From Pseudomonas sp. PDNC002 (GTDB lineage: Bacteria > Pseudomonadota > Gammaproteobacteria > Pseudomonadales > Pseudomonadaceae): DNA of 64,000 nt. Location: the NCBI RefSeq assembly GCF_016919445.1, contig NZ_CP070356.1:1743501-1807500 (forward strand), read 5' to 3'. The notes below the pieces were generated by a model. It did not search any database and was not told the DNA's origin. It saw only the letters and a list, made by a program, of their open reading frames with translations. Of the stretch, positions 1-64,000 are shown one piece after another. Position 1 is the first letter of the stretch. Each line of letters opens with the position of its first letter. Both the position numbers and the translations under genes were made by a program.

Positions 1-984
1 CCGCGCGAAGTGCTCGCCCGCGTCATGCAGCGCCTGGAGTCCAAGGGCATCCGTCCGGTGGTGGCCTTCGAGCTGGAGTTCTACCTGTTCGACAAGAAGC
101 TCGACGCCGGCTTGCCGCAGTACCCGCGCGACCCTCTGTGCGATGACGAAGACGACCAGCCGAACATGCACATCGAGCGCCTGTCGCGCTTCTCCGACGT
201 GCTCCATGAAATCGTCGAAGCCTCCCGCGAGCAGGGCGTGGACGCCAACGTGATCACCGCCGAGATCGGCCCCGGCCAGTTCGAGATCAACTTCGCCCAC
301 TGCGACGACGGCCTGCACGCCGCCGACCAGGCCGCGCTGTTCACCCGCGCCACCCGTGGCGTGGCACTCAAGCATGGCCATCGCGCCAGCTTCATGAGCA
401 AGCCTTACCTGCACGCGCCGGGCAGCGGCATGCACGTGCACGTCAGCCTGTACGACCGCGACGGCAACAACCTGCTCGACCGCGACAACCAACAGGCCCT
501 GCGCCACGCCGTGGCCGGCTGCCTGGAACTGCTGCCGCACTGCATGCCGATCTTCGCCGCCAACCACAACGCCTACCGCCGCTACGGTTCGCGGGTCAAC
601 GCGGCAAGCAAGGCCAGCTGGGGCTTCGAGGACCGCGATGCGTGCATTCGCATTCCCGAATCCGACGGCAGGAACCTGCGCATCGAGCACCGCCTGGCCG
701 GCGCCGACGCCAACCCGTACCTGGTGCTCGCGGCGATCCTCACCGGCATGGAACATGGCCTGGAAACCCGCCAGGAACCCATCCCGCCGCTCAACGAGGA
801 CCGCTCCAGTGGCATCGACTTCCCCCGCGACATGCTCGGCGCCGTCGCCGAGATGGAAGACCACCCGGTGGTGAAGGAAGGTCTGGGCAGCGAGTTCGTC
901 TTCGTCTACTGCGAGAACAAGCGCCACGATCATCTGGACTTTATGAACGAGGTCAGCGCGCGGGAGTACCGCTGGTTCCTCTGA
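1..984 (+). CDS. Glutamine synthetase family protein, 5'-truncated by window edge
   Basis: C-terminal part (327 residues visible) of a type I glutamine synthetase-fold enzyme. The frame is open to base 1 (P-R-E-V-L-A-R-V...), so the true start lies outside the window. Visible catalytic-domain hallmarks are the ExE pattern in AEIGPGQFEINF, the HVHVSLYD strand, the ATP-loop-like NAYRRYGSR and the RIEHRLAGADANPYL segment typical of gamma-glutamyl-polyamine or -amine synthetases (PuuA/SpuI/PauA group) as well as GlnA-like paralogues. It probably ligates glutamate to an amine or to ammonia in the cytosol. Which substrate cannot be told without the N-terminal half and upstream neighbours. The gene ends just before a repeat array and is not linked to the genes that follow. 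Confidence 0.85.
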   Translation, partial: PREVLARVMQRLESKGIRPVVAFELEFYLFDKKLDAGLPQYPRDPLCDDEDDQPNMHIERLSRFSDVLHEIVEASREQGVDANVITAEIGPGQFEINFAHCDDGLHAADQAALFTRATRGVALKHGHRASFMSKPYLHAPGSGMHVHVSLYDRDGNNLLDRDNQQALRHAVAGCLELLPHCMPIFAANHNAYRRYGSRVNAASKASWGFEDRDACIRIPESDGRNLRIEHRLAGADANPYLVLAAILTGMEHGLETRQEPIPPLNEDRSSGIDFPRDMLGAVAEMEDHPVVKEGLGSEFVFVYCENKRHDHLDFMNEVSAREYRWFL

Positions 985-995
985 GGATCAAAGGC

Positions 996-1324
996 CCCTC
1001 ACCCTAACCCTCTCCCGCGAGCGGGAGAGGGGACCGGGCGGTGCAGAATGAAACCCTGGCGTCAGCCGGCACGGACGGCTTCCTCTCCCTCTGGGAGAGG
1101 GGACGGGGCGGTGCAGAATGACACCCTGGCGTCAGCCGGCACGGACGGCTTCCTCTCCCTCTGGGAGAGGGGACGGGGCGGTGCAGAATGACACCCTGGC
1201 GTCAGCCGGCACGGACGGCTTCCTCTCCCTCTGGGAGAGGGGACGGGGCGGTGCAGAATGACACCATGGCGTCAGCCGGCACGGACGGCTCCCTCTCCCT
1301 CTGGGAGAGGGCTGGGGTGAGGGG
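996..1324. repeat. 70-bp tandem repeat array inside a REP-like element
   Basis: Four copies of a 70-bp unit with exact 70-base spacing: GGTGCAGAATGA recurs at about 1040, 1110, 1180 and 1250. Each unit carries the palindromic core CCTCTCCCTCTGGGAGAGG. The array is bounded by outward-matching ends, CCCTCACCCTAACCCTCTCC at 996 and its near-complement ending about 1324, so the whole block looks like one REP-type element whose middle has expanded. The copies differ by only a few bases, which suggests recent amplification or conversion. Together with the next repeat arm it fills most of the gap between the glutamine synthetase gene and the Pmp3 gene. No credible gene is seen inside it. Confidence 0.9.
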
Positions 1325-1397
1325 AAGCATCGGCACGGACTTCCCGAGAAAGACTGTCGCTCCTGCGCTCGGAACAAGCGCCAGCACCTCCGGGTGC

Positions 1398-1421
1398 GTA
1401 GGAGCGGACTCCGTCCGCGAT
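1398..1421. repeat. REP-like arm (GTAGGAGCGGACTCC family), single copy
   Basis: A 24-base copy of the arm that occurs as complete inverted pairs at 18749-18821 and 48410-48480. Here no second arm follows, so this is a solo half-element. The family begins GTAGGAGCGGACTCCGTCC. Bases 1422-1567 hold nothing else recognisable. Confidence 0.8.
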
Positions 1422-1567
1422 TGTCCCCCCGCCGAAACTGTTATCGCCGGGGGCCACCATCACCGACACAGCCCACCCCACGGCGCGCCAGCAGCAGATT
1501 CTCTGAACCCGCTTCCCCCGCCAGCGGTCAATTCCATGCACAAGGCAATCTCACAAGGAGCCACCGC

Positions 1568-1726
1568 ATGGACTTCATCCGCATCCTCATCGCCATTCTT
1601 CTGCCGCCGCTGGGCGTGTTCCTCCAGGTCGGTTTCGGCGGCGCGTTCTGGCTCAACATCCTGCTGACGCTGCTCGGCTACATCCCCGGCATCGTCCACG
1701 CCGTCTACATCATCGCCAAGCGCTAA
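1568..1726 (+). CDS. YqaE/Pmp3 family small membrane protein
   Basis: A 52-residue hydrophobic protein starting [20 protein letters not shown]. The N-terminal helix with [11 protein letters not shown] and the second helix [20 protein letters not shown] are the signature of the Pmp3/YqaE proteolipid family: two membrane helices, inner membrane, associated with salt or membrane stress. The start is supported by AGGAG at 1556-1560. The gene stands alone. Its stop codon overlaps the stop of the convergent chemoreceptor gene (CTAA at 1723-1726). The function in Pseudomonas is poorly defined, but family assignment is secure. Confidence 0.9.
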
Positions 1727-3291
1727 CCCGCCCGGCTGCCCTCCCAGAAATGCTCCGCCAGCATCCTCAGCTCCGCTGACAGCTCTGCCATACGCGCGGC
1801 GCTGCGCTGGCAGGTGCCGACCTTCTCCGCATTGCTGTCCGCCGAGCTGCGAATGGCGTGCAGGCTGCGCTGCACGTCCTCGCTGGCGACGCCCTGTTCC
1901 TCGATGGCTTCGGCGATCTCCAGGCTCATGCGCTGGATCGCCGAGACCTGCTCGCTGATCTGTTCCAGCGTGCCCGCCGCGTGCCCGGCCTGCTCCAGGC
2001 TGGCGACCGCCTGCTCGCAGCAGTGCCATAGCGCCCGCACCGAATCCTCGGCGCCTTGCTGCAGATTGCCCACCAGCGACTGGATATCCCGCGCGGAGTT
2101 CTCCGTGCGCGAAGCCAGTGCCCGCACCTCGTCAGCGACTACCGCAAAACCACGCCCGCTTTCCCCGGCGCGCGCCGCCTCGATGGCGGCGTTGAGCGCC
2201 AGCAGGTTGGTTTGCCCGGCGACATCGCGGATCACCTCGAGCATCCGCGAGATCGCCTCGCTGTGCTCCTTCTGCTGTTCCACTGCGACACTCGCTGCGC
2301 GCACGCCGGCCTCCAGTGCTGCCAGTTGGCCGCGCGTGCCATGCACATCCTGATGCCCGGACTGGGTGATGCGCTCGCTGCATTGCGCGGCCACCGCACT
2401 GTGCTGTGCGTGCCTGGCGACTTCCTGGACGCTCTGCGCGAGCTGCTGCATTGCGCTGGCCACCTGTTCAGTCTCGCGTTGCTGCAACTGTGAAGCGGCG
2501 CTGCCGCCGGCCATGGCATCGGCCAGCGCGGCGGAGTGTTCGGCCAACTGGTGCGAGGCATCCGCCATGCGTCCGACGACTGCGGCGGTCTCCGCCTCCA
2601 GCATGCGGAAGGCGAACTCCAGTTCGCCGAACTCGTCGCTGCGGCCGGTGTAGAGCTGCTGGCTCAGCGGGTTGTCGGCGAATTTTCGGGCCCGCGCGAG
2701 GAGCGCGCCGAGCGGTTGCAGGCGCAGTACCAGCCACGCGCCGGAGGCGCCCAGTGCCAGCAGGAAGCCCAGTGGCATAAGTTTCGGCAACCACAGCGCC
2801 AGCAGGGCTCCCCCGGCTTGCGCCAGGATCAGCCCGATCAACAGTTGCGCCACCAGCGGCAGGCGAGGACGACGCAACGTCGCTCCCTCGCGCATCCGCG
2901 CGTACAGGCGCTCGGCCGCGTCGACCTGCTCGGCGCCGGGGCGAGTGCGCACCGACTGGTACTCCACCACCTTGCCGCCGTGGCGGATTGGCGTGACGAA
3001 GGCGCTGACCCAGTAGTGATCGCCATTCTTGCAGCGGTTCTTCACCAGGCCCATCCAGCTGCGCCCGGCCTGCAACGTCTGCCAGAGATGGGCGAAGGCA
3101 GCGGGAGGCATGTCCGGATGGCGCACGCGGTTATGGTTGAAACCCACCAGTTCCTCGGCCTCGAAGCCGCTGACCTTGATGAAATCCGGGTTCACATGGG
3201 TGACCGCACCCTTGAGGTCCGTGGTGGAGAGAATGTTGGCGTTGGCCGGCACATCCACCTGGCGCCCAGTGATCGGCAGGTTCTGCTTCAT
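1723..3291 (-). CDS. Aer-like PAS-containing methyl-accepting chemotaxis protein
   Basis: 522 residues. The N-terminal PAS domain (about 10-130) includes ISTTDLKG-type (here LSTTDLKG), VRHPDMPP and [17 protein letters not shown], the pattern of the FAD-binding PAS of the energy-taxis receptor Aer. Two hydrophobic stretches (about 150-195) follow, then a HAMP-like linker and the methyl-accepting signalling domain with its hairpin tip at [20 protein letters not shown]. It likely relays redox or oxygen status to CheA/CheW at the inner membrane. The ATG overlaps the stop of the upstream globin-GGDEF-EAL gene by 4 bp (ATGA at 3291-3288), implying translational coupling. FAD binding itself is inferred from the family. 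Confidence 0.9.
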
Positions 3292-5468
3292 CGCTGATGC
3301 TCCAGGCAGGTTGGGAAGAGTTCCTCCGGCGCCAGCGGCTTGCTGAACAGGAAGCCCTGGGCATGGCGGCAGCCCTCGGCTCGCAGGAAGTCGAGGTGCT
3401 CCTGGCGCTCCACGCCTTCGGCCACCACTTCCAGGCCGAGGCTGTGGCCCAGGCCGATGATGGCGCGGCAGATGGCGCTGAGCTCCGGGTCGTCCGGCAC
3501 GCGGGTGATGAAGCTGCGGTCGACCTTGAGGATGTGCAGCGGGTAGCGCTTGAGGTAGCCCAGTGAGGAATAGCCGGTGCCGAAATCGTCCAGCGCCAGG
3601 CGCACGCCCTCGGCGGCCAGTTCGCGCAGGCAGGCGAGGGTTTCCGCGCCGTCCTGCATCAGCAGGCTCTCGGTGATCTCCAGCACCAGGCTGCGCGGCG
3701 ACAGGCCGCTCTCGTCGAGGATCTGCTGCACCCGCGCAGCGAAGCCCGGCTGCTGCAGTTGCCGACTCGACAGATTGACCGAACAGTACAGGCTGCGATG
3801 TCCCTGGCTCTGCCACAACGCCGTCTGCCGGCAGGCCTGGCGCAGTACCCAGTCGCCCACCGCGACGATCTCGCCCGACTCTTCCAGCGCCGGGATGAAG
3901 TCCAGCGGCGAGACCGACTGGCCGTTGTGCTTCCAGCGCAGCAGCACTTCCACTGCTTCCCAGCGGGGCGATTCGCGGTCCAGGCGGACGATGGGCTGGT
4001 AGTGCAGGCTGAACTCCTCGCGGCGCAGGGCTTGCGCCAGCGCGCTCTCCAAGTCGAGCCGGCGCTGCGCTTCGGCCTGCAGTTCGAGGCTGAAGCGTGC
4101 GTACTGCGCCTTGCCGGCCTCCTTGGCGCGGTACAGCGCGAGGTCGGCGGCCTGCAACGTGTCGATGGCCTGGCCGTCGGTCATCAACCCGGTGATGCCG
4201 ATGCTGGCGCTGACCACCAGGGTGCGGCCGTCCACATGCAGCGGCTGGCGCAGGCAATCGAGCATGCGCTGCGCGACCTGTTCGGCGTCGACCAGGCTGG
4301 CCAGGTCGTCCAGCAGCACCACGAACTCGTCGCCGCCGAAGCGCGCCAGGTGATCGCCCGGTCGCAGGCAACGCAGCAGGCGCTGGGAAACTTCCACCAG
4401 CACGCGGTCGCCGACCGCGTGGCCGAGGCTGTCGTTGATCAGCTTGAAGCGGTCCAGATCGATGAACAGCAGTCCGGATTCGCGTGCGCCGGGGCGGCGC
4501 TGGCGCATCAGGGCCTGTTGCAGCAACTCGTCCAGGCGCAGGCGGTTGCCCAGGCCGGTGAGCGGGTCATGCCGGGCGGCGTGGCTGAGCTGGTGCTCGC
4601 TGGCCTTGTGCTGACTGATGTCGGTCTGCGAGCCAGCCATGCGCCCGTCGGTGACCACGCCGCGCGCCAGCACCCAGAGGTAATTGCCGTCGCGCTGGCG
4701 GATGCGGTACTCGTGGCTGAGCAGTGCGCTGCTGCCGCGCAGGTGTGCGTCGATGGCCTTGCGCAGGCCGGGCAGGTCGTCCGGATGCACGCGGGCGAAC
4801 CAGCTGGTGCTGCCTTCGCCGAGGTTGTCGCGGGTCAGGCCGAGCATGCGCGCCCAGCGCTCGGAAACGTAGAGGCGGTCGTTGCCCAGATCCCAGTCCC
4901 AGATGCCGTCGTTGGCGCCGCGCAGGGCTCGGGCGAAGCGCGCCTCGCTGTCCTCCAGCGCCTGGCGCTGGGCGGCGCCATAGGTGTCGATGGCCAGCGA
5001 CATGTCGAAGAACACCCGCTTGAGCAGGCTGGCGTAGGTCCTGGCTTCCGGCGCATCGCCCATCAGGTCGGCGAGCATCTGGTCCAGGTAAAGGCGATAG
5101 GCGCCCATGTACCACTTCAGCTCGACGCCGACCTGCTGGTGCACCAGCCCGATACGCAGGCGGTCGCGCACGTAGTCGGCGTCCTGCGGCGCGTCCCACA
5201 GCTGGCGGTAGTATTCGAACTGGCTGCATTTCAGGCGAGCCAGCGTTGCCGGCTCGGAGAGAATCGCGCCCAGGGGCGGATAATGGCGCAGGTGATCGTA
5301 GAGCTGCTCGATGAAGCGCTGGTGGCAGCCCTCCAGTTCGGCGGCGCGGCCATGCAGATGGCGGCCGTCCTCCTCGCGCCACTCCAGGTAACTCAGGCGC
5401 TGATCGACTTCCATCGTCGACAGGCCGATGCGCTCGAGCACGCTATCGAGCTTCGGTCCCAGGCCCAT
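3288..5468 (-). CDS. Globin-coupled sensor with PAS, GGDEF and EAL domains
   Basis: 726 residues. The N-terminal 160 residues match a globin-coupled sensor ([31 protein letters not shown], whose His is the probable proximal haem ligand). A PAS domain follows (about 190-300, [19 protein letters not shown]), then a GGDEF domain with intact RFGGDEF, and an EAL domain with EVLLRWKH in place of EALLRW and an intact [14 protein letters not shown] motif. Haem/oxygen-controlled synthesis or breakdown of c-di-GMP is expected. The EVL variant keeps the catalytic Glu, so phosphodiesterase activity is plausible. The start at 5468 is supported by AAGGAG at 5475-5480. It is the first gene of an operon with the Aer-like receptor. 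Confidence 0.92.
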
Positions 5469-5507
5469 GTTCGGCTCCTTGCGGGTCTGCTGTTTTTGTC
5501 GGGCATG

Positions 5508-5563
5508 AAAAAAGCGCCGGCTCGTCATCACGTCGAAATCGACGGTGACCAACTCGGCGCTTT
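5508..5563 (-). terminator. Intrinsic terminator with inner hairpin
   Basis: On the minus strand AAAGCGCCG (5563-5555) pairs with CGGCGCTTT (5519-5511) and continues into a run of T (to 5508). The loop holds a second small hairpin (GTCGATTTCGAC). It lies between the small unknown gene upstream (5634-5972) and the globin-GGDEF-EAL gene, and probably separates the two transcripts. Confidence 0.65.
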
Positions 5564-5633
5564 GTCTTGCAGGCCCACAAGTCCTGCCCGGCAAAGCCAG
5601 CTTCCGCAATGGCGGAACGCGGGTGGAAGTCTT

Positions 5634-5972
5634 TTACACCAGCGGGCGCGGCCCCGACAACTCCTGCAGTGCGCCGCTCAGGCGCTGGCGCAGCTCGCCC
5701 AGCTCGCGGGAGCGGAAGGCATGGCGGGTCTTCTCCAGCACACCGATGGCATCGGCCAGCAGCGCCAGTATCCGCGCCGAATCGCTCAAAGGCGCGTCCT
5801 TGAACCATCGGCACAGCGGCGCTTGCTCGCAGTTACGCGGCCCTTCCATCACCGCGCAGGGCAGCTCGTAGGCCGCCAGCAAGGCACGAACCTGGCGTGC
5901 CAGCGCCGGGTCCTGGGAAGTGACCAGCAACTGGACTGGATACCGGTGGAGAGTCATGAGGGGCTCACTCAT
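5634..5972 (-). CDS. Conserved-looking hypothetical protein, 112 aa
   Basis: Not recognised. A soluble 112-residue protein, MSEPLMTLHRYPVQLLVTSQ..., with an alternating strand/helix pattern at the start (VQLLVTSQDPALARQVRALLAAYELPCAVME) that loosely recalls a truncated receiver-like or glutaredoxin-like fold, followed by a leucine-rich helical C-terminus. Two Cys residues (NCEQAPLCRWF) could be redox-active or bind metal. The start is uncertain: M6 at 5957 is an alternative, and neither start has a strong ribosome site. A terminator lies downstream. Codon usage looks like a real Pseudomonas gene. The role is unknown. Confidence 0.6.
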   Translation of the reverse strand: MSEPLMTLHRYPVQLLVTSQDPALARQVRALLAAYELPCAVMEGPRNCEQAPLCRWFKDAPLSDSARILALLADAIGVLEKTRHAFRSRELGELRQRLSGALQELSGPRPLV

Positions 5973-6173
5973 AGCAGGGAGCTGCCAATTTAACGGCTAG
6001 TGGCAATCTGATATTGACCCCTGTCATGTCGGCGCGGCGCCTGCGTCAGATGGTCGACGGCGGGTGTGAAGTGGCTCGCATTGCGGTGGCGGAAAACCGG
6101 CGAGCGCGGTCGGAGCGGGCTCCTTCCGTCATGTTCTCGACGTCCCGCTCGCCGCTTGTCAAAGCCCGGAAAC

Positions 6174-6203
6174 GCAAAAGCCGCGCATCTGCGCGGCTTT
6201 TGC
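6174..6203 (-). terminator. Bidirectional-looking terminator downstream of tRNA
   Basis: Perfect 13-bp inverted repeat GCAAAAGCCGCGC / GCGCGGCTTTTGC with a 4-base loop, giving T runs on both strands. On the minus strand it lies 8 bases past the 3' end of the tRNA and is the first terminator after rmcA. Bases 5973-6173 hold no other feature that I can see. Confidence 0.85.
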
Positions 6204-6211
6204 TGAAGAGG

Positions 6212-6288
6212 TGGTGGGCCCACACGGACTCGAACCGTGGACCAAAGGATTATGAGTCCTCTGCTCTAACCAACTGAGCTATAGGCCC
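6212..6288 (-). tRNA. tRNA with CAU anticodon, probably tRNA-Ile2 (lysidine-modified)
   Basis: A 77-nt cloverleaf read on the minus strand: acceptor arm GGGCCTA / TGGGCCC, D-arm AGCTCAGTTGGTTAGAGC, anticodon loop CTCATAA, T-loop GGTTCGAGTCC, and an encoded CCA end. The CAU anticodon fits elongator Met or Ile2. Positions 4-69 and 5-68 are both C-G pairs, which are the known recognition pairs for the lysidine synthase TilS, so Ile2 (reading AUA) is the better call. The 5' end lies only 16 nt after the rmcA stop codon on the same strand, so co-transcription is possible. A terminator follows directly. Confidence 0.85.
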
Positions 6289-6304
6289 CCAGAAGGCGGG
6301 CGGA

Positions 6305-9300
6305 TTATAACGGCGCGTTCCGGGTTGCGCCAATCGGGTACAGCGGGACCAGGAAGCGGTTGGCAAAGGCGTCGGCTGGCAGCGGGGCGCTCAAGGCGTA
6401 ACCCTGGATCTGGTCGCAGCCCTCGGCCTCGAGGAAGCGCTCCTGGGCTTCGTGCTCCACGCCTTCGGCGATCACCGTGAGGTTCATGCTGCGGCCCAGG
6501 GCGATGATGGCGCGGGCGATGGCGGCGTCGTGCGGATCGTCCGGCAGGCCATGGACGAAGGACTGGTCGATCTTCAGGGTGTCCAGCGGCAACTGCTTGA
6601 GGTAGCTCAGCGAGGAATAGCCGGTGCCGAAGTCGTCGATGGCCAGCTGCACCCCAAGGTGCTTGAGGCTGTGCAGGATCGACAGGGCTTCTTCGGTCTG
6701 GTGCATCAGGAAGCTTTCGGTGATCTCCAACTGCAGACGCGAGGGCTGGAGGTTGTACTGGGCGAGTAGTTCGCGGATGCGTTCGACCAGGTTGGTCTGG
6801 CGCAGCTGCGCGCCGGCCAGGTTGACCGACAACGGGCCGAAGGCGGCGTGGCTGTCCTGCCAGTGGCTCATCTGCCGGCAGGCTTCGCGCAGCACCCAGT
6901 CACCCAGGGGCAGGATCAGGCCGTTTTCCTCCGCCAGCGGAATGAATCGATCCGGAGAAATCGCACCGAATTGCGGATGTTTCCAACGGATAAGCGCCTC
7001 GGCACCTACCAACAGGCCGCTGCCCAGCGCCAGTTTCGGCTGGTAGTAGAGCTGCAGTTGATCGGTCTCCAGGGCGCGCCGTAGTTCGTGCTCCAGGGCC
7101 ATGCGCTCGGTGGCCTGGAAGGTCAGCTCGCGGGTGTAGAACTCGACGCGGTTGCGGCCCTGGGCCTTGGCGCGGTACATGGCGGCGTCGGCATTCTTCA
7201 CCAGCGTGGCAACGTCTCCGCCATCGCCGGGATACAGGCAGATACCGATGCTGGCGCTGACGAAGAACTCCTGTTCGCCGGCGATGAATGGCTTGTCGAA
7301 GCATTGCAGCAGCTTGTTCGCCACGTGTTCGGCGTCCAGGGCGTGGTGCAAGCCGGGCAGGAGGATGATGAACTCGTCCCCACCCTGCCGCGCCACGGTG
7401 TCGACATCCCGCAGTTGTTCGCGCAGGCGGGTGGCGATGGACTTGAGCAGCAGGTCGCCGACCGGGTGGCCGAGGCTGTCGTTGATGTGCTTGAAGCGAT
7501 CGAGGTCGAGGAACAGCACGGCACCCTGGTGATTGTCCTCCTGGGCTTCCTTGAGGGAAGCGGTCAGGCGGCTTTCGAACAGCAGGCGGTTGGGTAGGCC
7601 GGTGAGCGGGTCGTGATGGGCCTGGTAGTCCAGGCGCGCCTGGGCGTACTTGAGCGTGGAGATGTCGGCGAATACGCCAACGTAGTGCGACAGCGCGCCA
7701 TCGACGTTGCGCACCGCGCTGATGGTCAGCCACTCCGGGTACAGCTCGTGGTTCTTGCGGCGGTTCCAGATTTCGCCCTGCCAGTGGCCTTCGGCGGCGA
7801 GCTGGTGCCAGAGGGCGACGTAGAAACTGCTGTCGTGCTGCCCGGACGAGAGCAGCCGCGGCGTGTTGCCGAGCGCTTCGTGTTCGCTGTAGCCGGTGAT
7901 CTCGCTGAAGGCGCGGTTGACCGCGACGATCCGCTGCTGCGCATCGGTGATCATCACGCCTTCGGCGGTGCTTTCGAACACGGTGGCGGCGAGCAGGAGC
8001 TTTTCCTGCATCTGCTGACGCTCGGTGATATCCCGGGCGATGGTCAGCATGCACTCGTCGGTGCCGATGGTGATGCGATGGGCGGACAGCTCGCACAGGC
8101 GCAGGCTGCCGTCGCGGGTGCGGATCTGCGCGGTGAAGTCCTGCACGCTGGAGATCCGGTCGATGACCCTGAGCAGCTTGTCGCGGTCCTCGGGGTTGGC
8201 CCACAGCTGCAGGTCGAGGGTTGAGCGATCGGCTGCCTCCTCGCGGCTGTAGCCGGTGATGCGCGAGAAACCCTGGTTGACCTCCACCAGCCGTCCGTCG
8301 CTGATGCGCGAAATGAGCATGCCGTCGGGGGAGGCGTGGAAGGCTTTGGCGAATTTTTCCTCGGAAACGCGCAGCTGTTCCTGGGTTTCCTTCACCTGGG
8401 AAATGTTGCGCACCACCACGACCAGCGCCGGGGTGTCGTCGAGGATGATGTGCTGGGCCGAGAGCAGCGCGGTGAAGTGGCTGCCATCACGTCGATTCAA
8501 GGGAATCTCGACGTTGTTCAGCGGCTCGCCCTGCAGGCGTTTGAGCATCGCCGGGCCCATGCCGGGGGCGCCCCAGATGCCCAGTTCGGTGGACGTCCTG
8601 CCCAGCGCTTCGCTGGCGGGAATGCCGATCTGCTGCTCGAAGGTGCTGTTGACCGCCAGCAAGGTTCCGTCGACGCGGCGGGCGAGAACGATGATGTCCG
8701 GGCAGTGGTGGAACACAGAGGCGAATTTCTGCTCGGACAGGCGTAGTGCCTGCTCGGTGTGCTTGGCGTCGGTGATGTCGATCATCAGGCCGCGGAGGAT
8801 CAGGTCGTCGCCGTGCTGGATCAGCGTGACGATGTCGCGGATCCACACGACGCGGCCATCGGCGGCCAGCATGCGGTAATCGAAGCTGTGGTTGCGCCCC
8901 GCCTGGCTTTCGCTGAGGCAGTAGTTCACCGCATGGGCGGCGTCCTCCGGATGCAGGGTGCGCTGCCAGAAGCCGGGCTCCAGCCAGTCGCGGAGCGGGT
9001 AGCCGAGCAGGCGCTGGGCGTGGGGCGAGACATAGGTGAAGCGGTTTTCCGCCAGGCGCATTTCCCAGGCGATGGCAGCGAGGCTTTCGACCAGGCCGCG
9101 GTAATGCTGTTCGCTGTCGCGCAGGGCCTGTTCGAGTTTCTCGCGACGCTGCACCTCGGCGCGCAGGCGACGGTTCATGGTCACGAGCACCAGGACGGAC
9201 AGCGCGATCAGTAGCAGGATCGGCAACGCCACGGCAAAGACTTCGCGCCAGATGTTGCGCTTGTCGAGCAGGCCGCCGACCCAGGGCGCCTGCAGTGCCT

Positions 9301-10039
9301 CGATGTCTGCGGGCTTCAGGTCGGCGATGACCTTGTCGATGATCTCGATGAGGATCGCCTGATCCTTCGGTGCGGCCATCGCCAACTGATAGCGATAGGG
9401 AGTTTCGCCGCTGATCTGCAGTCCTTCCAGCTTGAGCTGACGCAGATTCCAGACGCTGGAGGCGAGGTCGCCGACGAACACGTCGACTTGTCCGGTGGCT
9501 AACGCCTGGAGCCCCGCGGCAATGGTCGGCAGCGGCGAGAGATTGAGATCGGGGTGGTTGGTGACCAGCAACTCGTAGGGCGCGTAATGGGCCACGACGC
9601 CGACTTTCAGGCCGTAGAGCTCCTTGAGGTTGGTCGGCGCGGGGCCGTTCTTGCGGCCGAGGATGATGATCGGGAAGTCGAGGTAGGGGCGGGAGAAGGT
9701 CAGGTATTCCAGGCGATCGGGCGTCGCCATGATGCCGGGTAGCAGGTCGATGCGCTTGTCGCGGGCCTTCTGCAGGACGTCGGTCCAACTGGCCGGCTCG
9801 ACCGGTTGCAGCTGGACATTCAGATGCTGGCCGATCAGCTTCACATAGCTGGCGGCCAGGCCCTGGTACTGGCCGGTGTCATCGCGGAATTCGAAGGGAG
9901 GCCAGGAGGCGTCCACTCCCAGGCGAAGGCTCGGATGATCCTGCAGCCAGCGCTGTTCCTCGGGCGTGAGGTTCAGGGCGAGGGCCTGTCCCGCCCAGAA
10001 TGCGAGGCACCACAGTAGAACTGCCTGCAGACGCGGCAT
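6305..10039 (-). CDS. rmcA: RmcA-type redox-sensing c-di-GMP protein (SBP-PAS4-GGDEF-EAL)
   Basis: 1244 residues, matching the size and neighbourhood (next to rpoD) of P. aeruginosa PA0575/RmcA (1245 aa). It has a signal peptide (MPRLQAVLLWCLAFWAGQALA) and a periplasmic solute-binding domain of the SBP_bac_3 type (about 25-255, LRLGVDASWPPFEF). A transmembrane helix follows (ALPILLLIALSVLVLV), then four PAS domains (about 305-800), GGDEF with intact RQGGDEFIILL, and EAL with intact EALIRW and DDFGTGYSS. In P. aeruginosa this protein lowers c-di-GMP in response to phenazine/redox state through its PAS domains. The same role is inferred here from synteny and domains. Both enzymatic motifs are complete. 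Confidence 0.93.
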   Translation of the reverse strand: MPRLQAVLLWCLAFWAGQALALNLTPEEQRWLQDHPSLRLGVDASWPPFEFRDDTGQYQGLAASYVKLIGQHLNVQLQPVEPASWTDVLQKARDKRIDLLPGIMATPDRLEYLTFSRPYLDFPIIILGRKNGPAPTNLKELYGLKVGVVAHYAPYELLVTNHPDLNLSPLPTIAAGLQALATGQVDVFVGDLASSVWNLRQLKLEGLQISGETPYRYQLAMAAPKDQAILIEIIDKVIADLKPADIEALQAPWVGGLLDKRNIWREVFAVALPILLLIALSVLVLVTMNRRLRAEVQRREKLEQALRDSEQHYRGLVESLAAIAWEMRLAENRFTYVSPHAQRLLGYPLRDWLEPGFWQRTLHPEDAAHAVNYCLSESQAGRNHSFDYRMLAADGRVVWIRDIVTLIQHGDDLILRGLMIDITDAKHTEQALRLSEQKFASVFHHCPDIIVLARRVDGTLLAVNSTFEQQIGIPASEALGRTSTELGIWGAPGMGPAMLKRLQGEPLNNVEIPLNRRDGSHFTALLSAQHIILDDTPALVVVVRNISQVKETQEQLRVSEEKFAKAFHASPDGMLISRISDGRLVEVNQGFSRITGYSREEAADRSTLDLQLWANPEDRDKLLRVIDRISSVQDFTAQIRTRDGSLRLCELSAHRITIGTDECMLTIARDITERQQMQEKLLLAATVFESTAEGVMITDAQQRIVAVNRAFSEITGYSEHEALGNTPRLLSSGQHDSSFYVALWHQLAAEGHWQGEIWNRRKNHELYPEWLTISAVRNVDGALSHYVGVFADISTLKYAQARLDYQAHHDPLTGLPNRLLFESRLTASLKEAQEDNHQGAVLFLDLDRFKHINDSLGHPVGDLLLKSIATRLREQLRDVDTVARQGGDEFIILLPGLHHALDAEHVANKLLQCFDKPFIAGEQEFFVSASIGICLYPGDGGDVATLVKNADAAMYRAKAQGRNRVEFYTRELTFQATERMALEHELRRALETDQLQLYYQPKLALGSGLLVGAEALIRWKHPQFGAISPDRFIPLAEENGLILPLGDWVLREACRQMSHWQDSHAAFGPLSVNLAGAQLRQTNLVERIRELLAQYNLQPSRLQLEITESFLMHQTEEALSILHSLKHLGVQLAIDDFGTGYSSLSYLKQLPLDTLKIDQSFVHGLPDDPHDAAIARAIIALGRSMNLTVIAEGVEHEAQERFLEAEGCDQIQGYALSAPLPADAFANRFLVPLYPIGATRNAPL

Positions 10040-10111
10040 GGACGGCCTCTTTCTCGGAAAGTAAGCCGAAGTGTAGACGTGGCCCTTTGCCCTTTGGAAG
10101 GCCCAAAGAAA

Positions 10112-10136
10112 AACCCCCGGTTTAGGGCCGGGGGTT
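10112..10136 (-). terminator. rpoD intrinsic terminator
   Basis: AACCCCCGG-N7-CCGGGGGTT; on the minus strand it is followed by TTTCTTT. It sits 6 bases after the rpoD stop and ahead of the rmcA start, ending the rpsU-dnaG-rpoD operon. Confidence 0.9.
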
Positions 10137-10141
10137 CTTCA

Positions 10142-11992
<1,851 letters not shown>

Positions 11993-12070
11993 AACACCCT
12001 ATCCACTGAAGGTCTTGGCGGGCTGAAATAAGCCGAGGATTATACCAGATTCGAGGCTTCAGGCGCCAGT

Positions 12071-14077
12071 TCAGCTCTGGGGGCCTGGTGACGAGGGGGA
12101 ACTGATGTGCTCCCGCAGTAACGCTTTCTCTTCGTCGGTCAGTTCACTGGGGCTTTTCTGCAGCACGCTACGCAGACGTGCTTCGCGGCTGCCGTGCAGT
12201 TGGCTTTGTGCAAGTGTAGTAATGGTGTCGATGAACTGCTTTTCAAGATTGCCCTGATCAATCAGCCATTCCTTTTGCGCCAGTACCTGCAGCAGGCGCC
12301 CTTGCGGGGTGCCGTGCCAGCGGGCGATCAGATGCATCGAGCGTTGGCTCGGGTTCTTCTGCAGGGCCTCGACCAGGGCGGCCAGTAGCTGCGAATAGGT
12401 CTGGCCTTCGTTGGCGAAATGGCTCGCGTCCTCGACTTTCTGCGCCAGTTGCGGATGGTGCAGGAGTGTGCGCAGGGCGGTCAGGGTTGGCGATTCGACC
12501 TTGATCTCGGTCCGCGGCTGGCGCGGAACGAATTCACCTTTCTTGCCTTTGCCATCCCATTTCCGGTCGCCTTTCCAGGCTTTCTTGCCCGGTTTTCCCC
12601 CCGTCTTGCCGGCGGAGAACTCTTGCGGCGCCTCGAAGTAGTTCGAAGCATCCTGATAATGGTGGTTATCGCCATGATCGGCGAACTGGCCCATGTCGTA
12701 GTCGGCGTACTCGTGGGTGTGTTCCGCCGCGTGCGTTGGCGCCGGTGACGCATGTCCGGCGTGGGCGTTACGCGGTGCGCTGATCTGGTTGAGTGCATCG
12801 GCGGAAAGGCCGGTGATCTCGCCCAGGCGTTGGCGCATCAGCAGGCGCAGGGTGTTGCCGGGGATCTTCTCCAGCAGCGGACCGGCCAGTGTCGCCAGGT
12901 GCGCCTTGCCTTCCAGCGTGCTGGGATCGGCTTCCTGGGTCAGCTGCTGGAAGAAATAGTCCGCCAGTGGCTGGGCCTGATGGGCGAGGCGGGCACGGAA
13001 CGCGTCCGGGCCTTCGGCGCGCACCAGGCTATCCGGATCTTCGCCCTCGGGCAGGAACAGGAAGCGTACCTTGCGGCCGTCCTGCAGGTTCGTCAGCGCC
13101 GATTCCAGTGCGCGCCAGGCGGCGTTACGGCCAGCCTGGTCGCCGTCGAAGCAGAAGAGGATGTTCGGCACGATGCGGAACAGCCGCTTGATGTGTTCTT
13201 CACTGGTGGCGGTGCCCAGGGTGGCGACCGCATTGCGGATGCCTTGCTGGGCGAGGGCGATGACGTCCATGTAGCCTTCGACCACCATGATCTCGTCGAG
13301 ATCCCGGTTGTTCTTCCGCGCCTCGTACAGGCCGTAGAGTTCCTGTCCTTTATGGAAGACGGGGGTTTCCGGCGAGTTGAGGTACTTCGGCTTGTCGTCG
13401 CCCAGTACCCGGCCGCCGAAGGCGATCACTCGGCCGCGGCTGTCGCGGATGGGGAAGATCACCCGGTCACGGAAGCGGTCGTAGCGCTTGCCGCTGTCGG
13501 GGTTCTCCACCAGCAGGCCGGCGTCGAGCATGGCCTTGAGCTGCAGATTGTCGCCGCCCAGGTTCTTCAGCAGGTTGTCCCACCCCGGTGGGGCGAAGCC
13601 CAGGCCGAAGTCGCGAGCGATTTCCCCGGTCAGGCCGCGGCCCTTGAGGTATTCCACCGCAGCCTTGCGCGCCGGGTGGCTTTTCAGTGCCTGGCGGTAG
13701 AAATCTGCGGCGGCGGTGAGCAACGGGTAGAGCGGCGAGTCGACCGGTTGCCGTGGCTTGTTGCCGCGCCGGCCTTCTTCGCGGGGCACGTCCATGCCCG
13801 CGCGCTTGGCCAGGTCTTCGACCGCCTGGACGAAGTCCAGCTGGTCGTGGTCCATGATGAAGCCGAGCGCGTTGCCGCCAGCGCCGCAACCGAAGCAGTA
13901 GTAGAACTGCTTGTCCGGGCTGACGGTGAAAGAGGGGGTTTTCTCTTTATGGAACGGGCAGCAGGCGCTGTAGTTCTTGCCGGTTTTCTTCAGCTGGATG
14001 CGCGAGCCCACCACATCGAGGATGTCGGTGCGGTTGAGCAGGTCATCGATGAAGGATTGTGGAATCAGGCCGGCCAT
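12071..14077 (-). CDS. dnaG: DNA primase
   Basis: 668 residues. The N-terminal CHC2 zinc finger (CCPFHKEKTPSF...YYCFGCGAGG, Cys/His ligands visible) is followed by the primase core with a TOPRIM fold (VVEGYMDVIAL; LFCFDGDQAGRNAAW). A Gly/Lys/His-rich linker (about 430-520) leads to the C-terminal DnaB-interacting helical domain. It makes RNA primers for replication. The start chosen, MAGLIPQSFIDDLL, matches the conserved family N-terminus; an in-frame ATG 33 bp upstream would add an unconserved tail. Middle gene of the rpsU-dnaG-rpoD operon. Confidence 0.97.
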   Translation of the reverse strand: MAGLIPQSFIDDLLNRTDILDVVGSRIQLKKTGKNYSACCPFHKEKTPSFTVSPDKQFYYCFGCGAGGNALGFIMDHDQLDFVQAVEDLAKRAGMDVPREEGRRGNKPRQPVDSPLYPLLTAAADFYRQALKSHPARKAAVEYLKGRGLTGEIARDFGLGFAPPGWDNLLKNLGGDNLQLKAMLDAGLLVENPDSGKRYDRFRDRVIFPIRDSRGRVIAFGGRVLGDDKPKYLNSPETPVFHKGQELYGLYEARKNNRDLDEIMVVEGYMDVIALAQQGIRNAVATLGTATSEEHIKRLFRIVPNILFCFDGDQAGRNAAWRALESALTNLQDGRKVRFLFLPEGEDPDSLVRAEGPDAFRARLAHQAQPLADYFFQQLTQEADPSTLEGKAHLATLAGPLLEKIPGNTLRLLMRQRLGEITGLSADALNQISAPRNAHAGHASPAPTHAAEHTHEYADYDMGQFADHGDNHHYQDASNYFEAPQEFSAGKTGGKPGKKAWKGDRKWDGKGKKGEFVPRQPRTEIKVESPTLTALRTLLHHPQLAQKVEDASHFANEGQTYSQLLAALVEALQKNPSQRSMHLIARWHGTPQGRLLQVLAQKEWLIDQGNLEKQFIDTITTLAQSQLHGSREARLRSVLQKSPSELTDEEKALLREHISSPSSPGPQS

Positions 14078-14182
14078 AGACTCATCGGGACGCAGGGTGG
14101 ACCCAAGCATACTCCCGGCAATGACGCCGCGAGTGGCTATTCGTGGGACTGGAAAACAAGCATGGGGCGCGAAAAAGCAAAA

Positions 14183-14250
14183 ACTCCGAAGTTCGCGATC
14201 GCGAATCGGAGTGGTCGTGCCTTACAAGGCACACGCCCGGCGAGTGGGCC
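14183..14250 (-). terminator. Stacked hairpins between rpsU and dnaG
   Basis: On the minus strand three hairpins follow rpsU. They are CGCCCGG-N8-CCGGGCG (14250-14229), GTGCCTT-AC-AAGGCAC (near 14232-14217), and ACTCCGA.../TTCGGAGT (14212-14183), which is followed by TTTTTGCTTTTT. The last is a good intrinsic terminator. In this operon type a partial terminator and RNA processing between rpsU and dnaG keep primase low relative to S21; the same role is inferred here. Confidence 0.7.
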
Positions 14251-14286
14251 GGGCGATGCGGAAAGCGTGCGGCTTAGCGCTGTAAC

Positions 14287-14502
14287 TCAGTACAGGCGCT
14301 CGCGGCGGCGCTGTTCGCGCTGCACTTTCTTGGCGTGACGCTTAACAGCGGCAGCGGCCTTGCGCTTACGCTCGGCGGTCGGCTTTTCGTAGAACTCACG
14401 GCTACGGACTTCGGCCAGTACGCCTGCTTTTTCGCAGGAGCGCTTGAAACGACGCAGGGCTACGTCGAAGGGTTCGTTCTCTTTAACTTTGACGGCGGGC
14501 AT
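14287..14502 (-). CDS. rpsU: 30S ribosomal protein S21
   Basis: 71 residues, [20 protein letters not shown]..., highly basic and full family length, ending RREQ-type repeats ([10 protein letters not shown]). S21 binds the small subunit near the anti-Shine-Dalgarno end of 16S rRNA and helps initiation. First gene of the rpsU-dnaG-rpoD operon and divergent from tsaD. The 200 bp between them (14503-14702) must carry both promoters. Confidence 0.97.
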
Positions 14503-14702
14503 CCAGGTCGTACCTTCAATGATTACCGGAGGATTTATCGCGCTCCTGACGGTTGTTCGGAGTCGGCGGTTTTCAAGGGTTGCGGATATTAAACGTTCGG
14601 ACGGAGGAATGCAAAGCCTCCGATCGAAAAGCACTGGTCCGAAGCCCAGCCGGCGATTATGATGCGCGGCTTCAATTTTGCCCAGAGTAAAGGCTCAAAC
14701 CC

Positions 14703-15728
14703 ATGCTAGTGCTGGGGTTGGAAACCTCCTGCGACGAGACCGGCGTCGCCCTGTACGACAGCGAAAAAGGCCTGCTGGCCGATGCGCTGTTCAGCCAGAT
14801 CGATCTGCACCGCGTATATGGCGGCGTGGTTCCCGAGCTGGCCTCCCGTGATCACGTCAAGCGCATGCTGCCGCTGATTCGCCAGGTGCTGGACGAGTCC
14901 GGCCGCACCGCCGAAGACATCGACGCCATTGCCTATACCGCCGGCCCCGGCCTGGTGGGGGCGCTGCTGGTGGGCGCGTCCTGTGCCCAGGCCATGGCGT
15001 TCGCCTGGGGTATACCGGCTGTCGGCGTGCACCACATGGAAGGTCACCTGTTGGCGCCCATGCTGGAAGAGCAGCCGCCGAAGTTTCCGTTCGTCGCCTT
15101 GTTGGTGTCCGGGGGCCACACTCAGCTGGTTCGAGTGGATGGCATCGGCCGCTACCAGGTGCTCGGTGAGTCGGTGGACGACGCGGCCGGCGAAGCCTTC
15201 GACAAGACCGCCAAGCTTCTCGGCCTGGCCTACCCCGGAGGCCCGGAGATCGCCCGGCTGGCCGAGCGCGGCACCGCTGGTCGTTTCGTCTTCCCGCGGC
15301 CGATGACCGACCGTCCCGGCCTGGATTTCAGTTTCAGCGGTCTCAAGACCTTCGCCCTGAACACCTGGCAACGCTGCGTTGCCGAGGGTGATGACAGCGA
15401 ACAGACACGCTGCGACATCGCCCTGGCGTTCCAGACCGCGGTCGTCGAGACCCTGACCATCAAGTGCAAGCGCGCGCTCAAGCAGACTCACCTGAAGAGC
15501 CTGGTGATCGCCGGTGGCGTGAGCGCCAACCAGGCGCTGCGGCAGAATCTGGAGAAGATGCTCGGCGAGATGAAGGGCCAGGTGTTCTATGCCCGCCCGC
15601 GCTTCTGCACCGATAACGGCGCGATGATCGCCTATGCTGGCTGCCAGCGGCTGGTGGCCGGGCAACAGGACGGCCCGTCGATTGGCGTCCAGGCGCGTTG
15701 GCCAATGGAGTCGTTGCCGGCCATCTGA
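14703..15728 (+). CDS. tsaD: tRNA N6-adenosine threonylcarbamoyltransferase
   Basis: 341 residues of the Kae1/TsaD (formerly Gcp/YgjD) ASKHA-fold family. Metal-binding [10 protein letters not shown] (HxxxH), the nucleotide-binding SGGHTQLV and the C-terminal [10 protein letters not shown] are all present, starting [14 protein letters not shown]. With TsaB/C/E it transfers threonylcarbamoyl to A37 of ANN-decoding tRNAs. Essential housekeeping gene, divergent from rpsU as in P. aeruginosa. It ends in a clear intrinsic terminator. Confidence 0.97.
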
Positions 15729-15749
15729 ATAATCAAGCTGCAAACGACG

Positions 15750-15783
15750 CGGCACATGCTCTGAGCGGCATGGGCCGTTTTTT
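15750..15783 (+). terminator. tsaD terminator
   Basis: CGGCACATGC-N8-GCATGGGCCG (one A.G mismatch) followed by six T (15778-15783), 22 bp past the tsaD stop and facing the convergent plsY gene. Confidence 0.85.
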
Positions 15784-15822
15784 CGCTTGCAGTGGGTGAC
15801 GTGGGCCGGGAAGCTCGCGGCT

Positions 15823-16392
15823 CTAGAAGTGACGTTCGCGCCCGGCGAGAAGATCGCGCAGATTGCTGCGATGGCGCCAGACGATCAGGCCAGTGAGCAC
15901 GGTCATTGGCAGCAGTGCCGAAGGTTCCTGCCAGGCCAGCAGCGGCAGGGTCAGCGGCGTGGCCACCAGGGAAGCCAGCGAACTGGTGCGCGACAGCTTG
16001 AAGGTGACCAGCCAGGCGACTGCCGCGAGCAGCGCGGCCGGCGGGTACAGCGCCAGCAACATGCCGGCGGCGGTGGCAACGCCCTTGCCGCCACGGAAAT
16101 TGAAATACAGCGGGTAGAGGTGGCCGATCACCGCTGCCAGCCCCACCCAGGCCTGCTCCATGTCGGATAGACCGAGCAGGCGGGCGATGAGCACGGGCAG
16201 CAGACCCTTGGCGAGGTCGCCGAGCAGGGTGAGGATGGCGATCTTCTTGCCGGCCAGGCGCAGCATGTTGGTGGCGCCGGGGTTGCCCGAGCCGCTGGCG
16301 CGCGGGTCGGCAGTGCCGAACAGGCGACTGAGCAGTACCGCGAAGGACAGTGATCCGAGCAGGTAGGCGAGGATCGCCAAGAACCAGAACAT
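15823..16392 (-). CDS. plsY: Glycerol-3-phosphate acyltransferase PlsY
   Basis: 189-residue integral membrane protein with about five helices and the PlsY motifs [11 protein letters not shown] and [13 protein letters not shown]. It transfers acyl from acyl-phosphate (made by PlsX) to glycerol-3-phosphate, the first step of phospholipid synthesis, at the inner membrane. The start [14 protein letters not shown] aligns with the usual Pseudomonas N-terminus; a Met three codons upstream is less likely. Convergent with tsaD and divergent from folB. Confidence 0.95.
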
Positions 16393-16472
16393 GGTTTCCA
16401 CCGGAGACGAGGTCGTTTCCGATTCTAACGGGGTGCCGACCGATTGTCGTGTCGCCTTGGAGCATGCAGTCA

Positions 16473-16826
16473 GTGGACAGAGTTTTCATCGAGGGGCTGG
16501 AAGTGGACACCGTGATCGGCGTCTACGACTGGGAACGGGGTATCCGGCAGTGCCTGCGCCTGGACCTGACGCTGGGCTGGGACAACCGCCCGGCGGCGGC
16601 CGACGACGATATCGCCAAGGCCCTGGACTACGCCGTGCTCTCCGAGCGCGTCATGGCGTTTGCCCGTGATGCGCATTTCCAACTGGTGGAAACCTTCGCC
16701 GAGCGCCTGGCCGAGCTGCTGATGACGGAATTCGGCATTCAGTGGCTGCGCGTGAAGGTCACCAAGCCCGGCGCCGTTGCGGCGGCCATCGGTGTGGGTG
16801 TGGAGATCGAACGCGGATGCCGCTGA
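16473..16826 (+). CDS. folB: Dihydroneopterin aldolase
   Basis: 117 residues with this GTG start ([20 protein letters not shown]). A GGAG at 16459-16462 lies 10 nt from this GTG but only 1 nt from the in-frame ATG at 16464, so the GTG is preferred. The family Glu and Lys residues occur in [15 protein letters not shown] and VKVTKPGAV. It cleaves 7,8-dihydroneopterin to 6-hydroxymethyl-dihydropterin in folate synthesis (cytosol). It overlaps the folK-like gene by 10 bp, forming a two-gene folate operon. Confidence 0.93.
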
Positions 16827-17353
16827 CGACGGTCTACCTGGGGCTGGGCAGCAACTTCGAGCGCGAGCGCCATCTGCTCGCTGGACTCGAGGCGCTGGAC
16901 GAGTTCCTCGAGGATATCCACTGCTCGCCGGTGTTCGAGAGCGAGCCGGTGGGCATTCGCAGCGGCCCCTTCTACAACTTCGTGGTCGTGGCGCGTACCG
17001 ACCTGCCGCTGGCGGAGCTGAGCCTGCGGCTTAAGCACATCGAGGCGGACAATGGTCGCTATGCGCCGGAGCGCAAGGGCCTGCCGTTGGATATCGACGT
17101 GTTGCTGTACGGCGATCTGCATGGCGAGTTCGACGGCTTGGTGCTGCCGCGCGCCGAGGTGCTGAAGAATGCTTTCGTGCTCTGGCCGCTGGCGCTGCTG
17201 GCTCCTCAGGTCAGGCATCCGGGCGCGCAGCGTACATTTGCTGATCTGTGGGCGGACGCACAGATTGCGCAGAAGCTCTGGCCGGTGCCGTTCCAGTGGC
17301 GTGGCAAGGAACTGACGCCGGCGACGCTGATCGAAGCGCATCCGGCGGCCTGA
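16817..17353 (+). CDS. FolK-like 6-hydroxymethyl-dihydropterin pyrophosphokinase
   Basis: 178 residues, [21 protein letters not shown]... The HPPK fold signature is visible: LGLGSN at the start, F-Y-N in PFYNFVVVARTDL, and the Mg-binding stretch LPLDIDVLLYGD. It is expected to pyrophosphorylate 6-hydroxymethyl-dihydropterin, the substrate of dihydropteroate synthase. Pseudomonas usually carries another, canonical folK next to panB elsewhere, so this is probably the second paralogue found beside folB. It overlaps folB by 10 bp and is likely translated by coupling. Whether it is a full enzyme or a specialised paralogue is open. Confidence 0.85.
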   Translation: MPLTTVYLGLGSNFERERHLLAGLEALDEFLEDIHCSPVFESEPVGIRSGPFYNFVVVARTDLPLAELSLRLKHIEADNGRYAPERKGLPLDIDVLLYGDLHGEFDGLVLPRAEVLKNAFVLWPLALLAPQVRHPGAQRTFADLWADAQIAQKLWPVPFQWRGKELTPATLIEAHPAA

Positions 17354-17406
17354 TCTGGCGTGCTACAACGGCGTGATTCCGTAGGAAGTCCAGACTTCGG
17401 CGCATT

Positions 17407-17434
17407 GGCGTATAACCGCGAACGGTTATACGCC
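17407..17434. repeat. 12-bp perfect inverted repeat with CGAA loop
   Basis: GGCGTATAACCG-CGAA-CGGTTATACGCC, a perfect palindrome between the convergent folK-like gene and cca. It resembles dispersed extragenic palindromes common in this Pseudomonas group and could also act as a transcription barrier, although no T run follows on either side. Confidence 0.75.
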
Positions 17435-17440
17435 CTACGC

Positions 17441-18670
17441 TCAGGCGGCGTAGTTTTCCTTGTAGGCCTTCAGGGCCGTCAGCCGCTCACGCTTGAGCGC
17501 TTCGCCCAGCTCCGCCCCCTTGTATCCCTTCTCCAGCAGTGGTTGCACTGCGACCGCGCGAGCGGCTTGCGCTGCGCCGCGAAGGTAGTCGGCCTGTGGG
17601 TAGGCGCGATCCTCCAGGCCGTGACGGCCGCGGGCGTCCATCTCGCTGGCGGCGAGAAACTCCTCGAAGCGCTGCGGCCGGCGGAACACGTCGAAGGATT
17701 GCAGCAGCTCCAGGACAGTATTCGGCCGCAGTTCCAGCGCCCGGTGGCAGTGGGTGTGATACTCGCCGACCAGCCGCGCCAGCTCCTGGCAGTCCCGCGG
17801 AACCTTGAAGCGCGCATTGATCGCGTCGATCAGCGGCAGGCCCAGGTGTTCGTGGGCGTGGTGCTTCGGCCATTCTTCCTCGCGGGTTTCACCCTTGCCC
17901 ACGTCGTGCACCAGGCAGGCCCAGCGTACGCTGAGCGGCTGGTCGCGCTTGGCGCATTCGCGCAATACGGCCAGCACGTGCTCGCCAGTATCTACTTCCG
18001 GATGGTGCTGCGGCGGCTGCGGCACGCCGAACAGCGCGTCGACTTCCGGCATCAGCACGGCCAGGGCGCCGCAATCGCGCAGGACCTGGATGAACACGTC
18101 CGGGCGCGATTCCATCAGGGCGCGGGAGATTTCCTTCCAGCTACGTTCGGCAGTCAGGGCTTCCAGTTCGCCGGATTCCGACAGCTCGCGCATCAGCGCC
18201 AGGGTTTCCGGCGCCACGCAGAAGCCTAGCGGCGCATAGCGGGCGGCGAAGCGGGCGACGCGCAGCACGCGCAGCGGGTCTTCGGCGAAGGCGAGAGAGA
18301 CGTGACGTAGCAGCCGGGCTTCGAGGTCCTTCTGGCCGTGATAGGGATCGACGACGTTACCCTCGGCGTCCTCGGCCATGGCGTTGATGGTCAGGTCGCG
18401 GCGTATCAGGTCGTCTTCCAGGGTGACGTCCGGGCTGGCGTAGAAGGTGAAGCCGCCGTAGCCGCGCCCGCTTTTGCGTTCGGTGCGGGCGAGGGCGTAT
18501 TCCTCGCCGGTCTTCGGGTGGAGGAACACCGGGAAGTCGGCGCCCACCGGGCGGTAGCCCTGGGCGAGCATCTCGTCGGCGCTGGCGCCGACCACTACCC
18601 AGTCGGTGTCGCTGAAGGGGATGCCGAGCAGGCGATCGCGCACGGCGCCACCCACCTTGTAGATCTGCAT
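17441..18670 (-). CDS. cca: Multifunctional CCA-adding enzyme (nucleotidyltransferase with HD domain)
   Basis: 409 residues. The class II nucleotidyltransferase head has GGAVRD and the catalytic DTDWVVVG (here FSDTDW), and the template-reading motif sits around [10 protein letters not shown]. The C-terminal HD phosphohydrolase domain carries VHDVGKG and HHAHEHLG. It adds or repairs the CCA end of tRNAs, and the HD part gives phosphatase/phosphodiesterase activity as in E. coli. The start [12 protein letters not shown] is backed by AGGAGA. The frame is open far upstream but that extension is not coding-like. Synteny matches P. aeruginosa PA0584. Confidence 0.96.
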
Positions 18671-18748
18671 GAAGCTGTCTCCTGTTCTGGGGGATAGCTT
18701 CGGGGTTTGCGGCGGGTGGGGCAAGCGTGACGGGGTGTTGGGCGTGTT

Positions 18749-18821
18749 CGTAGGAGCGGACTCTGTCCGCGATAGGTCCGCATCGCGCCGGATATCATCG
18801 TGGACGGAGTCCGCTCCTACG
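18749..18821. repeat. REP-like inverted pair (GTAGGAGCGGACTC family)
   Basis: Two 25-bp arms, 18749-18773 and 18797-18821, are near-perfect inverted copies (a few mismatches) separated by 23 bp. They lie between cca and the next minus-strand gene. Same family as 1398-1421 and 48410-48480. Confidence 0.9.
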
Positions 18822-18831
18822 CGGCGTGGGG

Positions 18832-19341
18832 TTACGGCGTGGCGGCGGGAATCTGCTGGACGAGGGCGCCGATGGCGTCCTGCAGGAGCGTCGCGCTGGC
18901 GTGGGCGGGGCTGAGGCCGGTGCTGACGGTGCCTTCCCAGAGGGTCTGTTCCTGCGCATCCGTCAGCCGTAGGCGCAGGGTGCCGGTCTCGTCGCGCAGG
19001 CGATGGATGGCGAGATAGGGCCCCAACGGATTGGGCGGCGGGGTATCGACCTTGAATTCCAGCGGCGCATCCTGCAGCGCCAGCCAGTAGTAGACGCGGA
19101 TCTGCGGGCCCGCGCTCTCGCGGTAGCCGCGCTCGATCAGGCCCTGGCGCACCTGCGCGTTGATCAGTGGATAACGGCTGCGATAGGGCAGGGTGTCGAC
19201 GGCGTTTTCCGGCGGCATCAGCTGGAAGTCGCGCAGCCCTGCCAGGCGCGCCTCCGCGGGGTGCGCGACCTGGGCGTGGGGAACGGGGTTGCTGCAGGTC
19301 GCGACAGCGAGGCAGAGCAGGAGAATGGCGAACAGACGCAT
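18832..19341 (-). CDS. Small secreted or lipoprotein-like protein (DUF4136-like)
   Basis: 169 residues. The N-terminus [19 protein letters not shown] is a signal peptide ending in a Cys. The lipobox (VATC) is imperfect, so lipidation is likely but not certain. The mature part, with [23 protein letters not shown] and repeated strand segments ([15 protein letters not shown]), resembles the DUF4136 envelope lipoprotein fold. It occupies the position of PA0585 between cca and the SpoVR gene. A signal-peptide start at 19341 is preferred over an upstream in-frame Met. Function unknown. Confidence 0.8.
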
Positions 19342-19400
19342 GGCGGTCTCCAGCGGAGTTGCCGTCATGCTTGTCGTCCCCTGCCGCACCGGTCAACCGA

Positions 19401-20954
19401 TCAAATGGGTGGGATGATCAGGTCGAGCCGCGGGTAGCCCTCTTCGCTGTCGCGTTCACCCTTTGGGGGCATGTGGAAGGTGTTGACGATGTTCTCGCCC
19501 TGCAGGGTTTCCAGGTGGATATCGAAGCCCCACAGGCGGTGCAGATGCTTGAGCACGTCGTCGGTGGATTCGCCCAGCGGTTTGCGGTCGTGCTGCTGGT
19601 GACGCAGGGTCAGCGAACGGTCGCCACGGCGGTCAACATCCCAGATCTGGATGTTGGGCTCACGATTGCCGAGGTTGTACTGCGCAGCCAGGGTTTCGCG
19701 GATCTTGCGATAGCCGTCGTCATCGTGGATGGCGTCGACCAGCATGTCGTCCTTCTGGTCGTCGTCGAGGATGCTGAACAGCTTGAATTCGCGGATCACC
19801 TTGGGCGAGAGGAACTGTAGGACGAAGCTCTCGTCCTTGAAGCTCTTCATGGCGAATTTCATGGTGGCCAGCCAGTCGCTGCCGGCGATGTCCGGGAACC
19901 AGCGCTTGTCCTCGTCGGTGGGGTTCTCGCAGATGCGGCGGATGTCGCGGTACATGGCGAAGCCCAGCGCATAGGGGTTGATGCCGCTGTAGTAGGGGCT
20001 GTCGAAGCCGGGCTGGTAGACCACGCTGGTGTGGTACTGGAGGAACTCCATCATGAAGCCGTCGCTGACCAGGCCCTCGTCATAGAGATCGTTGATCAGG
20101 GTGTAGTGCCAGAAGGTCGCCCAGCCTTCGTTCATCACCTGGGTCTGGCGCTGCGGGTAGAAGTACTGCGCCACCTTGCGCACGATGCGCACGATTTCGC
20201 GCTGCCAGGGTTCCAGTAGCGGGGCGTTCTTTTCGATGAAGTAGAGGATGTTTTCCTGCGGCTCGCTGGGGTAGCGCGCCAGGCCTTGTTCCTTGTCCTT
20301 GCCGGTAGCCTTGGGAATGGTCCGCCAGAGGTCGTTGACCTGACGCTGGATCTGCTCCTCGCGTTCCTTCTGGCGCTGCTTCTCTTCCTCGGCGGAGATC
20401 GGGTAGGGCCGCTTGTAGCGGTCCACGCCGTAGTTCATCAGGGCGTGGCAGGAGTCCAGCAGGTCTTCCACGGCGTCGATGCCGTAACGCTCCTCGCACT
20501 TGTTGATGTAGGACTTGGCGAACACCAGGTAGTCGATGATCGAGGTGGCATCGGTCCAGGTGCGGAACAGGTAGTTACCCTTGAAGAAACTGTTGTGCCC
20601 GTAGCAGGCGTGGGCGATCACCAACGCCTGCATGCACTGGGTGTTCTCTTCCATCAGGTAGGCAATGCACGGGTCGGAGTTGATCACGATCTCGTAGGCC
20701 AGACCCATCTGCCCGCGCTTGTAGTTCTTTTCCGTGCTGAGGAAGTGCTTGCCGTAGGACCAATGGTTGTAACCGATGGGCATGCCGACGGAGGCGTAGG
20801 CATCCATCATCTGCTCGGCGGTGATCACCTCGATCTGGTTGGGGTAGGTATCCAGCGCATAACGCTCGGCGAGACGACTGATCTCGCGGTCATACTGCTG
20901 GATCAGCTCGAAGGTCCACTCCGAGCCGGTGGCGATCGGCTGGCGCTTGCTCAT
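19401..20954 (-). CDS. SpoVR family protein (YcgB)
   Basis: 517 residues, cytosolic, starting [16 protein letters not shown]. The conserved SpoVR core is visible: [36 protein letters not shown] and [10 protein letters not shown], rich in His/Glu that could bind metal. The biochemical role is unknown. In proteobacteria it is almost always encoded with the DUF444 protein and PrkA kinase, as here, and the set is induced in stress and stationary phase. It overlaps the preceding yeaH gene by 4 bp (ATGA), so coupled translation is expected. Confidence 0.95.
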
Positions 20955-22222
20955 GCGACGAGCCTCCTCTGGAACAGCTCGCGGAACACCGGGTAGATGT
21001 CCGAGGCGGAGACGATCTGCTGCTGGGCGAAGCTGTCTTCGAAGGTGTCGCGGATCTTCTCGTACTCGAACCACAGCGCCTGGTGCTCACGCGGGGTGAT
21101 CTCGACGTAGGTGTAGTACTGGACGAACGGCATGATCTGCTTCATCAGGATGTCGCGGCAGACCGGTGAGTCGTCGTTCCAGTTGTCGCCGTCCGAGGCC
21201 TGGGCGGCGTAGATGTTCCACTCGTTGGTGGGATAGCGCTCGGCCATTACCTCCTGCATCAGCTTGAGGGCGCTGGAGACGATGGTCCCGCCGGTCTCGC
21301 GGGAATAGAAGAACTCTTCCTCGTCCACCTCGCGGGCGCTGGTGTGGTGGCGGATGAACACGACCTCGATCTTCTCGTAGTTCCGCTTGAGGAACAGGTA
21401 GAGAAGGATGAAGAAGCGCTTGGCGATGTCCTTGGTGGCCTGGGTCATCGAGCCGGAGACGTCCATCAGGCAGAACATCACGGCCTTCGAGGTCGGGTTG
21501 GGCTGCTTCACCAGCAGGTTGTACTTGAGGTCGAAGGTGTCCAGGAACGGCACCTTGTCGATGCGCGCGCGCATGCCGGCGATCTTCTGCTCCAGCTCCT
21601 GGATATCGCCCAGGTTGTCCGGCTCTTCGAGTTTCAGCCGATCGAGTTCGGCCAGCGCCGCGCGCAACCGGCCGCGGGTCGAGCCGGACAGGGCGATGCG
21701 CCGGGCATGGGCCGAGCGCAGGGTGCGCACGATGTTGATGCGCGAGGGGTTGCCTTCGTTGCTGATGCCGGCGCGCACGGTTTTGAAGGTGTCGCTGCCG
21801 GTGAGATGTCGCTTGATCAGGTTGGGCAGTTCGAGGTCCTCGAACATGAAGTCGAGGAACTCTTCCTGGGTGATCTGGAAGACGAATTCGTCCATCCCTT
21901 CACCCTGGTTGCTCGCCTTGCCGGCGCCGCGTCCACCGCCGCCGCCCTGGGGACGGGGGATGTGCTCGCCGGTAGTGAATTCCTTGTTGCCGGGGTGGAC
22001 GACGGTCTGTTTGCCGCCGCGCCCGTGGTGCAGGACCGGTTCATCGATATCGCGGCCGGGAATACTGATCTGCTCGCCGTGTTCCATATCGGTGATGGAG
22101 CGGCGGCTGACGGCCTCCTCGACGGCCTTCTTGATGTGTTCGCGGTAACGCCGCAGGAAGCGCTGGCGGTTCACCGTGCTTTTGTTCTTGCCGTTCAGAC
22201 GCCGGTCGATCACGTAGCTCAT
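20951..22222 (-). CDS. YeaH/DUF444 family protein with VWA-like domain
   Basis: 423 residues, [20 protein letters not shown]... The conserved N-terminal basic part is followed by a Gly/Arg-rich linker (about 85-110, [12 protein letters not shown]). The C-terminal half has a von Willebrand A-type metal site ([16 protein letters not shown]) and the DUF444 segment [14 protein letters not shown]. It probably acts with PrkA and SpoVR in the stress response, and its partner is unknown. Middle gene of prkA-yeaH-ycgB, 93 bp after prkA. Confidence 0.95.
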
Positions 22223-22315
22223 GAATGCTCCTCAGGGCCTGTTGCGCAGCGGCAGAACCGCCACGGACCCGACGGCGACCGGCGCGGCGGCGAATACCGC
22301 CGCGCCGATGGCAGA

Positions 22316-24238
22316 CTACTGCGACTTGCGAACCCGCAGATACCATTCCGACAGCAGGCGCACCTGCTTCTCGGTGTAGCCGCGCTCGACCATGCGTTTG
22401 ACGAAGTCGTTGTGCTTCTGCTGATCCTCCTTGCTCGCCTTGGCGTTGAAGCTGATGACCGGCAGCAGGTCCTCGGTGTTGGAGAACATTTTCTTCTCGA
22501 TCACCACGCGCAGCTTCTCGTACGACAGCCAGCTGGGGTTCTTGCCGTTGTTGCCGGCGCGGGCACGCAGTACGAAGTTGACGATCTCGTTGCGGAAGTC
22601 CTTCGGATTGCTGATGCCAGCCGGCTTCTCGATCTTCTCCAGTTCCTCGTTGAGAGCGGCGCGGTTGAGGATCTCGCCGGTTTCCGGGTCGCGGTATTCC
22701 TGGTCCTGGATCCAGAAGTCGGCGTACAGCACGTAGCGGTCGAAGATGTTCTGACCGTACTCGCTGTAGGACTCCAGGTACGCGGTCTGGATTTCCTTGC
22801 CGATGAACTCGACGTAGCGCGGCGCCAGGTATTCCTTCAGGAAGCGCAGGTAGCGTTCGCGGGTTTCCGGCGGGAACTGTTCCTGCTCGATCTGCTGTTC
22901 CAGCACGTAGAGCAGGTGCACCGGGTTGGCGGCCACTTCATGCGGGTCGAAGTTGAACACCTTCGACAGGATCTTGAAGGCGAAACGGGTGGAAAGCCCG
23001 GCCATGCCCTCGTCGACCCCAGCGGTATCGCGGTATTCCTGGATGGACTTGGCCTTGGGATCGGTGTCCTTGAGGTTCTCCCCGTCGTAGACCCGCATCT
23101 TGGAGTAGATGTTGGAGTTTTCCGGCTCCTTCAGGCGCGACAGCACGGAGAACTGCGAGAGCATCTTCAGGGTGTCCGGCGCGCAATGAGCGTGCGCCAG
23201 GGAGCTGTTGATCAGCAGCTTGTCGTAGATCTTGATCTCGTCGGAAACGCGCAGGCAGTACGGCACCTTGACGATGTAGATCCGGTCGATGAAGGCCTCG
23301 TTGTTCTTGTTGTTGCGGAAGCTGTGCCACTCCGACTCGTTGGAGTGGGCGAGGATGATCCCGCTGTAGGGCAGGGAACCGAGGCCTTCGGTGCTGTTGT
23401 AGTTGCCTTCCTGGGTCGCGGTGAGCAAGGGGTGCAGGACCTTGATCGGCGCCTTGAACATCTCGACGAATTCCATCAGGCCCTGGTTGGCCCGGCACAG
23501 CGCGCCCGAGTAGCTGTAGGCGTCGGCGTCGTTCTGCGGGAACTCTTCCAGCTTGCGGATATCCACCTTGCCGACCAGCGCGGAGATGTCCTGGTTGTTC
23601 TCGTCACCTGGTTCGGTCTTGGCGATGGCGATCTGGTTGAGAATCGAGGGGTGCAGCTTGACCACGCGGAACTGGCTGATGTCGCCGCCGAATTCGTTGA
23701 GGCGCTTGGTCGCCCAGGGCGACATCACCGAACGCAGGTAGCGGCGCGGGATGCCGTAGTCTTCCTCGAGGATGGCGCCGTCCTCATCCGGGTTGAACAG
23801 CCCCAGGGGCGATTCGAACACCGGCGAGCCCTTGATGGCATAGAAGGGCACCTTCTCCATCAGTTGCTTGAGCTTTTCGGCGAGGGACGATTTGCCGCCA
23901 CCGACCGGGCCCAGGAGGTAAAGGATCTGTTTCTTCTCTTCCAGGCCTTGGGCGGCGTGGCGGAAGAACGAGACGATCTGGTCGATGCACTCTTCCATGC
24001 CATGGAAGTCGGCAAAGGCCGGGTAGCGGCGGATCACCTTGTTGGAAAAGATTCGCGACAGACGGGAGTCGACGGAGGTGTCCGCCAGTTCCGGTTCGCC
24101 GATGGCCATCAGCATCCGCTCGGCGGCGGTGGCGTAGGCGATCTTGTCCTGCTTGCAGAGATCCAGGTACTCCTGCAGGGAGTATTCCTCTTGGCGGGTC
24201 GCTTCGAAGCGTTCCTGGAAGTGACTGAAAATGCTCAT
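22316..24238 (-). CDS. PrkA family serine protein kinase (YeaG)
   Basis: 640 residues, full length. An AAA+ module is near the N-terminus (Walker A LLGPVGGGKSSLAEKL, about 105-120) and the PrkA kinase-like C-terminal domain follows. In E. coli the orthologue YeaG acts in nitrogen and stationary-phase stress together with YeaH; the same is inferred here. First gene of the minus-strand operon prkA-yeaH-ycgB. RBS GAGGAGACG precedes the ATG. Some family members act as AAA+ proteases rather than kinases, so the enzymatic label is cautious. Confidence 0.95.
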   Translation of the reverse strand: MSIFSHFQERFEATRQEEYSLQEYLDLCKQDKIAYATAAERMLMAIGEPELADTSVDSRLSRIFSNKVIRRYPAFADFHGMEECIDQIVSFFRHAAQGLEEKKQILYLLGPVGGGKSSLAEKLKQLMEKVPFYAIKGSPVFESPLGLFNPDEDGAILEEDYGIPRRYLRSVMSPWATKRLNEFGGDISQFRVVKLHPSILNQIAIAKTEPGDENNQDISALVGKVDIRKLEEFPQNDADAYSYSGALCRANQGLMEFVEMFKAPIKVLHPLLTATQEGNYNSTEGLGSLPYSGIILAHSNESEWHSFRNNKNNEAFIDRIYIVKVPYCLRVSDEIKIYDKLLINSSLAHAHCAPDTLKMLSQFSVLSRLKEPENSNIYSKMRVYDGENLKDTDPKAKSIQEYRDTAGVDEGMAGLSTRFAFKILSKVFNFDPHEVAANPVHLLYVLEQQIEQEQFPPETRERYLRFLKEYLAPRYVEFIGKEIQTAYLESYSEYGQNIFDRYVLYADFWIQDQEYRDPETGEILNRAALNEELEKIEKPAGISNPKDFRNEIVNFVLRARAGNNGKNPSWLSYEKLRVVIEKKMFSNTEDLLPVISFNAKASKEDQQKHNDFVKRMVERGYTEKQVRLLSEWYLRVRKSQ

Positions 24239-24527
24239 GACGTCTCCTCGCTCGATGCATGGAGCCGGCGCCGGATCGGTCTAGTGCGGGTGCGGTCGGG
24301 CTGCCAGTGTTACCGGCGAGAATCCCCCAGAACTCCAACGGAACCTGGCCATCGCCCTGATCCGCCCCAAATGGTCACTGCCGATTAACCGGAAGCCGGT
24401 GTGCCGGCTCTCCCTTTTTTGGATGGCCTGAGGGAAAGGATAGTTCGTTCTCTGATGTGTAAAGGACGAAAGCGCGAGAAGTTACAGATTTTTTGAAGGG
24501 GCTAATCCGCCCCTTCCGTAAGGGCTT
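24239..24527. other. prkA upstream region with hairpins, no gene
   Basis: About 290 bp without a credible gene. It must carry the prkA promoter. AGCCGG-TGTG-CCGGCT (24394-24409) is followed on the plus strand by CTCCC and six T, which looks like a plus-strand terminator although no plus-strand gene precedes it. GAAGGGGC-N6-GCCCCTTC at 24497-24518 is a second palindrome near the end of glpE, without a T run in the glpE direction. The stretch 24420-24495 is clearly more A/T-rich than its surroundings. Confidence 0.5.
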
Positions 24528-24857
24528 TCAGTCGGAGCCGCCTGCGCTGGTATCCGCAGGATAGACGCTGCGCCACAGCTCGAAGCCGCCGTCGAGGCTG
24601 TAGACCTCGGAGAAGCCCTGCTGAACGAAATAAGCTGCCGCGCTCTGGCTGGAGTTGCCGTGGTAGCAGACCACGACCAGCGGCGCGTCCATGTCCGCCT
24701 CGCGGATGAAATCGGCGACCGAATAGTTGTCGATGTGCCGCGAGCCGCTGATATGACCCATCGCATAGCTCTGCGGGTCGCGGATATCGACGACCTGGGC
24801 GCCGCTTTCGCGCAGCTGCTGGGCCAGGTCGGGGGCGATGCGCTTGAAGTCGCTCAT
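24528..24857 (-). CDS. glpE: Thiosulfate sulfurtransferase GlpE (rhodanese)
   Basis: 109 residues, a single rhodanese domain of the same size as E. coli GlpE. The active-site loop is [12 protein letters not shown], with the catalytic Cys in VCYHGNSS. It transfers sulfane sulfur from thiosulfate to cyanide or thiol acceptors such as thioredoxin. The start [13 protein letters not shown] is preferred to a Met 5 codons upstream. It sits 42 bp downstream of apaH on the same strand and may be transcribed with it. Confidence 0.93.
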
Positions 24858-24899
24858 GGGGTTACCTCGCAAGGCGCGGAGCCTTCAGCCCCGCTGCAA

Positions 24900-25724
24900 T
24901 CATTCTGGTTTATCGGCGCAGCTGCAGTGGATGCGCTCGAGGGTATCGACGTTCAGCAGCGTCATGCTGCCGCCCCAGACGCAGCCGGTGTCCAGGGCGA
25001 AGAGGCCGGGGACGTCGCACTGGCCTTCCAGCGCGGCCCAGTGGCCGAAGATGATCTTGCGCCCGGCGGCCTTGCGTTCGGCATAGCTGAACCAGGGGGC
25101 GTAGCCGGGTGGGGCGGTGTCCAGGCCTTCCTTGGATTTCAGGTCGAGCTTGCCGTCCGGGGTGCAGAAGCGCATGCGCGTGAAGTAGTTGGTAATCACC
25201 CGCAGGCGCTCGATACCGTGCAGCTTCTTGTCCCACTTGGCCGGCTCGTTGCCGTACATGCCGTCGAGGAACATCGGCAGCTGGGTATCGTCGCGCAGGG
25301 CGGCTTCGACTTCGGCGGCGCGCTGCAAGGACTTCTCAATGGACCATTGCGGCGGGATGCCGGCATGCACCAGGGTGATGTCGCGCTGCGCATCTTGATG
25401 GATCAGCGGCATCTGCCGCAGCCATTCGATCAGTTGCGCGCAGTCCGGCGCTTCGACGATCTCGCGCAGGGTGTCGTTCTTCTTCAGGCGCTCGGCGTTG
25501 TAGGCCACGGCGATCAGGTGCAGGTCATGGTTGCCCAGCACGCAGACCAGCGACTCGCGCATGCCATAGAGGAAACGCAGGGTTTCCAGCGACGCCGGGC
25601 CGCGGTTGACCAGGTCGCCGACCAGCCAGAGCTTGTCCTGGGCCGGGTCGAACTTCACCTGGTCGAGCAGGCACTTGAGCGGCTCCAGGCAGCCCTGCAG
25701 GTCGCCGACGGCGTAGGTGGCCAT
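24900..25724 (-). CDS. apaH: Bis(5'-nucleosyl)-tetraphosphatase, symmetrical
   Basis: 274 residues of the calcineurin-like phosphoesterase fold: [25 protein letters not shown] and LGNHDLHL give the metal-binding motifs. It hydrolyses Ap4A to two ADP and can decap Np4-capped RNA. Its ATG overlaps the apaG stop by one base (TGATG), as is common for the ksgA-apaG-apaH cluster. Confidence 0.96.
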
Positions 25725-26104
25725 CAGTGCAGCGCCCCCGGTACGGCGAGGCGGAAGGCGGGAATCTCGGCGTCGAAGTGATGGCCGTCGGCGGCGACCA
25801 TCTGGTAGCTGCCGTGCATGCTGCCGACCTTGGTCGCCATGACGGTGCCGCTGGTGTAGGTGTGGCTGGCGCCTGGCTCGATCAGCGGCTTTTCGCCAAC
25901 GACGCCGGCGCCGCGCACTTCCTGCACGTGGCCGTCGCCGTCGGTGATGATCCAGTGACGGGTCAGCAGCTTCGCCGCCAGCTCGCCGTGATTGTGGATG
26001 GTCACGGTGTAGGCGAACACGTAGCGCCCCTGTTCCGGCTGGGATTGCTCGGGCAGATGGCGGGTGGTGACGCTGACGCTGACCTGATAGCGCGGATCGC
26101 TCAT
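25724..26104 (-). CDS. apaG: ApaG protein
   Basis: 126 residues, an immunoglobulin-like beta fold of the ApaG/DUF525 family ([47 protein letters not shown]). It is linked to Co2+/Mg2+ phenotypes; the biochemical role is uncertain. Its start overlaps the ksgA stop by 4 bp and its stop overlaps the apaH start, so the three genes form a tightly coupled operon. Confidence 0.95.
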
Positions 26105-26928
26105 GCGGAGGGTCCTTGCGCGGATTCGGGGGTGAGGTCGCTCAGGCGGTTGGCCAGGCGGACGAAGTCGGCGACGTCGAGCTGCTCGGGGCGCAGGGTC
26201 GGGTCGACGCCGGCGGCTTCGATTTCTGCCACGTCCATCAGGTTGCGCAGGGTGTTGCGCAGGGTCTTGCGGCGCTGATTGAAGGCTTCGCGGACGATGC
26301 GTTCGAGCACGCGATGATCCTTGGCCGGGTGCGGCAGTTCGGTATAGGGCACCAGGCGCACGATCGCCGATTCGACTTTCGGCGGCGGATTGAACGCGCC
26401 GGGGCCGACGGTGAACAGGTAATCGACCCGGCAGAAGTACTGCACCATGATCGACAGGCGGCCCCAGTCGCCGTTGCCCGGTTCGGCGGCCAGGCGCTCC
26501 ACCACTTCCTTCTGCAGCATGAAGTGCATGTCCTGGATGATCGAGGCGTGGTCCAGAAGGTGGAAGATCAGCGGGGTGGAGATGTTGTAGGGCAGGTTGC
26601 CGACCACGCGCAGCTTGTCGTCGGTCGCGCCGATCAGGCTGGAGAAGTCGAACTTCATCGCATCGCCCTGGTGCAGGCTGAAGTTGGGCTTGAGGCCGAA
26701 ACGCCATTTCAGTTGCGGGATCAGGTCCAGGTCCAGCTCGATCACATCGAGCTTCGCGCCGCTGTCCACCAGGCCTTCGGTGAGGGCGCCCTGGCCTGGG
26801 CCGATTTCCAGCACATGCTGGCCTTCCTTGGCGGCGATGGCGCGGAGGATCTTGTGAATCACCCCGGCGTCATGCAGGAAGTTCTGGCCAAAGCGTTTGC
26901 GGGCGCGGTGCTGGAAGAGTTCGGACAT
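26101..26928 (-). CDS. ksgA: 16S rRNA (adenine1518/1519-N6,N6)-dimethyltransferase
   Basis: 275 residues. SAM-binding [13 protein letters not shown] and catalytic NLPYNIS (NLPY motif) are present, with the RNA-binding helical C-terminus. It dimethylates two adenines in helix 45 of 16S rRNA during 30S assembly. The start [17 protein letters not shown] is the conserved N-terminus; the frame is open upstream but not coding. It follows pdxA by about 117 bp and overlaps apaG. Confidence 0.96.
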
Positions 26929-27045
26929 CGAAGGCTCCGGAGAGCAGCCGGGAGCGTGAAACTCCCGGCTGGAGGGCGGAAAAACCATCAGTTTACCAGC
27001 CCGGCGCGGCCAGCACGAAGCGCTGGCCGAACGGAGCACCGGGAT

Positions 27046-28047
27046 TCAGCGGCGGGCGGCGCCGGCTTCGGCCATCTGGTAGGCGGTTTCCAGGGCGACC
27101 TGCAGGCTGCCACTGTCGATCCGGCCGGTGCCTGCCAGGTCCAGCGCGGTGCCGTGGTCCACGGAGGTGCGGATGATCGGCAGGCCCAGGGTGACGTTCA
27201 CCGCCGCGCCGAAACCCTTGTACTTGAGCACTGGCAGACCTTGGTCGTGGTACATGGCAAGCACGGCGTCGCAGTGCTCCAGGTGTTTGGGCGTGAACAG
27301 TGTGTCGGCGGGCAGCGGGCCGATCAGCTGCATGCCCTCGGTGCGCAGGCGCTCCAGGGTCGGCTCGATCACGTCGATTTCCTCGTGGCCGAGGTGGCCG
27401 CCTTCGCCGGCGTGGGGATTCAGGCCGCAGACCAGGATGCGCGGGTTGGCGATGCCGAACTTGTCGCGCAGGTCGGCATGCAGGATGCGCGTGACACGCT
27501 CCAGACGGTCGGCGGTGATGGCATCGGCGATCTGCCGTAGCGGCAGGTGGGTGGTCACCAGCGCCACGCGCAGGCCCCGGGTGGCGAGCATCATCACCAC
27601 TTGGGCGGTGGACGTAAGGTCGGCGAGGAATTCGGTATGGCCGGAGAAGGCGATTCCCGCCTCGTTGATCACGCCCTTGTGTACCGGCGCGGTGATCATC
27701 CCGGCAAAGTGCCCGTCCAGGCAGCCCTGGCCGGCGCGGGTCAGGGTTTCCAGGACGTAGGCGGCGTTTGCCTTGTCGAGCTTGCCCGGTTCGACCGGGG
27801 CGGCCAGCGGGGTATCCCAGACGTACAGGGTGCCCGCGGCGGACGCGTCGCTCGGCCATTGGCCTGGGCCGACGTCCTGCAGCGTGATGTCGAGCCCCAG
27901 CGAGGCGGCGCGTTCGGCCAGGAGTTGGCGGCTGGCGACCGCCACCAGCGGATGAGGTTGCGCCTCGCGGGCGAGCAGCAGGCAGAGGTCGGGGCCGATG
28001 CCCGCAGGCTCGCCGGGGGTGAGGGCGAAGAGGTGGGAGGTGCTCAT
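27046..28047 (-). CDS. pdxA: 4-hydroxythreonine-4-phosphate dehydrogenase
   Basis: 333 residues with the PdxA metal-binding histidines in [23 protein letters not shown] and [14 protein letters not shown]. It uses NAD to oxidise 4-phosphohydroxy-threonine in the DXP-dependent vitamin B6 pathway. The neighbourhood surA-pdxA-ksgA-apaG-apaH is the classical gamma-proteobacterial order. A terminator lies between surA and pdxA, so pdxA has its own promoter in 28048-28130 or depends on readthrough. Confidence 0.96.
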
Positions 28048-28130
28048 CAGGTGATCTCTAATCAGGCGGTGGAGCGAATGCTCCTACTCTACGACGAAGC
28101 CTCGCCATGTCGAAGCTTCGCGCGGGCAAA

Positions 28131-28158
28131 AAGAAACCCGGCCAAGGCCGGGTTTCTT
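28131..28158 (-). terminator. Terminator between surA and pdxA
   Basis: AAGAAACCCGGCC-AA-GGCCGGGTTTCTT, a 13-bp perfect stem, 20 bp past the surA stop on the minus strand. The T-rich side continues as TTTCTTTTTGCCC. Probably a strong intrinsic terminator. Confidence 0.85.
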
Positions 28159-28177
28159 CGTGAGCGACTCGCGCTGC

Positions 28178-29470
28178 TTACTGCTTGATCTCGACGTAGG
28201 CTTCGTCGCGGATCTGGCGCAGCCAGGCCTGCAGTTCTTCGTCGTACTTGCGTGCGCGAAGGGTCTGGGCAGCCTGCTGTTCGCGGAACTTGTCGCTGCT
28301 GTCGGTGGCGCGGCGGCCGAGGACTTCCAGCACGTGCCAGCCGAACGGCGAGCGGAACGGCTTGGTGACCTGGCCTTGCGGCGCATTGTTCATCACCTCG
28401 CGGAATTCCGGTACCAGGGATTCCGGGTCGACCCAGTTGAGGTCGCCGCCGTTGAGCTTGGAGCCCGGGTCTTCGGAGAACTTCTTCGCCAGCTCGCTGA
28501 AGCTTTCGCCAGCCTGGATGCGTTCGTAGAGTTTCTCGGCCAGGCGCTGGGTTTCCTCTTCGCTACGGATCTCGCTCGGCTTGAGCAGGATGTGGCGGAC
28601 GTGGACTTCGTCGCGCAGCATCTTGCTGCCGCCGCGCTTCTCTTCCAGCTTGAGGATGATGAAGCCGCCAGGGCCGCGCAGGGGTTCGGTCACGTCACCC
28701 ACGGCCAGCGAGCCGACCATGGTGTCGAACGGCGAGGGCAGCTGAGCGGCTTTGCGCCAGCCGATTTCGCCGCCTTCCAGGGCGTTGTCGCCAGCGGAGC
28801 GAGCGACGGCCATCTGGCTGAAGTCGGCGCCCTGCTTGAGTTGCTGGTACATCTCCTGGGCCTGGCGAGCGGCAGCTTGCACCGTCTCGGGCGAGGCGCT
28901 GTCCGGCACCGGAATCACGATGTTGGCCAGGCGATACTCTTCGGAGAGCTGGATCTTGCCGAGGTCGGAGGCGAGGAAGTTCTGCACTTCCTGTTCGCTG
29001 ACCTGGATGCGCTCCGCCACGCGGCGTTGCCGCACACGGCTGATGACCATCTCGCGGCGCACCTGCTCGCGGGCCTCGTCGTAGGACAGACCGTCGTGGG
29101 CGAGGGCGGCGCGGAACTGATCCAGGCTCATGTTGTTGCGCTGGGCAATGGTGCCCATGGCCTGGTTCAGCTCTTCGTCGGTAATGCGCACGCCGGAGCG
29201 GTCGCCGATCTGCAGCTGGATGTTCTCGATGATCAGACGCTCCAGCACCTGCTGACTCAGCACGTGTTCAGGCGGCAGTGGTGCACCGCGCTTCTGGATG
29301 GTCTGGCGGACTTCACGCAGGCGTTGGTCGAGCTGGCTCTGCATCACCACGTCGTTATCGACGATGGCGACGACACGGTCCAGCGGAACCACTTCGGCGT
29401 GCACGACGGAACTTGCCAACAGCGCGCCCAGCATCAGCGGGCGCAGGGCCTTACATAGCATTGTCTTCAC
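28178..29470 (-). CDS. surA: Periplasmic chaperone and peptidyl-prolyl isomerase SurA
   Basis: 430 residues from GTG ([25 protein letters not shown], signal peptide). SurA N domain, two parvulin PPIase domains (about 170-275, around [21 protein letters not shown], and about 285-380, [12 protein letters not shown]... [12 protein letters not shown]) and a C-terminal helix. It escorts outer-membrane proteins, notably LptD, through the periplasm. The GTG at 29470 gives the usual Pseudomonas length; ATG 29461 would remove three residues. The first 20 nt overlap the lptD 3' end. Confidence 0.95.
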
Positions 29471-32231
29471 GTTGACGATAACCCTGGATACCTTGGTCGA
29501 GGAAGCCTTCCACCTGGTTGCCAACCACGCCGCCAAGGCCTTTCAAAATGATTTGCAGGAAGACGCCACGGTCGGCCTTGGACGTCGAGGTTACGAACTC
29601 GTCGTCGTCATAGTCGACCCAGTAGCGGTTGATCAGACGCAGTTTCCAGCAGCAGCTGTCGTATTCGAAACCACCGAAGGCTTCCAGCGTGCGGCTGTTG
29701 TTGTAGTCGAACTGCCAGCGGCCGATGGCGGCCCACTGCGGCAGTACCGGCCAGATGAACGAGAAGTCATGCTGCTCGATCTTGTACTGTTCGCTGCCGT
29801 ATTCGAACTGACCGGTGTTCGGGTTGAAGCGCTTGCTGTCCGCACGATAGCGGTAGCCGGCGTTCAACACCTTGCGGGGATCGGCTTCGGGCTGGTAGTG
29901 GAACATCAGGTTACCGTTGTCGGTATGGTGAGTGTTCGGGTTCCAGTTGAAGTCCGAGCTGGCGTACCAGTCATGGTTGAAGCGATAGATGCCGGTCAGG
30001 GCGTACGGCGAGCGCCAGGTGTCGGCGTCCGGGTTGCTCGCCCCGCTGGCGCGCAGGTCGTTTTCGGTCAGGCCGGGCAGTTGCACGCGGCGATCGCTGA
30101 AGTAATAGATCTGGCCGGCGGCGATGTAGGCACGCTCGAAACCGTCGTCTTCGATGAAGCGCGAGCCAAGGCCCAGGGACAGCTGGTTGGCGTCGCCAAT
30201 GCGGTCCTTGCCGGTGAAGCGGTTTTCACGCCACAGCGAGTCGTAGCTGAAGGTGAACTCGCCGGTGTCGAAGGTCGGCAGGTTGTCCTGGTTCTTGTAC
30301 GGGACGTACAGGTACATCGCGCGCGGCTCCAGGGTCTGACGGAACTTGGTGCCGCCAAAGGTGGTGTCGCGATCGAAGTACAGGCCGCTGTCCAGCTTGG
30401 CCAGCGTCAGCGAGCGATCCGGGCTGCTGTCGTAGGTCAGCCAGGGCTGGTTGTTGGCGATGTACTGCTTGCCTTGGCCGTCCAGATCCAGGTCGTACTT
30501 GGTGTACATGGCCTTGACGGTCGGGGTCATGAAGCCCCAGCTGCGGTTCATCGGCAGGCTCACGCCCGGCTCGACATGGAAGCGGTCGCCGTTGGCGCGT
30601 GCCAGGCCCTGGATGTTGTTGTCCGGGCGGGGATACAGGGTCGGATCGTCTTCGTTGCGACGATAGAAACCATCGTCCAGGTCGCGATCGAAGCGTACGG
30701 CCTCGGTGCTGTAGCTGAAGTTCAGGCCGCCCGGGTTGAACGGCAGCTTGCCGTCCAGGGTGAGCTGCGGCAGGCGGTCATACGGGGTGACGTCGGTCAC
30801 CGTCGCCAGCTGGTAGGACTGTGCGTTCAGTCGGGCGGTGTAGCTGTCGCCGCGATAGGTCAGGGCGCCTTGCTGGTTGACGTAGGTCGGCGAGCCGATG
30901 CCCAGCGAGGTGTCCAGGTCCTGGAAGTAGTAGGGGTCGCTGATGCGGGTGTAGTCCACCTGCGCGAGCCAGCGCGAATCCAGGCCGCTGGTGTTCTTCC
31001 AGCCATACAGCCAACGGGTGTCGGTGTATTGCGGGAAGTCCTTGCGGTCGTCGTTCTTGTCGTTCAGGTAGGCCGCGTTGAGTTGGCCTTCGCTGCTGTG
31101 GGTCAGGTAGCGGAACTCGCCTTCCATCAGCAGGCCGCGCTTGACCATGTAGTGCGGGTACAACGTGGCGTCGTAGTTGGGCGCCAGGTTGAAGTAGTAC
31201 GGGGTGGTCAACGTAAAGCCGGTGTCGGTCGACGTCGCGAACGAGGGCGCGAGGAAGCCGGACTGGCGACGATCGTCGATCGGGAAATAGATGTAGGGGG
31301 TGTAGAAGACCGGAATGTCTTTCACCCGCAGGGTCGCGTTGGTCGCGGTGCCGAAACCGGTGGCCGGGTTCAGCTTGATGTTGTTGCCCTTGACGACCCA
31401 GGCGTTGCTGCTGGGTTCGCAGCGGGTATAGGTACCGTCCTTGAGCTGGATGATCGCGTCTTCCTGGCGCTTGGCGTACAGCGCGCTGCCGCGGATCTGG
31501 GCCTGGTGCATGACGTATTCGGCGTTGTCGATCTTCGCTTCGCCGTTGTCCAGCTGCAGCTCGGCGTGGTCGCCGACGATCAGCGCGCCGTTGTCGCGCA
31601 GCTTGACGTTGCCGACCAGCTCGCCGCGGTTCTCGGCCTGGTGCAGGTTGGCCTCGTCGGCTTCCACCTGCATGCTGCCCTGACGCAGGACGACATTGCC
31701 CGCGAGGGTGGCGATCTGTTTTTCCTGCTCGTAGCGGGAGACTTTCGCCGAGACGTAGGTCGGTGCCTCGTCGTTCGGTGTCTTGTCGTCCATGCCCGGA
31801 CGCACTGGCTCGATGTAGGCGCCGCTGCAGTACGGGCCGATTTCCGCCTGTTGTGCGGCGGTGAGCTTGTCGCGGGGAATCCAGTCGAGATGGCTGTAGT
31901 CGCTGCTGCGGGCTTTCAGGCCACGGCCGCCGGACTCGGTGACCAGTTGCTTTGGCTCATCGGCCGCCGCGCTGGTCGAGCCGCCCGAGGATGTTTCGCC
32001 GCTGCTGGTCTTGCTGCCGCCTGCGCTGACGGATGTGGCGCCATGTTGAGGGCGGGGCACATTGCTGGCGCTATTCTGCGAGGAGCAGTCCCAGGCGCCG
32101 GACGCGGAGGGCTGGCAGGCGAACTGCTCGCCGGGTGCCGCGGTCACATTGGCGAGCGGCTGGATAGCCAGCAGGCCGCCGGTCACCAGTAAGGGGAATT
32201 TTCTACGGAACACGGGGAAATTCACTGCCAT
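29451..32231 (-). CDS. lptD: LPS-assembly outer membrane protein LptD
   Basis: 926 residues. Signal peptide [19 protein letters not shown]...; a Ser/Gly-rich low-complexity stretch (about 50-90) typical of Pseudomonas LptD; an OstA jelly-roll domain (about 140-260, [21 protein letters not shown]); then a large beta-barrel. Cys residues in [29 protein letters not shown] and YDSCCWKL are positioned for the required disulfides. With LptE it inserts LPS in the outer leaflet. Start chosen at MAVNF, eight codons inside the longest frame. Divergent from amgK. Its 3' end overlaps surA, its own chaperone. Confidence 0.96.
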
Positions 32232-32360
32232 CTTGTTAATCCGGGCTTCCTGCAAGCCATCGACCCAAAGTGGGCCGCACGCCTATCGATGGGCTCAAAA
32301 AGATGCTGGATAATAAAGCATGACCCGCGCAACGGCTAGGGCCGTGGAGAACCCTGAAAA

Positions 32361-34054
<1,694 letters not shown>

Positions 34055-34055
34055 G

Positions 34056-34820
34056 GTGTTCTGGCCGGGCACATTGCTGGGCCTGCTTGCCGGTTGGGCG
34101 CTGGCGAGCATTCCGGGGGCGATGCTCGGCGGTCTGCTCGGCCAGGTGCTCGACCGGCGTCTGAAAAAGCGCTCTTGGCGCGGCCTGTTCGAGCAGTTAC
34201 GTGGCGGGCCGCAGGTGAGCGACCGCGAGCTGTTGTTCCTCCTGCTCGGCCGGCTGGCAAAGAGCCGTGGGCGCGTGGTCGATGCGCACATCCAGCAGGC
34301 GCGCACGGAAATGCAGCGCCTGCAGTTGGATGACGCCGCGCGCCGCCAGGCCATCGATGCCTTCGGGCGCGGCAAGGCGGGCGGCGAGTTGCTGGATATC
34401 GGCCTGCGCCAGCGCCGTGGCCAGGAAGCGACTGCCGAAGGCTTGCTGCTGGCGTGCTGGCGCATGGCCTGGGCGGTCGGCACGCCGAATGCGGCGCAGA
34501 AGAATCTGTTGCTGCAATGGGGCGATGCGCTGGGGCTGGCCCGTGGTCGGGTGCAGGCGATGTCCGCCAGCGCGGAGCCGCCGAAGGTGCCAGTCACGTC
34601 GCGCGAGTCCTACACCCAGGCGCTTCGCCTGCTGGGGGTGACGGTGGACAGCCAGCCCGATGAGATCAAGCGCGCCTACCGCAAACTGATCAGCCAGAAC
34701 CACCCGGACAAGCTGGAAGGCATGGGGGCCAGCCTGGAGCGCATCGCCGCGGCCACCAGCAAGACCCGCGAGATCCAGGCCGCCTATCTGCTGATTCGTC
34801 AGCGTCGCGGCTTCCGCTAA
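34056..34820 (+). CDS. Membrane-anchored DnaJ-domain protein (DjlA-like)
   Basis: 254 residues from GTG with GGAG at 34045-34048. An N-terminal hydrophobic helix with Gly-rich packing (LLGLLAGWALASIPGAMLGGLLG) is followed by a TerB-like helical domain (about 50-165) and a C-terminal J domain (about 185-254, IKRAYRKLISQNHPDKLEGMG) with intact HPD. The DjlA arrangement suggests an inner-membrane co-chaperone that recruits DnaK. It follows murU directly and probably belongs to the amgK-murU operon. The exact start is less certain than the domains. Confidence 0.9.
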   Translation: MFWPGTLLGLLAGWALASIPGAMLGGLLGQVLDRRLKKRSWRGLFEQLRGGPQVSDRELLFLLLGRLAKSRGRVVDAHIQQARTEMQRLQLDDAARRQAIDAFGRGKAGGELLDIGLRQRRGQEATAEGLLLACWRMAWAVGTPNAAQKNLLLQWGDALGLARGRVQAMSASAEPPKVPVTSRESYTQALRLLGVTVDSQPDEIKRAYRKLISQNHPDKLEGMGASLERIAAATSKTREIQAAYLLIRQRRGFR

Positions 34821-34830
34821 TGCGGCTGGA

Positions 34831-35883
34831 TCAAGGCTGTTCGATCGGCTCCAGGTGCATCGACAGCCAACCGCGGATTCGCCGGTAGAGCTGTTCCTGT
34901 TCGGTGCCAAGATCGCCGGGCAGGGCGTTCATGCCGATCTGCACGTAGTTCGGCGCCTTCTGCCGCTTGCTCGCCTGCAGGCGGCGCTTCGCCGCGTCCA
35001 CGTCGGTGGCCTTGTCCTTGTAGTAGAAGTCGCCGGTGGCGAGATTCAGCAGCGGCACGGTTTCTTCCAGTGACGGCTTGAAGTCGCGCGGCATTTCAGC
35101 GGCAACCAGCAGCAGGTTCTTGATGTCCGCGGGGGCGCGCTCGCCGAGATAGCGTGTTGCCCAATAGGCCCCCGTGCCGTGACCGAGCAGGACGATGGTC
35201 TTTGGCTTGTGCTGCTGGGCCAGTTCGACGGCGGCCTGGATGCGGGCGAGCACGCGTTCGGCATGGGCCTTGCGCAGTTCCACCGGGTCGGTGGGCGGCG
35301 GTGGCGCTTGCGGGCTGGCCTGGGCGGGCTCGCCGCTGCCCGTTTCGGCGGTCGTTTCGGGCGCCGGCGTGGCACTGCCTTCGCTGCCTTTCACTTCCGG
35401 TTTGCTGGCGCTGTCGGTGGCAGACGCGTCGGTATCGGCGCTGGCCTTGTCCGGCGACTCTTTCGGTCGTGGGATGGGCGCGGTGCTTTGCGGGTCAGGC
35501 AGGGTGACCGACAGTGTCTGCCAGCCCACGTCGGGCAGCTTGCGGCGCAGCGGACCGACCGCCACAGGCCAGTCGGCGCTTTCGCCATCGCCGGGGATGA
35601 GGATCACCGCCCCTTCGGCGTTGGCGGTATTGGACGGCAACCAGAGGGCAAGGAAGGTTTCATCACCCACCTTCAGCATCTGCCGTTCGTTTTCCGGCAA
35701 CTGCCGCTCCAGGCCGATGGATTCATCCTGGCTGCGCTCGTTCACCGACGGGCGTACCACGGGGGCAGCCGCCGGCTTGTCCGAGGCGGCGGGCTTGGCG
35801 TCTTCGGCCCAGCTCGTGGTCAGCGGCGAGAGGCCCAGCGACAGGCACAGGGCGAGGAGGGTCGGGCGAGGCAGATGCGGCAT
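34831..35883 (-). CDS. Exported alpha/beta-hydrolase-like protein (DUF3530 family)
   Basis: 350 residues with signal peptide MPHLPRPTLLALCLSLGLSPLTTSWA. The body is an alpha/beta-hydrolase-type fold: AVILIPGDGESADWPVAVGPLRRKL, then IVLLGHGTGAYWATRYLG, where the nucleophile position of GxSxG reads GHGTG, so the classical Ser is replaced. Between about 155 and 215 is a low-complexity Ala/Pro/Ser/Asp/Glu insert. It is probably a periplasmic protein of the DUF3530 group found beside amgK-murU in Pseudomonas. Role unknown; catalytic activity is doubtful given the motif. Convergent with the DnaJ gene. Confidence 0.8.
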   Translation of the reverse strand: MPHLPRPTLLALCLSLGLSPLTTSWAEDAKPAASDKPAAAPVVRPSVNERSQDESIGLERQLPENERQMLKVGDETFLALWLPSNTANAEGAVILIPGDGESADWPVAVGPLRRKLPDVGWQTLSVTLPDPQSTAPIPRPKESPDKASADTDASATDSASKPEVKGSEGSATPAPETTAETGSGEPAQASPQAPPPPTDPVELRKAHAERVLARIQAAVELAQQHKPKTIVLLGHGTGAYWATRYLGERAPADIKNLLLVAAEMPRDFKPSLEETVPLLNLATGDFYYKDKATDVDAAKRRLQASKRQKAPNYVQIGMNALPGDLGTEQEQLYRRIRGWLSMHLEPIEQP

Positions 35884-36034
35884 CGGCGATATCCATGTCT
35901 TGGCGGGCGCGGGAGCGGCCAGCCTAGCGGCTTGTCTTAGCTTTGTCAGGCAGCGGCGTGCCGGGTTCAACCAAGCTTGCGGTAAGGTATGCCGGCTATC
36001 CGTTGACCCGAGTGAAATCCATGGTGCTGTCGGC

Positions 36035-38446
36035 ATGAGTCGTCTGTTCTGGAAAGCCTGCCTGGCCTGGCTCTGTTTGCTGCCGTTGCTGGCCGTGGCG
36101 GAATCCGCCGCGCCGCCCCTGGTGCTGGACGAGGCCCAGCAGGCCTGGCTCGCCGAGCACCCGCAGTTGCGCGCCGGTGCCGTGCTGGAAGCGCCATACG
36201 TGCAGCAGGACCGTCGCCTGCAGCAGCTCTCCGGGGCCAACGTCGAATTGCTCGAGTGGCTGGCCAAGTCCCTGCATGTCAGCCTGGTCTGGCGAACCTA
36301 TCCCGACCAGGCGGCGCTGGAACGTGCGGTGCGCCAAGGTGAAATCGACCTCGCACCCGGTGTCAGCCAGACGCCTGCGACCCTGCGCGACTGGCTGTTT
36401 TCCGATCCTTACCTGCGCGTGCCGCGCCTGGTGGTGGGCGACCGCCGCAGCGGCACGTCGATCGAGCTGGATTCCCTGGGTGGCGGCGAATCCGTTGCGG
36501 TGCGCGGCCCCGGCCCGGTGGTGGATTACTTGCGCGGCACCTATTCGGGGCTTGCGTTGCAGATCGTCGACAGCGACCGCGAAGTGCTGCGCAAGGTGCT
36601 CGGCCGCGAAGCGAACTACGCGGTGATCGATGAAGCGCAGCTGGCGCGCCTGACCAAGGAGACGGAGTTCAGCGGCCTGTCGGTGGTGGCCGATATCGGT
36701 TATCCGCAACTGCTGCGTGTCGCCACCCGGCGTGGCCAGCCGGAGCTGGCCGGCATCATCGATGTGGCCCTGCGTGCGGTGCCGGCGAAGGATCTCGACC
36801 AACTGCACGAACGCTGGCTGCAGCCGACTTACCCGCGTCTGGGATCGTCGCCCGGCTTCTGGCAGAACCTCTGCATCCTGCTTGGCCTGCTCCTGTCCTT
36901 TGCCGTTGCCGCGCTGCTGTTGCTGCGTCGCCAGCATCGCGCGCTGGAGTCGCGTCTGCTGGCGGCGCGGCGCGACATCGAATTGCGCCAGGCTGCCGAA
37001 CAGGCGCTGCGCCTGACCCAGTTCGCCATCGACAGCAGCACTGTTGGCATCCTCTGGGTCAACTGGGACAGCCATGTGCGCTACGCCAATCGCGCCGCCG
37101 AGGAGATGCTCGGGTATCTGCCGGGCGCGGTGGTGGATCGGCCGCTGTCGGACTTCGAACCGGCGCTGAACATGGACCGCTGGCTCAACCTCTGGCGCCG
37201 CGCGCGCAATGCCGATGAGGCGCCGCTGAGCTTCGAGAGCCGCTGCCTGCGCGCCGACGGCCAGTGGCTGCCGGCGGACGTCTCGTTGAGCTTCCTGCGC
37301 TTCGGCGATTCGGAATACCTGCTGGTGTTCCTCACCGACGTCACCGAGCGCCGCCGCGCCCGCGCCGCGCTGGAGGAAAGCGAGGCGCGCCTGCAGGGCA
37401 TCGCCGCCAACGTACCGGGGCTGGTGTTCCGCCTGGAGCCCAACGCGCCGGACGATGACTCCGACTTCGCCTACATCAGCTTCATCACCGGTGGCAGCGA
37501 GACCTCGCTGGGATATTCCCCCGGTTACCTGCGCGAGAGCGGGCTGGGCATCATGGGGCTGGTGCATCCCTCCGAGCGCGAAGGTTACCTGGCCAGCCAG
37601 CTGGCAGCCGTGGAAGGCCACTGCAACTGGCTCTGGCAGGGCCGCATCCTCACCCGCAGCAACGAGCCGCGCTGGGTGGACATCAAGGCCACGGTACGGA
37701 CCCTGGACGATGGTCGTCCGGCCTGGGATGGCGTGGTCTGGGATGTCACCGAGCACAAGCACATCGAGCAGGAATTGCAGGATTCCCGCGCGCAATTGCG
37801 CGAGTTGTCCGCGCACCTGGAAAGTGTGCGGGAGGAGGAGAAGGCACGGATCGCCCGCGAAGTGCACGATGAACTGGGCCAGGTGCTCACCGTGCTCAAG
37901 CTGGAAACCTCGATGTGCGAGCTGGGCTATGGCGAGATGGACCCCGGCCTGCGCGAGCGCCTGGACAACATGAAGCGGTTGATCGCCCAGTTGTTCCAGC
38001 TGGTGCGCGATGTCGCCACCGCGCTGCGACCGCCGATCCTCGATGCCGGCATCGGCTCGGCATTGGAGTGGCAGGCCCGGCGCTTCGAGGCGCGCACGCA
38101 GATTCCCTGCCTGGTGGAGGTGCCGGAGAACCCGCCGGAGCTGGCGGATGCCAAGGCCATCGGCCTGTTCCGCATCCTCCAGGAGGCGCTCACCAATGTG
38201 ATGCGCCATGCCCAGGCGCATACTGTGGAACTGCAGCTGAGCGTCGAGGGCAGCGAGCTGTGCCTGCGCATCGCCGATGACGGCGTGGGCTTCGATCCGA
38301 GCGCTACGCGTCAGGGCGCTTCCTTTGGCCTGGTGGGCATGCGCGAGCGGGTGTTGATGTTCGGCGGCACCCTGCAGATCGACAGCCAGCCCGGGGAGGG
38401 CACCACGCTGTGGATCCGGGTGCCTCTGCGCTCCCGAAGCGCCTAA
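36035..38446 (+). CDS. agtS: Sensor histidine kinase with periplasmic binding domain and two PAS domains
   Basis: 803 residues. Signal segment MSRLFWKACLAWLCLLPLLAVA; periplasmic SBP_bac_3-like domain (about 30-270); transmembrane helix (LCILLGLLLSFAVAALLLL, about 285); two PAS/PAC domains (about 325-440 and 450-575). The HisKA_3 dimerisation helix carries the phospho-acceptor in ARIAREVHDELGQVL, and the HATPase domain follows (ADDGVGFDP; FGLVGMRERV). NarL-type kinase that probably senses an amino compound and phosphorylates the next gene product. Position and size match P. aeruginosa AgtS (PA0600). The ligand is inferred from the adjacent transporter. Confidence 0.9.
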   Translation: MSRLFWKACLAWLCLLPLLAVAESAAPPLVLDEAQQAWLAEHPQLRAGAVLEAPYVQQDRRLQQLSGANVELLEWLAKSLHVSLVWRTYPDQAALERAVRQGEIDLAPGVSQTPATLRDWLFSDPYLRVPRLVVGDRRSGTSIELDSLGGGESVAVRGPGPVVDYLRGTYSGLALQIVDSDREVLRKVLGREANYAVIDEAQLARLTKETEFSGLSVVADIGYPQLLRVATRRGQPELAGIIDVALRAVPAKDLDQLHERWLQPTYPRLGSSPGFWQNLCILLGLLLSFAVAALLLLRRQHRALESRLLAARRDIELRQAAEQALRLTQFAIDSSTVGILWVNWDSHVRYANRAAEEMLGYLPGAVVDRPLSDFEPALNMDRWLNLWRRARNADEAPLSFESRCLRADGQWLPADVSLSFLRFGDSEYLLVFLTDVTERRRARAALEESEARLQGIAANVPGLVFRLEPNAPDDDSDFAYISFITGGSETSLGYSPGYLRESGLGIMGLVHPSEREGYLASQLAAVEGHCNWLWQGRILTRSNEPRWVDIKATVRTLDDGRPAWDGVVWDVTEHKHIEQELQDSRAQLRELSAHLESVREEEKARIAREVHDELGQVLTVLKLETSMCELGYGEMDPGLRERLDNMKRLIAQLFQLVRDVATALRPPILDAGIGSALEWQARRFEARTQIPCLVEVPENPPELADAKAIGLFRILQEALTNVMRHAQAHTVELQLSVEGSELCLRIADDGVGFDPSATRQGASFGLVGMRERVLMFGGTLQIDSQPGEGTTLWIRVPLRSRSA

Positions 38447-38476
38447 CCGGGCGACAACGGCATCGGCATCGATAAC

Positions 38477-38505
38477 GACAATGACAATGACAATGACAAT
38501 GACAA
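38477..38505. repeat. GACAAT hexanucleotide microsatellite
   Basis: 4.8 uninterrupted copies of GACAAT between the kinase stop (38446) and the response-regulator ATG (38522). Just upstream, GGCATC occurs twice (38459-38470). The repeat spaces the two genes. A change in copy number would alter the distance by 6 bp without touching the regulator Shine-Dalgarno (GGGAGG at 38515-38520). Confidence 0.9.
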
Positions 38506-38521
38506 GTGCGGGGCGGGAGGA

Positions 38522-39157
38522 ATGGCGGTGATTCGAGTGCTGGTGGCGGAAGACCATACGATCGTGCGCGAGGGCATCAAGCAGCTGATCGGCCTGGCCA
38601 AGGACCTGCAGGTGGTGGGCGAGGCCACCAACGGTGAGCAGTTGCTCGAAACCCTGCGCCAGACACCCTGCGAAGTGGTTCTGCTGGATATCTCCATGCC
38701 CGGTGTCAACGGCCTGGAAGCCATTCCGCGCATCCGCGCACTGAACAATCCGCCGGCAATTTTGATGCTGTCCATGCACGATGAAGTGCAGATGGTCGCC
38801 CGTGCGCTGAAGGTCGGCGCGGCGGGCTATGCCACCAAGGACAGCGACCCGGCGCTGCTGCTCACGGCGATCCGCAAGGTGGCCAGCGGCGGTCGCTACA
38901 TCGACCCGGACCTGGCCGACCGAATGGTCTTCGAAGTCGGCCTCACCGATTCGCGGCCGCCCCACGCCTTGCTCTCCGAGCGTGAGTTCTCTGTGTTCGA
39001 GCGCCTGGTGCATGGCGAGGGCGTCAACGAGATCGCCCAGCAACTGGCGGTCAGCAGCAAGACCATCAGCACCCACAAGGCGCGGCTGATGCAGAAGCTC
39101 AATGCCAATTCCGTGGCCGACCTGGTGCGCTACGCCATGGAGCACAAGCTCGTCTGA
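38522..39157 (+). CDS. agtR: LuxR/NarL-family response regulator
   Basis: 211 residues. The receiver domain has acidic AEDH, phospho-acceptor Asp in VVLLDISMPGVNG and the conserved Lys in GYATKDSD. A LuxR-type helix-turn-helix is at the C-terminus (LSEREFSVFERLVHGEGVNEIAQQLAVSSKTISTHKARLM). It is the partner of the upstream kinase and probably controls the downstream ABC transporter genes. The P. aeruginosa orthologue (PA0601) has been tied to amino-acid uptake control and peptidoglycan/GlcNAc responses; this carries over only by homology. Confidence 0.92.
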   Translation: MAVIRVLVAEDHTIVREGIKQLIGLAKDLQVVGEATNGEQLLETLRQTPCEVVLLDISMPGVNGLEAIPRIRALNNPPAILMLSMHDEVQMVARALKVGAAGYATKDSDPALLLTAIRKVASGGRYIDPDLADRMVFEVGLTDSRPPHALLSEREFSVFERLVHGEGVNEIAQQLAVSSKTISTHKARLMQKLNANSVADLVRYAMEHKLV

Positions 39158-39321
39158 CCGACCCGTGCCGCTGGTTTGATCTGCGGCAGATGGCTCGCTG
39201 AATTTTCCCTTCACTCTGTGCGACGTGTCCGATTTCTGTAACAAACCGTCTATCTAGCGGGCGTGAGGCAGGGAATGATTGCCCGCTTCATGCGGTACGT
39301 CGTGATAACAAGGAGAAGAAG

Positions 39322-40359
39322 ATGTTGCGAGCGGTAAGGGGAGGGCTGCTGTTCGGCCTGCTGGGGAGCGCTGCGATGCCGGCGCTGGCGGACTACGTCA
39401 CGGTGATTTCCTTCGGTGGCGCGAACAAGGAAGCCCAGGAGGCGGCCTTCTACAAACCGTTCAAGGAAGTGACCGGCAACGCCGTCGTGCATGGCTCCTA
39501 CAACGGCGACCTGGCCAAGCTCAAGCGCATGGTGGAAATCAGCCATGTGTCCTGGGATGTGGTGGAGGTCGAGGCCCCGGAACTCGCTCGTGGCTGCGAG
39601 GAAGGGCTGTTCATGAAGCTCGACCCCAAGACGCTGACCAATGTCGCCGACTTCGTCCCGGGCGCCGTGCAGCCGTGCGGCGTCGGTATCTTCGTCTGGA
39701 CCACGCTGCTGGCCTACAACCAGAGCAAGCTGCAGGGCACGCCCAGCAGTTGGGCGGATTTCTGGGACACCAGGAAATTCCCAGGCAAGCGCGGCCTGCG
39801 CTGGGGCGCCAAGTACAGCCTGGAATTCGCCCTGATGGCCGACGGCGTTGCGCCCAAGGACGTCTACAAGGTGCTGTCCACCAACGACGGTGTCGATCGC
39901 GCTTTCCGCAAGCTCGACGAACTCAAGCCGAACATCAACTGGTGGAAGTCCGGGCAGGACCCGGTACGCGATCTCGCCGACGGCACCGTGGTGATGAGCT
40001 CCGCCTACAACGGCCGCATTGCCGCCGCGCAGGGCGAGCAGAAGGGCTTCCGCATGGTCTGGGCCGGCGGCATCTACGACTTCGATTTCTGGGCACTGCC
40101 CTCGGGCGTGTTCAAGAAGGAGCTGGCCGAACAGTTCGTCAACTTCGCCAGCCAGCCGACGCAGCAGAAAGCCTTCGCCGAGAACATCGCCTACGGCCCG
40201 ACCAACCGCAAGGCCGTGGAGCTGCTGGCGCCGGACGTGGCCGCCAACCTGCCCACCGCGCCGCAGAACATCGCCAATGCCGTGGGCATGGATGTAGCGT
40301 TCTGGACCGAGCACGGCGACGCGCTGGAGAAGCGCTTCCAGGTCTGGGTCAAGCGCTGA
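39322..40359 (+). CDS. ABC transporter periplasmic binding protein (paralogue 1)
   Basis: 345 residues with signal peptide MLRAVRGGLLFGLLGSAAMPALA. Spermidine/putrescine-type (SBP_bac_6/8, PotD-like) fold: YVTVISFGGANKEAQEAAFY, PSSWADFWDTRKFPGKRGLR, MSSAYNGRIAAA. It is closely related to the second binding protein at 41727, sharing long matching stretches (TLEFALMADGVAPKDVYKVL type). It precedes the ATPase gene and follows agtR by 165 bp with a clear AAGGAG site. Counterpart of PA0602. Probably imports small amino or polyamine-like molecules. Confidence 0.9.
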   Translation: MLRAVRGGLLFGLLGSAAMPALADYVTVISFGGANKEAQEAAFYKPFKEVTGNAVVHGSYNGDLAKLKRMVEISHVSWDVVEVEAPELARGCEEGLFMKLDPKTLTNVADFVPGAVQPCGVGIFVWTTLLAYNQSKLQGTPSSWADFWDTRKFPGKRGLRWGAKYSLEFALMADGVAPKDVYKVLSTNDGVDRAFRKLDELKPNINWWKSGQDPVRDLADGTVVMSSAYNGRIAAAQGEQKGFRMVWAGGIYDFDFWALPSGVFKKELAEQFVNFASQPTQQKAFAENIAYGPTNRKAVELLAPDVAANLPTAPQNIANAVGMDVAFWTEHGDALEKRFQVWVKR

Positions 40360-40366
40360 GGCGGTC

Positions 40367-40399
40367 TGCCAGGCCCCCTACCGCACGGTGGGCCTGGCA
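40367..40399 (+). other. Intercistronic hairpin after first binding protein
   Basis: TGCCAGGCCC-N13-GGGCCTGGCA, followed by only three T. Strong stem 7 bp after the stop codon. It fits an mRNA-stabilising or attenuating hairpin after a binding-protein gene; bases 40400-40548 then lead to the ATPase gene. Confidence 0.6.
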
Positions 40400-40548
40400 T
40401 TTCAGTTCGGCCTCTTTTTGTAGGGCGAGCCCTACAAAGCATCCTCTCTAAGCCTTATAGCAATCTCTCATACCGCCCGATTTGCGCGTAGGTGTTGCTT
40501 CTCTAGTCTTGAGATCAACGGCATTTACAAAAAAACAAAGGTGCGGTG

Positions 40549-41658
40549 ATGGCCGAGAATCAGGCAAACGATGTGCTGGTGAGTTTCCGTGGCGTGCAGA
40601 AGAGCTACGACGGCGAATCCCTCATCGTGAAGGACCTCAATCTGGACATTCGCAAAGGCGAATTCCTGACACTGCTGGGGCCGTCCGGTTCCGGCAAGAC
40701 CACCAGCCTGATGATGCTGGCCGGTTTCGAAACTCCGACCGCCGGTGAAATCCAGCTCGCCGGCCGCGCCATCAACAACGTCCCCCCGCACAAGCGCGAC
40801 ATCGGCATGGTGTTCCAGAACTATGCCCTGTTCCCGCACATGACGGTGGCCGAGAACCTGGCCTTCCCGCTCTCCGTGCGCGGCATGAGCAAGACCGATG
40901 TGAGCGAGCGGGTAAAGCGCGCGCTGTCGATGGTCCAGCTCGACTCCTTCTCCGGTCGTTATCCCGCCCAGCTCTCCGGTGGCCAGCAACAGCGTGTGGC
41001 CCTGGCCCGCGCGCTGGTCTTCGAGCCGCAACTGGTGCTGATGGACGAACCTCTGGGTGCGCTGGATAAACAGCTGCGTGAACACATGCAGATGGAGATC
41101 AAGCACATCCACCAGCGCCTGGGCGTCACCGTGGTCTACGTGACCCACGACCAGGGCGAAGCGCTGACCATGTCCGACCGCGTGGCGGTGTTCCACCAGG
41201 GCGAGATCCAGCAGATCGCCCCGCCGGCCGAGCTCTACGAGCACCCGCGCAACTCCTTCGTCGCCAACTTCATCGGCGAGAACAACCGCATTGCCGGCCA
41301 ACTCCAGGCCCGCGATGGCGATCGCTGCACCGTGGGCCTGGCCCGTGGCGAGAAGGTCGAGGCGCTGGCGGTCAACGTCGGCAACGTCGGTGACACCGTC
41401 AGCCTGTCGATCCGCCCTGAGCGCGTGCGCCTCAACGGCCACAGCGAAAACTGCGTGAACCGCTTCTCCGGCCGCGTCGCCGAGTTCATCTACCTGGGTG
41501 ACCACGTGCGCATCCGCCTGGAGGTCTGCGGCCGTACCGATTTCTTCGTCAAACAGCCGATCGCCGAGCTCGACCCCGCGCTCAGTGTTGGCGACGTGGT
41601 TCCGCTGGGCTGGGAAGTCGAGCACGTCCGCGCGCTCGATCCACTGTCCGCGGCGTAA
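40549..41658 (+). CDS. agtA: ABC transporter ATP-binding protein (PotA-like)
   Basis: 369 residues. Walker [14 protein letters not shown]-loop [13 protein letters not shown], signature [15 protein letters not shown], Walker [14 protein letters not shown]-loop VTHDQGEA, and a C-terminal TOBE domain (about 285-365). It energises uptake through the two permeases downstream. The ATG at 40549 is preferred to the GTG one codon earlier because AAAGGTG lies at the better distance. Homologue of PA0603/agtA, whose system in P. aeruginosa imports GABA and 5-aminovalerate. The specificity here is inferred. Confidence 0.93.
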
Positions 41659-41726
41659 CGAAAGCGGACCGGCCACTCCCGGACGCATCCAAGAAAAACA
41701 AACTGCACACTGTGGAGACAACAATA

Positions 41727-42776
41727 ATGTCGAAGTCCTTGAAAGCATCGGGGCTCAAACTCGCAGCGCTGACTCTGGGCGTGGCCTTTGCAGCCCAGTC
41801 CATGGCCGCCACCGACCTGACCGTGGTGTCCTTCGGCGGCGCCAACAAGAACGCCCAGGTGAAGGCGTTCTACGAGCCCTACGAAAAGTCCACTGGCAAC
41901 AAGATCGTCGCCGGCGAATACAACGGCGAGATGGCCAAGGTGAAGGCCATGGTCGACACCAACAGCGTCTCCTGGGACCTGGTGGAAGTCGAATCGCCGG
42001 AACTGGCCCGCGGCTGTGACGAAGGCCTGTTCGAAGAGATCGACCCGGCCATCCTCGGCAAGGCCGAAGACTACGTGCCGGGCGCCGTCAGCAACTGCGG
42101 CGTCGGCTTCTTCGTCTGGTCCACCGTGCTGGCCTACAACGCCGACAAGCTGAAGACCGCTCCGACCAGCTGGGCCGATTTCTGGGATACCAAGCAGTTC
42201 CCGGGCAAGCGCGGCCTGCGCAAGGGCGCCAAGTACACCCTGGAATTCGCCCTGATGGCCGACGGCGTCGCGCCCAAGGACGTCTACAAGGTGCTGGCCA
42301 CCAAGGAAGGCCAGGACCGCGCCTTCAAGAAACTCGACCAGATCAAGCCGAGCATCCAGTGGTGGGAAGCCGGCGCCCAGCCGCCGCAGTACCTCGCCTC
42401 CGGTGACGTGGTCATGAGCTCCGCCTACAACGGCCGCATCGCCGCCGTGCAGAAAGAGAGCAACCTGAAGATCGTCTGGAACGGCGGCATCTACGACTTC
42501 GACGCCTGGGCCATCCCGAAAGGCGCCAAGAAGAAGGACGAGAGCCTCAAGTTCATCGCCTTCTCGGTCCAGCCCGAGCAGCAGAAGACCTACTCCGAGA
42601 ACATCGCCTACGGCCCGGTCAACAAGAACGCCGTACCGCTGCTGAGCAAGGACCTGCTGAAAGACATGCCGACCACCCCGGAAAACATGCAGGGCCAGGT
42701 GGGCATGGACGTGACCTTCTGGGCTGACTACGGCGAGCAGCTGGAACAGCGCTTCAACGCCTGGGCTGCCAAGTAA
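41727..42776 (+). CDS. agtB: ABC transporter periplasmic binding protein (paralogue 2)
   Basis: 349 residues, signal peptide MSKSLKASGLKLAALTLGVAFAAQSMA. PotD-like fold starting TDLTVVSFGGANKNAQVKAFY, with SWADFWDTKQFPGKRGLRKG and MSSAYNGRIAAV. Strongly similar to the binding protein at 39322 over the whole length, so the pair arose by duplication. GGAG at 41713-41716 is a little far from the ATG. It lies between the ATPase and the permeases as in the agtABCD operon. Confidence 0.92.
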   Translation: MSKSLKASGLKLAALTLGVAFAAQSMAATDLTVVSFGGANKNAQVKAFYEPYEKSTGNKIVAGEYNGEMAKVKAMVDTNSVSWDLVEVESPELARGCDEGLFEEIDPAILGKAEDYVPGAVSNCGVGFFVWSTVLAYNADKLKTAPTSWADFWDTKQFPGKRGLRKGAKYTLEFALMADGVAPKDVYKVLATKEGQDRAFKKLDQIKPSIQWWEAGAQPPQYLASGDVVMSSAYNGRIAAVQKESNLKIVWNGGIYDFDAWAIPKGAKKKDESLKFIAFSVQPEQQKTYSENIAYGPVNKNAVPLLSKDLLKDMPTTPENMQGQVGMDVTFWADYGEQLEQRFNAWAAK

Positions 42777-42937
42777 GAGTCGCCGGCAAAACTGTTCTGG
42801 CGTTGTTGCCTGGCCTTGCCGTACTGACAGGTACTGTCTGCGGCCAGGCGCCTAGCCAGAACCGCTTCGCTCAGTTTTGTCGACGACTCGCGTAACGTCC
42901 CCACCGTCGCGGCTGCCCGAGCCGCGATGGACCGGAA

Positions 42938-42963
42938 CCGCCGTTCCCCCTCGCGGCGGTTCC
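42938..42963 (+). other. Intercistronic hairpin between agtB and agtC
   Basis: AACCGCCG-N10-CGGCGGTT in the 241-bp gap after agtB. No T run follows, so an mRNA-stabilising or partial-attenuation role that lowers permease relative to binding protein is more likely than full termination. The rest of 42777-43017 shows no gene. Confidence 0.6.
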
Positions 42964-43017
42964 TCCTGACACCACACCTTGGCCGCTCCCGGGCGGCCCG
43001 TTTTACCGGAGTTCGCT

Positions 43018-44265
43018 ATGGCCACCGCTGTGTCTTTGAACGAGGTCGCCGGCCCCACCCTCAAGCAGCGCCTTGCGCGCGCGGAGCGGATGAACCGTCT
43101 GAAGTCCCAGGCGCTGGTGCTGCCCCTGCTGGTCTTCCTGCTGCTGACCTTCCTGGTGCCCATCGCGGCGCTGCTCTACAAGAGCGTGAACAACCCCGAG
43201 GTCGTCGGCGCGCTGCCGCTGACCGTTAACGCCATCTCCGATTGGGACGGCAAATCGCTGCCCGCGGATGCGGTGTACAAGGCGCTGAGCGACGACCTGG
43301 TCGCCGCGCGCAAGAACCAGACCATCGGTGACCTCTCCAAGCGCCTGAACATGGAACTGGCCGGCTATCGCAGTCTGCTGTCCAAGACCGCCCGCGCATT
43401 GCCGTTCAAGGAGCAGCCGGCGTCGTACAAGGACGCGATGGAAGCCCTCGACGAGCGCTGGGGCGACCCGGCCTACTGGCAGGCGATCCGCCGCAACGCC
43501 AGCTCCGTCACTCCTTATTACCTGCTGGCGGCACTCGATCACCGCATCGACGACCTGGGCGAGATCGCCCGCGCCACGCCTGACCAGTCGATCTACCTGG
43601 ACATCTTCGCCCGGACCTTCTGGATGGGCGCGGTGATCACCCTGATCTGCCTGGCGCTGGCCTACCCGCTGGCCTACCTGCTGGCGATCCTGCCGACCCG
43701 CAAATCCAACCTGCTGATGATCATGGTGCTGCTGCCGTTCTGGACCTCGATCCTGGTGCGTGTCGCCGCGTGGATCGTGCTGTTGCAGTCGGGCGGCCTG
43801 ATCAACGGCGCGCTACTGAAGATGGGCCTGATCGACCAGCCGCTGCAGCTCGTGTTCAACCGCACCGGCGTGTACATCTCCATGGTCCACATCATGCTGC
43901 CGTTCATGATCCTGCCGATCTACAGCGTGATGAAGGGCATTTCCCCCAGCTACATGCGTGCGGCGATTTCCCTGGGCTGCCACCCGTTCGCCAGCTTCTG
44001 GAAGGTCTACTTCCCGCAGACCGTGGCCGGTGTCGGCGCCGGTTGCCTGCTGGTGTTCATCCTGTCGATCGGCTACTACATCACCCCGGCGCTGCTGGGC
44101 AGCCCGAACGACCAGATGGTCAGCTACTTCGTCGCCTTCTACACCAACACCACCATCAACTGGGGCATGGCCACGGCCCTGGGCGGCCTGCTGCTGTTCG
44201 CCACCCTGGTGCTCTACGTGATCTATGGCTGGCTGGTGGGCGCGAGCCGCCTGCGCCTGGGCTGA
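43018..44265 (+). CDS. agtC: ABC transporter permease (PotB-like)
   Basis: 415 residues with about six membrane helices. It begins MATAVSLNEVAGPTLKQRL; after helix 1 (LVLPLLVFLLLTFLVPIAALLY) comes an unusually long periplasmic loop of about 130 residues (about 62-195), and then the transport domain with the EAA-type loop around AAISLGCHPFASFWKVYFPQ. It forms the translocation channel with the next gene product. The long loop is characteristic of this subgroup of PotB relatives. Confidence 0.92.
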   Translation: MATAVSLNEVAGPTLKQRLARAERMNRLKSQALVLPLLVFLLLTFLVPIAALLYKSVNNPEVVGALPLTVNAISDWDGKSLPADAVYKALSDDLVAARKNQTIGDLSKRLNMELAGYRSLLSKTARALPFKEQPASYKDAMEALDERWGDPAYWQAIRRNASSVTPYYLLAALDHRIDDLGEIARATPDQSIYLDIFARTFWMGAVITLICLALAYPLAYLLAILPTRKSNLLMIMVLLPFWTSILVRVAAWIVLLQSGGLINGALLKMGLIDQPLQLVFNRTGVYISMVHIMLPFMILPIYSVMKGISPSYMRAAISLGCHPFASFWKVYFPQTVAGVGAGCLLVFILSIGYYITPALLGSPNDQMVSYFVAFYTNTTINWGMATALGGLLLFATLVLYVIYGWLVGASRLRLG

Positions 44266-44278
44266 GGAGAATAAGAAG

Positions 44279-45106
44279 ATGCTGAGTCCCTACATGTCCC
44301 CGGTCGAGCGCGTGTGGTTCTACACCCTGCGCATCCTCTGCGGCCTGATCTTGCTGTTCCTGGTGCTGCCGGTGCTGGTCATCGTGCCGCTGTCGTTCAA
44401 CTCCGGCACCTTCCTGGTCTACCCGCTGCAGGGTTTCTCCCTGCGCTGGTACGCCGACTTCTTCAACTCCGCCGAGTGGATGCGTGCGCTGACCAACAGC
44501 ATCATCGTCGCCCCGGCGGCCACCGTGCTGGCGATGGTCTTCGGCACCCTGGCGTCGATCGGCCTGACCCGCGGCGAGTTCCGCGGCAAGGCGCTGATCA
44601 TGAGCCTGGTGATCTCGCCGATGGTCGTGCCGGTGGTGATCATCGGCGTGGCGAGCTACCTGTTCTTCGCGCCGCTGGGCCTGGGCAACAGCTACATCTC
44701 GCTGATCATCGTCCACGCGGTGCTCGGTGTGCCGTTCGTGATCATCACCGTGTCGGCCACCCTGCAGGGCTTCAACTACAACCTGGTGCGCGCCGCCGCC
44801 AGCCTGGGCGCGCCGCCGGTGCTGACCTTCTTCAAGGTCACCCTGCCGCTGATCGCTCCGGGCGTGATTTCCGGTGCGTTGTTCGCCTTCGCCACGTCCT
44901 TCGATGAAGTGGTGGTGACCCTGTTCCTCGCCGGCCCTGAGCAAGCGACGTTGCCGCGCCAGATGTTCAGCGGCATCCGCGAGAACCTCAGCCCGACCAT
45001 TGCCGCCGCGGCGACCCTGCTGATCGGTTTCTCCGTCCTGCTCCTGCTGACCCTCGAGTGGCTGCGCGGCCGCAGCGAGAAACTGCGTACCGCCCCGACT
45101 TCCTGA
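44279..45106 (+). CDS. agtD: ABC transporter permease (PotC-like)
   Basis: 275 residues, six helices, with the EAA loop VRAAASLGAPPVLTFFKVTLPLIAPG. GAGGAG about 10 nt upstream of ATG. It pairs with AgtC and receives energy from AgtA. Last gene of the transporter operon; 45107-45299 then holds the rpe promoter region, where I see no further gene. Confidence 0.92.
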   Translation: MLSPYMSPVERVWFYTLRILCGLILLFLVLPVLVIVPLSFNSGTFLVYPLQGFSLRWYADFFNSAEWMRALTNSIIVAPAATVLAMVFGTLASIGLTRGEFRGKALIMSLVISPMVVPVVIIGVASYLFFAPLGLGNSYISLIIVHAVLGVPFVIITVSATLQGFNYNLVRAAASLGAPPVLTFFKVTLPLIAPGVISGALFAFATSFDEVVVTLFLAGPEQATLPRQMFSGIRENLSPTIAAAATLLIGFSVLLLLTLEWLRGRSEKLRTAPTS

Positions 45107-45299
45107 GTTCACAGTGTTTCGCGGACGGTTCCGTCGCCGTGCTCACCCACGGCGGCGGGATCGATCCGCGATCTTTTTTTGCCCTCCGATTTTCCCCGCC
45201 AATCTCGCACTTTCCGCTCGACCATCGGTCGAATCCCCCTCGTGCCGCGTGAGCGGCTACAATGCGCGCCATCCGTGATATCGCCCACAGAGGTGCGCC

Positions 45300-45974
45300 A
45301 TGCAACCCTACGCCATCGCTCCGTCGATCCTGTCCGCCGACTTCGCCCGCCTGGGTGAGGACGTCGACAAGGTGCTCGCCGCCGGTGCCGACATCGTCCA
45401 CTTCGACGTGATGGACAACCACTACGTGCCGAACCTGACCATCGGCCCGATGGTCTGCACGGCCCTGCGCAAGTACGGCGTCACCGCGCCCATCGACGTG
45501 CACCTGATGGTTTCCCCGGTGGACCGCATCATCGGCGACTTCATCGAAGCCGGCGCCACCTACATCACCTTCCACCCCGAAGCTACCCAGCACATCGACC
45601 GTTCCCTGCAACTGATCAAGGACGGTGGCTGCAAGGCCGGCCTGGTGTTCAACCCGGCCACCTCGCTGGAAGCGCTCAAGTACGTGATGGACAAGATCGA
45701 CATGGTCCTGCTGATGAGCGTGAACCCCGGCTTCGGCGGGCAGAAGTTCATCCCCGGCACCCTCGACAAGCTGCGCGAAGCCCGCGCGCTGATCGACGCT
45801 TCCGGCCGCGATATCCGTCTGGAAATCGACGGCGGGGTGAACGTGAAGAACATTCGTGAGATCGCCGCTGCTGGTGCCGACACCTTCGTCGCTGGCTCCG
45901 CCATCTTCAACGCACCGGACTACGCCGAGGTCATCCGCGCCATGCATGCCGAGCTGGCGCAGGCGCGCAAGTGA
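45300..45974 (+). CDS. rpe: Ribulose-phosphate 3-epimerase
   Basis: 224 residues, TIM barrel: [16 protein letters not shown], metal-binding [17 protein letters not shown] (family usually VMDGH/VMDNH), [22 protein letters not shown] and EIDGGVN. It interconverts ribulose-5-P and xylulose-5-P in the pentose phosphate pathway. Its stop overlaps the gph start by one base (TGATG). The order rpe-gph-trpE is the typical Pseudomonas arrangement. Confidence 0.97.
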
Positions 45975-46792
45975 TGAGCGCTGCACAACTGCCGTTCGCC
46001 GGGCTGCCGCGCCTGGTGATGTTCGACCTGGACGGCACCCTGGTGGATTCGGTCCCCGACCTCGCTGCGGCGGTGGACAAGATGCTGCTGGCGCTCGGGC
46101 GCCAGCCGGCCGGCCTGGACGCGGTGCGTCACTGGGTCGGTAACGGAGCGCGCGTGCTGGTGCGCCGCGCGCTGGCGGGCGACATCGAGCATGACAGTGT
46201 CAGCGAGGAAGAGACCGAGCGCGCACTGGAACTCTTCATGGACGCCTACGCCGACAGTCATGCGCTGACCGTGGTCTATCCCGGCGTCATCGAGACCCTG
46301 AAGTGGCTGAAGAAGCGCGGCGTCGAGCTGGCGTTGATCACCAACAAGCCCGAGCGCTTCGTCGCGCCCCTGCTGGACGAGATGAAGCTGGGCAAGTTCT
46401 TCCGCTGGATCATCGGTGGCGACACCCTGCCGCAGCAGAAACCCGATCCGGCCGCGCTGCTGTTCGTGATGAAGATGGCCGGCGTGTCGGCGGAGCAGGC
46501 GCTGTTCGTCGGCGACTCGCGCAACGATATCCTCGCCGCCAAGGCCGCCGGCGTACGCAGCGTGGGCCTGAGCTACGGCTACAACCACGGACGGCCCATC
46601 GCCGAGGAAACCCCGACGCTGGTGCTGGACGATCTGCGCCATCTGCTGCCTTGCTTCGACTCGGGCAAAGCGATAGTGTTGCCCGACTCCGCTTCAAAAC
46701 CCGCTCAGCGAGACAGCACCGTGGAAACGGCTCCCCACACACTCTGGATGAAAGTCATCAAGGCCCTGGCCCGCTGGCGCTGGCGCGCCTGA
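45974..46792 (+). CDS. gph: Phosphoglycolate phosphatase
   Basis: 272 residues, HAD superfamily: MFDLDGTLVDSVPDL (nucleophile Asp), ITNKPERF, and VGDSRNDILAAKAAG. It removes 2-phosphoglycolate formed during DNA repair. The C-terminal tail after about residue 225 is not part of the HAD fold and ends HTLWMKVIKALARWRWRA, unusually rich in Trp just before trpE. This tail may exist because it encodes a regulatory leader (see the separate entry). Confidence 0.95.
   Translation: MSAAQLPFAGLPRLVMFDLDGTLVDSVPDLAAAVDKMLLALGRQPAGLDAVRHWVGNGARVLVRRALAGDIEHDSVSEEETERALELFMDAYADSHALTVVYPGVIETLKWLKKRGVELALITNKPERFVAPLLDEMKLGKFFRWIIGGDTLPQQKPDPAALLFVMKMAGVSAEQALFVGDSRNDILAAKAAGVRSVGLSYGYNHGRPIAEETPTLVLDDLRHLLPCFDSGKAIVLPDSASKPAQRDSTVETAPHTLWMKVIKALARWRWRA
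46748..46792 (+). promoter_or_regulatory. Candidate Trp leader reading frame embedded in the gph 3' end
   Basis: In-frame ATG at 46748 gives MKVIKALARWRWRA, with two Trp codons separated by one codon; a third Trp codon precedes the ATG. It ends 75 bp before the trpE start. Downstream GCCGG-N5-CCGGC (46803-46817) and a CCTC/GAGG pairing over the trpE ribosome site (about 46846-46861) are possible switch structures. No T run is present, so classical transcription termination is not evident. Read as a leader peptide sensing charged tRNA-Trp this is inference. Confidence 0.45.
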
Positions 46793-46867
46793 CATCCTTT
46801 CGGCCGGTACGCCCGGCACGTGTGTGCACCTCTTGTCCGTATTCCTCCTCATTCCACGAGGCTGATC

Positions 46868-48361
46868 ATGACCCGCGAAGAATTCCAGCGCCTGGCCGCC
46901 GAAGGCTATAACCGTATTCCGCTCACCTGCGAAACCCTGGCTGACTTCGACACCCCGCTGTCGATCTACCTGAAGCTCGCCGATGGCGCCAACACCTACC
47001 TGCTCGAGTCCGTTCAGGGCGGCGAGAAGTGGGGCCGTTATTCCATCATCGGCCTGCCCAGCCGCACCGTGCTGCGCGTCTATGGCCATCAGGCAAGCAT
47101 CAAGGTCGACGGCGTCGAGACCGAGAGCTTCGAATGCGCCGATCCGCTGGCCTTCGTCGAGGAGTTCAAGGAGCGCTACCGCGTGCCGACCATCGCCGGT
47201 CTGCCGCGCTTCAACGGCGGCCTGGTGGGTTACTTCGGCTATGACTGCGTGCGCTACGTCGAGCAGCGCCTGGCGCAGTGCCCGAACCCGGACCCGCTGA
47301 ATAATCCGGACATCCTGCTGATGGTGTCCGACGCGGTAGTCGTGTTCGACAACCTGGCCGGCAAGATGCACGCGATCGTTCTCGCCGACCCAGCCCAGGC
47401 CGACGCCTACGACAAGGGCCTGGCGCAATTGGATGAACTGCTGGAGCGCCTGCGCCAGCCGATCACCCCGCGCCGCGGCCTGGACTTCAGCGCGGTCAAC
47501 GCGCCGGAGCCGCAGTTCCGCGCCAGCTTCACCCGCGAGGACTACGAGCGGGCGGTGGATACCGTGAAGGAGTACATCCTCGCCGGTGACTGCATGCAGG
47601 TCGTGCCGTCGCAGCGCATGTCCATCGACTTCAGCGCCGCGCCCATCGACCTGTACCGCGCGCTGCGCTGCTTCAACCCGACGCCGTACATGTACTTCTT
47701 CAACTTCGGCGACTTCCATGTTGTCGGCAGCTCGCCGGAAGTGCTGGTGCGTGTCGAAGATGGCGAAGTCACCGTGCGCCCCATCGCCGGTACCCGCCCG
47801 CGTGGCGCGACCGAAGAAGCCGACCGCGCGCTGGAAGAGGACCTGCTGTCCGACGCCAAGGAAATCGCCGAGCACCTGATGCTCATCGACTTGGGCCGCA
47901 ACGACGTCGGTCGCGTGTCGCAGACCGGCAGCGTGAAGGTCACCGAACAGATGGTCATCGAGCGCTACTCCAACGTCATGCACATCGTTTCCAACGTGAA
48001 CGGCCAGCTCAAGCCGGAGCTCTCGGCGATGGACGCCCTGCGCGCCATCCTGCCGGCCGGCACCCTGTCCGGCGCGCCGAAGATCCGCGCCATGGAAATC
48101 ATCGACGAGCTGGAGCCGGTCAAGCGTGGCGTCTACGGCGGTGCCGTGGGCTATCTCGCGTGGAACGGCAACATGGATACCGCCATCGCCATCCGCACCG
48201 CGGTGATCAAGAATGGCGAACTCCACGTCCAGGCCGGTGGCGGTATCGTCGCCGACTCCGTACCGGCAGCCGAGTGGGAAGAAACCATCAACAAGCGCCG
48301 CGCGATGTTCCGGGCCGTGGCGCTGGCTGAGCATACTGCCAAGGTGTATGGCCGCGATTGA
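46868..48361 (+). CDS. trpE: Anthranilate synthase component I
   Basis: 497 residues. The feedback-site LLES motif appears in [18 protein letters not shown]. Chorismate-binding domain at the C-terminus with [22 protein letters not shown], and [19 protein letters not shown]. With TrpG it makes anthranilate from chorismate and glutamine. Its partner trpG is not in the window; in P. aeruginosa it lies beyond the pyocin cluster, so the tailocin locus probably splits trpE from trpGDC here too. Strong terminator follows. Confidence 0.97.
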
Positions 48362-48376
48362 GTTCGTGGTTGGATG

Positions 48377-48405
48377 AAAAGCCCCGCTTCGGCGGGGCTT
48401 TTTCT
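48377..48405 (+). terminator. trpE terminator
   Basis: AAAAGCCCCGC-TTCG-GCGGGGCTTTTT, with a stable UUCG tetraloop and a T-rich tail, 15 bp after the trpE stop. Confidence 0.95.
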
Positions 48406-48409
48406 TTTC

Positions 48410-48480
48410 GTAGGAGCGGACTCCGTCCGCGATAGCTACGAGCCGCGCCGGGAGCCATCGCGGACGGAGTCCGCTCCTAC
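48410..48480. repeat. REP-like perfect 24-bp inverted pair
   Basis: Arms 48410-48433 and 48457-48480 are perfect inverted copies (beginning GTAGGAGCGGACTCCGTCC) with a 23-bp spacer. Most intact of the three copies of this family in the window. It lies between trpE and the left end of the tailocin locus. Confidence 0.93.
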
Positions 48481-48540
48481 AGGTTCAAGAGCTTCTCCCC
48501 CTCGCCTTGGCGCCGCGCTCCCTCAAACGGGAGAGAGGCA

Positions 48541-48622
48541 GCGTTCCATGCAGGATGAAACCACAATGTCAGCCGTCACATTCTGCCCCCTCTCCCTCTG
48601 GGAGAGGGTTGGGGTGAGGGCT
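48541..48622. repeat. Single diverged relative of the 70-bp repeat unit
   Basis: CAGGATGAAACCACAATGTC resembles the GCAGAATGAAACCCTGGCGTC start of the array at 996-1324. It is followed by the same palindrome CCCTCTCCC-TCT-GGGAGAGGG (48588-48608) and GGGGTGAGGG end. A single-copy element of the same family, next to prtN. Confidence 0.75.
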
Positions 48623-48668
48623 GTTCATCGCTGAGGAGCCTGGCCGGTGGCTCTTGTAGAAATCCTGC

Positions 48669-48995
48669 TCACCCCGCCTGCCGCGCCTCAACCACCTGCA
48701 GATTCGCCTTGCGCTGAACCAGGGCGGCATTCGCCTGCAGCGAGCGCTCCTCCACGTAGGCGGCGAGGTGGTCCACTGCGACGTACTGCATCGCCTTGTG
48801 GCTGTCATCCAGCGTGGTCACCGGCAGGGCGATGCGCCCGCAGGACAGCGCCTTGCTGAAGTTCTCCCGGTTCAGGTTGCGGAACCAGCGCTCGCGTACC
48901 TGTTCCAGCGGCACCAGGACGTCCCCGAAAATCTGATAGACCAGGCTCACCGTCTCCGGGCGCGGGGCGGGGCGAATATCGGCGGTCGACTGCAT
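48669..48995 (-). CDS. prtN: Pyocin activator protein PrtN
   Basis: 108 residues, PyocinActivator family: [53 protein letters not shown], then [14 protein letters not shown]. In P. aeruginosa PrtN binds P-boxes and turns on R-, F- and S-pyocin genes. Start [11 protein letters not shown] has AGGAGA upstream. It reads away from prtR, separated by a terminator, and is driven by a sigma-70-type promoter covered by an operator-like repeat. Order trpE-prtN-prtR-ptrB equals P. aeruginosa. Confidence 0.93.
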
Positions 48996-49032
48996 GGGAC
49001 TCTCCTGTTCCGATGGTTGTGGCGACAGAACC

Positions 49033-49062
49033 AAATATAGCAAAGGTTGTATTTTTCTTCAA
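49033..49062 (-). promoter_or_regulatory. prtN promoter with overlapping PrtR operator candidate
   Basis: Minus strand TTGAAG (49062-49057), 17-bp spacer, TATATT (49039-49034). A 22-bp inverted repeat, AAATATAGC-N4-GTTGTATTT (49033-49054), covers the -10 and most of the spacer. The same half-site and spacing occur between prtR and ptrB. Its placement fits direct repression of prtN by PrtR, as known for P. aeruginosa. Operator assignment is inference. Confidence 0.75.
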
Positions 49063-49077
49063 TCGCCGCGCAAAGAA

Positions 49078-49102
49078 AACCCCGCCGAAGCGGGGTTCTT
49101 TT
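49078..49102 (-). terminator. prtR terminator
   Basis: AACCCCGC-CGAA-GCGGGGTT with T-rich flanks on both strands (TTTTCTTT on the minus side). It lies between the prtR stop (49116) and the prtN promoter, keeping the repressor and activator as separate transcripts. Confidence 0.85.
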
Positions 49103-49115
49103 CCTGCGCAATGGC

Positions 49116-49886
49116 TCAGCGAACCAGGGTCGGCGCGCGGCGATGACGCACCGTGGACCACCAGAACACCCAGCCGATCATGCGGATCTGTCCGCTGTCG
49201 AACTGCTCCGGCGGGTACTCCTCGTCGGGGTATTCATCACGGTTGAAGCTGCGCAGGCGGATGCCGCCGCCGGGCAGGCGATAGACGAACTTCACCCGCA
49301 GCATGCCTTCGTGCTCCAGGGCGTAGATCTCGCCGTCGGTGATGTGCGTGGTGGCCGTGTCGATGCCAATGGTGGAGCCATCCATGATCAGCGGCTCCAT
49401 GCTGTTGCCGGTGAGCTGGGCGCAGATCGCCGCCGCCGGATCGACCCCCGCGGCGCGCAGGGTGGCGTACGAGAAGCGCAGCTTGCGCCCCTCTATCTCG
49501 CGTACTGCGGTACGGCCGGCGCCGGCCGCCAGCTCCACTTCCTTGTACAGGCGTAGTTCCACTTCGTCCTCGTCCAGCGGCGTATCGCTATCCCATGGGT
49601 GCAGCGGTTCCAGTTGCAGCGGGCTGCCATCGACCGGTCGCATCACCGGTGCGCTGGCGCTTGCCGTCGGTGTGCCTTCGCCGGTGGCCAGCCAGGTCGG
49701 CGAGACGCCCAGGGCGCTGGCGATCTCGATCAGCTTGCGCGTGCTCTGCGCTTTCCCCGAGGTCAGCTTGTGGATGGTGTTCTGCGAAACCCCGGCGGCT
49801 TCGGCCAGTGTTTCCTGCTTCAGGTTACGCGAGGCCATCGCCTGTTTGAGGCGGTCTGCCAGCGTCGATGAGGGTGAGTTTTCCAT
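49116..49886 (-). CDS. prtR: CI/LexA-like pyocin repressor PrtR
   Basis: 256 residues, the same length as P. aeruginosa PrtR. Helix-turn-helix domain at 10-65 (LKQETLAEAAGVSQNTIHKLTSGKA). S24 autoprotease domain follows: the cleavage site is probably the AG in LAAGAGRTAV (about 133-136), catalytic Ser in GNSMEPLI, catalytic Lys in RVKFVYRL. After DNA damage RecA should promote self-cleavage and release prtN and ptrB. GGAGG lies 13 bases upstream of ATG. Faces ptrB across a tandem-operator region. Confidence 0.94.
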   Translation of the reverse strand: MENSPSSTLADRLKQAMASRNLKQETLAEAAGVSQNTIHKLTSGKAQSTRKLIEIASALGVSPTWLATGEGTPTASASAPVMRPVDGSPLQLEPLHPWDSDTPLDEDEVELRLYKEVELAAGAGRTAVREIEGRKLRFSYATLRAAGVDPAAAICAQLTGNSMEPLIMDGSTIGIDTATTHITDGEIYALEHEGMLRVKFVYRLPGGGIRLRSFNRDEYPDEEYPPEQFDSGQIRMIGWVFWWSTVRHRRAPTLVR

Positions 49887-49916
49887 GGGGGCACTCTACC
49901 TCCTGGGTTGTAGGCT

Positions 49917-49960
49917 GTAAATAGCTTTGGTGTTGACTAAATATAGCTATAGTTGTAATC
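49917..49960. promoter_or_regulatory. Tandem 22-bp PrtR operator candidates and rightward promoter
   Basis: Two abutting 22-bp sites: GTAAATAGC-N4-GTGTTGACT (49917-49938) and AAATATAGC-N4-GTTGTAATC (49939-49960). The second shares its half-site and 4-base spacer with the site over the prtN promoter. A plus-strand promoter overlaps both: TTGACT (49933-49938), 15-bp spacer, TGTAAT (49954-49959), pointing to ptrB. The layout is that of a phage CI operator region. The -10/-35 spacing is short, so the promoter call is tentative. Confidence 0.65.
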
Positions 49961-50241
49961 ATAAAAGCCAGCAGCCCACCGAGTACATGCGAAATCGGCA
50001 CGGGCTGACGGGAAGCGGACGGCTTCCCCCTCAACGCGGCAAGGACGCCGCGGGTTGCCTGCGGACCGTGATGCACGGAGCAGGCTGGAGGGTGCGGGCG
50101 GGCCAGGGAGGCGCCGCCCGCGCACCGGCAAGGGACGCCGCCACGATGGTCAGGCGTCCGCGACGAACAGATCGCGACTGACCACCACAGGCCGACCGAA
50201 GGCTCGGCGACCAAGGAGGGCAGGTCGCCAGGAGGAGCTTC
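49961..50241 (+). other. Long structured leader before ptrB
   Basis: About 280 bp with no convincing gene, GC-rich and full of hairpins, for example GGTGC GGGCGG ... CCGCCC gc GCACC at 50091-50126, and GGAAGC-N4-GCTTCC near 50010. If the promoter at 49933-49959 is right, this is a long untranslated leader. It could be an attenuator, a small RNA or an antitermination site. Confidence 0.45.
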
Positions 50242-50310
50242 ATGAATCAACACCTGCAACACACCAGGCGTTCCACTCATACCGCCGATGGGGAGGTGCG
50301 CCGTGGCTGA
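50242..50310 (+). CDS. Possible 22-residue leader peptide overlapping ptrB
   Basis: ATG at 50242 behind a very strong AGGAGGAG (50230-50237). It encodes MNQHLQHTRRSTHTADGEVR-RG and ends at 50310, 8 bp inside the ptrB gene (GTG 50303). Termination here would place ribosomes at the ptrB start, so coupling is plausible. His-, Thr- and Arg-rich, not similar to anything I know. Could be a chance frame, but the ribosome site is better than that of ptrB itself. Confidence 0.45.
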   Translation: MNQHLQHTRRSTHTADGEVRRG

Positions 50311-50512
50311 TATTGCCGACTACGCCAACGACCTGGTGCTCGACCGCATCGAGGATCTGCTGCACAGCCGCCGTTCCCGCATGGCGCTCAGCTCCGCCGA
50401 GTCCTGCGAGGACTGCGGCGACGATATTCCCCCGGCACGTCGACTGGCCGCGCCGGGCTGCACGCGCTGCATCGGCTGCCAGGCAATGGACGAACTGGAG
50501 CGGCGGCACTGA
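50303..50512 (+). CDS. ptrB: PtrB-like DksA/TraR zinc-finger protein
   Basis: 69 residues from GTG with GGGAGG at 50291-50296: VADIADYANDLVLDRIEDLL, then a four-Cys zinc finger (SCEDCGDDIPPARRLAAPGCTRCIGC). TraR/DksA-type small protein. In P. aeruginosa PtrB is repressed by PrtR and, when made after DNA damage, shuts down type III secretion. Position right of prtR and first in the rightward operon matches PA0612. Whether this species has a type III system is unknown. Confidence 0.9.
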   Translation: MADIADYANDLVLDRIEDLLHSRRSRMALSSAESCEDCGDDIPPARRLAAPGCTRCIGCQAMDELERRH

Positions 50513-50531
50513 GCCGCCAGGGAGAAACGCC

Positions 50532-50891
50532 GTGATCAAGCCGATCGATGAAATGCTCAAGCTCTGGGCCGAGGAGATGCACAATCCGGGAAGCGCTGGC
50601 GGTGGTTACGCCGGAGGCAACCTGCTGGCGATGATGATCGCCAACAAGGGCGAGATGATCCGCGGCACCCGGGGCAGCAAGGTGATCCTCGACCGCGTCG
50701 CCGAACTGGACCTGATCATCAACCAGCTGCCGGACGAGCAGAAGGACGTCGTCACCGAGCACTACCTCAACCGCGACAGCGAGGCCACGCAGAAATATCG
50801 ACACTGCCGCTGCAGCCGCAATACCTTCTACCTGCGTCTGCATGTGGCGCACCAGAGCATCCAGTCGCGGTTGATGCGTCGCGTAGCCTGA
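50532..50891 (+). CDS. Putative Q-type antiterminator / PA0613-like protein
   Basis: 119 residues from GTG, GGGAGA at 50519-50524. VIKPIDEMLKLWAEEMHNPG..., then a helical C-terminal half, LDRVAELDLIINQLPDEQKDVVTEHYLNRDSEATQKYRHCRCSRNTFYLRL. That half resembles the sigma-region-4-like HTH found in phage late antiterminators (Q/RinA/ArpU type): a conserved helix ending in YLNR, then an HTH with Arg/Asn contacts. It corresponds to P. aeruginosa PA0613, of unknown function. Antitermination is inference, supported by the many terminators ahead of and inside the late genes. Confidence 0.7.
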   Translation: MIKPIDEMLKLWAEEMHNPGSAGGGYAGGNLLAMMIANKGEMIRGTRGSKVILDRVAELDLIINQLPDEQKDVVTEHYLNRDSEATQKYRHCRCSRNTFYLRLHVAHQSIQSRLMRRVA

Positions 50892-50910
50892 ATCTTTCCG
50901 CCCCTCATCC

Positions 50911-50945
50911 GAAGCCCGGCCCTGCGCCGGGCTTCGTGTTTTCCG
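50911..50945 (+). terminator. Terminator of the ptrB operon
   Basis: GAAGCCCGGC-CCTGC-GCCGGGCTTC followed by GTGTTTTCC, 20 bp after the antiterminator-like gene. It separates the regulatory genes from the cargo genes. Confidence 0.8.
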
Positions 50946-50974
50946 CGAGCGACGTTGCGCTATGCTCGCAGCCC

Positions 50975-51457
50975 ATGAAAACACCCATCTCCATCCGTCA
51001 TGCCGAACCGGCAGACGCCGATGCCATCGTACGCATCCTCGGCGAAACCTACGAAGCCACCTGGAAGCCTGAGCTCAGCGCCGAAGCCATCGCGCGCTTC
51101 GAGTCATCTGCGCATACCGTCGCCTATGTGCGTGAGCGCTTGCCGTACTTGCGGGTTGCCTGCATCGACGGCGAGGTGGTCGGCCTGGTCGACTGGAGAG
51201 ACGACTTCATCGATGCGCTGCATGTCTCGCCCGTCAATCAGCACCTTGGAGTGGGTGCCGCGTTGCTGCGTCACGCGGAAGCTGCCATCGCAGCGGCAGG
51301 TCACGCGGATGTCCGTCTCGAAACTGATACCTTCAACCAGCAGGCCCGCTCATTTTATCGCCGGCACGGCTACCTCGAGCTGGATTTCTATCCCGATGAA
51401 GAGTGGCAGAGTGGCTTCACCACTGTGCTGCTGGGTAAGCCGCTTTCCGGTCGCTGA
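50975..51457 (+). CDS. GNAT family N-acetyltransferase
   Basis: 160 residues. The GNAT fold is clear: ISIRHAEPADADAIVRI start, acetyl-CoA loop VSPVNQHLGVGAALLRHAE (Q/RxxGxG/A equivalent), and the C-terminal YRRHGYLELDFYPDE. Substrate unknown; could be a small molecule, a protein N-terminus or a sugar. Start MKTPISIRHAEP chosen because it fits the fold. GC is lower than in flanking core genes. It is inserted between the regulatory and lysis modules of the tailocin, a place where P. aeruginosa has no such gene, so it looks like cargo. Confidence 0.85.
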   Translation: MKTPISIRHAEPADADAIVRILGETYEATWKPELSAEAIARFESSAHTVAYVRERLPYLRVACIDGEVVGLVDWRDDFIDALHVSPVNQHLGVGAALLRHAEAAIAAAGHADVRLETDTFNQQARSFYRRHGYLELDFYPDEEWQSGFTTVLLGKPLSGR

Positions 51458-51667
51458 TCCGAACAGTTTCGATTCATGACCTCGTCCTTCAGCCAGCTCC
51501 TCCCGGTACAAGCCCGCGCGGCATCACCGAGGGGCATCCGCACTCGCGAGATCAACGACTGCTGACGTAGCGTCTTGTAGCCTATACAGTAGCGCTCGCT
51601 TACCTCCGATGGCGGCCGACAGCGGCTGCTGATAATCAACGATAAGAAGTGTCGGAAAGGACTGTCC

Positions 51668-52435
51668 ATGCTTGTATGGGATGATCACCGTTTCTCCATT
51701 CGAACCCACACCTTCCAGACCATCCGGCAACTGTCCGATCTGTTCTCGCTGAAGGAGGCGGATGGCTTCATCCTGGGCAAACCCCGCCGTTATATCGACA
51801 AGTACGTCGAGCACCTGACCGGGCAGCCTTACCGCAATATTTTCGAACTCGGTATCTTCCGTGGTGGCAGTACGGTCTTCCTCAACGAGTTCTTCCAGCC
51901 GGCTCGGTTGGTCGCCATCGACTTCATGGAGAAGCCGGCTGCGCAACTGGATCGATACATTGCCGAGCATGCCGCTGGTCAGGCTAGTGCCTTCTACGGT
52001 GTGAACCAGGCTGACAGCGCCCGCCTGATCGCCATTTGTGAATCCGAGTTCGCCGGCGAACCGTTGGACTTGGTGGTGGACGACGCTTCGCATTACCTTG
52101 AGGAGTCGCGTATCTCCTTCAATACGCTGTTCCCCCGGCTCAAGGCCGGAGGTCGCTACGTGATCGAAGACTGGGCATGGGCTCACCAACCAGTGGAAGT
52201 CGCAGACTTGAAGAAGCCTTTCGCTGGAAAGTGCTCGTTGGCCAATCTGGTGATCGAGATCCTCCTGGCAAGCGTCAGCCATCCTGAATTGATCGATGAG
52301 GTCATCGTCAACGACGGTTTCGTGGTCGTACGCAAAGGGCAGGCCAGCACCCCACAAGAGTTCGATGTGGGCCAGTTGGGTTACCTGCTCGGCAACCGGA
52401 TCGGTGGTGGTGACTATTTCGCGCGCTTCCAGTAA
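51668..52435 (+). CDS. Class I SAM-dependent methyltransferase (CmcI/TylF-like), cargo gene
   Basis: 255 residues. Rossmann SAM-binding motif FELGIFRGGSTVFL, motif II strand RLVAIDFMEKPA, VVDDASHYLEESRISFNTLFPRLKAGGRYVIEDWAW with the acidic pair typical of metal-dependent sugar or macrolide O-methyltransferases (CmcI, TylF, rhamnosyl O-methyltransferase). A glycan or natural-product hydroxyl is the likely acceptor. AAGGA 6 bp before ATG. Clearly lower GC and different codon use than neighbours, own terminator, 210-bp gap upstream: probably acquired as cargo. It may modify a surface polysaccharide; that link is speculation. Confidence 0.85.
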   Translation: MLVWDDHRFSIRTHTFQTIRQLSDLFSLKEADGFILGKPRRYIDKYVEHLTGQPYRNIFELGIFRGGSTVFLNEFFQPARLVAIDFMEKPAAQLDRYIAEHAAGQASAFYGVNQADSARLIAICESEFAGEPLDLVVDDASHYLEESRISFNTLFPRLKAGGRYVIEDWAWAHQPVEVADLKKPFAGKCSLANLVIEILLASVSHPELIDEVIVNDGFVVVRKGQASTPQEFDVGQLGYLLGNRIGGGDYFARFQ

Positions 52436-52449
52436 GGACTGATCGACCC

Positions 52450-52494
52450 GAATAAATGCAGGAGGGCTCTCGAGCCTTCGCTGCATTTTTATTC
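52450..52494 (+). terminator. Methyltransferase terminator
   Basis: AAATGCAG ... CTGCATTTTT (52454-52461 and 52481-52490) with an inner GGCTC-TCGA-GCC hairpin and a T-rich tail, 15 bp after the methyltransferase stop. Confidence 0.8.
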
Positions 52495-52610
52495 AGGGGT
52501 GGCTTTGGCTCGCGGTGCTGAAAGGACGGCTGAGCACATAGCACTGAAGACGTGCTTTCGTTGGCCCTTGCTCTGACATTCGATGAAGCCATGACGGTAT
52601 ATGAAAGGCT

Positions 52611-52660
52611 GTTGCCGGTGCGTCCCCTGCCTATTGCAGCGCATTGCCGAGGAAGCCTTG
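52611..52660 (+). promoter_or_regulatory. Candidate P-box (PrtN activation site) for the late operon
   Basis: Pyocin P-boxes are described as several repeats of ATTG-N2/3-GT-N2/3. Here GTTGCCGGTG (52611), ATTGCAGCGC (52633) and ATTGCCGAGG (52643) occur, the last two exactly 10 bp apart, 233-282 bp ahead of the holin start. The fit is partial (GT is missing in two repeats). It is the best PrtN target I see in 52436-52892, which otherwise holds terminators and no convincing gene. Confidence 0.35.
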
Positions 52661-52737
52661 TTCCGGCGGGAATCGGGGGGTAAAAAGTAGTCATTCTTGT
52701 AAAGGTGCGTCCCCAGGGAGCACAACGCGAAACCTCG

Positions 52738-52766
52738 AAAAGCCCGGCCATTGAGCCGGGCTTTTT
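52738..52766 (+). terminator. Strong terminator between candidate late promoter and holin
   Basis: AAAAGCCCGGC-N6-GCCGGGCTTTTT. It stands downstream of the candidate P-box and upstream of holin, where transcription must pass to express the tailocin. Two weaker hairpins follow (ATCCGCC-N6-GGCGGAT at 52784-52803; GCCCG-TTCG-CGGGC then GTCTTT at about 52858-52877). Confidence 0.88.
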
Positions 52767-52892
52767 CATGCCCGCGTTTTTTCGATCCGCCGTGTTCGGC
52801 GGATGGCCGGCAGTCAGGCCGGCAGCCATCCCCGGTTGGCTGATAGCCGCCGGTTTCGCCCGTTCGCGGGCGTCTTTATCCAAGGTGAGCCA

Positions 52893-53237
52893 ATGGGCAA
52901 TGAACCTCAGACCCTGGCCGACGTGCCTCTGTGGGGGCTGATCCTGCTTGCCGTCGCGGGCGGCATCAGCGGTGAAATGTGGCGCGCCGACAAGGCGGGG
53001 CTGGGCGGTTGGAGGTTGCTGCGCCGGTTGGCGCTGCGCTCCGGCGCTTCGATCGTCTGCGGCATGGCGGTGATGTTCCTCGCCACGGACTTCGGCGCGT
53101 CGCTGACGCTGGCCGCGGCCATCGGCAGCCTGACGGCGGCGGCCGGCGCGGAGATCGCCGTCGGGCTCTACGAGCGCTGGGCGGCGAAGCGCCTGGGCGT
53201 CTGTGAACTGCCGCCGAGCGAGCGCGGACAAGATTGA
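52893..53237 (+). CDS. Holin
   Basis: 114 residues: MGNEPQTLADVPLWGLILLAVAGG, then RSGASIVCGMAVMFLATDF and LTLAAAIGSLTAAAGAEIAVGLYERWA. About three membrane helices and a charged C-terminus, the pattern of lambda-type/P2-related phage holins and of the R-pyocin holin PA0614. It makes inner-membrane holes so the endolysin can reach the wall and the cell lyses to release particles. AAGGTGAG upstream supports this ATG over an in-frame Met 30 codons earlier. First gene of the late operon. Confidence 0.9.
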   Translation: MGNEPQTLADVPLWGLILLAVAGGISGEMWRADKAGLGGWRLLRRLALRSGASIVCGMAVMFLATDFGASLTLAAAIGSLTAAAGAEIAVGLYERWAAKRLGVCELPPSERGQD

Positions 53238-53254
53238 AGCTGCAAGGAGACGAT

Positions 53255-53785
53255 ATGTCTGAACAACCTTTGACCCTCGCCCTGCTGCTCGACACGGTGG
53301 AGCAGGTACTGTCCACGCGACTGACCGAGATCGGCACGGTTCTGCGCGGCCCGCTGAAGCAGGTGCCGACGACGCTCCCCGCGCTGGCGCTGGAGTACGC
53401 CGGTCTGCTGCCTGGCCGTGATCCTGGCAATGGGCAGACGGCGCTGATCTGCCGGCTCCAGGCGCGCATCCTGGTAACGAAGGATGACGCGCAAGCCGAG
53501 GCCCTCGCGCTGCGTAGCGTCGCCTCGCTGGTCGTGCTTCTGCGCGCGCAGAACTGGGGACTGGAATTGGAGCCGGTGAGTTTCGTTCAGGCCCAGCCGG
53601 ACAACGACAGCCCGGCGCTGGCGACGTGCCGCGTCTGGCTGGTCGAGTGGCAGCAACCGGTTCTGCTCGGTGAGACCGAATGGCCATGGGAAGACCAGCC
53701 ACCGGGCAGCCTGGTGCTGGGGTTCGATCCCGAGACCGGCCCCGGCCACGAAGACGACTATTTCGATCCCGGAGCGCTGCAATGA
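53255..53785 (+). CDS. R-pyocin PA0615-like structural/assembly protein
   Basis: 176 residues, [20 protein letters not shown]... Mixed alpha/beta protein without membrane segments; its position (after holin, before the spike) and size match PA0615 of the R-pyocin cluster. I do not recognise a named domain; a tail-completion or terminator-like role is possible because no other P2 R/S-like gene is visible. AAGGAG at 53244-53249. Its stop overlaps the spike gene by 4 bp (ATGA). Confidence 0.75.
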
Positions 53786-54345
53786 ATCAGGACTATGTGA
53801 GTGCCGAGCACGATCGCATGCTGGCCGCGCTGGTCATGCCTTGCGAGGTCGTCGCGGTGGACCTGGCGGCAGCGCGGGTGCGTGTGCGCTCCGGCGAATG
53901 GACCAGCGCCTGGGTGCGCTGGCACGCCCAGGCCGCTGGCGCCGCGCGGCACTGGCGTGCGCCTAGCCTGGGCGAGCAGGGCGTCCTGCTCAGCCCGTCC
54001 GGCATGGCCGCAATGGGCACCTTCGTGCCCGGTCTGTTCGGGGCAGCAGCGGCTGCGCCGAACAATCGCGGCGAGGTCGAGAGCTGGCATTTTCCCGACG
54101 GCGCCGTGCTGAGCTATGACTGGCAGGCGCATCGCTATGACCTGCAGTTACCCGCCGGCAGCGCGACGGTAAAGGTCGGCGGAACGCAGGTGGTGATCGA
54201 TCCCGGCGCGGTCAGCGTCACCGCCGCGAGCATCCAGCTGACTGGCCCGGTGAGCATCAAGGGCGCGCTGACGGTGAACGGCAATATCAGCAGTACCGGC
54301 TCGATCATGGACACCGCCGGCAACAGCAATCACCACACTCACTGA
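53782..54345 (+). CDS. Baseplate spike protein (gpV-like)
   Basis: 187 residues, phage baseplate assembly protein V family. OB-fold N-terminal domain (about 15-90, [18 protein letters not shown]), then a repetitive beta-helix ([39 protein letters not shown]) ending in SNHHTH. The final His residues would coordinate the tip iron ion known for P2 gpV and the R-pyocin spike. It pierces the target outer membrane. Counterpart of PA0616. Confidence 0.94.
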
Positions 54346-54367
54346 CGTCCTTTCGACGTTCAACCCG

Positions 54368-54389
54368 GGCCCGCCAAGTGCGGGCCTTT
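54368..54389 (+). other. Hairpin between spike and gpW
   Basis: GGCCCGC-CAAGT-GCGGGCC followed by TTTGCATTT; a weak terminator-like or processing hairpin inside the tail operon, 22 bp after the spike stop. Confidence 0.55.
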
Positions 54390-54408
54390 GCATTTCTGGA
54401 GATTCGCC

Positions 54409-54459
54409 ATGGGCAACTTTTCCCGTGCGCACCCCGAGCGGCGGAGGGCGCGGCCATGA
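54409..54459 (+). CDS. Possible 16-codon coupling ORF before gpW
   Basis: ATG at 54409 with GGAGA at 54398-54402 encodes MGNFSRAHPERRRARP and ends TGA at 54457-54459, overlapping the gpW ATG as ATGA. Ribosomes ending here could restart on gpW, whose own GGAGG lies inside this frame. May be a remnant of a lost gene or a chance frame. Confidence 0.35.
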   Translation: MGNFSRAHPERRRARP

Positions 54460-54782
54460 TCGGCATGGATCGACGCAATGGCCAGCCGCTCAGCGGGCTG
54501 GCGCACCTCAAGCAGTCCATCGAGGACATTCTCGGCACGCCGCTGGGCAGTCGGCGTATGCGCCCCGAGTACGGCAGCCGCCTGCGACGCATGGTCGACC
54601 TGCCGGTGACTGAAGGCTGGAAAGGTGCGGTGCAGGCGGAAGTCGCCCGCGCCATCGGCCGCTGGGAGCCGCGCCTGCGCCTGAGTTCGGTGCAGGTGAC
54701 GGCAGTGGTGGGCGGCAGCGTGTCGCTGCGCCTGCGGGGTATCTATCTGGGCGACGAAGTCGGCCTGGAGGTGGCGGCATGA
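54456..54782 (+). CDS. Baseplate assembly protein gpW-like (T4 gp25 family)
   Basis: 108 residues of the gp25/gpW lysozyme-like baseplate wedge family: GLAHLKQSIEDILGTPLGSRRMRPEYGS carries the conserved ExR-type R-PEYG motif. It initiates sheath assembly in the wedge with J and I. Start MIGMDRRNG has GGAGG at 54443-54447. ATGA overlap with gpJ. Counterpart of PA0617. Confidence 0.93.
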   Translation: MIGMDRRNGQPLSGLAHLKQSIEDILGTPLGSRRMRPEYGSRLRRMVDLPVTEGWKGAVQAEVARAIGRWEPRLRLSSVQVTAVVGGSVSLRLRGIYLGDEVGLEVAA

Positions 54783-55669
54783 GCCTGATCGACCTGTCCC
54801 AACTTCCCGCACCCGAGGTCGTTGAGATCCTCGACTACGAGACGCTCTACGCGGAGCTGCTGGCGGATTTCCGCAGTGCCATGGGCGAGGGCTGGACGGC
54901 GGCGGTGGAGTCCGACCCGGTGCTCAAGCTGCTGGAGCTGGCGGCCTACCGCGAGTTGCTGCTGCGCGCCCGGATCAACGACGCCGCCCGTGCAGTAATG
55001 CTCGGCTATGCGACCCAGGGTGACCTCGACCAACTGGCTGCCGGATACAACGTGAAGCGCCTGGTGATCCAGGAAGCGGATGCCACCACCTCGCCGCTGA
55101 CCCCTGCAGTGCTGGAGGGCGACGATTCGCTGCGCAATCGCACACAACTGGCATTCGACCAGCTATCGGTAGCAGGCCCGCGCAACGCCTACGTGGCTTT
55201 TGCGCTCGGCGCCGATGGCCGTATCGCCGATGTCTCGGCGATCAGCCCGCAGCCATGCGAGGCGCTGGTCAGCGTGCTGTCCTCCGAGGGCAATGGAGCC
55301 GCCTCGGAAGAGTTGCTTCAGGCCGTGCGCAAAGCACTGAACGATGAGGACGTGCGCCCGGTGGGCGACCGCCTCACGGTGCAGTCCGCTGCCATCGTTC
55401 CCTACCAGGTTGACGCGGTGCTCTACATCTATCCCGGTCCGGAGGCCGAGCTGATCCAGCAGGCCGCCGAGGCGTCGCTACAAACCTACATCGCCACCCA
55501 GCGCCGCATTGGCCGGGATATCCGCCGCAGTGCGCTGTTCGCTGCCCTGCATGTGGAAGGCGTGCAGCGTGTCGAACTAACGAAGCCGGCGGCGGACGTG
55601 GTGCTCGATTCCACCCAGGCGGCGTACTGCAGCGGCTACCAGATCCGCGTCGGTGGCTCCGATGAGTAG
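54779..55669 (+). CDS. Baseplate assembly protein gpJ-like
   Basis: 296 residues, baseplate J family: LLRARINDAARAVMLGYATQGDLDQLAA, NRTQLAFDQLSVAGPRNAYVAFAL and the C-terminal GRDIRRSALFAALHVEGVQRVEL. Forms the wedge ring that holds the fibres and triggers contraction. Overlaps gpW by 4 bp and gpI by 8 bp. Counterpart of PA0618. Confidence 0.94.
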   Translation: MSLIDLSQLPAPEVVEILDYETLYAELLADFRSAMGEGWTAAVESDPVLKLLELAAYRELLLRARINDAARAVMLGYATQGDLDQLAAGYNVKRLVIQEADATTSPLTPAVLEGDDSLRNRTQLAFDQLSVAGPRNAYVAFALGADGRIADVSAISPQPCEALVSVLSSEGNGAASEELLQAVRKALNDEDVRPVGDRLTVQSAAIVPYQVDAVLYIYPGPEAELIQQAAEASLQTYIATQRRIGRDIRRSALFAALHVEGVQRVELTKPAADVVLDSTQAAYCSGYQIRVGGSDE

Positions 55670-56276
55670 CCGTCTGCTGCCGATCAACTCGACGCCGCTG
55701 GAGCGTGCGCTGGCCGATGTGCAGGTCGGCGATCTGCCGGTACCGCTGCGTGAGCTGATGGACCCGCAGCGTTGCCCTGTCGCACTGCTGCCGTATCTCG
55801 CCTGGGCCTGGTCGGTGGACCGCTGGGACCCGGCCTGGAGCGAGGCGGTGAAGCGCAAGGCGGTGGCCGCGGCGTTCCGCATCCATCAGCACAAGGGAAC
55901 CATCGCCGCACTGCGGCGGGTGATCGAACCGCTGGGTTACCTGATCGAGATCATCGAATGGTGGCAGGGCTCGCCCATGGGCGAGCCGGGCACCTTCCGC
56001 CTGCGCATCGGCGTGCTCGACAGCGGCATCAGCGAAGAAATGTACGAAGAGGTGGAGCGTCTGATCGAAGACGCCAAGCCGCTCACGCGGCACCTCATCG
56101 GGCTGGATATCAGCCTGGAATCCCAGGGGCGGATCAACGTCGGCTCCGGGCAATACGACGGCGACATCGTCACCGTCTATCCCTACCTCCCGGATGTGAT
56201 CGAAGCACTCGGCAGCCACGGCTTGCCGGGACGGGAGCACACCATCGATAGCTTGAGTGTCTACCCATGGCAGTAA
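55662..56276 (+). CDS. Tail protein I (gpI-like baseplate wedge)
   Basis: 204 residues: MSSRLLPINSTPLERALADV, LPYLAWAWSVDRWDPAW and HKGTIAALRRVIEPLGY, all conserved in P2 gpI. Completes the wedge and connects the fibre. The ATG at 55662 overlaps the gpJ end by 8 bp and its stop overlaps the fibre start by 10 bp. Counterpart of PA0619. Confidence 0.93.
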   Translation: MSSRLLPINSTPLERALADVQVGDLPVPLRELMDPQRCPVALLPYLAWAWSVDRWDPAWSEAVKRKAVAAAFRIHQHKGTIAALRRVIEPLGYLIEIIEWWQGSPMGEPGTFRLRIGVLDSGISEEMYEEVERLIEDAKPLTRHLIGLDISLESQGRINVGSGQYDGDIVTVYPYLPDVIEALGSHGLPGREHTIDSLSVYPWQ

Positions 56277-57631
56277 CCTACTACGCACTTCTCACCACGA
56301 TCGGTGCCGGCAAGCTGGCGAATGCCACCGCGCTGGGCACCACCCTGAAAATCACCCAGCTCGCCGTCGGCGACGGCGGCGGCAACGTGCCGACCCCCGA
56401 TGCCAGCCGCACCCAACTGGTCAACGAAGTCCGCCGCGCGCCGCTGAACCGCCTGAGCGTCGACGCGGCCAACAGCTCGCAGATCATCGCCGAACAGGTC
56501 ATCCCCGAAGACGTGGGTGGCTGGTGGATCCGCGAGATGGGCCTGTACGACGAAGCCGGCGCGCTGATCGCCTACGCCAACTGCGCGCCCTCCTACAAAC
56601 CGCAACTGGTCGAAGGCAGCGGCCGCACCCAGACCGTGCGCATTGTGCTGATCGTCAGCAATGCTGCTTCGGTGGAGTTGAAGATCGATCCGAGTGTGGT
56701 GTTGGCGACGCGGGAGTATGTCGATTCGGCTTTTCTGACGCGAGTGGCGTCGGCAGCCAGCCTCGGGGTTGTCAAACTGGCAACAGCGGCAGAGGTCCAG
56801 GCTGGCACTGAGGCGACTCACAGCATTACACCTGCCTCACTGGCAACTCGAACTGCCACGGAAACGCGCACGGGCCTGATTGAGCTGGCAAGCGCTGCTG
56901 AGGTGCAAGCCAAGATCGATACCACACGAGCGGTCACGCCTGCTGGACTTTCCTCCTGCAAGGCATCCGAGGATGCATCCGGATTGGTGGAGCTCGCGAC
57001 CACTGCTGAAACAGTGTCCGGAGCGGATGCGGAGCGTGCTGTGACGCCGGCGGGTTTGAGCGCTCGAACTGCGACTGACACACGCACGGGGCTGGTGGAG
57101 TTGGCTACTGCCGCAGAGGTCCAGGCTAAGACGGACACCACCAGAGCGATTACTCCTGCCAGCCTGGCGGCGTGCACAGCGACCGAGGCTCGGGCTGGGT
57201 TGGTTGAACTCGCAACGACTACCGAAGCGGCAGCTGGCACAGACACGGAGCGAGCTGTAACTCCCGCAGGTCTCGTGTCCGGCATCAGCTCACGTTTTAA
57301 TGCTGAAAACGTCTGGCGATCTGCGTCTGTGGTCCTGAACGTGGCTGGCGCCGTCAAGTATGAACGCTTGCCCACGGGGCTGGTGCGAATGTTCGGCACA
57401 GTCATTTCTACCGGCAATAGTGAGGGCAAGGGGACTGTGCGGATTAACTTTCCGTTCGCGTTGAGCTCCGTCTGGTCAGTCGTTGCGACTGAGTACCAAG
57501 CCGAGTCGACCGTTGGCTCGGGAATTCAGGCATCTCCCAACGTGGTTACCGGTTCATACGTGGACATCTGCTTCAAAACCTTCCCAAACGGTGCCTTGCG
57601 CATCGACTACCAGATACTTGGTAGCGTCTGA
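56267..57631 (+). CDS. Tail fibre with five 36-residue repeats
   Basis: 454 residues, shorter than the about 700-residue R-pyocin fibre. N-terminal 155 residues are the phage tail-collar/fibre attachment domain (ITQLAVGDGGGNVPTPD; WWIREMGLYDEAGALIAYAN). Residues 162-341 are five tandem 36-residue repeats of the GLVELATAAEVQAKTDTTRAV-type (in part), as in P2-like fibre shafts. Residues 342-454 are a unique tip (FGTVISTGNSEGKG; RIDYQILGSV) that should bind the receptor. GC drops in the repeat and tip part. No chaperone gene follows. The tip probably sets which strains are killed, most likely by LPS recognition. Confidence 0.9.
   Translation: MAVTYYALLTTIGAGKLANATALGTTLKITQLAVGDGGGNVPTPDASRTQLVNEVRRAPLNRLSVDAANSSQIIAEQVIPEDVGGWWIREMGLYDEAGALIAYANCAPSYKPQLVEGSGRTQTVRIVLIVSNAASVELKIDPSVVLATREYVDSAFLTRVASAASLGVVKLATAAEVQAGTEATHSITPASLATRTATETRTGLIELASAAEVQAKIDTTRAVTPAGLSSCKASEDASGLVELATTAETVSGADAERAVTPAGLSARTATDTRTGLVELATAAEVQAKTDTTRAITPASLAACTATEARAGLVELATTTEAAAGTDTERAVTPAGLVSGISSRFNAENVWRSASVVLNVAGAVKYERLPTGLVRMFGTVISTGNSEGKGTVRINFPFALSSVWSVVATEYQAESTVGSGIQASPNVVTGSYVDICFKTFPNGALRIDYQILGSV
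56750..57289 (+). repeat. Five degenerate 108-bp repeats in the fibre shaft
   Basis: Five in-frame units of 108 bp (36 codons) starting at 56750. Each carries G-L/V-V/I-x-L-A-T/S followed 20 residues later by R/S-A/I-V/I-T-P-A-G/S-L. Units 2 and 4 are most alike, as are 3 and 5, which suggests a two-unit duplication. Such repeats let shafts lengthen or shorten by recombination. Confidence 0.9.
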
Positions 57632-57773
57632 AGCTGCTTTCTGACAGTTGCTTACGATCAACTGCAGTTTCGTTCCATGAGCCTGTCTGCACTGCCCTTA
57701 CGACGGGGCACGTAAGAGAAAGGCTCGCCACATCAGCACGATGTCCTTTCGACCTGCTGAACGTCCTAAAGCC

Positions 57774-57796
57774 AACCGCCTCCCGGCGGTTTTTTT
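57774..57796 (+). terminator. Intrinsic terminator between fibre and sheath
   Basis: AACCGCC-TCCC-GGCGGTT plus seven T, ending 18 bp before the sheath ATG. Bases 57632-57773 contain no chaperone or other gene that I can support. Confidence 0.85.
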
Positions 57797-57814
57797 ATGT
57801 CTGGAGAAAACCCT

Positions 57815-58975
57815 ATGAGCTTCTTTCACGGCGTCACCGTGACCAATGTCGACGTCGGTGCGCGCACCATTGCGCTGCCGTCGTCCTCGATCATCGGCCT
57901 GGTGGATACCTTCACCCCCGATAGCAAGCTGACCGCCCAGGCCGATGTGCCGGTGCTGCTCACCAGCCTGCGTGAAGCGGCCGCCGCCTTCGGTACCGCG
58001 TCGGCGATCTACAAGTCCTGCACCGCCATCTTCACCCAGTCCGCCGCGGTGGTCGTGGCGGTGGGCGTGGCCAAGATCGAGGATGCGGCACAGCTGACTT
58101 CCGCGATCATCGGCACCGTCACCGAGGCCGGCCAGCGTACCGGCCTGCAGGCGCTGCTCGATGGCAAGTCGCGCTTCAATGCCCAACCGCGCCTGCTGAT
58201 CGCGCCGAAGCACTCCGCCACCCAGGCCGTGGCTACTGCCATGGGCGCTCTGGCCGAGAAGCTGCGCGCCATCGCCATTGTCGACGGCCCGAACACCACC
58301 GACGAGGCAGCAATCGCCTACGCCGAAGAGTTCGGCAGCAAGCGCATCTACCTGGTCGATCCGGGTGTGCAGTACTGGGACACCACCAGTAGCGCCACTG
58401 TTGGCGCACCGGCATCCGCCAACGCTGCCGCGCTGTTCGCCTGGACCGACAGCCAGTACGGCTTCTGGTCCTCGCCGTCGAACAAGGAGCTGCTCGGCAT
58501 CACCGGCACCGGCCGCCCGATCGAGTTCCTCGACGGCGACGAGACCTGCCGCGCCAACCTGCTCAACAACGCCAACATCACCACCATCATCCGCGACGAC
58601 GGCTATCGCCTGTGGGGCAATCGCACCCTCTCCAGCGACGCCAAGTGGGCCTTCGTGACCCGCGTGCGGACCATGGACATGGTGATGGACGCGATCCTCG
58701 CCGGGCACAAGTGGGCGGTCGACCGGGGCATCACCAAGACCTACGTGAAGGACGTCACCGAGGGCCTGCAGGCCTTCATGCGCGACTTGAAGAACCAGGG
58801 CGCGGTGATCGACTTCGAGGTCTACGCCGACCCGGAACTCAACACCGCCAGCCAACTGGCCCAGGGCAAGGTGTACTGGAACATCCGCTTCACCGACGTA
58901 CCGCCTGCCGAGAACCCCAACTTCCGCGTCGAGGTGACCGATCAGTGGCTCACCGAAGTCCTGGACGCAGCTTAA
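57815..58975 (+). CDS. Tail sheath protein (FI)
   Basis: 386 residues of the contractile sheath family. Starts MSFFHGVTVTNVDVGARTIA; conserved FGSKRIYLVDPGV, FWSSPSNKELLGITG, and the C-terminal NIRFTDVPPAENPNFRVEVT. Polymerises round the tube and contracts to drive it into the target. GGAG upstream; the Met six codons upstream sits in the terminator tail and is less likely. Counterpart of PA0622. Confidence 0.96.
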   Translation: MSFFHGVTVTNVDVGARTIALPSSSIIGLVDTFTPDSKLTAQADVPVLLTSLREAAAAFGTASAIYKSCTAIFTQSAAVVVAVGVAKIEDAAQLTSAIIGTVTEAGQRTGLQALLDGKSRFNAQPRLLIAPKHSATQAVATAMGALAEKLRAIAIVDGPNTTDEAAIAYAEEFGSKRIYLVDPGVQYWDTTSSATVGAPASANAAALFAWTDSQYGFWSSPSNKELLGITGTGRPIEFLDGDETCRANLLNNANITTIIRDDGYRLWGNRTLSSDAKWAFVTRVRTMDMVMDAILAGHKWAVDRGITKTYVKDVTEGLQAFMRDLKNQGAVIDFEVYADPELNTASQLAQGKVYWNIRFTDVPPAENPNFRVEVTDQWLTEVLDAA

Positions 58976-58987
58976 GGAGAACCCCAG

Positions 58988-59491
58988 ATGATTCCGCAGA
59001 TCCTCACCAACACCAACCTCTTCGTCGACGGCGTCAGCTTTGCCGGTGACGTACCGTCCCTCACCCTGCCGGCCCTCAAGGTCAAGACCCAGGAGTACCG
59101 TGCCGGCGGCATGGATGCACCGGTCCTGCTCGACATGGGCCTGGAGGCGATGGAAGCCAAGTTCACCACCAACGGCGCGCGCCGCGAGGCGATGAAGTTC
59201 TTCGGCCTGAGCGACCAGGGTTCCTTCAACGGCACCTTCCGCGGCTCGTTCAAGACCCAGAAGGGCGGCACCGTGCCGGTGGTCGCCACCGTGCGCGGCC
59301 TGCTCAAGGAAGTCGATCAGGGCGAGTGGAAGGCCAACGAACTGGCTGCCTGCACCTACAGCGTGGCGGTCACCTACTACAAGCTGGAAATCGAAGGCCG
59401 CGAGATGTTCGAAATCGACCCGGTCAACTCCGTGCGCAAGATCAACGGCGTTGATCAGCTCGCCGCGCTGCGCGCTGACCTGGGCGTCTGA
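58988..59491 (+). CDS. Tail tube protein (FII)
   Basis: 167 residues, phage major tail tube family: MIPQILTNTNLFVDGVSFAGD, GLEAMEAKFTTNGA, YYKLEIEGREMFEIDPVN. Stacks as hexamers to form the ion-conducting tube. AAGGAG 8 bp upstream. Counterpart of PA0623. Confidence 0.95.
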   Translation: MIPQILTNTNLFVDGVSFAGDVPSLTLPALKVKTQEYRAGGMDAPVLLDMGLEAMEAKFTTNGARREAMKFFGLSDQGSFNGTFRGSFKTQKGGTVPVVATVRGLLKEVDQGEWKANELAACTYSVAVTYYKLEIEGREMFEIDPVNSVRKINGVDQLAALRADLGV

Positions 59492-59502
59492 GGAGAACCC
59501 TG

Positions 59503-59844
59503 ATGCAAGACTCCGTCAAACAGCCCGCGTGGCTGAACCTGTCCGACGACGCGGCGGTGGTGAAGCTGTCCCGCCCGACCTCCTGCAATGGCGTCGAGGT
59601 CGACGCCCTCACCCTGCGCGCGCCGACCGTGCGCGACATCCGCCTGGCGAGCAAGGTCGCCAGCGATGACGAGGAGCGCGAACTGCAATTGTTCGCCTCG
59701 TTGGCGCAGGTGAGCCGCCAGGACCTGGAGGGGCTCAAGCTCAGCGACTACCAGCGCCTGCAGCACGCCTACTTTCGCCTGGTGCGAGAGGACGCGGATG
59801 AGCTTCGCGCGGATGCGCCAGCTGGCGCGGCGACTGGCGGCTGA
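59503..59844 (+). CDS. Tail assembly chaperone E
   Basis: 113 residues, phage tail protein E family: VDALTLRAPTVRDIRLASKV, ERELQLFASLAQVSRQDLEGLKLSDYQRLQ. It coats the tape measure during tube assembly. Followed by an overlapping short E' frame, as in P2-type tails where the pair is made by frameshifting. Counterpart of PA0624. Confidence 0.9.
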   Translation: MQDSVKQPAWLNLSDDAAVVKLSRPTSCNGVEVDALTLRAPTVRDIRLASKVASDDEERELQLFASLAQVSRQDLEGLKLSDYQRLQHAYFRLVREDADELRADAPAGAATGG

Positions 59845-59923
59845 GTCGGGCTTCACGGCCGGCGAACTGGAGCGCATGACCCTCAGCGACCTGCGTTGGT
59901 GGCTGGGGGACGAAGCGGGCTAG
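59798..59923 (+). CDS. E' (GpE-like) tail assembly chaperone extension
   Basis: 41 residues, MSFARMRQLARRLAAESGFT..., with the GpE-like pattern aromatic/Gly, E-L-x-x-M-T-L-S-D-L-x-x-W. It overlaps E in the +1 (equivalently -2) frame. It has its own AGAGGA (59787-59792) 5 bp before ATG, so it could be translated independently or as a fusion after a non-standard shift. Too short for normal gene callers. Confidence 0.7.
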   Translation: MSFARMRQLARRLAAESGFTAGELERMTLSDLRWWLGDEAG

Positions 59924-59933
59924 TTCGCCCGTA

Positions 59934-59960
59934 AGGAGGCACCGTGCTCCGGTGCCTCCT
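59934..59960 (+). other. Hairpin hiding a ribosome site before the tape measure gene
   Basis: Perfect stem AGGAGGCACC / GGTGCCTCCT with a 7-base loop that begins with GTG (59944). The AGGAGG and this GTG are in frame with the tape measure gene, so the hairpin masks a complete initiation site. No T run. Confidence 0.7.
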
Positions 59961-59979
59961 GTCGTCAGAGGGGAGTGAA

Positions 59980-61800
59980 ATGAATATGAGTGAAAGCCCA
60001 AGGGTGACGGTAGTCCTCGGCCCCGAATTGGGGGAGGCATTAGGGCGGTCGCTTGGCGGGACGCTGAAGGACTCGCTCGGTCTGGCCGTCGCCGATGCCT
60101 TGCTGCGCCTGGAGAGTGCCCGCGCTGGTCGTGCCACGGAGCGAGCAGGCGGCGCACCGCCGAGCCTGGATCTGCATCAATCGTGGCGCGACGGGGCGCA
60201 AAGCGGGAACGACCTGGCTCAGCAGACTCTTGAAGCCCTCCGAGAAATTGCCACGCTGCTTCGTCAACCGGGAGCCGTAGCGGCGCGACCCGTCGCAGGA
60301 CCGCTCGGCAGCACCGCAACTGCCTTGCCACCCGTCGCGTACGAGTGGTCCAAGAAAGAATCCGCGATTCCCGAGGCCTTCTCCGGTCCCAAGGAGGCCG
60401 CGGTATTCGGACTTCGCAATGCGCTCCAGTACGAGCAGCGCATTCAGGAAATTGCCGTCAGGGGAGGATTGGCGCCGGGCAAGGCATCCGAGACCCTGGT
60501 GGCGAAGCAGGTCGAAGCGGCTGCCAGGGGCAGCGGCATGGATTCCAGCGCTGCGCTGGATATGGTCCGACTGATGATGAATGCCGGACTCACGCTTGAG
60601 AGGAGCCTGCAATATCTGCCCGCGGCGACAAAGCTTCAGTACGGCAAGGCGCTGACATCTGAAGCTGTGGTGGGCCTTGTCACGAATATCCAGCAGCAGG
60701 GCAGCGGCGATGCGGCGGAAGTGGAGCGCGGCCTGGGTGTGATCTCCTGGCGCGCCCGGCAGGAAGGCGTGTCCGTCGAGCAGTTGGTCCGCCGATTGGA
60801 CGCCGATCAGGACGCACGTTCCTGGAAGCAGGTTCTGCAGCGTCCCGAGCAGATGCTGGTCGATCCTGGCGTGGAATTGCAGAGCTCAGTCGATGCTCGA
60901 CGCAATACCGTGCAGGGGCGGCGTAATGCTGCGGAGAATGCCCTGGGCGGCATGCTCCAGGCCGGCGGGAGCGTTAGCCTGAGGGCAATGGATGCGGGGT
61001 TGCCAGCGGCCACGGGCGTTGCCACAGGTTTGACTCGGGCAGCCTCTCTGGATGGCGCGCGGATGGCTCTGGCAACGCTTCAGTTCGGTCTGGCACAGGA
61101 CATGGTTGCCGACTTTGCTGCGGGGTTGGGCTACGAAAAACAAGCGCAGGGCATTCGTTCCCTGGACCTCGGTCCGCTGCGATCTCCTGGAGCCTTTATC
61201 GATTATTTTCGGGAGCGGCTGGCGGGCGAGAAGCCGTCGCCCAATGCCTCGGCGACAGGGCGCCTGCCATCACTGGGGCAGGCTCTGAGCCAGACTCTGC
61301 AGCACCAGACGCTTGTTCAGATCAGCCCTGTCTCTCCCAACGAGTCGTTGCTTGATCGTTGGCGCGCTGTGGGCGGGGCCGTTGGTGCTCCGGCAGACTC
61401 TCCGACGGTGGGCCCCTCGGTTGCTGGCGTCGTGGGTGGAGGACTGCTCGCTGCCTTGATGTTTTCCCCGATGGGCAGTCTGATCGGAACCACCCTCGGC
61501 ACCCTGGCGGGCCAGGACGCTGGCGACAACGGGGCGGCGGCAAAATCGGGCACATCCCGCGATGCGGAGCACACGCCGGTGCAACCACCATTGAGCGATC
61601 CCGGCTCTGTCAGCGGTGCCTTGGCCCCAGACCAGGCGCAGAACTGGACGTTCTCTCCGCAGATCAGCATCAACGTAGCCGGCAATGTCAGCGACCCCGA
61701 TCAACTGGCCAACGAACTGCTACCGCGCTTGCGGCGGATGCTGGCGGATTTCTCTCAGGACCGGCAGCGCGATGCGCTGTTCGACATGGCCGTGGTTTAA
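59980..61800 (+). CDS. Tail tape measure protein
   Basis: 606 residues from ATG 59980 (AGGGGAG upstream); alternative GTG 59944 adds 12 residues but its ribosome site is in a hairpin. Position between E/E' and gpU identifies it as the tape measure. Mostly helical; hydrophobic segment near residues 480-510 (VAGVVGGGLLAALMFSPMGS) as tape measures have. The sequence is divergent and GC is lower than in neighbours. Its length sets tail length; at 606 residues the tail should be shorter than one set by a 700-800-residue tape such as P2 gpT. Counterpart of PA0625. Confidence 0.85.
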   Translation: MNMSESPRVTVVLGPELGEALGRSLGGTLKDSLGLAVADALLRLESARAGRATERAGGAPPSLDLHQSWRDGAQSGNDLAQQTLEALREIATLLRQPGAVAARPVAGPLGSTATALPPVAYEWSKKESAIPEAFSGPKEAAVFGLRNALQYEQRIQEIAVRGGLAPGKASETLVAKQVEAAARGSGMDSSAALDMVRLMMNAGLTLERSLQYLPAATKLQYGKALTSEAVVGLVTNIQQQGSGDAAEVERGLGVISWRARQEGVSVEQLVRRLDADQDARSWKQVLQRPEQMLVDPGVELQSSVDARRNTVQGRRNAAENALGGMLQAGGSVSLRAMDAGLPAATGVATGLTRAASLDGARMALATLQFGLAQDMVADFAAGLGYEKQAQGIRSLDLGPLRSPGAFIDYFRERLAGEKPSPNASATGRLPSLGQALSQTLQHQTLVQISPVSPNESLLDRWRAVGGAVGAPADSPTVGPSVAGVVGGGLLAALMFSPMGSLIGTTLGTLAGQDAGDNGAAAKSGTSRDAEHTPVQPPLSDPGSVSGALAPDQAQNWTFSPQISINVAGNVSDPDQLANELLPRLRRMLADFSQDRQRDALFDMAVV

Positions 61801-61809
61801 GGAGGCGGT

Positions 61810-62679
61810 ATGGCGTATTGGCAACAGATGCAGAACGGCCTGTCGCAGCTAGCCCAGGCAGCCGAGGATGGCCGCCGCGACCTGGACGAGGTGATCGCGC
61901 CGGTGAACGGCGCCGTCAGTGAAATCCGTGGCGCGGCCGGCGAGCTGGAAGGTTTGCCGGGTGTTTCGCCGGAGATGGCGGGCAAGGTGCAGCGTGCGAT
62001 GCAGGGGATCGAGCGCGCGCAGGTGAAGGTCAACAAGGTGGTCAACACCTACAACAGCGCTGCGCGAGCCTTGAAGGGCATCGATGAACGCATGCAGGGG
62101 TTGGGCGAGCAGGTGGACCGGGCCAGGAAGGCGGTGGACAAGGTCATCGGCAAGGTCGGTGATTCGCTGGGTTCGATACTGCCCAGCTCGGTACTGGCGC
62201 CCAAGCCCTCGCCGGGTGATTTCATGTGCGCGATCCCCCAGCCGCATCTGCTGGTCATGACGGTGCTGGGTTCGCAGACGCAGTTCTACTTCAATATCGA
62301 CACGGTGCCCTTCGAATCGGCGATTCGCACCAGCCAGCTCACCTGGAAGGAGCAGGCGCGGCTGGGCCGCCGGGGGGCGCTGCAGTACGTCGGCGTTGGC
62401 ACGGAGACGCTGCAGCTGAAGGCGACGATCATGCCGGCCTTGTCGCGAGTCGCGGGTCAGCGTGTGGGGTGGGAGAACCCGAACCAGCTGCGCGAGATTG
62501 CCTTGAGCGGCAAACCGGTGAGCCTGATCAGCGGCTACGGGGATCCCCTGGGAACCTGGTGCCTGACCAAGGTCACCGAGACACAGAGTTCTTTGCTCAC
62601 CAATGGTCTCCCTCGTAATCAAGCCTTCGAACTGGAGTTCAACCGCTATGGCGACGACAACGATCTATCGCAGCAGTAA
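61810..62679 (+). CDS. Tail protein gpU-like with N-terminal helical extension
   Basis: 289 residues. The first about 135 are helical/coiled-coil (MAYWQQMQNGLSQLAQAAED...). The rest is the P2 gpU domain: CAIPQPHLLVMTVLGSQTQF, RRGALQYVGVGTETLQLKAT and GYGDPLGTWCLTKVTET. P2 gpU is only about 160 residues, so the extension is extra, as in the R-pyocin PA0626. Strong AAGGAGG. Overlaps gpX by 32 bp. Confidence 0.9.
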   Translation: MAYWQQMQNGLSQLAQAAEDGRRDLDEVIAPVNGAVSEIRGAAGELEGLPGVSPEMAGKVQRAMQGIERAQVKVNKVVNTYNSAARALKGIDERMQGLGEQVDRARKAVDKVIGKVGDSLGSILPSSVLAPKPSPGDFMCAIPQPHLLVMTVLGSQTQFYFNIDTVPFESAIRTSQLTWKEQARLGRRGALQYVGVGTETLQLKATIMPALSRVAGQRVGWENPNQLREIALSGKPVSLISGYGDPLGTWCLTKVTETQSSLLTNGLPRNQAFELEFNRYGDDNDLSQQ

Positions 62680-62860
62680 TGGCGACGTATTGGATCAGCT
62701 CTGCCATCAGCGCTACGGCCACCTCAAGGGCTGCGTGGAAGCGGTGTTGAATGCCAATCCTGGCCTGGCCGATGAGCCACAACCACTGCGCTCGGGCGTG
62801 CTGATCCGCATGCCCGAGCTGGCGGCGCCGGACAACCCGCAGGTCCGCTTGTGGGATTGA
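62648..62860 (+). CDS. Tail protein X (gpX, LysM-like)
   Basis: 70 residues: MATTTIYRSSNGDVLDQLCHQ, YGHLKGCVEAVLNANPGLAD, RSGVLIRMPEL. Tail X/LysM-like module connecting hub and tube. Begins within the last 32 bp of gpU in another frame. Counterpart of PA0627. Confidence 0.9.
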   Translation: MATTTIYRSSNGDVLDQLCHQRYGHLKGCVEAVLNANPGLADEPQPLRSGVLIRMPELAAPDNPQVRLWD

Positions 62861-62878
62861 TTCGGCTGTTCCATCCAG

Positions 62879-62902
62879 GCCCCGCGCAAGCGGGGCTTTT
62901 TT
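62879..62902 (+). terminator. Intrinsic terminator between gpX and gpD
   Basis: GCCCCGC-GCAA-GCGGGGC (GNRA tetraloop) followed by six T, ending 14 bp before gpD. A textbook terminator inside the operon, again requiring readthrough for gpD and endolysin. Confidence 0.93.
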
Positions 62903-62915
62903 ATTCGGGTGACCC

Positions 62916-63920
62916 ATGAAACCTGTCTTTCGCATCGTCGCCGATGGGCGCGACATCACGGCACAGGTCAACGACCGCGTGCTCGAGCTGGAAGTGACCG
63001 ACAAGCATGGCCTGGAATCGGACACGCTTTCGCTCACTCTCGACGACCGCGCCGGCACCGTGGCATTGCCTCGGCGTGGCGCAGAGCTGGCGTTGTACCT
63101 GGGCTACGGGGAAACGGGTGTGGCCCCGATGGGGCGCTACAAGGTTGACACCATCACCTTCAGCGGTGCGCCGGACACCCTGGTGATCAAGGCCAAGTCT
63201 GCGGACTCGCGCAACCTCGCAAAGTCCATACGCAGTGACAGCTGGGAGAACGTGACGCTGGCGGAGATCGTCGAGCGCATCGCCGCCCGCAACGGCTGGA
63301 AAGCCCAGTGCGAGGTGAAGACGCGGATCGTCCGCGCGGACCAGATCAACGAGTCTGACTATCACTTCATTACCCGGCTGGCGCGGCAGTACGACTGCAC
63401 GGCAAAGATCGCCGATCTGAAGCTGCTGGTCATGCCGCGTCAGGCTGGCCGCAGCGCATCGGGGCAGTCGCTGGACTCCGTGCTACTCAAGCGCGAGGAC
63501 GTCAGCTCCTTCAGCTTCACCCTAGATGATCGCAAGGTCGTCGCGAAGGTGGTCGTGCCTTACCAGGGGGCCGACGGGACACTGAAACTGGTGACGGAAA
63601 CCAACCAGCACGCGCCCAGGAAGGTGCTGGCCGAGTACGTCGAACGCCATGTCCAGGCCAACGAAGCAGCGGCGCAACAACTGGCCAAATCGCGCCTGGC
63701 GGACTTCAACCGGCAGACCGCTGGCGTTCGCCTGCAACTGCCTGGCCGCACTGATCTGTTCGCCGAGTGCCGCGTCGAGCTGAGCGGCTTCAAGGCGGGG
63801 GTCGATGGCGTTTACCTGGTCGATACCGTTACCCAGCACTACGACGCGAACGGCTGGACCACCCGTGTGCTGTGCAATGGCGGCAACGATGGCAAGGCGC
63901 AGGCGGGGGAGGGCGGCTGA
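62916..63920 (+). CDS. Baseplate hub / late control protein gpD
   Basis: 334 residues, phage late control D family (gp27-like hub): MKPVFRIVADGRDITAQVNDR, ALYLGYGETGVAPMGRYKVD, INESDYHFITRLARQYDCTAKI. Trimeric hub that joins spike and tube. Counterpart of PA0628. Downstream endolysin starts one base after its stop. Confidence 0.93.
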   Translation: MKPVFRIVADGRDITAQVNDRVLELEVTDKHGLESDTLSLTLDDRAGTVALPRRGAELALYLGYGETGVAPMGRYKVDTITFSGAPDTLVIKAKSADSRNLAKSIRSDSWENVTLAEIVERIAARNGWKAQCEVKTRIVRADQINESDYHFITRLARQYDCTAKIADLKLLVMPRQAGRSASGQSLDSVLLKREDVSSFSFTLDDRKVVAKVVVPYQGADGTLKLVTETNQHAPRKVLAEYVERHVQANEAAAQQLAKSRLADFNRQTAGVRLQLPGRTDLFAECRVELSGFKAGVDGVYLVDTVTQHYDANGWTTRVLCNGGNDGKAQAGEGG

Positions 63921-63921
63921 G

Positions 63922-64000
63922 ATGCTCATCGATGAACGCCAGCTCCTGCTGATCCTGCCCAACGCCCGCCCGGTCGCGGGCGATTTTTTGTCGGCGCTCG
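63922..64000 (+). CDS. GH19 endolysin (chitinase-like), 3'-truncated by window edge
   Basis: First 26 residues only: MLIDERQLLLILPNARPVAG... This matches the N-terminal pattern of the glycoside hydrolase 19 lysozyme that follows gpD in R-pyocins (PA0629). GGAGG at 63907-63911 region. It would cleave peptidoglycan for host lysis with the holin. Assignment rests on the short N-terminus and on gene order. Confidence 0.8.
   Translation, partial: MLIDERQLLLILPNARPVAGDFLSAL

Follow-up and report, generated by a model that had tools for sequence, protein, structure and literature searches.

The R- and F-pyocins serve as model tailocins. By the textbook account they are regulated in two steps, by the repressor PrtR and the activator PrtN. 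The tailocin locus of Pseudomonas sp. PDNC002 raises the question of whether its late operon is subject to a third step, since a small gene follows ptrB and a terminator stands between the late promoter and the first late gene, a layout that the original prediction likened to that of lambda Q and tR′. The window analysed here comprises 64,000 nt (GCF_016919445.1, NZ_CP070356.1 1,743,501–1,807,500, forward strand); coordinates are those of the window and features lie on the + strand unless stated. Layout, conservation, the position of the gene in phages and a match to proven AlpA promoters together support Q-type antitermination, and it is probable that the late operon is controlled in this way, with PrtN starting transcription and PA0613 making the polymerase resistant to terminators. 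Such a step would account for the co-occurrence of PA0613 with the tailocin across the genomes searched, and would provide a function for the whole family NF051483/PHROG_4300, in tailocins and phages alike. In the available text of the matches listed by a literature search (including PMC8609362, PMC12796719, PMC8262887 and PMC1250226), neither a function for PA0613 nor an antitermination step for pyocins was found. The textbook scheme for R/F-pyocins shares the genes, the SOS input and the late operon with this reading, whereas it has two steps, and the available part of one account mentions no PA0613, promoter or antitermination (PMC12694933).

The early regulators and the late promoter

Two early regulators are encoded on the − strand, the pyocin activator PrtN (48669–49043; PF11112, 91.2 bits; PHROG_1300 ‘excisionase’) and the HTH and S24 peptidase repressor PrtR (49116–49886; PF00717, PF01381). 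They are followed by ptrB (50288–50512; PF01258, PHROG_54), which encodes a DksA/TraR zinc finger. The prtN gene is listed from a TTG start and its true start may be further in; related phages likewise carry a DksA-like gene in their early operon. The claim that PrtR controls the ptrB operon is supported by a 22-nt repeat, a putative PrtR operator, that occurs upstream of prtN (49030–49051, ACCAAATATAGCAAAGGTTGTA) and between prtR and ptrB (49936–49957, ACTAAATATAGCTATAGTTGTA). The two sites are identical at 18 of 22 positions, and none of 100 shuffles had two matches to the pattern, which was itself written from these sites. In P. aeruginosa, both prtN and ptrB are described as repressed by PrtR (PMC6429228, in the text available). 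The PA0613-family gene (50532–50891) comes next, with a terminator-like hairpin (50910–50936) 3′ of the ptrB–PA0613 operon. A search of 49000–54500 with Rfam gave two matches, both under gathering scores.

The late promoter had been placed at 52611–52660. This span does contain P-box-like repeats (52611–52648), a proposed PrtN site, together with the first bases of the −35, but the core promoter is at 52658–52686 and consists of a −35 TTGTTC (52658–52663), a 17 nt spacer and a −10 TAAAAA (52681–52686), with transcription predicted to start at about 52693. It was absent from a general sigma-70 scan because TAAAAA is without the final T. The P-box half-site ATTGNN(N)GT precedes the −35 in 26 of the 33 modules of tailocin type, in 2 of the 105 of phage type (the two types being split by locus number) and in about 2% of shuffles. 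TATT precedes the −35 in 76 of the 105 phage-type modules, so a degenerate relative of the P-box may be present there.

Two further elements accompany the core promoter. A proposed antiterminator binding element, GGGAATC (52668–52674), occupies −25 to −19, between the −35 and the −10; modules hold 0.99 bits per base at this position, against 0.42 just upstream of the −35, with letters that differ between groups. Its candidate core is not invariant, GAATC being present in 80 of 132 modules. The second is a predicted −10-like pause element, CATTCT (52692–52697, −1 to +5; pattern CANNNT). Here A+1 and T+5 are found in all 138 modules and C−1 in 137, and the A+1/T+5 pair, which was not demanded by the search pattern, recurs in 16/16 non-redundant modules where the next best offset reaches 2/16. 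The constancy of TTG-N20-TA in the module scans is no evidence, as it was a search criterion; independently of it, an alignment anchored on the holin has TTG and GTA unchanged across 18 loci and the window. Conservation of the module continues up to +17 (0.88 bits) and then drops to 0.46 and 0.26 (29 non-redundant modules). A pause consensus at +16/+17 was considered and dropped (Y+16 in 47/132, G+17 in 51/132). The counts over 132 modules skip four cut-off loci and L056–L061, the latter being included in those over 138.

The leader terminator

A terminator had been expected at 52738–52766, between the late promoter and the first late gene. It was recovered as a GC-rich, tR′-like hairpin at 52737–52766 (GAAAAGCCCGGCC-ATTGA-GCCGGGCTTTTT), downstream of the promoter and ahead of the holin gene (52893–53237; PF16085, 179.9 bits) with which the late operon begins. 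Its fold is stable (−20.4 kcal/mol, z −5.2), none of 200 shuffles being equally so, and a second terminator-like hairpin (52757–52774) overlaps it. A strict scan for a promoter followed by a terminator, on both strands of the window, returned a single place, that of the late promoter and 52737–52766.

This module accompanies the PA0613 family. Of 140 stretches lying 3′ of a PA0613-family gene, 133 were positive in the strict scan; the same scan was positive in 1 of 362 stretches taken elsewhere in these loci and in 1 of 700 block shuffles. Two of the seven misses (L016, L005) are cut off early. A promoter core followed by a terminator lies downstream in 138 of 142 PA0613-family entries, the other four having too little sequence, and in 109 of the 138 modules the terminator begins 79–82 nt from TTG, a count that includes wrong picks for L072 and L096, for which later module alignments chose anew. 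These entries share common ancestry, and some of them represent a single locus retrieved twice; two family members below the E-value threshold, L026 and L062 (Halomonas), are not among the 142. A covariance model (R1) gave 41–103 matches per genome below E 0.1, so its E-values are unreliable and only bit scores above a background of about 36 bits were used. All 18 genomes of the genus with PA0613 have PF11112 genes. The seven without PA0613 are all without the module and six of them without PF11112; a tailocin lacking PA0613, which would have served as a contrast, was not found.

A conserved hairpin at this position might simply be a weak insulator against upstream read-through, with no need of an antiterminator, and it does indeed lie between cargo genes and the holin gene. 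One would look for an insulator ahead of the promoter, however, not 44 nt past the start, and a terminator-like hairpin of the cargo itself lies at 52462–52479, upstream of the late promoter. Moreover, the leader terminator persists in L011, where a gap of 457 bp cannot accommodate the cargo, and its fold is strong. Insulation is accordingly a very unlikely explanation.

The PA0613 family and the Q proteins

The proposed Q-like antiterminator is a protein of 119 aa read from a GTG start. It belongs to NF051483 (‘PA0613_fam’; 172.7 bits against a cut-off of 100, residues 1–119), a family whose name states no function, and to PHROG_4300. The sigma-region-4-like HTH attributed to it is weakly supported at the sequence level (PF08281, E 0.019, under the Pfam cut-off) and clearer by predicted structure. 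Residues 61–110 of the model have pLDDT >90 and those of 23–50, the region expected to form the Q ring, <50. Foldseek pairs the model with sigma region 4 domains at a probability of about 1, but with a best E-value of only 0.14. In the structural check suggested in the original prediction the model matches sigma region 4, but Q21 is absent among the 50 PDB matches listed of 115, none of which is below E 0.001, while AlpA (7xya_G) stands at rank 43 with probability 0.06. In a viral structure library, likewise, no Q-named protein is among the 50 matches listed of 276, and nothing falls below E 0.001. A Pfam Phage_antitermQ protein of equal size and helix order, used as a control, had Q21 as its first match and sigma region 4 next; the predicted six-helix order of PA0613 agrees with that of this PF06530 control to within three residues.

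Profile comparisons give a similarly mixed picture. PHROG_79 (‘anti-termination protein Q-like’) matches 33 of 83 family members at E ≤ 1, with a best E of 4.2e-5 and one of 0.19 for the window's own protein. The Pfam Q models match 0/83 at the same threshold, an hhalign of the PA0613 profile against Phage_antitermQ falls short of significance (E 0.073, probability 0.8%), and PDB profile searches with the family alignments found no Q. A sigma factor would have region 2 in addition to region 4; in the 119 aa of PA0613 only a region-4-like part was found.

Could PA0613 be a sigma-like late activator of initiation, acting ahead of a leaky terminator? The C-terminal sigma-region-4 fold of the model would suit this role, as would weak matches to PHROG_248 (‘transcriptional activator’, 15/83) and PHROG_36 (‘transcriptional regulator’, 23/83). 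Yet sigma region 4 is also the next match of the control Q after Q21, so that at this level a member of the Q21 family has the same appearance, and activation of initiation leaves unexplained the fixed terminator, the invariant transcribed −10-like element and the terminators within the late operon. We consider late activation very unlikely.

The position of the gene in phages points instead to a Q-type antiterminator. Annotation of phages Haddon and vB_Pae_U5 places the genes in the order repressor, CII-like protein, DksA-like protein, helicase/primase, PA0613 homologue and late genes; LPPA36 has equal gene spacing, with genes mostly unnamed, and each of the three carries the module. A search of viral contigs confirmed 113 relatives, of which the best 80 were kept. 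The homologue is thus last in what, judged from gene order, is the delayed-early operon, the classical position of Q. Lambdoid Q genes (lambda Q, Q21, 82Q; PF06530/PHROG_79) similarly end the early operon after a replication gene, and the two systems share a conserved late-promoter element, a −10-like element, a leader terminator and, in the model, a six-helix order with a C-terminal HTH. They differ in that the PA0613 family is not recognised by the Pfam Q models and has no significant profile match, and in that Q21 is missing from the structural matches listed.

The AlpA precedent and a possible mechanism

A second precedent is AlpA of P. aeruginosa, a DNA-damage regulator under a repressor that is described in the available text as acting as an antiterminator and not an activator (PMC7969949). 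Its element, GGGACG, sits between the −35 and −10, the same place as GGGAATC (PMC7969949, PMC9371919, in part), and at PalpB a −10-like element, CACGAT at −1 to +5, is reported to be needed for antitermination (PMC9371919, in part). In ChIP-seq, the AlpA signal is reported to trail into the operon. An ampDh3-type AlpA promoter in genome G012 reads TTG-N8-GGGACG-N5-GGTA with CATGAT at −1 to +5 (by hand count) and a CCCGGCC terminator; the tailocin late promoter reads TTG-N7-GGGAAT-N5-GGTA with CATTCT and a CCCGGCC terminator. The AlpA system (alpB and PA0807/ampDh3 promoters) and the tailocin are alike in having a small protein controlled by a DNA-damage repressor, an element at −25, a −10-like element at −1 to +5, an intrinsic terminator downstream (with the CCCGGCC stem at ampDh3), more than one target operon and a link to self-lysis. 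They are not the same: GGGACG-N5-GGTA does not occur in the tailocin promoter, which keeps the geometry while two of the six bases differ (GGGAAT(C) for GGGACG) and has a spacer one base shorter. The terminator stem comes 43 nt after the −10 for AlpA and 62 nt after it in the tailocin module, the tailocin promoter adds a P-box for a separate activator, and the fold of AlpA matches PA0613 weakly.

The same precedent (PMC7969949, in part) might suggest that PrtN, another repressor-controlled DNA-damage regulator, is itself the antiterminator, and that PA0613 does something else. The presence of PF11112 genes in 18/18 genomes with PA0613 fits this idea, as do a second PF11112 gene some 6–7 kb from a second PA0613 relative in five genomes (the L026 relative being weak) and the TATT of phage-type modules. 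The distribution of the P-box half-site argues against it, as this is nearly confined to tailocin-type modules whereas binding element, −10-like element and terminator occur in both types. PrtN, moreover, is of the PF11112/excisionase type, and its P-box lies upstream of the −35. An S-type pyocin gene in G012 has a P-box-like repeat, recognised by eye, without a binding element or terminator within 330 bp, albeit as a single case. Antitermination by PrtN is thus very unlikely. Six S-type pyocin domain matches were inspected, and only L261 looked stand-alone with a P-box-like repeat.

With PA0613 as the antiterminator, a course of events can be proposed in which each of the three control steps originally envisaged, repressor cleavage, PrtN activation and antitermination, has a basis in the sequence. 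DNA damage would lead to cleavage of PrtR, freeing both prtN and the ptrB–PA0613 operon. PrtN on the P-box would allow RNA polymerase to start at about 52693, and sigma would then re-bind the −10-like CATTCT in the first bases, causing a pause. We infer that PA0613 is the loaded protein, docking through its sigma-4-like HTH on GGGAATC and loading onto the paused polymerase, which would subsequently ignore both the leader terminator and those inside the operon, for example the terminator that precedes the sheath gene. In the absence of PA0613, the promoter would yield no more than a leader RNA of about 74 nt, which would explain how leaky initiation avoids making the lethal holin. The signature of CANNNT at the start site plus a leader terminator may also find Q-like antiterminators that sequence searches miss.

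Copies of the module lie upstream of the F-pyocin tube gene and of unlinked genes. We see an even chance that a dispersed regulon is under joint AND-gate control by PrtN and PA0613, with each member promoter combining a P-box and an antitermination cassette (binding element, −10-like element and terminator). The members would be the R-type and F-type operons and, unlinked to them, genes whose products are secreted, RHS-repeat proteins among them. If so, scattered chromosomal genes would answer to a single domesticated phage antiterminator, and RHS-repeat proteins would be released at lysis of the producer.

Processive antitermination would also explain how the long operon is transcribed despite internal terminators. 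The late operon shows no clear excess of terminator-like sites (10 against 6.9 expected, sd 2.9), so the argument rests on those that are conserved. Directly before the sheath ribosome-binding site, a hairpin running into seven T (57774–57791, −11.4 kcal/mol) leaves no room for a promoter between; it was seen by eye in 11/11 loci with a usable match, the automated scan having ended at the start codon and reported none. A hairpin before the baseplate wedge gene (54367–54387; gene at 54456) recurs with a T-rich tail in all 11 of the 17 searched loci that gave a usable match. The wedge query (g54457), one base out of frame, matched that same frame in relatives and serves as a position marker only. 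A third, before the baseplate hub gene (62877–62898), is also present in L249, the only other locus with a match.

The conserved promoter-terminator module

The window carries an R-type tailocin cluster in which prtN (48669-49043) and prtR (49116-49886) lie on the minus strand, opposite in orientation to ptrB (50288-50512), the gene directly preceding a full-length member of the PA0613 family (50532-50891). Two cargo genes, encoding a GNAT acetyltransferase (50936-51457) and a methyltransferase (51668-52435), fill the interval between the PA0613 gene and the late promoter (50936-52435). Since many relatives have only ~0.9 kb here, with an apparent end of a GNAT gene, the methyltransferase looks like a more recent insertion than the GNAT gene. 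The late operon opens with the holin gene (52893-53237), followed by baseplate, fibre, sheath and tube genes.

The original prediction placed a terminator after the late promoter and before the first late gene, and this arrangement proved to be widely conserved. PA0613 relatives were collected from the genus (24 loci; 18 of 25 genomes positive), from genome contigs (36), from viral contigs (the best 80 of 113 confirmed) and from phage records (four collected, three counted). A promoter core followed by a terminator is present in 138 of 142 usable entries, the remaining four ending too early; several entries are one place fetched twice, and reduced sets were therefore used too. With a stricter scan the module was recovered in 133/140 entries, compared with 1/362 control stretches taken from elsewhere in these loci and 1/700 block shuffles, and 52658 was the sole match over the window. 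The distance from TTG to the terminator start is 79-82 nt in 109 of the 138 modules. When the pre-holin stretch of 18 relatives and the window was aligned without imposing any promoter pattern, a conserved block emerged: the -35, an element lying between it and the -10, GTA(A/C)AAAGT, the start of the transcribed sequence, and a CCCGGCC hairpin that a T tract follows in nearly all rows. This block is retained despite a PA0613-holin distance that ranges from 457 to ~2000 bp. The promoter-terminator module is thus real and conserved.

Proposed antitermination elements and activator sites

Two requirements are common to all Q proteins, a binding element and, within the initially transcribed region, a -10-like sequence; for AlpA, a proven P. 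aeruginosa antiterminator, these are GGGACG starting at -25 of PalpB and CACGAT spanning -1 to +5 (excerpts of PMC9371919). In the tailocin promoter, counted from its -10, positions -25 to -19 read GGGAATC and positions -1 to +5 read CATTCT. Two positions left free by the search pattern, +1 and +5, are an A and a T, respectively, in 138/138 modules and in all 16 modules sharing <75% identity (next best offset, 2/16). Among 29 non-redundant modules, conservation is 0.88 bits up to about +17, dropping to 0.46 at +18 to +30 and 0.26 at +31 to +45. The putative binding core is variable, reading GAATC in 80/132 modules. An AlpA promoter in genome G012 (locus L258), before a gene judged by its N-terminus to be ampDh3-type, has its elements in the same order as the tailocin module: TTG, GGGACG, GGTA, CATGAT and a CCCGGCC terminator. 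Judged by sequence, the cis-elements of the module are those of Q-type antitermination.

A P-box half-site lies 5' of the -35 in 26/33 tailocin-type modules but in only 2/105 phage-type modules, which instead carry TGGCA (79/105) and TTGCTGCC (92/105) at the -35. A TATT 5' of the -35 is a shared feature, present in 76 of these 105. An inverted repeat TGGCA...TGCCA spans the -35 in phage modules (e.g., L069:8725-8760) and may be where a late activator of the phage itself binds. In line with the predicted PrtR control, the ptrB-PA0613 operon shares a putative PrtR operator with prtN, through which one signal would free activator and antiterminator together. PrtN itself matches a PHROG labelled excisionase, and an annotated excisionase is also found in PA0613-bearing phages; an excisionase may have been repurposed to activate the tailocin. 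The PDNC002 genome has a second PF11112 (PrtN-type) gene (G000:C1:657783-658007, locus L001), which scores 109.2 bits against the model, versus 92.0 for the tailocin prtN.

The PA0613 protein and its phage counterparts

Beside the PA0613 family, the protein encoded at 50532-50891 weakly matches sigma region 4, DUF1492 and a Q-like PHROG. Its predicted structure has six helices (3-17, 31-37, 49-64, 68-79, 85-91 and 96-118; residues 23-50 are unreliable), and a Phage_antitermQ protein from a genome of the family, modelled likewise as a control, has helices at 6-19, 29-37, 50-66, 68-80, 84-91 and 95-119. The control matched Q21 best in the PDB and sigma region 4 next, whereas the PDB matches listed for the PA0613 model included sigma region 4 (best E 0.14) and, down at rank 43, AlpA (probability 0.06). 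No Q-named protein was among the matches listed from the viral structure library. The Q-like PHROG_79 is matched by 33/83 family members (best E 4.2e-5) and Pfam PF06530 by 0/83, and profile comparison of the family with Phage_antitermQ was not significant. Given the weak matches, the lack of a named Q among those listed and the unreliable residues 23-50, membership of the Q21 family is not established by modelling.

Position likens the gene to Q, whose place the homologue occupies in phage gene order. Phages Haddon and vB_Pae_U5 are annotated with repressor, CII-like activator, DksA-like protein (the ptrB counterpart), helicase/primase, PA0613 homologue and late genes in succession, and LPPA36 has the same spacing, mostly without gene names. 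In all three phages the module lies in the ~570 bp 3' of the homologue, where Haddon has three small ORFs and neither LPPA36 nor U5 has a listed gene. From this gene order, the tailocin control region looks like a phage early operon without its replication gene.

The original prediction is correct in what it observed, and its antitermination reading holds as far as sequence can tell; Q-type antitermination is a known mechanism, and the twist here would be that initiation has an activator of its own and that several operons are targets. Hydrogen peroxide raised PA0612 5.3-, PA0613 2.3- and PA0614 2.9-fold on microarrays (excerpt of PMC1250226), which is compatible with the scheme, not diagnostic of it. 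Excerpts of a 2025 primer cover PrtR and PrtN only (PMC12694933).

Internal hairpins and further module copies

Terminator-like hairpins also lie inside the tailocin operon. One (54367-54387) is kept in 11/11 loci with a usable match; another (57774-57791), followed by seven T directly 5' of the sheath ribosome-binding site, was read by eye in the same 11 loci, the automated scan having stopped at the start codon and so not reported it. Its stem sequence differs in the P. aeruginosa record L174. As there is no room for a promoter between this hairpin and the sheath gene, sheath mRNA must pass it, and a loaded antiterminator would account for the read-through.

A lambda-like tail tube gene, the F-pyocin tube, has a second complete module with its P-box ahead of it, both in G012 (locus L249, by Pfam) and in two viral contigs. 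Two strong copies found by pattern in genus genomes (L247, G008:C98; L248, G016:C22) precede a secreted-looking 186-aa protein with no confident Pfam match, at a chromosomal place away from the tailocin. The F copy and both 186-aa copies were in the model's training set, so their high bit scores follow by construction. Two weaker copies (51 and 42.5 bits; background ~36), unlinked to the tailocin, precede RHS-repeat/DUF6531 genes with signal-peptide-like starts (L245, G024:C1:5608434; L246, G008:C126:41693), whose products are possible co-regulated effectors set free by lysis. A module above 100 bits occurs in 18/18 genus genomes with PA0613 and 0/7 without, under a model built from some of them; because six of those seven also lack a PF11112 gene, this is no test of need. 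The PDNC002 genome has a second PA0613 homologue (G000:C1:3979849-3980205 and 3980242-3980400, locus L250; 42% identical across the matched part) within a region that has phage-like genes, and its own promoter-terminator module (49 bits) lies directly 3' of it.
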